A stretch of DNA of 33,673 bases from an uncultured Chlorobiaceae bacterium (GTDB lineage: Bacteria > Bacteroidota > Chlorobiia > Chlorobiales > Chlorobiaceae). The stretch spans positions 1 to 33,673 of the forward strand of contig CAIVSG010000056.1 of NCBI GenBank assembly GCA_903908555.1, in the 5' to 3' direction. Shown here piece after piece: positions 1-33,673 of this stretch (its first letter is position 1; each line of letters opens with the position of its first letter). A model generated the notes under the pieces. That model worked only from the letters and a program-made list of their open reading frames with translations, was not told the DNA's origin and did not search any database. A program made the position numbers and the translations under genes.

Positions 1-19
1 AAACTTACAGATACGGAAC

Positions 20-1648
20 ATGCTGAGTTTAATTGTTTTTCTGCCCATTATTGCCGGACTGATTATTCTTGCCGTGCCTTCATCGCAAAAGCAGATAATC
101 AGAATTGTTTCATTGCTTGCGGCTCTTGCCCAGGGAGTGGTAGCAGTTCTGATCTGGCGAGCTTACGATCCCTCACTGCCTGGAATAACTGCTGGTCCCG
201 GAGGTAGTCCTCTCGGTTCGTTCCAGTTCGTTGAAAAACTGCCGTGGATCGGTCTGAAGCTTGGCGGTCTCGCCTCGCTGAACATCGAGTACTTCCTTGG
301 TGTTGACGGAATATCCGTTACCATGATCATCCTGACCGCGCTTGTTTCGGCCATAGGTGTTCTTTCAAGCTGGACCATCCAGAAACAGGTAAAAGGATAC
401 TTTATTCTTTACAACCTGCTCGCATCAGCGATGATGGGCTGTTTTGTAGCACTTGATTTCTTCCTGTTCTATGTGTTCTGGGAACTCATGCTGCTTCCTA
501 TGTACTTCCTCATTGGTATCTGGGGCGGTCCTAACCGAGAGTACGCAGCCATTAAGTTCTTCCTCTATACGCTCTTCGGCTCTGTCTTTATGCTGCTCGT
601 CATGATCGGCCTCTATTTCAGTGTTATCGATCCTGTCACCGGCAACCACACCTTCAGTCTTGTGGCAATGGCAAACCAGGCAAACTACATTCCGGACGCC
701 ATTCTCGGACCTCAAAATGCCATGTGGCGTTACATCGCCTTTGCGGTTCTCTTTGTAGGCTTTGCCATCAAGGTTCCGATGTTTCCGTTCCATACCTGGC
801 TGCCCGATGCTCACGTCGAAGCACCGACTCCTATTTCAGTTATTCTTGCCGGTGTGCTTCTGAAGCTCGGCACCTATGGGATGATGCGTATCAACTTCCC
901 GCTGTTCCCGGAAGTTTTCCATGCCTCCATGTACATTATCGGCATTTTCGGTGCCATTAATATTATCTATGGTGCCTTCTGCGCCCTCGCACAGCAGGAT
1001 CTTAAAAAGATGGTTGCATACTCATCCATCAGTCACATGGGCTATGTTCTTCTCGGTCTTGCAGCAGGCAACAGCGAAGGAATGGTTGGAGCACTCTACC
1101 AGATGTTCAACCACGGCACTATTACAGCCATGCTCTTCCTTCTTGTCGGAGTCATCTACGACCGTGCGCATACCCGCCAGATCGACAAATTCGGTGGCCT
1201 TGCATCCTACATGCCAGTCTATACAGCTATTGTGACTGTTGCATGGTTTGCATCCCTTGGTCTTCCTGGCCTCAGCGGATTTATTTCCGAAGCATTAGTC
1301 TTTGTTGGTGCATTCAGCTCCATAACAACTCGCCCAATCGCTATGGTCGCAGTGCTTGGTATTCTTTTCGGCGCCGCCTATCTGCTCTGGTCGTTGCAGA
1401 GGGTATTCCTTGGAAAGCGAAAGCCCGATGCAGCTTATGATCTTGAAATAGGTGCAGACGGTCACGAACACATTCATTTCCACGACTGGAAAGGCAAAAT
1501 TGACCTTGATGCACGCGAACTCACTATGCTTGTGCCGCTTGTTGTCATCACCATTTTCCTTGGCATCTATCCGATGCCCGTGCTTGGCATGATAACCTCA
1601 AGTGTTAACAAGCTTGTTGAAGTGCTCACACCGCTGGCGATCAGGTAG
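20..1648 (+). CDS. nuoM: NADH-quinone oxidoreductase subunit M (complex I)
   Basis: 542-residue, very hydrophobic antiporter-like subunit of the membrane arm of complex I, which couples quinone reduction to proton pumping. Seen in the sequence: the conserved glutamate of the WELMLLPMYF segment (about E155, equivalent to the essential TM5 glutamate of the family), the AIKVPMFPFHTWLPDAH segment (lysine about 251) followed by VEAPTP and KLGTYG. A His-rich loop (about residues 478-492) precedes the last membrane helices. Length and motifs are normal for NuoM. It is followed after 52 bp by nuoN, so it is probably the penultimate gene of a nuo operon beginning outside the window. Green sulfur bacteria are known to have an 11-subunit complex I without NuoEFG; that part cannot be checked here. 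Its 3' end has ordinary mixed codon use, unlike nuoN. Confidence 0.97.
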   Translation: MLSLIVFLPIIAGLIILAVPSSQKQIIRIVSLLAALAQGVVAVLIWRAYDPSLPGITAGPGGSPLGSFQFVEKLPWIGLKLGGLASLNIEYFLGVDGISVTMIILTALVSAIGVLSSWTIQKQVKGYFILYNLLASAMMGCFVALDFFLFYVFWELMLLPMYFLIGIWGGPNREYAAIKFFLYTLFGSVFMLLVMIGLYFSVIDPVTGNHTFSLVAMANQANYIPDAILGPQNAMWRYIAFAVLFVGFAIKVPMFPFHTWLPDAHVEAPTPISVILAGVLLKLGTYGMMRINFPLFPEVFHASMYIIGIFGAINIIYGAFCALAQQDLKKMVAYSSISHMGYVLLGLAAGNSEGMVGALYQMFNHGTITAMLFLLVGVIYDRAHTRQIDKFGGLASYMPVYTAIVTVAWFASLGLPGLSGFISEALVFVGAFSSITTRPIAMVAVLGILFGAAYLLWSLQRVFLGKRKPDAAYDLEIGADGHEHIHFHDWKGKIDLDARELTMLVPLVVITIFLGIYPMPVLGMITSSVNKLVEVLTPLAIR

Positions 1649-1700
1649 AGGTATATTTATTATTGTTAGAATGAGGTAAAAGTATAAACCGTAGAGAATT

Positions 1701-3233
1701 ATGTTCGAGCTGCCATCAGGTGCTGAAATTCAAAGTATCATCGCGAGTATTACGCTGAGCGCTGAATTCTTTATACCTGAACTATATCTGTCAGTGCTTT
1801 TTATGCTTCTGATCGTCATTGATCTGGTTGCTAAAGGCAAAAAAAACAATCTGCTCTCCATAACAACCCTTCTCGGGCTTGCGGGTAGCATATTCTTTAT
1901 TTTCAAGCAGCAGTTTATGCCTGCTGGCGAGCTCTTCTTCGGGATGTATGTTCTCGACGAATTTGCCATCTTCTTTAAATACTTCTTTGTCCTTTCCGGC
2001 ATGCTCGCCGTCATCATAACGATGGCTGACGACCAGTTTGAGAGTGAAGTGAAAAGTATGGGCGAGTACTACGCGCTCATTGTCGCGATGGTCATCGGCA
2101 TGATCATGATGGCATCATCAGCTGATATGATGATGATCTTCCTTTCCATGGAGCTCGTCAGTTTTTCGGCTTTCATTCTCACCGGCTATTTCAAGCGCAA
2201 CCCCCGCTCTTCCGAAGCTGCGCTGAAATATCTTGTCTACGGAGCGGTATCATCAGGCCTCATGGTCTATGGCTTTTCGCTTATCTACGGACTTACCGCA
2301 GAGACCAATCTCATCAATATCTCTTCCGCGCTCTCTCTGCATGGCTACGACCCCGTGGTGATGATTCTTGCAACACTTCTTGTTCTCGCCGGTTTTGGTT
2401 ACAAAATAGGCGCTGTGCCATTTCATTTCTGGGCACCGGATGTCTATGAAGGTGCACCAACACCCATCACAGCCTATCTCTCTGTAGCATCCAAAGCAGC
2501 AGGCTTTGCTCTTCTCATGCGCTTTTTCTATACAGCCGTACCGCATGGCGGACCGGTCTATGAGGATATTCTTGGTCTCAACTGGGTATCGCTGCTCATC
2601 ATTATCTCTGTCGCATCCATGATCTACGGCAACGTCGTAGCGCTCTGGCAGAAAAACGTTAAACGTCTGCTTGCATACTCATCCATTGCCCATGCAGGCT
2701 ACCTCCTGCTCGGCGTCATTGTCATGGATGCGTTCGGTACACAGGCCACACTGCTCTACCTGCTCTCCTATTTTCTCATGAACTTCGGAGCCTTCTATGT
2801 TGTCATTCAGATAGCCAACAAAACCGGCAGCGAAAATCTCGAAGACTACCGCGGCCTCGGCAAAAAAATGCCACTGGCCGGCGCAGCACTAACCGTATTC
2901 CTGATCTCACTCGTAGGTCTTCCACCGACCTTCGGCTTCATCGGCAAACTGATGATCTTCTCCGCACTGCTATCCAAAGGCTCAATCTACCTCTGGATCG
3001 CCCTCATCGGCATCATGACAAGCGTGATCTCCCTCTACTACTACATGCTGATTCCCCTCAACATGTACCTCCGCGAATCACCCTCATCCGAAGAAAAAAA
3101 CATGAACCCCGGCTTCCTCCCAAACATCATCATGGCCGTCCTAATGTTCCTCACCATATACTTCGGCCTCTTCTTCCAGCCCCTGGCCGACTTCGCCAAA
3201 TACGGCTCAGCCCTCTTCGGCCTGAAACAGTAG
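1701..3233 (+). CDS. nuoN: NADH-quinone oxidoreductase subunit N (complex I)
   Basis: 510-residue polytopic subunit, the third antiporter-like protein of complex I. Visible family marks are FLSMELVSFSAFILTGY (glutamate about 151), the AALKYL lysine (about 176), the PFHFWAPDVYEGAPTP segment and the RLLAYSSIAHAGY segment. The start ATG has no strong ribosome-binding site; a GAGGT lies too far upstream to be certain. Two oddities mark the 3' end. The final CAG codon and the TAG stop are themselves the first heptamer of a repeat array that fills the following spacer. In addition the last 130 codons have only 3 T at third positions by hand count, against 29 in the first 90 codons. The protein nevertheless looks full length and intact. 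Confidence 0.96.
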   Translation: MFELPSGAEIQSIIASITLSAEFFIPELYLSVLFMLLIVIDLVAKGKKNNLLSITTLLGLAGSIFFIFKQQFMPAGELFFGMYVLDEFAIFFKYFFVLSGMLAVIITMADDQFESEVKSMGEYYALIVAMVIGMIMMASSADMMMIFLSMELVSFSAFILTGYFKRNPRSSEAALKYLVYGAVSSGLMVYGFSLIYGLTAETNLINISSALSLHGYDPVVMILATLLVLAGFGYKIGAVPFHFWAPDVYEGAPTPITAYLSVASKAAGFALLMRFFYTAVPHGGPVYEDILGLNWVSLLIIISVASMIYGNVVALWQKNVKRLLAYSSIAHAGYLLLGVIVMDAFGTQATLLYLLSYFLMNFGAFYVVIQIANKTGSENLEDYRGLGKKMPLAGAALTVFLISLVGLPPTFGFIGKLMIFSALLSKGSIYLWIALIGIMTSVISLYYYMLIPLNMYLRESPSSEEKNMNPGFLPNIIMAVLMFLTIYFGLFFQPLADFAKYGSALFGLKQ

Positions 3234-3540
3234 GCAGTCAGCAGTAGGCAGTAGGCAGTAGGCAGTCAGCACCGCTCAGTATTTCAAGAGCCGCCAACTG
3301 CCCACTGCCCCCTTCGTCTTCTTCGCTCAGAGCACCCAGCACCCAGCACTCAGCACTCAGCACCCAGCACTCCGAAACCTGCCCACTGCCCACTGCCCAC
3401 CGCCCCCTTCGTCATCTTCGCTCAGAGCACCCAGCACTCAGCACTCAGCACTCAGCACTCAGCACTCAGCACTCCGAAACCTGCCAACCGCCCACTGCCC
3501 ACTGCCCACTGCTTTCACTCAGCACTCTCATCCCTCATCC
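3229..3540. repeat. heptanucleotide repeat spacer after nuoN
   Basis: Six heptamers of AGTAGGC/AGTCAGC type run from 3229 to 3270, starting inside the last codon of nuoN. They are followed by mixed blocks of GCCCACT and CAGCACT/CAGCACC units. A segment around 3293-3345 (CCCCTTCGTCTTCTTCGCTC and flanks) recurs about 98 bp later (around 3391-3440), so part of the spacer is itself duplicated. There is no credible coding sequence. Confidence 0.9.
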
Positions 3541-3895
3541 TGCCAGCAGAAATCGCGTTGAATTGGCTAGTTTTATATATATTATATACAAGCGTATAGA
3601 CTTCCTATTCCGGGAAATTCTTTAAAGAAGCGATTGAAAAAATGACTTCATTTACAACATCTTCCCCTGTTATGATTGTCAAAAAAAAATAAGTTGAAAG
3701 AGGTCTGTTAACTTGTATTTGAGATGTAAAAAACTTATAATTAAAGCCTAAAAAGCTAATATTAATGCGGTTAGAGTCTCTAGCTTCATTCCGGCATGTT
3801 TTTGGTACTTCTAACTCTTCATTCATCTTCAATTGTGACTGAAGGCAGCGAAGCTTTTCCCTTTACTGTATTCAAATGCCATTAACCGTTCATCT
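3541..3895 (+). other. non-coding leader region before the export gene
   Basis: 355 bp between the repeat block and the export gene. It is AT-rich and free of heptamers. A possible sigma-70-like promoter is TTGAAT at 3558 with TATTAT about 16 bp later near 3580, but the match is weak and more than 300 bp from the start codon. A 75-codon reading frame on the minus strand (3605-3832) has no recognisable family and is not called as a gene. Confidence 0.35.
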
Positions 3896-5779
3896 ATGCG
3901 TTATTCTCATCTTGTTGCTGCATGTTATTTGTTCCTTCTCCCATTCTCCGCGCTGGCTGCTGAAAGTTCAGGGCTGGGATCAGCAGCACCAACAGGAACT
4001 ACTGGTGTAGGATCGACCACTTCAGTATCAGCCCAAACAGGTAATCCATCGATAACCACACCTCTGTCTGAATCTCGTGGATCACATGTCTCTTCAGAAG
4101 AACGTGAACCACTTGCGTCGGGTCAGGCTTTTAAAACAAACAGCTCCTTTCAAACCTATGTAGAAAGTTCTACCGGCAAAGCACTTGAAGTATTTGGCCG
4201 TGACCTCTTTCGCAATGTTCCCAGTACCTTCGCACCACTAGGTACCGTACAAGTCAATGCTGACTATGTTATCGGCCCTGGAGATGCATTGCAGATTCGC
4301 GGCTGGGGTATGGTGGATATAGATGTTAATGCAACGGTCAGTCGTAGTGGTGAAATCTATTTGCCTCGTGTTGGATCAGTAAAAGTTGCCGGTGTTAAAT
4401 ATCGTGACCTGCAGGGCTACCTTAAAAAAGCAGTTGGTAAAATATTCAAGAGCTTCGAACTGAGCGCCAGCATTTCTCAGACTCGCAGCGTCCAGGTCTA
4501 TGTAGTCGGCCATGCCTTAAGACCCGGGTCATACAATCTGAGTGCAATGAGCACGCTCCTCAACGCTCTCTTTACATCTGGTGGGCCATCGGTGACAGGG
4601 AGTATGCGCAACATCAAACTGAAGAGGGGAGGCGAGTCAATTGTATCCTTTGATCTCTATGACATTCTGCTTCACGGCGATAAATCCTCCGACTTAGGCC
4701 TACATGATGGTGATGTCATATATATCCCGGCAGTTGGCCCGCAGTTTGCATTGCTTGGTGATGTTAAAAAACCAGCCATTTTTGAACTGAAACAAAAGGC
4801 CTCAATTGCCGAAATAGTGAGCTGGGCAGGGGGATTTGAGTCCTCAGCTGGATTGAAAAATGTTATAGTTGAAAAGAATATTGCCAATCAATTCCAGACT
4901 ATTGCTGAGCTGCAGGCAGACTGGTCATCGATAGAAAAAAGCCTTGCACAGCTTGAGGTTCAGCCAACTGATATCATCCGTGTCTTTGCACCCGGTTCAA
5001 TTCCGTTGGAAGTCAAAATAGAGCGATCGTTTGTCCGCGTCGATGGAGCAGTAAAGCACAGCGGGGTTTTTGAACTCAAAAAAGGCGAAACACTCGAGCA
5101 GCTTATCTCTCGTACAGGTGGTATTACTGACCATGGCTACATCTTTGGAACGAAGCTGACTCGCGAAAGCGTCAGAATCCAGCAGCAAGCGAAAATGAAT
5201 GAAGTTGTTGATCGCTACGAAAAAGATATACAAACAAATGCCAAGCAAAGGCTTAATGGCCAGAGTGATCCCGCGCAGGCCGCCCAGATTGCAGCTGAAC
5301 TGGAAATGCAACGCAGTCTGTTGGCAAAACTGCGATCTGTCAAATCTGAGGGACGTATTGTCCTCAACCTTAAAAATTCTCATGCTATAGTAACTGATCT
5401 GCCCGAACTTCCACTCCAGGATGGCGATACGGTCTATATCCCTCAAAAACCCGGAACGGTAGAAGTTTTAGGTGCAGTCTATCAACAGAACTCCATTATA
5501 TATCAGCCTGATCGCAACGTCAGCTACTACCTCACCTTAGCCGGAGGAGTAAGCAGCACAGGCGAAAAATCAGAGCTCTACCGAATCTGCGCCGACGGAA
5601 CCGTACGAAGCAACCGCACCAGTGGCATGGGAGGCAAAGTCAACCCCGGCGACGCCATAGTAGTCCCCGAAAAAATCCAAAGAGGCCAAACCTTCATGCA
5701 AAGCCTGAAAGACTGGACCAGCATCCTCTACCAATTCGGCCTAGGCGCCGCCGGCCTCGCCACCCTTAAAACGCTATAA
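3896..5779 (+). CDS. polysaccharide export outer-membrane protein with SLBB domains
   Basis: 627 residues. A signal peptide of about 22 residues ends in ALA-AES with no lipobox cysteine, so it is probably not a lipoprotein as Wza is. A Ser/Thr-rich linker follows. The poly-export domain begins with [15 protein letters not shown] (about 124-138) and is followed by repeated SLBB-like units around [35 protein letters not shown] and [13 protein letters not shown] hydrophobic C-terminus ([11 protein letters not shown]) could anchor it. By family knowledge it forms the outer-membrane or periplasmic conduit for capsule or exopolysaccharide, working with the Wzz-type protein encoded at 7782. It opens the polysaccharide locus. 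The last 82 codons have nearly all third positions A or C (2 T, and 3 G apart from ATG/TGG), unlike the middle of the gene. A repeat array starts 4 bp after the stop. Confidence 0.9.
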
Positions 5780-5783
5780 AAAA

Positions 5784-6030
5784 AGTAGGCAGTATGCAGT
5801 CAGCAGTAGGCAGTCAGCAGTAGGCAGTAGGCAGTCAGCAGTAGGCAGTAGGCAGTCAGCAAAAATCTGCCATCCCAACCAAAGGGAGGGATCTATAAAA
5901 ACCAAAACCCCAAGCCCATAACGTCATCATCTTCCACTGCCAACTGTTATATATTGCCAACTGCCAACTGCCCACTGCCAACTATTTTTTCTCAGCACTC
6001 AGCACTCAGCACTCTCTTTCTTCACTCGGC
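5784..6030. repeat. heptanucleotide repeat spacer after the export gene
   Basis: Eleven contiguous heptamers (AGTAGGC, AGTCAGC, one AGTATGC) occupy 5784-5860. About 95 bp later comes the opposed type GCCAACT/GCCCACT (5956-5983), then CAGCACT units and a pyrimidine-rich tail. The left block is close to the reverse complement of the right block (six of seven bases per unit), so a long imperfect stem is possible. Confidence 0.88.
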
Positions 6031-6107
6031 CCTTTCTTTCCGAACTTGGTAATTGTTAGTTTTCTTTGTAAGATATCCTTGTTTCCTTACCGTAATGAGT
6101 TAATGAT

Positions 6108-6335
6108 ATGCTAGCTAAAATCACCAGTAAGAATCAATTGACCTTACCAAAATCTATCATAACCTCAATTGCTAAAACAGATTATTTCGAAGTAGCAGTT
6201 GAGAATGGTCGCATCATGCTTACCCCCGTCCGTATTCAGCAGGCTGATGCAGTACGTGCCAAATTAGAAACTTTGGGTATTAATGATCATGATGTTCAGG
6301 ACGCTACACAGTGGGCAAGAAAAACACAAGCCTGA
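6108..6335 (+). CDS. AbrB/MazE-type antitoxin
   Basis: 75 residues. The N-terminus (MLAKITSKNQLTLPKSI) is the typical swapped-hairpin beta-barrel DNA-binding domain of the AbrB/MazE/SpoVT family, with the usual K-x-Q-[VL]-T-[IL]-P-K pattern. The C-terminal half would bind the toxin. It overlaps the PIN-domain gene by 25 bp in another frame, which indicates translational coupling of a toxin-antitoxin pair. By family knowledge it would neutralise the partner nuclease and repress its own promoter, which would lie in the AT-rich 6031-6107 segment. It is embedded between two repeat spacers inside the polysaccharide locus. Confidence 0.82.
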   Translation: MLAKITSKNQLTLPKSIITSIAKTDYFEVAVENGRIMLTPVRIQQADAVRAKLETLGINDHDVQDATQWARKTQA

Positions 6336-6754
6336 GCTATCGAATAGTACTTGATACGAACTGCATTATCTCTGCACTGATATTTTCAAGGGGAAAGATG
6401 GCATGGTTGCGCCATAGCTGGCAATCCGGATCTATCATTCCATTAGTCAGCAAGGAAACGGTCACTGAATTATTGAAAGTGTTGACCTATCCAAAATTCA
6501 AGCTTACAAAAAAAGAGCAATCTTTATTACTGGCCGATTTTCTGCCCTACGTTGAAACAGTCACCACGCGTGAGGTGCCACGTAACCTACCGGTAATTAG
6601 AGATAAAGCAGATCAAATATTTATAACACTGGCAGTAGTGGCCAAAGCGGATGCTTTAGTCACTGGCGACAACGATCTTCTAATTATCAAGGATAGCTTT
6701 AAAACACCGCCAATCATGACCCTCACCGAATTTGAGCAATGGCAAAAAAGCTAA
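6311..6754 (+). CDS. PIN-domain toxin (putative endoribonuclease)
   Basis: 147 residues with a GTG start inside the antitoxin gene; the reading frame and the RIVLDTN motif support this start. PIN-family acidic residues are all visible: D15 (VLDTN), E53 (VTELL), D98/D101 (IRDKADQIF) and D120/D122 (TGDNDLL). The order and length match the PIN-family toxins of COG1569 type. The family cleaves RNA when not bound by antitoxin. The gene appears intact. The pair may be a stability module with no role in polysaccharide synthesis. Confidence 0.82.
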   Translation: MGKKNTSLSYRIVLDTNCIISALIFSRGKMAWLRHSWQSGSIIPLVSKETVTELLKVLTYPKFKLTKKEQSLLLADFLPYVETVTTREVPRNLPVIRDKADQIFITLAVVAKADALVTGDNDLLIIKDSFKTPPIMTLTEFEQWQKS

Positions 6755-6769
6755 TCGCACTCATCACTT

Positions 6770-6990
6770 TCTTTCTCAGCCCAGCAAACTGATTTCCTTG
6801 CCAACTGCCCACTGCCAACTGTTTTTTCTCAGCACACAGCACTCAGCACACAGCACTTTTTTTCCACTCAGCACTCTCTTTCACACCCCATCAAACTGTT
6901 TTAATTGCCAACTGCCCACTGCCAACTGCCAATTGCCAACTGCCAACTGCCAACTATTTTTTCTCACCCCTCAGCCCTCGTTACTTTCTT
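6770..6990. repeat. heptanucleotide and CAGCACT repeat spacer between the TA modules
   Basis: GCCAACT/GCCCACT blocks (about 6800-6822 and 6905-6953) flank a CAGCACT/CAGCACA block. The module order, GCCAACT then TATTTTTTCTC or TGTTTTTTCTC then CAGCACT then TCTTTC, repeats that of 5956-6030 and 7706-7780. The string AACTGTTTTAATTGCCAACT near 6894 occurs again near 7693. Reading frames across it only encode the repeats. Confidence 0.88.
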
Positions 6991-7020
6991 TCTCAGGAAT
7001 ATCTATAAAGGGGATTGTTT

Positions 7021-7254
7021 ATGTTGCAAAGTTATGAAGCCATATACGAACATGGAGCTATGAGATGGTTAGGCGACAAGCCTCCCGTCAAGCAAGCACA
7101 CGTCATCGTAACAATTCTTCCAGAAAAGGATGAAGGTTCGATTACGTCACAAACACTAAATCAGCCATCAACACTTATAGCAGGAAAAGGTTCAATACAA
7201 GGTGAAATTATTACCCCAATAATTCCAGAAAAAGACTGGAACTGTCTAACATGA
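7021..7254 (+). CDS. small antitoxin, DUF104/VapB-like
   Basis: 77 residues from the ATG at 7021, chosen because an AAAGGGG ribosome-binding site lies about 7 bp upstream; an in-frame TTG 6 bp earlier is less likely. The N-terminus (YEAIYEHGAMRWL) resembles the AF2212-like (DUF104) antitoxin start and the end resembles VapB-type tails that contact PIN toxins. It overlaps the next gene by 4 bp (ATGA), the usual arrangement for coupled antitoxin and toxin. It is intact although its toxin is broken. Confidence 0.7.
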   Translation: MLQSYEAIYEHGAMRWLGDKPPVKQAHVIVTILPEKDEGSITSQTLNQPSTLIAGKGSIQGEIITPIIPEKDWNCLT

Positions 7255-7646
7255 TTTTACTTGATACCCATATCTGGGTTAAATGGATTATTAACGGCAA
7301 TCAAGATCTATCAGAAAAAATTGTAACTGCCATGAAACTCGATACTCATCTTGCAGTTTCTGCAATATCATGTATGGAGGTTTCATTGCTGGAAAAACGA
7401 GGGCGCCTTCAGCTACCGCTTTCAGTTAAAGACTGGTTAAAAGAAGCGCTCTAAAATTCAGGAGTAGAATCACTTCCAGTTCCCTGCGAAATAATGCATA
7501 AAGCAGTCACACTTCCCGATATTCATCAGGATCCAGCAGACAGAATTATTATCGCAACATCAATTCTTTACAATGCCAAATTAGCAAGTATAGACTCACT
7601 ATTTCCAAACTATAAAGAACTGCAAGGGCGCCTCCTTGGCAAATAA
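7251..7646 (+). pseudogene. VapC-like PIN toxin interrupted by an in-frame TAA
   Basis: The frame opening at 7251 reads MILLDTHIWVKWI, then SAISCMEVSLLEKRGRLQLP, and meets a TAA stop at 7452-7454 after WLKEAL. Continuing in the same frame, with no shift, gives NSGVESLPVPCEIM, the PIN signature HQDPADRIIIATS and LASIDSLFPNY, up to TAA at 7644-7646. The total of 131 codons is the normal size for this VapC subfamily (COG3744-like). One nonsense codon therefore separates D5 and E43 from the third and fourth acidic positions. The shortened 67-residue product would lack a complete active site. Readthrough is possible but nothing indicates it. Confidence 0.85.
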
Positions 7647-7677
7647 AAACAGCTTAGTTTTTCTATACACACCCCAA

Positions 7678-7781
7678 TATCTAAGCCCAGCCAACTGTTT
7701 TAATTGCCAACTGCCCACTGCCCACTGCCAACTATTTTTTCTCAGCACTCAGCACTCTCTTTCCACTCATCACTTTCTTTC
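7678..7781. repeat. short repeat spacer before the Wzz-type gene
   Basis: Contains GCCAACT/GCCCACT units (7704-7732), TATTTTTTCTC, CAGCACT units and TCTTTCCACTC. It ends one base before the ATG at 7782, leaving no room for a Shine-Dalgarno sequence. It copies the module seen at 5956-6030. Confidence 0.85.
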
Positions 7782-8951
7782 ATGCCAGAGAAACCCATTA
7801 CTAAGAGTCATACCGACGACGAAATCAGTCTCATAGATCTCGCCATCACCCTCGCCAAACACAAAAAAGTAATAATAGGCGCCCCGCTCATCGTCGCTGT
7901 AATTACAGCAATAATCAGTTTTATCATCCCCCCAACCTATACCGCAACAACGCAAATAATGCCACCCCAGCAGCAATCCGGAGCATCCGCACTGCTCGGG
8001 CAGCTTGGCGCCCTCAGCAGTCTAGCCGGAGCTTCAGGAGGCTTAAAAAATCCTAACGACCTCTACGTCGCCATGCTTAAAAGCTGCACAGTAAGCGACA
8101 ACCTGATCAGTCGTTTCAAACTGCAGGCGGTGTATGAAACAAAGTTTCCAAGCGAAACCCGTAAAGCTCTCGCAAAAGCCAGTGTTATCACATCCGGTAA
8201 AGAAGGTCTTATTGCTGTCCAAGTAGAAGATGAAGACCCAAAACGAGCAGCAGCGATAGCCAATGGCTATGTTGAAGAACTGCAGAAATTGACTCAGGTA
8301 CTTGCTGTCACAGAAGCATCACAACGCCGCCTCTTTTTTGAAAAACAGCTTTTCCAAGCAAAACAAGCCCTTGGTGATGCAGAAATATCCCTGAAACAGG
8401 TGCAGGAAAAAACCGGCCTTTTACAACTTGATGAACAGGCTAAAGCTCTTATCAAGGCAGGAGCAGAACTCAAAGGCCAGATTGCCATAAAAGAGGTTGA
8501 ACTCGGTGCCATACGCACCTTCGCCACCGGCAATAACCCCGACCTGGTCCGTACCCAGCAGGTAGTTGGTGGCATGCGTGCACAACTGGCAAAAATTGAA
8601 ACGGGCTCCGTATCCACAAGCAAAGCCCCAGAAGCCGGCCTTGAATACCTGCGAAAAGTGCGAAACCTCAAATACGCCGAAACCGTCTATGAGATACTCG
8701 CAAAACAGTTTGAAATGGCCAAAATCGACGAAGCCAAAGAAGGCTCAATGATTCAAGTCCTCGACAAAGCCCTTGTCCCGGATAGAAAGTCCAAGCCAAA
8801 GCGCGCCATGATGGTTCTATTATCAGCCATAGCCACAGGATTTCTAGCCATCCTCTACGCCTTCATAAAAGAAGCCCTGCAAAACGCCAAAAAAGACACC
8901 GAAACCGAAGCCCAACTAACAACCCTAAAAAAAACCCTCCGCTGGAACTAA
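7782..8951 (+). CDS. Wzz/GNVR-type polysaccharide chain-length protein
   Basis: 389 residues from the ATG at 7782. The open frame extends upstream to 7704, but those 26 codons only translate the repeat. A cytoplasmic N-terminus ([18 protein letters not shown]) leads into a first membrane helix (about 34-53), followed by [15 protein letters not shown], a periplasmic region rich in coiled coil, and a second helix near the C-terminus ([20 protein letters not shown]) after the usual proline- and lysine-rich approach. No tyrosine-kinase domain follows, so it is a Wzz/KpsE-like form rather than a full Wzc. Family role: sets polymer length with Wzy and bridges to the export protein. The last 44 codons have one T and one G (besides TGG) at third positions. 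A repeat array begins 2 bp after the stop. Confidence 0.9.
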
Positions 8952-8953
8952 CC

Positions 8954-9282
8954 AGTAACCAGTAAGCAGTAGGCAGTAAGCAGTAGGCAGTAAGCAGTAG
9001 GCAGTAAGCAGTAGGCAGTAAGCAGTAGGCAGTAAGCAGTAGGCAGTAAGCAGTAGGCAGTTGGCAAAACTCAGCACTTTCTTTCTCAGCCCTCAGCCCT
9101 CAGCCCTTTCTTTCTTCGCTTCCGCTCAGCACTCAGCACTCAGCACTCAGCACTCAGCACTTTTTTTCTTGCCAACTGCCAACTGCCAACTGCCCACTGC
9201 CAACTGCCAACTGCCAACTGCCAACTGCCAACTGCCAACTGCCAACTGCCAACTGCCAACTGCCAACTGCCAACTGCCAACT
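8954..9282. repeat. symmetrical heptanucleotide array, 16 plus 16 units
   Basis: The left block 8954-9065 is exactly 16 contiguous heptamers: AGTAACC, then AGTAAGC alternating with AGTAGGC seven times, then AGTTGGC. The middle 9066-9170 contains CAGCCCT and CAGCACT units and TTTCTTTC. The right block 9171-9282 is exactly 16 heptamers of GCCAACT with one GCCCACT. AGTTGGC is the reverse complement of GCCAACT, and the other left units differ from it by one or two bases, so two 112-bp arms could pair across a 105-bp loop. A 79-codon frame across it is only repeat translation. Confidence 0.93.
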
Positions 9283-9296
9283 ATTAAGATAATCTC

Positions 9297-10481
9297 ATGA
9301 TTACTGACATTAGTAGTTATTACATCCCCTTCATCGCCACTGCCATAATCTCCCTACTGTTAGTCTTAACGAAAGGCTTTCACGGCAAGCACACCTGCGA
9401 CCCAACCGTCGGCATACAAAAGTTTCACGCATGCCACACCCCTCGTATAGGCGGCATCGCAATCTTTTGTGGATTAATAATAGCATGTTTTCTCCCCACA
9501 ACACCTGATACCAAACTCCTCAAACTGATGCTCATTGCCAGTTTGCCAGCCTTTGCCGCAGGTGTTATTGAAGACCTCACAAAAAAAGTAGGAGTCAAGA
9601 CGCGCCTCATAGCAACGATGTTTAGTGGCGCTATAGCCTGGTGGCTCACTGGCTACACAATTAACCATATCGATATTCAAGGCATCGATAGTTTGCTCTC
9701 ATATCTACCAATCTCCATAGCAGTTACTGTTTTTGCAGTTGCAGGGATATCAAATGCGGCAAACATTATAGATGGTTTTAACGGTCTCAGCTCTGGAACC
9801 ATGATAATCAGCTTTTCAGCCATTGCGCTCATTGCATGGCAAGTCGGCGACACCAACCTGATGCATATATGCTTACTGTTGACCACAGTTACCGCCGGGT
9901 TTTTCATTATTAACTTCCCACTGGGCAAAATATTTTTGGGCGACAGCGGAGCCTATCTCCTCGGCTTCATGCTGGCATGGGTAGCAGTCATGCTCCCTAT
10001 GCGCAACCCCACAGTTTCACCATGGGCATCGTTACTGATATGCAGCTATCCTTTTATAGAAACCACATACAGCATGGGTCGTCGCCTCATACACAAATCA
10101 TGCACCAGCCAAGCCGATATAGCACACCTGCATAGCCTCATAAAAATCAATGCAATCAACAGACACTTTCCTGATGTGCCAAAACATTTACGCAACAGCA
10201 TGGTCTCCCCATTTTGTTGGTTATTAGTCATAATTACAGCTTCCATATCAGTTGCATACTACCAACAAACCACACTACTCATAGTAGCCTCAATCGGTAT
10301 TTTCGCACTCTACACCATCAGCTACAAAATTATCACAAGACTCGCCCCCTCACTGGAACAAACTCCAAGTGAGCAAAAAATCTATCAACCAACACCAAAA
10401 GAAACTATCAGCCTAGAGTACCGATCCCCAAGAAAAGAAATAATCGAAGAATCCCTGATAACCGAAGACTCTATTAATTAG
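9297..10481 (+). CDS. polyprenyl-phosphate sugar-1-phosphate transferase (WecA/MraY family)
   Basis: 394-residue multi-spanning protein that by family transfers a sugar-1-phosphate from a UDP-sugar to undecaprenyl phosphate, the first step of repeat-unit assembly. Visible motifs: PRIGGIAIF, the GVIEDLTKK acidic motif (ED in place of the common DD), [12 protein letters not shown] (about 156-167), [12 protein letters not shown] (about 213-224) and the cytoplasmic DIAHLHSLI (about 274), corresponding to the HLHH loop of WecA/TagO. The hydrophilic C-terminal tail of about 50 residues is extra. The start ATG is 14 bp after the repeat array and has no clear ribosome-binding site. The substrate (GlcNAc or another N-acetyl sugar) cannot be read from the sequence. 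Confidence 0.9.
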
Positions 10482-10869
10482 CAACTTCAGGGTTTTCTTT
10501 CCCTTGTTTTACCTTGCCAACTGCCAACTGCCAACTGCCAACTGCCAACTGCCAACTATTGTTCTTCACTCGGCCCTCAGCCCTCAGCACTTTCTTTCTC
10601 GGCCCTATCTGGACGACTGTTATAAGTCTCTGGCTTAAAATTTATTTACACATCAATAATACGCTTCTTTTGCGGAGTATCCAAAAAGAAAGTGGTGGTA
10701 GGTAATAAAAAGTAAGTAGTCAATAGATACTATTCACCGCCAACTGCAACTTATTTTCATTGCCAACAGCCAACAGCAAACTATTTTGATTTCACTCAGC
10801 ACTCAGCACTCAGCACTCAGCACTCAGCACTCAGAACTCATCACTCGTACTTCAGGACTTTCTTGCAAA
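10482..10869. repeat. repeat-bearing spacer before the ugd relic
   Basis: 388 bp without a gene. GCCAACT heptamers occupy about 10515-10557, with CAGCCCT/CAGCACT and TTTCTTTC following. A unique stretch (about 10600-10705) contains only a weak reading frame. Looser repeats (GCCAACA, then five CAGCACT units at about 10797-10832) follow. No promoter or RNA gene is evident. Confidence 0.75.
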
Positions 10870-11057
10870 ATGAAAGTAGCCATCCTCGCCATTGGCCTAG
10901 GTACATGCATCCCATAATGACCGAGTGGCTTGTTTTCCGCAGTCCTGATTTTGACATGATTAAATGGGATCTCAGCCATCCGGTTATCTTTGACGGTAGA
11001 AATATTTACAGCTCCGAATTTATGGAGCAGTTCGGATTTACCTATTACTCCATAGGC
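10870..11057 (+). pseudogene. UDP-glucose/GDP-mannose 6-dehydrogenase relic (ugd family)
   Basis: Only the two ends of the gene survive. At 10870 an ATG begins [15 protein letters not shown] and stops, echoing the N-terminal NAD-binding start of the family. From 10917, in another frame, the sequence reads [30 protein letters not shown] and FGFTYYSIG, which is the classic C-terminus ([21 protein letters not shown]). The whole middle of about 350 codons, including the catalytic cysteine, is gone. It lies just before the flippase and one gene before UDP-glucuronate decarboxylase, whose substrate this enzyme would have made. Confidence 0.85.
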
Positions 11058-11156
11058 TGCCACTCCAACAGGAGTGGCTTAACTTTACAATCTTTTCTTT
11101 AGAGGAACTTCGGTTTAACCAGACTCTACTGTAAAACTTAAAGAAGCTGTAATTTA

Positions 11157-12491
11157 ATGACCACTTTTTCAGGTCCGATCTGGCTTCGATATATCCCTGC
11201 TAATATCCGTCGTCGCATCGAAGGGAGAACAAACCTTCACTCTATCATTCATAACACTGGATGGTTACTTGCAGATAAAGCACTGCGTCTTGGAATGGGT
11301 CTTCTTGTTGGCGCATGGGTTGCACGCTACCTTGGTCCTTCGCAATTCGGTGAACTTGCCTACGTCATGGCATTTGTTGCTTTTTTTCAGACAATAAGCC
11401 TTCTCGGTCTTGATGGAATTGCTATCCGTGATATTGCTCGCGAAAAAAATGCATCACCTGCAATTTTAGGTACTGTATTATGGCTCCGGTTGACCACGGG
11501 ATTTATATGCTGGTTTGTGGCTGTAGCAGGGATGGCTATGTTCAGGCCAGGGGATACCCATACTCTCATATTAACTGCGATTATATCCGGTTCGCTTATA
11601 TTTCAAGCGGCTGATACTATTGATCTTTGGTTCCAGAGCCAGACACAAAGCAAACTTACGGTTTTTTCAAAGACTATTTCATATATCATAGCAAGTGGAC
11701 TAAAAGTATGGTTAATAGTAGTCAAGGCTCCGTTAATTTTATTTGCAGCGGTAAGCCTTGCTGAGTTGGCACTTTCAGCTATAGCACTTATGGTTGCCTA
11801 TCGTCAATTTCCAGCCCCATTTCGTTGGGCATGGGATGTTGTATGGGCAAAAAAACTCTTACGAGAATCCTGGCCATATATTTTATCAAGTCTGGCAATC
11901 ATAGTCTATATGCGTATTGATCAGATTATGCTTCGCGAAATGATAGGGGTGCGTGAATTGGGTGTGTTTTCTGCAGCATTACCCTTGTCATCGACTTGGT
12001 ATTTTATACCGATGATGATTTCACAAAGCATTGGCCCTACAGTAGCGCGAAAAAAAATTAGTGATCCAGTTGGCTATGAAAGGTCCATTACCCAGCTGTT
12101 TAGTCTGATGTGGTGGACAATGTTGCCTCTTAGTGTTGGAATTGCCCTTTTTTCTCAGCCCATTGTAGCATTACTCTATGGTTCTGCTTATAAAGCGAGT
12201 GCACATGTTCTGGCTATTCATGTTTTTGCAAATATTCCTGTTGCATTAGGTATTGCTCAAGGAATTTGGATTATAAATGAACAAAAAAACATATTATCAC
12301 TCTCTAAAACAGTTATTGGTGCAATTTCAAATGTATTGCTGAACCTTTTCCTAATTCCAAAGTATGGTGCCTTAGGTGCTGCATCAGCAACAGTAATTGC
12401 ACAATTGATCTCAGCCGTATTATCTAATATTTTTCTTGCTCCTGCAATCTTTAAGAAACAGATAGTAAGTATTTCTGGGTGGAGAAATTAA
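11157..12491 (+). CDS. Wzx-type lipid-linked oligosaccharide flippase
   Basis: 444 residues with about a dozen membrane helices. The N-terminal part ([40 protein letters not shown]) is characteristic of the RfbX/Wzx polysaccharide flippase family (MOP superfamily), as is [20 protein letters not shown] in the middle. By family it moves undecaprenyl-linked repeat units across the inner membrane for the Wzy polymerase. It is preceded by the ugd relic, and its 3' end is 31 bp before the UXS start. Length is normal and it looks intact. Confidence 0.92.
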
Positions 12492-12522
12492 TTTGTTTTT
12501 GAAAAAAAAAGATGAATTATTT

Positions 12523-13464
12523 ATGAAAAAAATCCTCATAACCGGTGGAGCTGGCTTTCTCGGCTCCCACCTTTGTGAACGCTTGTTAACCGAAGGCAAT
12601 GAAGTAATTTGTGTAGACAATTTCTTCACCGGAAGCAAAAGAAACATTGCTCATCTTCTCGGTAATCCTTATTTCGAGGTAATCCGCCACGATGTCACTT
12701 TTCCGCTCTATCTTGAGGTAGATCAAATATATAACCTTGCCTGCCCAGCTAGCCCCATTCACTATCAGCACGATCCAGTGCAGACCACAAAAACCAGTGT
12801 GCACGGTGCAATCAATATGCTTGGCTTAGCAAAACGAGTAAAAGCACGGATTCTTCAAGCCTCAACAAGTGAGGTCTACGGTGACCCCGAAGTCCATCCT
12901 CAGCAAGAATCATATTGGGGGAGGGTTAACCCCATAGGAATACGAAGCTGTTATGACGAAGGAAAGCGATGTGCCGAGACACTCTTTTTCGACTATCACC
13001 GCCAGAACAATCTTGATATCAAGGTAGTCCGCATCTTCAATACCTATGGGCCGCGCATGCATCCAAACGACGGCAGAGTAGTCAGCAATTTTATTGTTCA
13101 GGCCCTCAAGGGTGAAGATATCACTATCTATGGGGAAGGTAATCAAACACGCAGTTTTTGCTACGTTGACGACCTTATAGAAGCCATGGTAAGGATGATG
13201 GCAACTCCAACGGGTTTTACTGGCCCCGTCAACATCGGCAACCCGGTTGAATTCACGATGCTTGAACTTGCTGAAAAAGTTATTACCCTTACAGGTAGTT
13301 CATCGAAGCTTGTTTATTTTCCACTTCCCTCAGACGATCCAAGGCAGCGTAAGCCAGATATCTCATTGGCGCAAAATGCACTCAATTGGCAACCGAAGGT
13401 GACTTTGGAAGAGGGGCTTAAGAGTGCCATCGCCTATTTCAGTAAACTGTTACAGGAAAACTAA
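12523..13464 (+). CDS. uxs: UDP-glucuronate decarboxylase (UDP-xylose synthase)
   Basis: 313 residues from the ATG at 12523; the frame opens at a TTG ten codons earlier, but [20 protein letters not shown] is the normal family start. SDR signature GGAGFLG (8-14), [41 protein letters not shown] and the catalytic YDEGK (Y144, K148) followed by [10 protein letters not shown] are nearly diagnostic of UXS. It converts UDP-glucuronate to UDP-xylose with CO2 release. The usual upstream partner ugd is only a relic here, so UDP-glucuronate must come from elsewhere in the genome, or the enzyme is idle. It is followed after 6 bp by a glycosyltransferase. Confidence 0.93.
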
Positions 13465-13470
13465 ACAAAA

Positions 13471-14451
13471 ATGCGAAGTCCAGTATTATTTCTTGTTTTT
13501 AATAGACCCGATACCACCCGACAAGTATTCGAAGCTATCCGAGCTGCTAAACCCTCTAAACTTTACGTTGCTGCAGATGGACCAAGGCTCAATCGCGAAG
13601 GTGAACGAGAGCGGTGCGAAGAAGTCCGCCGAATTGTAACAGCTGTTGATTGGCCCTGTGAGCTGAAAACACTGTTTCGTGATAAGAATTTTGGCTGCAA
13701 AATGGGAGTATCTGGTGGTATCAACTGGTTCTTTGAAAACGAAGAAGAAGGCCTCATCCTGGAAGACGATGTGGTACCCATGACAAGCTTTTTTCAATAC
13801 TGTGATGAATTGTTGGAACGCTATCGATATGACGAAAGAGTTGGAGTAATCAGTGGATGCAACTTGATCTCTAAACGTTATACACCTACAGAAAGCTATT
13901 TTTTTTCCAGATATAACCATGTATGGGGCTGGGCCAGTTGGCGCCGAGCATGGCAACACTATGATGTCACTATGCAGTCCTGGCCACAATGGCGTGATAA
14001 TGGGGGACTGAAAATAATCTCGGATGGTAGTAAGTTATTTGAATCACAATGGCGTAATACTTTTGATAATGTCTTTAATGGCGAAATTGATACTTGGGAT
14101 TACCAATGGTTGTTCGCCTGCTGGTACCATGGATTGATTACTGCACTACCATTCCATAACCAAACACAAAACATTGGTTGCGGTGCAGATTCCACTCATA
14201 CAACAGGTGATACACCTGACTACATAAAGGAATCCATTCCAGAGATATTAAAGTTCCCCTTACGTCATCCCCAAACAATTGAGCGCTCAGTGGAAGCGGA
14301 TGCATTGATTGATAGGTTGGTTTTTGGTATCACTCCATTTAATTCAATAAAACAGAAAATTGGTCAAATCCCAGTGTTCGGTGAAATATTGAAACAAATC
14401 AAAAAGGTTTTCATTAATGCTGGACTCAAATTGGCAGCCGAAAGACGATAA
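13471..14451 (+). CDS. HlpA-like glycosyltransferase, GT-A fold
   Basis: 326 residues. The start MRSPVLFLVFNRPDTT, the strand KLYVAADGPR and the acidic metal motif LILEDDVVP (E98-D99-D100) belong to the nucleotide-diphospho-sugar transferase group often annotated as hemolytic protein HlpA-like or glycosyltransferase family 2-like. The C-terminal half contains HVWGWASWRRAW and DTWDYQWLFACW, typical of this group. It likely adds one sugar of the repeat unit at the inner face of the membrane; donor and acceptor are unknown. It sits 6 bp after uxs, so co-expression is likely. A short decayed copy of its WPQWR-to-KLFES region lies at 15694. Confidence 0.78.
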   Translation: MRSPVLFLVFNRPDTTRQVFEAIRAAKPSKLYVAADGPRLNREGERERCEEVRRIVTAVDWPCELKTLFRDKNFGCKMGVSGGINWFFENEEEGLILEDDVVPMTSFFQYCDELLERYRYDERVGVISGCNLISKRYTPTESYFFSRYNHVWGWASWRRAWQHYDVTMQSWPQWRDNGGLKIISDGSKLFESQWRNTFDNVFNGEIDTWDYQWLFACWYHGLITALPFHNQTQNIGCGADSTHTTGDTPDYIKESIPEILKFPLRHPQTIERSVEADALIDRLVFGITPFNSIKQKIGQIPVFGEILKQIKKVFINAGLKLAAERR

Positions 14452-14585
14452 CTTTGAAATGTTGGGTTACTCCTCATTGTTAGAACAAAATTTTCTCTTT
14501 AATTAACTTGCCTTCTAATAACGTTAACCTCCAAGAACCTTACCACTGGATACGGTAAAATTGATTTGTATAAAAAAATTTTGAT

Positions 14586-15560
14586 ATGAATATAATTATT
14601 GCGTTGAAAGAAAAAATCAAGAGTGCTTTATTCAGTGCGTTTGTGCCCATATATCAATTGGGGGAGAAGCAATTGGTTTGTCAGGCATTGGTTGCCGCTA
14701 AAGTAAATAGATCTAATCAAGGTTTTTCTGGCTTGTATGAAGCGGAGTTTTGTGCCTTTTCCCAATGGGGTGAAGATGGTATTATTGATTGGTTGGTTGA
14801 ACGGCTGCCAAGCATACCGCATTCTTTTGTAGAGTTTGGTGTTGAGAATTATCAAGAATCTAATACAAGATTGTTATTGAAATTACGCAACTGGCGAGGA
14901 CTGGTGATAGATGGTTCTGAAAAGCATATACAGAATATCAAGAAACAGGATATTTATTGGCGATATGGACTTACTGCAAAGAGAGCATTTATCGATCGAG
15001 AGAATATCAATGTTTTGTTGGCAGAGGGTGGAATGCAGGGTGATATTGGCCTATTGAGCATTGATATTGATGGAAATGATTATTGGATTTGGGAGGCCAT
15101 TGATTCTATCAATCCTGCTATCGTTGTTTGTGAATACAATGCTGTTCTGGGTGATCGATATGAATTTACTGTTCCTTATAAAGCGGATTTTCTGCGTTCT
15201 CAGGCTCATTATTCGAATTTGTATTTTGGTGCTTCACTTCGTGCTCTTGTCTCCCTTGGTAAAAAGAAGGGGTATACGTTTGTCGGAACAAATTCAACAG
15301 GCTGCAATGCGTTCTTTGTTCGTGATGATCGTGCCAAATCTATTTTGGATGCATTAGGCGCTGTATGGGCTTTTCCGTCAGTAATCAGAGAGGCCCGGAG
15401 TAATAATGGAAAGTTGTGTTTTGTAAATGGAAAAGATCGAGCTAATATGATTAATCAATGTCCTGTTTTTGATCTCGAACGAGATAAAAATACGACTTTA
15501 GAAAAATGTCTTGACATGTATTCGCCCGAGTGGGAATTATCAAAGAAGGTGAAATTCTGA
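14586..15560 (+). CDS. FkbM-like putative methyltransferase
   Basis: 324 residues. After an N-terminal segment of about 55 residues come FSQWGEDGIIDWLVERL, FVEFGVENYQESNTRLLL (a glycine-containing strand in the place of SAM motif I), GLVIDGSEKHI, and LLSIDIDGNDYWIWEAI followed by VVCEYNAVLG. This is the layout of FkbM-type methyltransferase-fold proteins common in polysaccharide loci. The ring-binding residues cannot be confirmed by eye, so catalysis is uncertain. The ATG at 14586 follows an AT-rich 134-bp spacer. It may methylate a sugar of the repeat unit; that is inference. Confidence 0.55.
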   Translation: MNIIIALKEKIKSALFSAFVPIYQLGEKQLVCQALVAAKVNRSNQGFSGLYEAEFCAFSQWGEDGIIDWLVERLPSIPHSFVEFGVENYQESNTRLLLKLRNWRGLVIDGSEKHIQNIKKQDIYWRYGLTAKRAFIDRENINVLLAEGGMQGDIGLLSIDIDGNDYWIWEAIDSINPAIVVCEYNAVLGDRYEFTVPYKADFLRSQAHYSNLYFGASLRALVSLGKKKGYTFVGTNSTGCNAFFVRDDRAKSILDALGAVWAFPSVIREARSNNGKLCFVNGKDRANMINQCPVFDLERDKNTTLEKCLDMYSPEWELSKKVKF

Positions 15561-15693
15561 AAATTACCCACTTGTTCTGTTGTTTGATTGATAATAGAAG
15601 CAAAACGTCTAGGATCATTGATGCACTTGGCCAGCATGGTGATCAGGCCCTGTTTAGATTATTTCACTCAATACCAACACACCAGCATCACTA

Positions 15694-15745
15694 TCCTGGC
15701 CACAATGGCGTTAATGGGGGGCTGAAAACCCACTAAATTCTTCGA
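15694..15745 (+). pseudogene. fragment of an HlpA-like glycosyltransferase gene
   Basis: The DNA TCCTGGCCACAATGGCG followed by TAATGGGGG and CTGAAAA matches 13979-14012 in the intact gene apart from a 2-bp deletion and one substitution. A few codons later AAATTCTTCGAATAG parallels AAGTTATTTGAATCA (KFFE-stop against KLFES). No longer frame is maintained. The rest of the 15561-15849 spacer shows no recognisable gene. Confidence 0.55.
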
Positions 15746-15849
15746 ATAGCCTTTAAAATTAACAAAGTATTTGCCAGTTATTTTAAATTTCAAACTAAAA
15801 TCAAAAACTTGGCAGGATCATCTTTTAATGGTTAAATGAAATATATAAA

Positions 15850-16959
15850 TTGCGCATAGCCTTCGATTCTCAAACCTTTTGTAACCAATCCTACGGTGGT
15901 ATTTCACGCTACTTTGTTCGATTGGTGGAACAACTTATTTCGCGGAATCAAAACGTTGGGATTTTTGCGCCTCTTCATCGGAATCACTATTTGAAGGAGT
16001 TGCCAACCAGTGTAGTACATGGTTATGGGTTGAATAGTTATCTACCAAAGAGTAGTCGATTGATCTTGCCACTGAATCAGTTGGTGTCCAAAATTGCAAT
16101 TAAGTTATGGACCCCTGATGTAGTACATGAAACCTATTATTCAAGATTAAATTCTTCCCCAAAGAGATGCCCTACGGTGATTACAGTTTATGATATGATC
16201 CATGAGCTGTTTAATGATAAGTTCTCTCCCCGTGACCGAACCTCACAATTGAAACGCATTGCTATTGAACGAGCTGATCATGTTATCTGTATCTCTGAGA
16301 GTACTCGAAAGGATTTAATACGCCTTTTTTATACGGATGAAAAAAAAGTCACGGTTGTCCATCTTGGGTTTGAAAAGTTTTCAGTTGATAAGCAGAGTGG
16401 GGAATCTCCTGCTACTAAAAGTCCCTATCTGCTTTATGTTGGTGATCGTGGTATATATAAAAATTTTAATAATTTTTTGCGTGCAGTTGCATTATCAAAA
16501 AGGCTGCAAAAAGATTTTGATATTCTCACATTTGGCGGTGGTAGGCTCACTCGATTGGAAGTGACTCTTCTTTCGGAGTTAGGCTTTAAGCCAGAGCAAG
16601 TTAAGCAACTTGGTGGTGATGATAAACTTCTTAGTCAGCTTTATGGAGGCGCAGCGGCTTTTGTTTATCCCTCTTTGTATGAAGGCTTTGGACTTCCTCC
16701 CCTAGAGGCGATGGCTCACAACTGTCCCGTTATTAGCAGCAAAACAAGTTCGATGCCAGAAGTTATTGGAGATGCAGCCGAATTTTTTAACCCTGCAGCA
16801 ATTGACGATATCGCAGACGCTATTGAACGGGTAGTTTATGTACCCAGCAGAAGCAGTGAACTTGTAATGCTCGGGCAAAAGCGTCTTAATAAATTTTCGT
16901 GGGGGCGTTGCGCTGAAGAGACTCTTGCTATTTATGGTAAATTGTCGAATAGTAAATGA
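15850..16959 (+). CDS. glycosyltransferase family 4 (GT-B fold), intact copy
   Basis: 369 residues with a TTG start. MRIAFDSQTF with GGISRYF corresponds exactly to the GTG-started paralogue at 19056, and no in-frame ATG lies nearby. Family marks: YGGISRYFVRL, VHETYYS, TVITVYDMIHELF, RADHVICISESTRKDL, LYVGDRG and the C-terminal donor-site motif EGFGLPPLEAMA (E278 and E286). It retains the nucleotide-sugar to build the repeat unit; the sugar is not predictable. Its stop overlaps the next gene by 4 bp. The second half of the gene is nearly identical in DNA to the broken copy at 19056-20167 while the first half is clearly diverged, which suggests gene conversion. Confidence 0.88.
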   Translation: MRIAFDSQTFCNQSYGGISRYFVRLVEQLISRNQNVGIFAPLHRNHYLKELPTSVVHGYGLNSYLPKSSRLILPLNQLVSKIAIKLWTPDVVHETYYSRLNSSPKRCPTVITVYDMIHELFNDKFSPRDRTSQLKRIAIERADHVICISESTRKDLIRLFYTDEKKVTVVHLGFEKFSVDKQSGESPATKSPYLLYVGDRGIYKNFNNFLRAVALSKRLQKDFDILTFGGGRLTRLEVTLLSELGFKPEQVKQLGGDDKLLSQLYGGAAAFVYPSLYEGFGLPPLEAMAHNCPVISSKTSSMPEVIGDAAEFFNPAAIDDIADAIERVVYVPSRSSELVMLGQKRLNKFSWGRCAEETLAIYGKLSNSK

Positions 16960-17924
16960 ATAACACCGCTTTGATTTGCGGGATAAGCGGGCAGGACGGC
17001 TCATGGCTTGCCCAGTTATTGCTTAAGAAAGGGTACGAAGTGTGGGGCACATCTCGTGATGCCCAAGGTAATGGTTTCACTAATCTCGTTCGATTGAGAA
17101 TTTGTGATCGAGTAAAATTGCTCTCAATGGTTCCAGAAGACTTTCGAAGTGTCTTTATGGCAATCAAGAAGAGCAAGCCCTCTGAAGTTTATTTTTTAGC
17201 AGGTCAGTCATCGGTCGGACTCTCTTTCGAGCAACCTGCTGAGACAATGCAAAGTATTTCTTTAGGTACACTGAATATTCTTGAAGCTTGCAGAATGGTA
17301 GACTTCCCAGTAAAACTTTACCATGCTGGTTCCAGTGAATGTTTTGGTGATACAGGTGGAATGGCCGCTAATGAAAAAACGCATTTTCATCCTCGTAGTC
17401 CCTATGCTGTTGCAAAAGCCTCAGCATTTTGGCTTGTAGATAACTATCGTGAGGCTTATGGTTTGTTTACCTGTAGTGGAATACTTTTCAATCATGAATC
17501 ACCATTACGCCCTGAACGATTTGTAACTCAGAAAATTATTAGTACCGTCCGCCGCATTGCCAATGGCTCTAACGAAAAGCTACAACTTGGCAGACTTGAT
17601 ATCGCTCGTGACTGGGGATGGGCTCCAGAGTATGTGGAAGCAATGTGGTTGATGTTGCAGCAGGACATCCCTGATGATTATGTTATTGCCACAGGCCAAA
17701 CTAATACGCTTGAATCATTTGTTTCGGCTGCATTTGCATCATATAATCTTGACTGGCGAGAGTATGTCGAACAAAATCCTGAATATTTTCGCCCAACAGA
17801 TTTATTGATAAGTCGGGCTGATACTGGGAAGGCAAAAGCCAAACTTGGTTGGCATGCCTGTTTGGGGCTTAATGAAGTTATTGCAGGGATGATTTGTGAG
17901 GATCTTCGCGGAAGTGCGCTTTAG
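16956..17924 (+). CDS. GDP-mannose 4,6-dehydratase-like SDR
   Basis: 322 residues; coupled by an ATGA overlap to the glycosyltransferase. The GMD-type nucleotide motif ICGISGQDGSWLAQLL, the catalytic region AGSSECFGD (S126-S127-E128) with SPYAVAK (Y150, K154), and GILFNHESPLRPERFVTQKI place it in the GMD/RMD branch. It is shorter and more divergent than classical GMD (about 345-370 residues). A true gmd begins at 33343, so this one may act on another GDP-sugar. GDP-heptose is an attractive candidate because the operon at 25610-29114 makes it and GMD-like enzymes make GDP-6-deoxy-heptose in other bacteria. That assignment is inference. Confidence 0.82.
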   Translation: MNNTALICGISGQDGSWLAQLLLKKGYEVWGTSRDAQGNGFTNLVRLRICDRVKLLSMVPEDFRSVFMAIKKSKPSEVYFLAGQSSVGLSFEQPAETMQSISLGTLNILEACRMVDFPVKLYHAGSSECFGDTGGMAANEKTHFHPRSPYAVAKASAFWLVDNYREAYGLFTCSGILFNHESPLRPERFVTQKIISTVRRIANGSNEKLQLGRLDIARDWGWAPEYVEAMWLMLQQDIPDDYVIATGQTNTLESFVSAAFASYNLDWREYVEQNPEYFRPTDLLISRADTGKAKAKLGWHACLGLNEVIAGMICEDLRGSAL

Positions 17925-18189
17925 ATAAGCACTGCAAGACGGTAGCCTCGATCATCTTTTTGGTACTGAACATTCCGGGGGAAAGTGTGCCAGGTAGTCC
18001 GCAGTAAAGTCTACCACCTTTATAGGCCGAGATAACTTAGTTTAAACACCGTCTTAATTCTCACCTATCGGCTATTATTTAACATCCCGTCTCTATTTTT
18101 GTACCGGCAGACAAAGTACCAGAGGTGAGAGGTATTTTTTTTTGCTTTTTCCCGAAATTAATAGAAAATCGGCAGTAAAAGACTGGCAG
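17925..18189. other. spacer without recognisable gene
   Basis: 265 bp between the GMD-like gene and the acyltransferase relic. No frame with family features is seen and no heptamer repeats are present. It may be decayed DNA, given the broken genes that follow. Confidence 0.5.
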
Positions 18190-18632
18190 ACTTCATCCCT
18201 TTTAAAAGGAAACATTATTAGACATATTAAATTTTTTTTTTTGGTAGTATTGCCCACCACTCGTTTATTCCTGCTTCGTAACTTACTTCTACGAATATCG
18301 GGAATAAATATACCATACAACTCAAGTTATTGTGGCCGTGGTTGGGTTTTCTGGTCGCGGTTAAATTACATATTGGTGAACAATCATGGTTAAGTCCAGG
18401 TGTTCTGGTGCATACACATGTTCTTGCTGATATTAAAATTGGTAATTTTTGTGATATTGGCCTAGGCGTTGAAATCATGACAAGTAGTCATGAAATTGGT
18501 CCAACGGCAAGGAGGGCCTGTACTGGTACTGCAAAGTCTGTTTTTATTGGTAACGGCACTTGGATTGGTGCTAAAAGTATAATTTTAGGCGGTGTTACTA
18601 TCGGTGATGGATGTGTCGTTGCAGCGGGCTCA
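18190..18632 (+). pseudogene. hexapeptide-repeat (LbH) acyltransferase, frameshifted and truncated
   Basis: Three frames together spell a WcaF/maltose-acetyltransferase-like protein. Frame 1 gives LPTTRLFLLRNLLLRISG and CGRGWVF up to 18351. Removing one T at 18352 gives GRG, and removing a second T at 18362 gives KLHIGEQSWLSPGVLVHTH, continuing through SSHEIGPTARRA and WIGAKSIILGGVTIGDG. The conserved GDGCVVAAGS then stops matching after 18632, where an IS fragment begins, so the C-terminal coil and tail are lost. The gene once acetylated a sugar of the polymer; it should now be inactive. Confidence 0.8.
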
Positions 18633-18829
18633 AGGAGGATGTCAGCGCACCGGTCATTTCAGTAAGCGTGTATTTTGATACCTTCCGTCGTCAGCTCATC
18701 GATACGGCAGGCAAGATTGTCCGCCATGCGGGGAAACTGATTATGAAAGTACCACGAGCTACCTTTGAACGATTACAGCTGGATCGTTTGTTTGCAGCCT
18801 GTCAGAGTGCGCCGGTAATGAGCGGTTAA
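18633..18829 (+). mobile_element. C-terminal fragment of an IS transposase (IS1380/DDE type)
   Basis: From the breakpoint in the acyltransferase gene one frame reads FDTFRRQLIDTAGKIVRHAG and KLIMKVPRATFERL, ending at the TAA at 18827. The basic pattern of a helix followed by KIVRHAGKLIMKVP resembles the C-terminus of IS1380-type DDE transposases. The catalytic core is absent. The following 226 bp (18830-19055) contain no gene and may be the rest of the element's right end; I could not identify a terminal inverted repeat. Confidence 0.6.
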
Positions 18830-19055
18830 AACAATAGTTTTGACGGGAGAGGTTCGCTCGGTAAGAGAAAATAACGGATTGATGCCATGTCGAAAGCAGG
18901 TTTACCGGATAATTCATGCTGAAAACTGGCATTTCTCAATGTCCAGATAATAATTCCTGTTCGTTTCAGCTATCGCTATCAGATTATTGCATTTTATGGC
19001 GCTCTGAACGGTCTTGAGTATTACAAATCTTAAATAACAAAAGGGTATTTATAAA

Positions 19056-20167
19056 GTGCGTATAGCCTTCGATTATCAAGCCTTTTGCATTCAAACTTAC
19101 GGTGGTATTTTACGTTACTTTGTCCGATTGGTAGAACAACTAATTGCACAGGAACAGGAGGTTCGCGTTTTTGCGCCATTTCATTGGAATCACTATTTAA
19201 AAGAATTACCATCCGGAATAGTAAATGGATATGGATTGAAACGTTATCCTCCAAAGAGTAGTCGATTGATGTTGCCACTAAATCAGTTTGTTTCAGAAAT
19301 TGCAATGAAGCAATGGAATCCTCATGTAGAGCATGAAACATATTATTCAAAAGAAGGTTCGGTTCCAAAGGGGATCCCAACTGTGATTACAGTCTATGAT
19401 ATGATCCATGAACTTTTTGCTGCTAAATTTTCTCCATGTGACCAAACCTCACAGATGAAACGCATTGCTATTGATCGGGCTGATCATGTGATCTGTATCT
19501 CTGAGAGTACACGAGAAGATTTGATTCGTCATTTTGCGACAGATGATAAAATAGTATCTGTGGTCCATCTCGGATTTGAGGATTTCTCGTTTGTAAAACA
19601 GAACTGTGTGCAATCTCTTACAACTAAAAGACCCTATCTGCTTTATGTTGGTGGTCGAGAAGGGTACAAAATTTTAATAATTTTGTGCGTGCCATTGCAA
19701 TATCCAAAATGCTAAAAAAAGATTTTGATATTCTCACATTTTGCGGTGGTAGGCTCACTCGATTGGAAGTGACTCTTCTTTCGGAGTTAGGCTTTAAGCC
19801 AGAGCAAGTTAAGCAACTTGGTGGTGATGATAAACTTCTTAGTCAGCTTTATGGAGGCGCAGCAGCTTTTTTATATCCCTCTTTGTATGAAGGCTTCGGA
19901 CTTCCCCCATTAGAGGCGATGGCTCACAACTGTCCCATTATTAGTAGCAAAACGAGCTCTATGCCTGAAGTTATTGGAGATGCTGCTGAATTCTTTAACC
20001 CTGCAGCAATTGAGGATATCGCAGCCGCTATCGAACGGGTGGTTTACTCCTCAAGTAGAACCCATGAACTCATAAAACTTGGTCAAGAACGACTCAATCA
20101 CTTTTCGTGGGGTCGTTGCGCCGATCAAACTCTTGCTATTTATCACCAAATATGTAATCGTGTATAA
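19056..20167 (+). pseudogene. second copy of the GT4 glycosyltransferase, one-base frameshift
   Basis: The GTG at 19056 opens MRIAFDYQAF with YGGILRYFVRL, paralogous to the gene at 15850. The frame is lost at the A-run 19668-19671: the paralogue has TATAAAAATTTT where this copy has TACAAAATTTT, one A fewer. Restoring the base gives YKNFNNFVRAIAISKML and joins the frame that carries EGFGLPPLEAMA and ends at 20167. The repaired protein would have 370 residues against 369 in the intact copy. The first 219 codons alone lack the donor-binding domain. Slippage-corrected expression through the short A-run is conceivable but not shown. Confidence 0.88.
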
Positions 20168-20426
20168 ATAAGCTTGTTTTGATGATGAGGGATAAGTGAA
20201 TATTCTGTAGAAAAGTGTACTAATAAATCCATCCTTTGCGCATTTGCGGTTAGTCGATCCATTAATAAAGCCGATAAACTGTCTGCCGTTGTTGTTTCCC
20301 ACATCATCGCTGTGAATAAATCATTAGATGAGAGCATGGCACATTTAACATTCAGGCGTTACCCTCGATTAGCTTTAATCATCTGCCACTTACCCATATT
20401 TATCCAAAACAAAGAATAATTTAATA
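20168..20426. other. AT-rich spacer, possible decayed coding DNA
   Basis: 259 bp with no called gene. On the + strand an open stretch (about 20226-20420) lacks a start and has no family I recognise. It is probably remnant DNA between the broken glycosyltransferase and the polymerase gene. Confidence 0.4.
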
Positions 20427-21695
20427 ATGTATTTGATAAAGAAGCATTCACCTTTTTTGTTTATGCAGTTGTGGTGGGTATTTTGGCTTGCTGCTGCAAA
20501 TATTGGAGCAACGGGACTTGTTACACCTTCAATTACAACAAACTTATTAGCAGTACTTCTTAGTCTAACAACCATTTGCGGATATGTTTTAATGCACTAC
20601 TTTCCAAGGGAATATAAATTGATACGATATGGGGGTGATGATAATTCATTTTTAAATAAGTTACATAAAATAAATAAGTTCATATTTAATGCTATTCTAA
20701 TTGTAGATGGATTTTATTGTTATAAAGCCATAAAAATATTTATTGATGAAGGTATAATCGGCTATCGTATAAAGACATTTTCAACATATAACACACCTTC
20801 AATTCTTTACGGAAGTGCTCAAGTAGAGTTAACTCATTTGATAATAATTGAGCCATTATCGTTATTTTTTATGATCTCATCAATAACCCTTTATTTATAC
20901 AAAGCAGATATTAAGTATTTGTATTGCGCATTTTTGATAGCTTTTATCCAATCAATAATTGTGATGGGAAGATTTAATTTATATACATTAGTAGTTTTAA
21001 CCATTTATGGGGGGTATGTATACGGTAAAAAATTCAAAATAAAATTGCTATTCCTTTCATTATTAATTATATCAATAATACTTGTAGGTGTATCTACATT
21101 AAGAGATAATTATGAAGGCAAGAACGTTCTTGTCGAAATTGCAAGTAGCTCTGTATATGATTATCATGTCATAGGTTTCTTGCTTTTTGATAAAGCAATA
21201 AATGATAAAAATTCGTTTATTAATAACGAAATTACATATGGTCGGGCTGTTTTTGGCGGAATAGATCGTGCGGTTACTTTATTAATAAGTAGATTTGATA
21301 AATCTTTTGAACTTGGCTTAAAAAATACAGGCGCTGATAGACAAGATAGAATAGATGTCAGTAATCAACGAAATGAGATTCGTGAATATAACGCACATTA
21401 TACCATTATGTATCTTCTTTACTCTGACGGGGGTGTAATCGGCATTATGTTTTTTGGAATGTTTTATGGTATTATATCAGCATTTATTTTAAAAAAATAT
21501 TATTATAGCAATTCTCCAAAATACTTTTTAGCTATTATGTTGTTGTTTAATGCCTCATTTCTTGCTATTTTTACGTCACCATTGGAAAGTGTCGGTTATT
21601 GGGGATGTGTATTTATTACTTATCTTACTAGTAAAAAGATTAAAATGTTCAGGAGTCAGCAACCACATGATAATTTATTCGCTCAAGTCTCTTAA
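20427..21695 (+). CDS. Wzy-type O-antigen/capsule repeat-unit polymerase
   Basis: 422 residues with about ten membrane helices and almost no sequence motifs, as is normal for Wzy. The clues are the hydropathy pattern, a large loop between helices in the second half (about 225-320, with STLRDNYEGKN and ADRQDRIDVSNQRNE), and AHYTIMYLLYSDGGVIGIMF just after it, which resembles the conserved late segment of oligosaccharide repeat-unit polymerases. With the Wzx-type flippase and the Wzz-type protein it would complete a Wzy-dependent pathway. The DNA is strikingly AT-rich, so the gene is probably a horizontal acquisition. Confidence 0.75.
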   Translation: MYLIKKHSPFLFMQLWWVFWLAAANIGATGLVTPSITTNLLAVLLSLTTICGYVLMHYFPREYKLIRYGGDDNSFLNKLHKINKFIFNAILIVDGFYCYKAIKIFIDEGIIGYRIKTFSTYNTPSILYGSAQVELTHLIIIEPLSLFFMISSITLYLYKADIKYLYCAFLIAFIQSIIVMGRFNLYTLVVLTIYGGYVYGKKFKIKLLFLSLLIISIILVGVSTLRDNYEGKNVLVEIASSSVYDYHVIGFLLFDKAINDKNSFINNEITYGRAVFGGIDRAVTLLISRFDKSFELGLKNTGADRQDRIDVSNQRNEIREYNAHYTIMYLLYSDGGVIGIMFFGMFYGIISAFILKKYYYSNSPKYFLAIMLLFNASFLAIFTSPLESVGYWGCVFITYLTSKKIKMFRSQQPHDNLFAQVS

Positions 21696-21802
21696 TTACA
21701 TTTTCCTTGTAATTTTTTTAAGAAATAATAATTCATATTTATATGATTTTAATTATTAAATATTTTTGCGATTATTCCGCTATAATTTTTTAAGATGAAT
21801 CC

Positions 21803-22525
21803 ATGTCTATATGTATTATTACTGTAGTCAAAAATAATCCGATTGATATGTTGGAGACATATTATTCGATTAAAAGTAATTTGCATAACATTAAGTTATG
21901 GATAATTGTTGATGGAAATAACGGGACATCCATAACTTCAATAATGGAAGAAGAAATAAGGTTTTATGATAATGTTAAAATAATAAAAGGGTTAGATCGA
22001 GGTTTGTATAATGCAATGAATATTGGAGCCTCTTATGCTGGTGATGAGGATTACCTTTGGTGGATTAATGCTGGTGATAAATTATATGAAATCCCTGAAA
22101 TTAATTTTAATTATGATTTATTGTTTTATAAAATTATAATTAAAGAAACTTCTAAAATATCAAAATTAGATGTTAAAAATTTGGATAACGGTAAAAATTA
22201 TTTTCCTGTATCGATATTTTGGCATCAGGGGTTTATAGTTAAGAAAAAAATATTTGCTAAATATTTATATGATGAAAGCCTTAAGCTTGCCGCTGATTTA
22301 TATTTAATGAGTTTATGTCAAAAGTATGAACAATATTTTGTTTCGGATCAGATTATATGTACATATTCTATTGGCGGTATATCTAATAAACTACCTATAT
22401 TGTGGTTAAAAGAATATATAAAGGTTGCCAATAAACTTCAAATTAATATATTTATGATGCCACTAAAGTGTTATTTACTAATTATTAAACTCATCATAAA
22501 AGGAGTTATTTTAAGTTTTAAATGA
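21803..22525 (+). CDS. family 2 glycosyltransferase (WcaE/PssI-like)
   Basis: 240 residues. MSICIITVVKNNP is a typical GT2 first strand, LDRGLYNAMNIG matches the D-x-G-x-Y-x-A-M-N motif of WcaE-like enzymes, and WWINAGDKL gives the NAGD form of the metal-binding site (about 89-92). FWHQGFIVKK marks the acceptor-side region. Hydrophobic C-terminal residues (CYLLIIKLIIKGVILSF) may sit on the membrane. The gene is the most AT-rich of the window and probably entered together with the polymerase. Confidence 0.8.
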   Translation: MSICIITVVKNNPIDMLETYYSIKSNLHNIKLWIIVDGNNGTSITSIMEEEIRFYDNVKIIKGLDRGLYNAMNIGASYAGDEDYLWWINAGDKLYEIPEINFNYDLLFYKIIIKETSKISKLDVKNLDNGKNYFPVSIFWHQGFIVKKKIFAKYLYDESLKLAADLYLMSLCQKYEQYFVSDQIICTYSIGGISNKLPILWLKEYIKVANKLQINIFMMPLKCYLLIIKLIIKGVILSFK

Positions 22526-22853
22526 TTGTAATAATGCGCAAAATATTCTGAAGCTTTGCTTCTTGAAAGAATAGATAACATCTTATCTAAGTCAAATAGG
22601 TTTAGTTGGCAGTAACTGAAATTCTGCTCTTGATTATAGATTCCCTCACAGTCTTGATAATGTTCCAGCTATGCAAATTTATGAAATAATTAGATTTACG
22701 CCTAAGCCGAGTTACTGAAAAGAATATTAAGCACTTTGATGGATTAATGTTTTACAAAAATCTAAAATTCGTTGCAAAACATATTGATAAACGACTTGTA
22801 GGTCGATGTTAACCTGTATACTTCATTTTCTTATATTTCTCATCGCATACTAA
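22526..22853. other. spacer with possible unidentified gene remains
   Basis: 328 bp with no intact gene. Short open stretches with protein-like composition occur (HSLDNVPAMQIYEIIRFTPK near 22640-22700, and HFDGLMFYKNLKFVAKHIDK ending at about 22812), in different frames and without a start. They could be pieces of a former gene, which I do not recognise. Confidence 0.4.
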
Positions 22854-23720
22854 ATGTCTGATATCAAAAATAAATCAAATATCGTAGCAATAATCGTTGC
22901 TTACAATTCTAACCCTAACCGACTAAATTCCTTGTTGACTGCAGTTTCTATATGTAACGTTGGGGTTATTGTTGCGGATAATTCTGAAAATGTAGCATGT
23001 AATAGAGTTATTCAAAAAATTACGGAATTCCATAATGGTACTTATATTTGTATGAATGGTAATAAGGGAATTGCAATAGCAAAAAATACTGCTATTTCAA
23101 AAGCTTGGTCTCTAGGGGCCAACTACTCTCTTTTGCTTGATGATGATAGTACGCTGATTCCTGGGATGATTGAGAGATTGCAATCTGCACTAGAATCTGT
23201 TTTCTCTGAAATGGTTGTTTTTGGAGCTCGGACAGTTGATATGACAGGGAAAGATATTAGTAATGCACGTCCCAATGGTAGTTATTTAACACTATGTCGG
23301 GATATGAATAGTTCAGGAACTCTTATATCTCGTGAGATATTTGAAGTTGTTGGGAAGTTTGACGAGTCACTTTTTATAGACTGCGTTGATTTTGATTGGG
23401 GATGGCGTGCTCTTCAGAGAGGGTTTAAGTTAGTCCTTGTTGATGATGCTAAGCTTGAACACCGTTTAGGTGTTAGAACAATCGGTATGCTTCGGATTCC
23501 ATCTCCTATAAGGCATTACTATCAATACAGGAATGTATTACGATTAATGGTGCGAAGTTATACACCATTAAAATGGACCTTAATGCAATCGATAAAACTC
23601 ATTGCGAAGCTAGTACTGATATTAATTATGATGGATCATAGGCGAGATCGGCTGAAATATGCTTTCCTGGGTATAATTGATGCGTTTAGGTCGAATGGTG
23701 GAAAATACAGCTATAAGTGA
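22854..23720 (+). CDS. family 2 glycosyltransferase, rhamnosyltransferase-like
   Basis: 288 residues. VAIIVAYNSNPNRL, VIVADNS, NKGIAIAKN and YSLLLDDDST (D96-D98) followed by FIDCVDFDWGWRALQRG give the COG1216-type GT2 pattern seen in rhamnosyltransferases such as RfbF/WbbL. The C-terminal YRNVLRLMVRSY region is also typical. The donor is not proved; rhamnose is only the common one for the group. It starts a group of closely spaced genes running to 29114. Confidence 0.82.
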   Translation: MSDIKNKSNIVAIIVAYNSNPNRLNSLLTAVSICNVGVIVADNSENVACNRVIQKITEFHNGTYICMNGNKGIAIAKNTAISKAWSLGANYSLLLDDDSTLIPGMIERLQSALESVFSEMVVFGARTVDMTGKDISNARPNGSYLTLCRDMNSSGTLISREIFEVVGKFDESLFIDCVDFDWGWRALQRGFKLVLVDDAKLEHRLGVRTIGMLRIPSPIRHYYQYRNVLRLMVRSYTPLKWTLMQSIKLIAKLVLILIMMDHRRDRLKYAFLGIIDAFRSNGGKYSYK

Positions 23721-23772
23721 ATGTCTGACATAATCCCTATTAAATTTAATATCGAAAACCTATATATGAATT

Positions 23773-24762
23773 ATGAATACCAAGCTTGATGAGTCTCAGA
23801 TATCTATTGTATCCGGTGGGGCAGGTTTTATCGGTAACCAAATTATTGGGAGATTGATATCCGAAGGTAGAGGTGTTGCCGTTGTCGATAATTTTTCGAG
23901 AGGACTTCGAGCACACCTTGATGTGTTTGCGCATAATTCTCTTCTTCATATAATTGAAGCTGACCTTTCCATTCGAAGAGAATGCATGAACGCGTTTGAT
24001 GTTGCTGCAACAAAAGGAAGAGTAGTTGAAGTATGGCATCTCGCTGCAAACTCCGACATTCCTGCTGGAGTCGCAGATCCGGATGTGGATTTGAAGGATA
24101 CTTTTTTAACTACTTTCGAGCTATTAAGGTGTATGAAGATTTTTGGTATAAAGTCTTTTCACTTTGCGTCTAGCTCCGCGGTTTATGGCGACTTGGGTTC
24201 AACACCTTTACATGAAGGTATAGTACCTTTGTTGCCGATTTCTAACTATGGGGCTATGAAACTTGCTTCGGAGGCGCAGGCAAGTGCTGCCGCTGAGAGT
24301 TTCCTTGAACGTGTAAACATATTTCGGTTTCCTAATGTTGTTGGAATTCCTGCCACACATGGTGTAATTTTTGACTTTATTTTAAAGCTTTTATCCAATC
24401 AGGATGTTCTTCATGTTCTAGGAGATGGTTCTCAACAGAAAGCCTACATGCATGTTTCTGATTTAGTAGATGCTATGTTCACTGTATCATCAAGCAAGAT
24501 TAATGAGAAAATCGAGGTAATAAATATTGGCCCTGTCGATGAAGGAGTGAGCGTACGTTGGATTGCCGAACAGGTCGTTGCGCGCGTAAGTCCATATGCA
24601 AAAATCAAATATGGAAATGGGAATAAAGGTTGGGTTGGGGATGTACCGCGATTTAACTATTCAACTGATCGTTTGCAGTCTTATGGATGGTCACCAAAGT
24701 TAAACTCCTCTGAGGCGATTATTCGAGCAATTGATGAAATTGCCATCCAAAAAGGATTTTAA
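23773..24762 (+). CDS. NAD-dependent sugar-nucleotide epimerase/dehydratase (SDR)
   Basis: 329 residues. Extended SDR fold: VSGGAGFIGNQIIG (GGAGFIG 15-21), VVDNFSRG, HLAANSDI, FASSSAVYGD and the catalytic SNYGAMK (Y159, K163), then FRFPNVVGIPATHGVIFDF. It resembles the UDP-glucose 4-epimerase or dTDP-glucose dehydratase-like group, but the exact reaction cannot be chosen. It is next to glycosyltransferases and just upstream of the GDP-heptose genes, so it probably modifies one of the donors. Confidence 0.8.
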   Translation: MNTKLDESQISIVSGGAGFIGNQIIGRLISEGRGVAVVDNFSRGLRAHLDVFAHNSLLHIIEADLSIRRECMNAFDVAATKGRVVEVWHLAANSDIPAGVADPDVDLKDTFLTTFELLRCMKIFGIKSFHFASSSAVYGDLGSTPLHEGIVPLLPISNYGAMKLASEAQASAAAESFLERVNIFRFPNVVGIPATHGVIFDFILKLLSNQDVLHVLGDGSQQKAYMHVSDLVDAMFTVSSSKINEKIEVINIGPVDEGVSVRWIAEQVVARVSPYAKIKYGNGNKGWVGDVPRFNYSTDRLQSYGWSPKLNSSEAIIRAIDEIAIQKGF

Positions 24763-24790
24763 TAAATCTTATTAATCCCCTATCTGACTT

Positions 24791-25600
24791 ATGCAAGAAG
24801 TAAAACCAAAAGTCTCAATAATCATACCTTCCTTCAATGAATCTGAAAGAATTTTAGAACAGAGTTTTGCAAGTTTGGTATCGCAGTCTTTTGGAGACTT
24901 CGAATGCTTGGTTATTGATGAGAGCACTGATTTATTTATTGCAAAATCGTGCAAAAGGCTTTGTGAACAAGATAAGCGATTTTCTTATATCCATCCAGAA
25001 AAAAGGATAGGTCTTGCTGCCAGTCTGAATCTCGGTATTTCCAAAGCCAAAGGTGATTTGATAGCCCGTTTTGATGCTGATGATTTATGTATGCCTAACC
25101 GCTTGGAACTTCAAGTATCCTTTATGGATTCTTATCCTGATATCGATATCCTTGGTGGAGGCTTGGAAATCATGAACGAAGAAGGTAAGACGCTTGCTTT
25201 TCGACAATATCCTTCCGATCATTCTCGTATAGAACGGCGCCTTCTGACAACGACTGCTATTGCTCATCCAACGGTGATGATGCGCAAAAATATTATTGAT
25301 AGGTTTGGTGGTTATGATTCAAGTTTCCGATTTTCGGAAGATCTCGATTTATGGTTGAGGTTAATTAATCGTGGTGTTAAATTTGCCAATTTAAGCGAGG
25401 TATTGGTGCGTTATCGTCAACAGACGACACACCGCAATCCATTACATTGGCGCTTCAATCTGAGAGCAAGGACGAAAAATATGAGCATGCGCCACTTGCC
25501 TCTACGTGTTTTTGGTATTTGTGCTATTGCAGTATGGGGAAGTTTACCCGGATCGATACAGAAAAGGATATATAGTTACATGCTACTCCGTAATTATTGA
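24791..25600 (+). CDS. family 2 glycosyltransferase
   Basis: 269 residues. VSIIIPSFNESERILEQS, GLAASLNLGISKAKGDLIAR and FDADD (D95, D97, D98) give the GT2 nucleotide-sugar site, and FRFSEDLDLWLRL the catalytic-base region. AHPTVMMRK lies between them. The VIDEST motif replaces the more usual VDDGST. It ends 9 bp before the heptose fusion gene, so the two are probably cotranscribed; it could be the heptosyltransferase of the repeat unit, an inference from position only. Confidence 0.85.
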   Translation: MQEVKPKVSIIIPSFNESERILEQSFASLVSQSFGDFECLVIDESTDLFIAKSCKRLCEQDKRFSYIHPEKRIGLAASLNLGISKAKGDLIARFDADDLCMPNRLELQVSFMDSYPDIDILGGGLEIMNEEGKTLAFRQYPSDHSRIERRLLTTTAIAHPTVMMRKNIIDRFGGYDSSFRFSEDLDLWLRLINRGVKFANLSEVLVRYRQQTTHRNPLHWRFNLRARTKNMSMRHLPLRVFGICAIAVWGSLPGSIQKRIYSYMLLRNY

Positions 25601-25609
25601 CCAGTCTTA

Positions 25610-27538
25610 ATGCTCGAACTTATGAGTTCCAATAATATATCTAGCCAGGTTGCTATCCTTGCGGGTGGCATGGGAACCCGTTTGAAGGGGCGTACCGGTA
25701 GTCTTCCAAAGCCTATGGCACCGATTATGGGTCGACCTGTTCTTGAGCATCAAATTGAACTTTGCAAACGTCATGGTTTTACTCGTATTGCATTGTTGGT
25801 TCATTATGAGTATGACCGCATTTGTGCTTATTTCGAGGATGGCAAGCGATGGGGGGTTGAGCTAACATATCATGTAGAGCAGGTTGCTCGAGGAACAGCA
25901 GGTGCTTTACTTGATGCATTTGACGGTATGGATGATCGATTCATTGTGCTCTATGGTGACACCTATGCAGATGTTGATCTTTGTACAGTATGGGAGAGCC
26001 ATATTGCAAGTGGGGCTTGCGCAACGCTGTTTTTGCATCCTAATGATCACCCGCATGACTCTGATTTGGTAGAGATTGATGATAATTTCCAAGTGGTGGC
26101 TATGCATCCATACCCTCATCCTCAGAATGAGCTTTACCCAAATCTTGTTAATGCAGCTCTTTATGTTTTGGAGCGAGATATTCTAATAAAAGTGGTACCT
26201 GTAACTGGAAAGTCCGATCTTGCCAAGCACATGTTTCCTGCTATGCTTGTTGCAAAGATGCCTATTCATGCATATAGAACTCCCGAATATATTAAAGATA
26301 TGGGTACTCCAGACCGTATCGATAAGGTTGAAAGAGATATTGTGGTTGGCTTACCTGAACGTCTATCTTCTCGTCATGCAAGGCAGGCTGTATTTATGGA
26401 TCGCGATGGCACTTTAAATGTTGAGGTAAATCATCTTCATCTGCCGTCCCAGTTAGTTTTACTGCCAGGCGTAGCGGAGGCGATATATGAACTCAATGGA
26501 GCTGGTATTTTGGCTGTTGGAGTGACTAATCAACCGGTTGTCGCTCGTGGCGATGTAACATGGGCAGAGCTACATCGTATTCATGCCAGGCTTGATGAAT
26601 TACTTGGTCAAGGCAAAGCATATCTTGATCGTCTCTATGTCTGTCCTCACCATCCGGAATGTGGGTTTACGGGCGAGGTTTCTGAACTCAAAATTGATTG
26701 TGATTGCCGTAAGCCGCGAACTGGGATGTTTAATCGCGCAGTAGTTGAGTTAAACATTGATCGGGGACAGTCATGGATGGTAGGTGATACTACTTCTGAT
26801 ATTCGTGCGGGTAAGAATGCAGGTTTGCGAACCATTCTTGTTCGCACCGGGTATGCAGGACTTGATGGAAAATATTCTGATGAGCCAGACTATGTCATGC
26901 CTGATTTTCCAGCTGCAGTAGGTTGGATTCTTCATGGTCATGCGTCTATTGCTCGTCAGTTATTGTCTATAACGGCATCAATAGTAACAGCGAAACAACG
27001 GATGATACTTGTAGCTGGCCCTGCCCGTGCAGGGAAGAGCTCTACAGCGCGTGTATTGGCTGAACAATTAAGAGCGGCTGGATGGGTAGTACATATGTTT
27101 TCGCTTGATGGCTGGCTGCGGCCAATTGATCAGCGTCTTGAAGGTGCTGGTCTCCTCCATCGTTATGACATGCAAGCAATTGTGTCCATGTTAACTCCTA
27201 TTCTTAAAGGCGGACGACACTGGATACAGTTGCCATTTTATGAACGTATGTCTCGCAGTATCCAGTCTGGGCATCAGCATTCGATTGGTCCTGATGATCT
27301 TATCATTCTTGAAGGCGTTCCAGCGCTGTTGGAGCCTGCATTGATTGGTTCTGCAGATGTGCGTGTTTTTGTTGATGTAGATGATGAAGAGCGGTTACGC
27401 CGCCTGAAAGCTGATTATGCTTGGCGTGGTGAGCCATGGGAGAGTGTTGAGATTCGATTGCATTCTCGTGATCATGATGAATTACCCGTTGTTCGTGCAA
27501 GTGCTAAGAATGCGACTCACCGTATTTCAACTTATTGA
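25610..27538 (+). CDS. three-domain fusion: HddC-like nucleotidyltransferase, GmhB-like phosphatase, P-loop kinase
   Basis: 642 residues. Domain 1 (about 12-245): sugar-1-phosphate nucleotidyltransferase with AILAGGMGTRLKG, LPKPMAPI, GDTYAD (116-121) and YIKDMGTPDRI, like D-glycero-D-manno-heptose-1-phosphate guanylyltransferase HddC. Domain 2 (about 258-440): HAD phosphatase with FMDRDGTLN (D264, D266), VTNQP, CRKPRTGMF (K368) and VGDTTSDI (D393), and the GmhB-type zinc ligands CPHHPEC and CDC. Domain 3 (about 462-642): P-loop kinase with GPARAGKSS (470-478), FSLDGWLRP and ILEGVPAL, like uridine kinase-type enzymes. It is followed after 6 bp by hddA, then gmhA. Domains 1 and 2 fit two steps of GDP-heptose synthesis. 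The job of domain 3 is unknown, since the adjacent HddA already supplies the pathway kinase. The ATG at 25622 is an alternative start. Confidence 0.88.
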   Translation: MLELMSSNNISSQVAILAGGMGTRLKGRTGSLPKPMAPIMGRPVLEHQIELCKRHGFTRIALLVHYEYDRICAYFEDGKRWGVELTYHVEQVARGTAGALLDAFDGMDDRFIVLYGDTYADVDLCTVWESHIASGACATLFLHPNDHPHDSDLVEIDDNFQVVAMHPYPHPQNELYPNLVNAALYVLERDILIKVVPVTGKSDLAKHMFPAMLVAKMPIHAYRTPEYIKDMGTPDRIDKVERDIVVGLPERLSSRHARQAVFMDRDGTLNVEVNHLHLPSQLVLLPGVAEAIYELNGAGILAVGVTNQPVVARGDVTWAELHRIHARLDELLGQGKAYLDRLYVCPHHPECGFTGEVSELKIDCDCRKPRTGMFNRAVVELNIDRGQSWMVGDTTSDIRAGKNAGLRTILVRTGYAGLDGKYSDEPDYVMPDFPAAVGWILHGHASIARQLLSITASIVTAKQRMILVAGPARAGKSSTARVLAEQLRAAGWVVHMFSLDGWLRPIDQRLEGAGLLHRYDMQAIVSMLTPILKGGRHWIQLPFYERMSRSIQSGHQHSIGPDDLIILEGVPALLEPALIGSADVRVFVDVDDEERLRRLKADYAWRGEPWESVEIRLHSRDHDELPVVRASAKNATHRISTY

Positions 27539-27544
27539 CCAATT

Positions 27545-28531
27545 ATGATTATTAGTAAAACCCCATTACGAATGAGCTTTGTAGGAGGCGGTAGTGATCT
27601 TCCAGCATTTTATAGGGAAGATAGCGGTGCAGTTTTGTCTACAACGATTGATAAGTATATGTACATTGCCCTGAATCGCAAGTTTGACGGGCGAATCCGC
27701 ATTAACTATTCACGGACTGAAGAGGTGGATTGTCCTGATCAAGTTGAACATCCCCTGGTTCGTGAGGCGCTATTTCTCACTGGTATTACAGGTGGCATTG
27801 AAATCGCATCTCTAGCCGATATTCCTTCCATGGGTTCGGGTCTTGGCTCGTCCAGCACATACACAGTTGGTATACTCAATGGTCTTTATGCATACAATAA
27901 TCAGTTTGTTTCTAAAGAAACCTTGGCGCGCCAGGCATGCGATATCGAAATTAATCGCTGCGGTGAACCAATTGGCAAACAGGATCAATACGCTGCTGCG
28001 TATGGTGGTCTTAACCTTATTCGATTTCACCCTAACGAATCGGTTTCTGTCGATCCAGTAATTTGTAAACCTGAACTTCTTAAAACCTTGGAAGATTCGA
28101 CATTAGTTTTTTATACAGGTCGTACACGTAGTGCGTCCGAGGTGCTTTCTCAGCAGTCGAAGTCCTTACTTTCTACAAATAAAAAGTTACTCATGCGCCG
28201 TATGGTTCAGTTAGCTTTTGATCTTAAGGCTGAATTGGAAGCTGGATCACTTGACAATTTTGGATCAATTCTTGACGAAAATTGGCGTTTAAAGGCACAG
28301 TTATCTCAAGGGATCACTGACTCGCAAATTGATGCTTGGTATGCGACTGGGTTAGCACATGGCGCAAAAGGCGGCAAGTTATTGGGAGCAGGAAATGGGG
28401 GGTTTATGATGTTTTTTGCACCTCCTCATTTACATCAAGATATAACGAATGCCTTGCCGGATATGGAGCTTGTGAAGTTTCAATTTGAACGAAACGGAAC
28501 GCAAATTGTATTTTATCAACCTACTGATTAG
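27545..28531 (+). CDS. hddA: D-glycero-D-manno-heptose 7-phosphate kinase (GHMP family)
   Basis: 328 residues. GHMP kinase marks: TPLRMSFVGGGSDLPAF at the N-terminus, the ATP loop MGSGLGSSSTYTVG (about 96-109), EPIGKQDQYAAAYGG, and the C-terminal GAKGGKLLGAGNGGFMMFF. The order and wording match HddA and related heptose/fucose kinases. It would phosphorylate C1 of heptose 7-phosphate to give the 1,7-bisphosphate used by the GmhB-like domain of the preceding gene. It lies 6 bp after the fusion gene and 7 bp before gmhA. Confidence 0.88.
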   Translation: MIISKTPLRMSFVGGGSDLPAFYREDSGAVLSTTIDKYMYIALNRKFDGRIRINYSRTEEVDCPDQVEHPLVREALFLTGITGGIEIASLADIPSMGSGLGSSSTYTVGILNGLYAYNNQFVSKETLARQACDIEINRCGEPIGKQDQYAAAYGGLNLIRFHPNESVSVDPVICKPELLKTLEDSTLVFYTGRTRSASEVLSQQSKSLLSTNKKLLMRRMVQLAFDLKAELEAGSLDNFGSILDENWRLKAQLSQGITDSQIDAWYATGLAHGAKGGKLLGAGNGGFMMFFAPPHLHQDITNALPDMELVKFQFERNGTQIVFYQPTD

Positions 28532-28538
28532 AAAAATA

Positions 28539-29114
28539 ATGGGCACAATACCGTTTACTGTCAATAACTATTTTTCTGCATTTGCTTTATTAGCTGAAAA
28601 GCTTAATATCTCTGAATTTCAGTTTGGGATTGATCTTATTCGCGCAAAATTCGAATCTGGCAAAAAAATCATAACATGTGGTAACGGTGGTAGCGCCTAT
28701 ACGGCCTCACACTACATAACTGATTGGAATAAGATGGTCAATCTTACGAACAACAAAAAGTTTTACGGTATTTCACTCTGTGATAACATCGGCCTTATTA
28801 CTGCTTTCGGAAATGATATTTCTTACGATGATATATTTTTAGGGCAGCTTAAACCTATTCTTGATGAAGGCGATCTTTTGGTGGCAATCAGTGGGAGTGG
28901 CAATTCAGCAAATGTAATAAAAGCGGTTGAATATGCTAATCTTATAAAAGCTGATACGTTGGCTGTCGTAGGATATGATGGAGGAAATTTGAAGGCAGTG
29001 TCTAAATACTGTGTTTTGGTACCATCTTTTGATATGCAACTATGTGAAGATTGTCATTTGATGTTTGGGCATATGGTGATGAAGGCACTATGCGGATCAT
29101 CAATTTCAGGCTAG
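28539..29114 (+). CDS. gmhA: sedoheptulose 7-phosphate isomerase (SIS domain)
   Basis: 191 residues from the ATG at 28539; the frame stays open 18 codons further up, but those codons overlap the end of hddA and lack GmhA similarity. SIS-domain marks: TCGNGGSAYTASHYITDW (C47 onward), ITAFGNDISYDDIF, LVAISGSGNSANVIKAVEYA and CEDCHLMFGHMVM. By family it isomerises sedoheptulose 7-phosphate to D-glycero-D-manno-heptose 7-phosphate, the first step of heptose-nucleotide synthesis. With the two genes before it, it completes the GDP-D-glycero-D-manno-heptose route. Confidence 0.9.
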   Translation: MGTIPFTVNNYFSAFALLAEKLNISEFQFGIDLIRAKFESGKKIITCGNGGSAYTASHYITDWNKMVNLTNNKKFYGISLCDNIGLITAFGNDISYDDIFLGQLKPILDEGDLLVAISGSGNSANVIKAVEYANLIKADTLAVVGYDGGNLKAVSKYCVLVPSFDMQLCEDCHLMFGHMVMKALCGSSISG

Positions 29115-29121
29115 TAATCAA

Positions 29122-29455
29122 GTGCTATCTGCGTAAAAATAGTCACAAGATCAACCGGAAACGGGTTCAGCGGCTTATAAGAATGTTGGGGCTAGCCGGT
29201 ATGGCACTGGGTCCCAACACCAGCAAGCCGCATCCGGAGCACAAGATCCCACTATCTTTTTCGGGGAGTTGAGGTCATTAGACACAATCAGGTCTGGTCG
29301 ACAGATATTACCTATATTCTCCTTTAAAAAGGCGTTATGTATCTCGTGGCGGTCATTGACTGGTATGCTCGGAAAGTACTCTTCTGGCGATGATCGAACT
29401 CGATAGAAAGCACCTTTTGCGTTGACTATCTGCAAGAAGCTTTACGGAAGTAGGG
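29122..29455 (+). mobile_element. IS3-family orfB transposase relic
   Basis: Decayed middle part of an IS3-type transposase. Successive frames read INRKRVQRLIRMLGLAGM, TSKPHPEHKIP, then NQVWSTDITYI, VAVIDWYARKV and FCVDYLQEALRK, each a known conserved stretch of the family (VNRKRVxRLMRxMGL, TSKPHPEHK, WSTDITYI, DWYSRKVL). Frameshifts and stops separate them and both ends are missing. It is immediately followed by a gmd fragment. Confidence 0.85.
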
Positions 29456-29580
29456 GACACTGGATATCGGTCAACTACTGAGAATTTTATGGTATATACA
29501 TCTGTAATGGTATTCTGTTCAACCATGAACGTCCGCTCGGGTGAGAGACTTTTGTTACCAGCCCGATTACTCGGGCTGAC
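29456..29580 (+). pseudogene. fragment of GDP-mannose 4,6-dehydratase (gmd)
   Basis: One frame reads HWISVNY-stop-EFYGIYICNGILFNHERPLG-stop-ETFVTSPITRAD, matching the classical GMD core (YW-x-VNYREAYG, CNGILFNHESP, RGETFVTRKITRA). Both stops are TGA where the family usually has arginine, as single CGA to TGA changes would give. The fragment starts at the edge of the IS3 relic. An intact gmd starts 3.8 kb downstream at 33343. Confidence 0.85.
29560..29577 (+). terminator. perfect 7-bp stem-loop
   Basis: AGCCCGA, loop TTAC, TCGGGCT forms a GC-rich hairpin inside the gmd fragment. A run of six T follows only about 22 bp later (in GCCCTTTTTTG), so it is a weak candidate terminator after the heptose operon. 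It may be accidental. Confidence 0.3.
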
Positions 29581-29627
29581 ATAGTGTGACTTGCCCTTTT
29601 TTGTATTTAAACCAGAATCACAGCATA

Positions 29628-30932
29628 ATGAATAGAAAAATATCAGTTTATTATCTATTTCTGACTGTTTTTCTGGGGGTGTGTATAACAGTACTCTTTG
29701 GGTGGTCTGTCAGACATGTATTTTTGGGAAATTATAGGCTTGGCACCTATGGTGAGGCGGTGATCTCTATTGCTGCGTTCCCTCAATTGGCAAAAGATGT
29801 GGTGCTTGATATCTCTGGATTTGGCTCCGATCAGGTGATTCAAGATCACTTTGCTTCGCTGGACGGGTTAAACAAATCGGGAAAGTTGCAGGCAGGTACT
29901 CGTGAAGACAAGGGATATCTGCTTTTTTCATCATATGATACTATTAAAAAGCAATCTACAGTCAAATTGCTTCGTATTCGGGATCAGCACATCCTGAAAG
30001 AGTGGACGCCAGATATTGATGCTATATTGGAGAGGGTAAAGAGCAAATCCCGAAAATCCAATGCACGTATGCTCCATCCTCTTTTAGTAGAGAATGGCGG
30101 TTTAGTTTTTGGTATGGACTCACTCATTAAAATAGGACCTGCATCCTCTGTTGAGTGGATTGCTGATTGCATGTCGCATCACTCACTGGAGAAGGATGCA
30201 GAGGGCAATATATGGGTATGTTCAAGGATGAAACCCTCCTCTTATGAAGGAGTTTTGAGTCATCTTGATGATGCAATTGCCAAAGTATCACCTTCTGGAA
30301 AAGTGCTCTTTAAAAAGTCGGTCACAAAAATTCTATATGAGAACGGGTATCGGGGTCTGTTGGCTGGTGGCTTTCGTAGACGATATGAAGAGGATCCAAT
30401 TCACCTCAACGAAGTTCAGCCTGCTCTGAGCGATACAAAATACTGGAAAAAGGGCGATCTCATGTTGAGCATGCGACATCGCAGCACGATCGCTCTTTAT
30501 CGGCCAAGTACTGACAAGATTATCTGGCTCAAGACAGGTCCCTGGATGAATCAGCATGATGTGGAGTTTGTAAGTGATCATGAAATTTCGGTATTTGGCA
30601 ACAATGTGATAAGTGATCGTAAAGGTGAGGTATTAATGGATGGTCATAATCAAGTTTACCTCTACGACTTTGCTAAAAACACCCTATCGACACCATTCAA
30701 TCAGGCAATGAGTTTTTTTGCAGTTCGCACAAAAACGGAGGGTCGTTCAAAAATTCTTTCAAATGGTGAGGTGTTTATAGAAGAGAGTAACAATGGTCGC
30801 CTCCTTCGGCTTACCCCCCAAAGTGCAAAATGGGAGTTTGTCCAGAGAGTTGACAAGAATCATTTGTCGCTGCTGAGTTGGTGTCGTTACATGACTGAAG
30901 AAGAAGTTCGGCGTATTTTTCCCAACATATAA
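29628..30932 (+). CDS. arylsulfotransferase (ASST)-like beta-propeller protein
   Basis: 434 residues from the ATG at 29628; the frame opens earlier at a TTG without support. One N-terminal membrane anchor (about 5-27) precedes a periplasmic domain with beta-propeller-like repeats. EGNIWVCSRM, HLDDAIAKVSPSGKVLFKKS, DPIHLNEVQPA, KKGDLMLSMRHRSTIALYRP and the QHDVEFV motif resemble the ASST/Arylsulfotransfer_2 family, which moves sulfate from aryl sulfate donors. Which histidine acts cannot be confirmed by eye. It lies next to a PAPS-type sulfotransferase and APS kinase. It may sulfate, or only bind, the exported polymer. Confidence 0.72.
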   Translation: MNRKISVYYLFLTVFLGVCITVLFGWSVRHVFLGNYRLGTYGEAVISIAAFPQLAKDVVLDISGFGSDQVIQDHFASLDGLNKSGKLQAGTREDKGYLLFSSYDTIKKQSTVKLLRIRDQHILKEWTPDIDAILERVKSKSRKSNARMLHPLLVENGGLVFGMDSLIKIGPASSVEWIADCMSHHSLEKDAEGNIWVCSRMKPSSYEGVLSHLDDAIAKVSPSGKVLFKKSVTKILYENGYRGLLAGGFRRRYEEDPIHLNEVQPALSDTKYWKKGDLMLSMRHRSTIALYRPSTDKIIWLKTGPWMNQHDVEFVSDHEISVFGNNVISDRKGEVLMDGHNQVYLYDFAKNTLSTPFNQAMSFFAVRTKTEGRSKILSNGEVFIEESNNGRLLRLTPQSAKWEFVQRVDKNHLSLLSWCRYMTEEEVRRIFPNI

Positions 30933-30951
30933 ACTCCGACCACCATAGCCG

Positions 30952-31188
30952 ATGAAAAAATTTGTTTTCTGTATACTTTTTATGCTCTTCGTTTTTCCAT
31001 TCACCGCTTACGCCTATATTGGGCCGGGACTTGGCACAGGCATTATTGGAGTTGTGCTTGGTATTTTAACGGCTTTTTTTTTATCCATTACCGCTATTAT
31101 CTGGTACCCTCTCAAGCGACTTTACAAGCAGATATTTAAAGGAAAAGGAAAGACAACAGGTGGGTCTGAAACTATAGACTCTTTATAG
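30952..31188 (+). CDS. small membrane protein with YIGPG motif
   Basis: 78 residues. A hydrophobic N-terminus ending AYA before YIGPGLGTG looks like a signal peptide or first membrane helix. A second hydrophobic helix (IIGVVLGILTAFFLSITAII) is followed by WYPLKRLYKQIFKGKGK, a basic cytoplasmic tail. Small YIGPG proteins of this kind occur beside ASST-like or sulfotransferase genes in polysaccharide loci; their function is unknown. It begins 19 bp after the ASST-like gene and ends 6 bp before the sulfotransferase gene. Confidence 0.75.
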   Translation: MKKFVFCILFMLFVFPFTAYAYIGPGLGTGIIGVVLGILTAFFLSITAIIWYPLKRLYKQIFKGKGKTTGGSETIDSL

Positions 31189-31194
31189 GCGATT

Positions 31195-32652
31195 GTGAGT
31201 GGTATTTTTGGTGTTTCTTTACTGGCGATTATAACGGTTAAATATTTTCGCCATCTTCCATTTCGGAGGGCGGTTGAGGATCTGTTGGGTGTGGCTCAGA
31301 AGTCTTTAGGAGTTTTGCATTCTAAGCGGATCTCAGATCACTGGAAAGAGCGAGTACTTTTGCGTTATGCTCAGCTCATTATGGGCTCAACACTCTCTCT
31401 CACTTTGCTGTTGTCAGGCTTGTTTGTGTTGATGGTTCTTGGTGCATTTCTGCTCGATACGATCTTTGCTCCCAAGCCAAGCACCATGGACACCCTTGTT
31501 CGCCCAATAGGCTGGCTTTGGATGACTGTTGTTGCATCTGCTTATTACTATGCAGTTAATCGATATTCGGTTGTGTCAAAAGTGAGTGATTACTCATTAG
31601 GAGATAGAGTACTTCATCGACTTGCTTTAGGGTCACCATTGATCGGGCGGATATCGTTCGATATAGATCAGACTGTTGCAAAACTTAGGGTAGGCAGGAA
31701 AGAGGAATCTCCAGTATTTATCAGCGGTTTGGCGCGGGCAGGTACAACCATCTTAATGAGGACATTCTATGAGACAGGGGAGTTTCGCTCGTTAACCTAT
31801 CGAGATATGCCATTTGTTTTGATGCCAAACCTTTGGAAAGTTCTTTCAACGGCATTTCAAAAGAATCAGATTGCGAAGGAGCGGGCTCATGGTGATGGTA
31901 TTGAGGTAAATTTTGATAGCCCCGAGGCATTTGAAGAGGTGTTTTGGAAGACTTTTTTGGCTGATGACTATCTTTTTAAGGATCATCTCTCTCCTCATGC
32001 TCCAAACACGGAGGTTATTGACCAATTTCGGCGCTTTGTCAGTCATGTCGTATTAAGTGCAGATCACCCAGAACAGCAGAGGTATCTCTCAAAAAACAAT
32101 AATAATGTTCTTCGTCTTGGCTCAATCCGTCGTGCATTTCCCAATGCACTGATTATCGTTCCTTTTCGAGATCCGGTGCAGCAGGCCATCTCTCTTTTAA
32201 AGCAGCATACTCAGTTTTGTGTAATGCATAAAAGAGACAAATTCAGCCGCGATTACATGGAGTGGTTGGGGCATCATGAATTTGGCGGCACTCATCGACC
32301 CTTTCAATTTGGAGAACGTTGGCGTGTAACTCCAATACAGAATGACCCAGAGAACATTAATTACTGGTTAGCTCTCTGGATCAATACCTATAACTATCTT
32401 CTCGAAACTGCCTCAAAAGACACGCTCTTCCTTTGTTTTGAGGAGTTGTGTCGTGAGCCGCAAAAAGTCATGAGCTCTCTGTTTGCAATGGCCAATATAT
32501 CTGTAGATAATATCTCGATTGAAGGTAAGTTCAGGGCGCCCTCGGTCATGCAGGTTGAGGCTGTTAATGAAGCATTGCAACAGCAAGCGTTACAAATATA
32601 TCGTGATCTGTCGGTAAGAGCCAGAGAGCTTTTTGCCGTCTCTTCAGTTTAG
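31195..32652 (+). CDS. membrane-anchored sulfotransferase (PAPS type)
   Basis: 485 residues, GTG start 6 bp after the small membrane-protein gene. The N-terminal 115 residues contain two or three hydrophobic segments (about 57-90 and 98-115). The C-terminal domain has the 5'-phosphosulfate loop FISGLARAGTTILMR (about 175-189) and the 3'-phosphate site IVPFRDPVQQAISLL (about 321-335), with WLALWINTYNYLL further on. These are the two PAPS-binding elements of the Sulfotransfer_3 type family. It likely adds sulfate to a sugar, lipid or protein at the membrane. The APS kinase gene 42 bp downstream would supply PAPS. Confidence 0.82.
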   Translation: MSGIFGVSLLAIITVKYFRHLPFRRAVEDLLGVAQKSLGVLHSKRISDHWKERVLLRYAQLIMGSTLSLTLLLSGLFVLMVLGAFLLDTIFAPKPSTMDTLVRPIGWLWMTVVASAYYYAVNRYSVVSKVSDYSLGDRVLHRLALGSPLIGRISFDIDQTVAKLRVGRKEESPVFISGLARAGTTILMRTFYETGEFRSLTYRDMPFVLMPNLWKVLSTAFQKNQIAKERAHGDGIEVNFDSPEAFEEVFWKTFLADDYLFKDHLSPHAPNTEVIDQFRRFVSHVVLSADHPEQQRYLSKNNNNVLRLGSIRRAFPNALIIVPFRDPVQQAISLLKQHTQFCVMHKRDKFSRDYMEWLGHHEFGGTHRPFQFGERWRVTPIQNDPENINYWLALWINTYNYLLETASKDTLFLCFEELCREPQKVMSSLFAMANISVDNISIEGKFRAPSVMQVEAVNEALQQQALQIYRDLSVRARELFAVSSV

Positions 32653-32694
32653 GGAAAGCTTCATTTTGCAAAATGAATGTCGTGGAGTGTTTAT

Positions 32695-33327
32695 ATGACT
32701 GAAAAACGGGAAATTGTATGGCATCAGGGACAGATGACGGCCGCAGAACGTCAAAAGTTACTTGGCATCACGCATCAACCATTCGTCATCTGGTTTACTG
32801 GTTTGTCAGGTTCTGGCAAGTCAACATTAGCGTTTGCCATCGAACGTCGCCTTATAAGCAAGGGTGTCTTGTGTACTGTATTAGATGGAGATAATGTTCG
32901 TCATGGATTGAACCGTGACCTTGGCTTTTCACCTCTTGACCGAACTGAAAATATCCGCCGGGTTGCGGAAGTTGCTCGCTTAATGATTGATTCTGGCTTG
33001 ATCGTCATAACATCGTTTATTTCCCCGTATCGCGAGGACCGTGTGATGGCTAAAGCAATCATTGGAGAAGATAAGTTTGTTGAGGTTTACCTGAATGCTA
33101 GTCTTGAAGCCTGCGAAAAGCGCGATACAAAGGGGTTTTATCGGAAGGCTCGGGCTGGGGAATTGTCCGGTTTTACAGGTATATCATCTCCTTATGAGGC
33201 TCCAGAATATCCAGAGCTGTCCATTGACACAAGTACTCTTACCCTTGATGTTTGTGTTGGCTCCTTACTTCAGGTCGTAATAAAGCACTCTCGTTTAGGT
33301 GATGCGGCTACTAACCGTGTCATATAA
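32695..33327 (+). CDS. cysC: adenylylsulfate (APS) kinase
   Basis: 210 residues from the ATG at 32695, preferred because GGAG lies about 7 bp upstream; an in-frame ATG at 32677 is possible. Family signatures: FTGLSGSGKSTLA (Walker A 36-43), VLDGDNVRHGLNRDLGFS, ISPYREDR (with the serine that is phosphorylated in this family) and KGFYRKARAGELSGFTGI followed by SPYEAPEYPEL. It makes PAPS from APS and ATP. No ATP sulfurylase or reductase gene is next to it; instead it follows a sulfotransferase, which points to sulfation rather than sulfate assimilation. Confidence 0.94.
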   Translation: MTEKREIVWHQGQMTAAERQKLLGITHQPFVIWFTGLSGSGKSTLAFAIERRLISKGVLCTVLDGDNVRHGLNRDLGFSPLDRTENIRRVAEVARLMIDSGLIVITSFISPYREDRVMAKAIIGEDKFVEVYLNASLEACEKRDTKGFYRKARAGELSGFTGISSPYEAPEYPELSIDTSTLTLDVCVGSLLQVVIKHSRLGDAATNRVI

Positions 33328-33342
33328 CAAAAAACAATCTTT

Positions 33343-33673
33343 ATGAAAAAAGCATTAATCACCGGTGTTACAGGCCAGGACGGGGCCTATCTTGCCGAAT
33401 TCTTATTATCAAAAGGATATGAGGTTCACGGTATTAAGCGCCGCTCATCACTCTTTAACACCGATCGGGTCGACCATCTCTATCAGGATCCTCATGTTAA
33501 GCACCTGCAATTTGTGCTTCACTTTGGTGATATGACCGATTCATCAAATCTGACGCGTATTATCCAGCAGGTACAGCCGGATGAAATCTACAATCTTGGG
33601 GCACAGAGTCATGTGGCAGTCTCTTTTGAAGAACCGGAATATACCGCCAATGTGGATGGACTTGGTGCACTGC
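33343..33673 (+). CDS. gmd: GDP-mannose 4,6-dehydratase, N-terminal part (cut by window edge)
   Basis: The frame from the ATG at 33343 reads [51 protein letters not shown] and [20 protein letters not shown], which is a classical GMD start. It would convert GDP-mannose to GDP-4-keto-6-deoxy-mannose for fucose, rhamnose or related sugars. It runs past the end of the window, so the length is unknown. It starts 15 bp after cysC, suggesting that the unit continues. Confidence 0.93.

What the first reader, a model, noticed from the sequence alone, without database searches (positions are those of the whole stretch)
25610..27538. HddC-GmhB fusion with an added P-loop kinase domain
One 642-residue protein joins a guanylyltransferase-like domain, a zinc-type GmhB-like phosphatase and a uridine-kinase-like P-loop domain with intact Walker A. 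The first two fit GDP-heptose synthesis. HddA is encoded next door, so the third domain is not needed for the known pathway and may act on another sugar or precursor, or regulate flux. I am not aware of a described enzyme with this trio.
Basis: partly seen in the sequence, partly recalled or inferred. Interest (0 to 1): 0.7.

Follow-up and report, generated by a model that had tools for sequence, protein, structure and literature searches.

The report
Three-part GDP-heptose enzyme with unassigned kinase
A green sulfur bacterium carries one protein that joins two known steps of making an activated seven-carbon sugar to a third, apparently working kinase whose job is unknown; the same three-part protein turns up in many unrelated bacteria, but the kinase part has been lost again and again.

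Summary
Window 25610-27538 (+) encodes 642 residues in three domains: a sugar-1-phosphate guanylyltransferase-like domain, a GmhB-type zinc HAD phosphatase, and a uridine-kinase/phosphoribulokinase-fold kinase with intact Walker A. HddA and GmhA genes follow it. The trio is not unique to this window. I found it in 43 of 80 related public loci across at least five phyla, and in Methylovirgula and Rhizobium plasmids, where it is annotated only 'HAD-IIIA family hydrolase'. Another 29 loci have the same cassette without the kinase domain, and 6 have a decayed copy. The kinase domain looks catalytically competent: Walker A, Asp500, Glu568-Gly569 and Arg598 are conserved, and Ka/Ks is 0.06-0.29. It reaches no NCBIfam family cut-off and lacks the uridine-binding His and DHPD motif of uridine kinase. 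Tree and neighbourhood data show repeated loss with the rest of the cassette unchanged, so the kinase is an accessory of GDP-heptose synthesis, not an essential step. My best guess is that it phosphorylates a heptose, heptulose or their phosphate to feed the same pathway; the substrate is untested. The cassette is probably a horizontally acquired island in a Chlorobium-type genome. I found no paper describing the trio in the library searched.

The parts
25610..26359 (+). Domain 1 (res ~1-250): HddC-like sugar-1-phosphate nucleotidyltransferase; GGxGTR motif (res 19-24), K34, GD117, family-specific HPNDHPxDSDL (143-153)
   Evidence: Pfam PF00483 E 1e-26; Foldseek to Yersinia HddC 5xhw TMt 0.87; invariant residues in 43 homologues
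26372..26920 (+). Domain 2 (res ~255-437): GmhB-type HAD phosphatase; DxDGT 264-268, T306-N307, K368, D393; zinc ligands C345/H347/C364/C366
   Evidence: NCBIfam PRK08942 E 4e-40; PDB E. coli GmhB 3l8e TMt 0.91, 36% id; residues conserved
26951..27535 (+). Domain 3 (res ~448-642): PRK/uridine-kinase-fold P-loop kinase; Walker A 470-477, D500-x-W502, R509, Y544, E568-G569, R598, R620, E624
   Evidence: Pfam PF00485 above cut-off; AlphaFold pLDDT 95.4; Foldseek best hit UCK2 E 3e-13; conservation
27545..28531 (+). HddA-like GHMP kinase (heptose-7-phosphate 1-kinase)
   Evidence: NCBIfam HddA model E 6e-49, below its cut-off; next to the fusion in most homologous loci
28485..29114 (+). GmhA-like SIS-domain sedoheptulose-7-phosphate isomerase (true start probably about 28539)
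   Evidence: NCBIfam gmhA E 1e-31, below its cut-off; Pfam SIS_2
23773..24762 (+). SDR nucleotide-sugar epimerase/dehydratase conserved with the cassette
   Evidence: Pfam Epimerase E 5e-37; present in 33/43 trio and 21/29 duo loci
24791..25600 (+). Family 2 glycosyltransferase, same place in Roseateles and Polynucleobacter loci
   Evidence: Pfam Glycos_transf_2; 53-61% identity in L045-L047, L049, L050

Best explanation
A fused GDP-heptose-forming enzyme with an accessory kinase. [quoted passage not shown] Shown here by sequence and predicted structure: domain 3 is a PRK/uridine-kinase-fold kinase with conserved catalytic residues, under purifying selection, always fused in the loci seen and repeatedly lost. 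Inferred and uncertain: it is an active ATP-dependent kinase acting on a heptose, a heptulose or one of their phosphates at a primary hydroxyl, feeding the same pathway under conditions that only some hosts meet (salvage or extra supply).
For: Domain assignments and structures. Catalytic set conserved across 46 trios sharing only about 30% pairwise identity in domain 3: D500 46/46, G569 46/46, R598, R509, R620 and E624 45/46 each. Ka/Ks of domain 3 is 0.06-0.29 in close pairs. HddA gene in 41/43 trio and 26/29 duo loci, GmhA 35/43 and 21/29, SDR 33/43 and 21/29, no significant difference, so the kinase is an add-on to an unchanged pathway. Tree: at least 7 changes of the trio label forced by well-supported branches; six decayed copies lie in different clades. 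The four-step pathway without a further kinase is established in C. jejuni (PMC10680097). Nucleoside-specific residues of uridine kinase are replaced and additional Arg/Lys are conserved (R509, R/K546, R549, R620), which fits an anionic or sugar acceptor better than a nucleoside.
Against: No substrate evidence. No partner gene separates trio from duo loci, so nothing points to a particular heptose. Domain 3 evolves faster than domains 1 and 2 (30% against 50% mean identity), which also fits a regulatory or relaxed role. A comparison of R509 with the Ru5P phosphate-binding Arg of phosphoribulokinase is not supported by the alignment, which has a gap there. Domain 1 and HddA score below the NCBIfam HddC and HddA cut-offs, so even the exact sugar is inferred.
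Confidence: 0.45

Rival explanations
1. Regulatory kinase/phosphatase pair: domain 3 re-phosphorylates the product of domain 2 (at O7), making a switchable cycle like PFK-2/FBPase-2, so that flux into GDP-heptose responds to ATP or other signals.
For: A kinase and a phosphatase sit on one chain, joined by a long helix with a confidently predicted arrangement. Domain 3 is dispensable. It evolves faster than domains 1-2.
Against: No sensor or regulatory domain; a futile cycle would waste ATP. No direct evidence. Decay of the active site in some lineages would unbalance such a switch, yet the rest of the cassette persists.
Confidence: 0.15
2. Nucleotide supply: domain 3 is a nucleoside or nucleotide kinase that helps provide GTP to domain 1.
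For: The closest solved structures are uridine-cytidine kinases; domain 1 uses an NTP.
Against: The Udk DHPD motif and base-contacting His are not conserved. Guanosine is not, to my knowledge, a substrate of this family. Duo forms need no such domain.
Confidence: 0.12
3. Domain 3 adds a phosphate to a finished or side-chain sugar (for example a phosphorylated heptose or other polyol unit of the polysaccharide), separate from GDP-heptose supply.
For: Presence varies between otherwise alike cassettes, as expected for a decoration step.
Against: A decoration enzyme need not be fused to HddC-GmhB. No partner gene was found enriched with the trio after many tests.
Confidence: 0.15
4. Domain 3 is a non-catalytic structural or nucleotide-sensing domain.
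For: Some full-length copies have lost the P-loop and persist (L061, L119).
Against: In the other copies, catalytic residues outside the motif used for classification (D500, R598, E568-G569) are nearly invariant despite about 30% identity.
Confidence: 0.13

Closest known systems
[quoted passage not shown]
   Same: The same four enzyme types in one cassette; domains 1 and 2 carry the last two steps
   Different: HddC and GmhB are fused, and a kinase with no place in the pathway is added; HddC and HddA scores are below NCBIfam cut-offs
Uridine-cytidine kinase / phosphoribulokinase family (Pfam PF00485), including solved UCK2, Thermus Udk, and 1rz3 (unknown function)
   Same: Fold, Walker A, catalytic Asp, E-G motif, lid Arg
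   Different: 21-25% identity to UCK/Udk and 19% to 1rz3; below every NCBIfam cut-off; DHPD and the base-binding His missing; own signature D-x-W-(x)n-R and R620/E624
FKP, L-fucokinase/GDP-fucose pyrophosphorylase of Bacteroides fragilis (PMC6468028 in the hit lists; paper not read, details from general knowledge)
   Same: A sugar kinase and a GDP-sugar pyrophosphorylase on one chain, serving salvage
   Different: FKP uses a GHMP kinase; here the kinase is P-loop and a HAD phosphatase lies between
HddC-GmhB two-domain proteins (29 of the loci, about 435 aa)
   Same: Domains 1-2 and the same neighbouring genes
   Different: No domain 3

Membership tests
GDP-heptose biosynthesis cassette (HddC/GmhB/HddA/GmhA) | All four enzyme types encoded together | tested here: met
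GDP-heptose biosynthesis cassette (HddC/GmhB/HddA/GmhA) | HddC, HddA and GmhA score above NCBIfam curated cut-offs | tested here: not met
   HddC 92 of 300 bits, HddA 167 of 600, gmhA 110 of 209; family-level relatives, equivalogy not shown
[quoted passage not shown]
   Needs enzyme assay
GmhB zinc HAD phosphatase | DxD, Lys, Asp catalytic residues and four zinc ligands | tested here: met
   D264/D266, K368, D393, C345/H347/C364/C366 conserved in at least 45 of 46
Uridine kinase (Udk) | Scores above the equivalog cut-off | tested here: not met
   PRK05480 49 of 180 bits, TIGR00235 43 of 220
Uridine kinase (Udk) | Nucleoside-binding DHPD and His | tested here: not met
   Replaced in the alignment with a bacterial Udk
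PRK/Udk superfamily (PF00485) | Pfam gathering score and fold with Walker A and catalytic Asp | tested here: met
   27-32 bits against cut-off 22; Foldseek
Phosphoribulokinase | Ru5P-phosphate ligands (Arg, Tyr, His) in place | tested here: inconclusive
   Tyr544 and basic residues are present but the Arg region does not align (ligands from PMC5241800)

The most novel reading that the evidence does not exclude
Domain 3 founds an undescribed kinase subfamily that acts on a seven-carbon sugar (free or phosphorylated), giving bacteria a second entry into GDP-heptose synthesis from salvaged or alternative heptoses, gained early in the HddC-GmhB family and lost many times.
Probability: 0.3. Interest if true: 0.65.

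Novelty: new variant of a known kind. Interest (0 to 1): 0.5.

Why it matters
A widespread surface-sugar enzyme is filed in databases as 'HAD-IIIA family hydrolase', which hides a nucleotidyltransferase and a likely working kinase of unknown substrate. Natural pairs with and without the kinase, some nearly identical elsewhere, make its role directly testable and could reveal a missing heptose salvage or control step.

Tried and rejected
(1) Chance or artefact: rejected, the trio recurs across phyla. (2) Unique to this genome: rejected. (3) Trio common in the window's own phylum: not seen in 393 other genomes of it (only 8 candidates per genome were scored). (4) Viral carriage: the viral-contig scan found none; partial matches in unannotated gut 'phage' records are likely bacterial contigs. 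(5) Kinase replaces HddA: rejected, HddA is near 41 of 43 trios. (6) Free-standing relative of domain 3: none among the genomes searched; the next best hits, 70 bits or less against 208, look like ordinary uridine kinases. L012's long frame was a uridine kinase with spurious upstream codons. (7) Gene partner separating trio from duo: none significant after many tests. (8) R509 equals the PRK Ru5P-binding Arg: dropped, the alignment has a gap there. (9) Literature searches for a named trio: none found; only open-licence PMC papers were searched.

Full report
What is there. The ORF at 25610-27538 (+) is complete and encodes 642 residues. Pfam, NCBIfam and PDB comparisons place a nucleotidyltransferase at about 13-245, a GmhB-type HAD phosphatase at 258-434 and a PRK/uridine-kinase-type P-loop domain at about 462-640. 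AlphaFold2 with 43 homologues gives pTM 0.92 and mean pLDDT 93.7; domain 3 alone gives 95.4. Structure searches return Yersinia HddC for domain 1 (TMt 0.87), E. coli GmhB for domain 2 (TMt 0.91) and uridine-cytidine kinase for domain 3 (E 3e-13, 24% identity).

Surroundings. The gene sits in a polysaccharide cluster (export protein, Wzz, flippase, glycosyltransferases, two GDP-mannose-dehydratase-like genes, sulfotransferases, APS kinase). It is followed at once by HddA-like and GmhA-like genes and preceded by a glycosyltransferase and an SDR epimerase. The genome encodes the FMO antenna protein, as do nearly all its order-mates, and the window's nuoN is 94% identical to that of a same-genus genome, so the host is a green sulfur bacterium of the Chlorobium type. 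None of the 24 same-genus genomes has the full fusion. The nearest homologue is in Roseateles (72% over domains 1-2, HddA 78%, GmhA 72%), with the same gene order, and third-position GC falls from 0.5-0.6 at the nuo genes to about 0.3. The cassette was therefore probably acquired horizontally (inference).

Relatives. Plasmid searches found the trio over 98-99% of its length in Methylovirgula (44% identity) and many Rhizobium plasmids (about 32%), annotated 'HAD-IIIA family hydrolase' and near SIS, GHMP and SDR genes. A scan of 84,980 species genomes with domain 1 gave 80 loci: 43 trios with an intact P-loop, 29 two-domain proteins of about 435 aa, 6 with a decayed third domain, 2 truncated. 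Trios occur in Pseudomonadota, Bacteroidota, Acidobacteriota, Myxococcota and Thermodesulfobacteriota. The scan keeps 80 of 119 confirmed hits and used two short patterns, so these are not unbiased frequencies. MAG names can be wrong; one 'Chitinophaga' MAG groups with betaproteobacteria.

Is domain 3 functional? Trios were classed by length and by the P-loop, so Walker A conservation is partly by selection. Other catalytic positions were not used: D500 46/46, E568 42/46, G569 46/46, R598 45/46, with R509, R620 and E624 at 45/46. Mean pairwise identity in domain 3 is only 30%, against 50% in domains 1-2. Ka/Ks in close pairs is 0.06-0.29 for domain 3 and 0.04-0.15 for domains 1-2. So it is under purifying selection, somewhat weaker than its neighbours.

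Is it required? Apparently not. Trio and duo loci have the same partners at similar rates: HddA 41/43 and 26/29, GmhA 35/43 and 21/29, SDR 33/43 and 21/29; Fisher p 0.39, 0.40, 0.78. On the domains 1-2 tree the trio label needs 14 changes, at least 7 forced by well-supported branches. Two closely related Sphingomonadales loci in the window's own clade show a P-loop-less copy (L061) and a truncated one (L051) beside intact HddA. I read this as repeated loss of a conditionally useful domain; the tree alone does not fix the direction.

What does it do? The C. jejuni pathway needs only GmhA, HddA, GmhB and HddC (PMC10680097), all accounted for here. Domain 3 is not a uridine kinase by score or by binding residues. 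Conserved extra basic residues suggest a sugar or anionic acceptor. Given its permanent fusion to heptose enzymes and the primary-alcohol chemistry of this kinase family (established knowledge), I commit to a kinase acting on a heptose, heptulose or their phosphate that feeds the same pathway, at 0.45. A control cycle, a decoration step, nucleotide supply and a structural role remain open.

Novelty. Domains and pathway are known; the trio and the kinase subfamily have no name in the libraries used and I found no paper on them. Hence new variant of a known kind. Interest 0.5: a clear, widespread, testable gap, lowered because the substrate is unknown and the pathway is ordinary.

Noticed in passing
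19056-20167: A glycosyltransferase gene split over two overlapping frames (19056-19715 and 19685-20167); it resembles the intact gene at 15850-16959, so it looks like a broken duplicate or a sequencing frameshift.
   Followed up: no
29586-33327: Arylsulfotransferase-like gene, Sulfotransfer_3 gene and APS kinase gene directly after GmhA: suggests a sulfated polysaccharide in a green sulfur bacterium.
   Followed up: no
33343-33672: Start of a second GDP-mannose 4,6-dehydratase-like gene cut by the contig end; another lies at 16956-17924. One could act on GDP-heptose.
   Followed up: no
L061:8004-9926 and L119:7977-9881: Full-length fusions whose kinase domain has lost the P-loop (pseudokinases), beside intact HddA.
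   Followed up: partly
20427-22525: Very low G+C genes (0.25-0.29) inside the cluster, likely from another source.
   Followed up: no
MT835828.1 13777-15273 (phages collection): An unannotated human-gut 'Bacteriophage sp.' record carries the first 76% of the trio; probably a bacterial contig.
   Followed up: no
L040 4209-15680: Rhizobium plasmids carry a compact SIS-GT-membrane-SDR-trio-GHMP-two-oxidoreductase cluster, the most divergent trio form, on many nodule-strain plasmids.
   Followed up: partly
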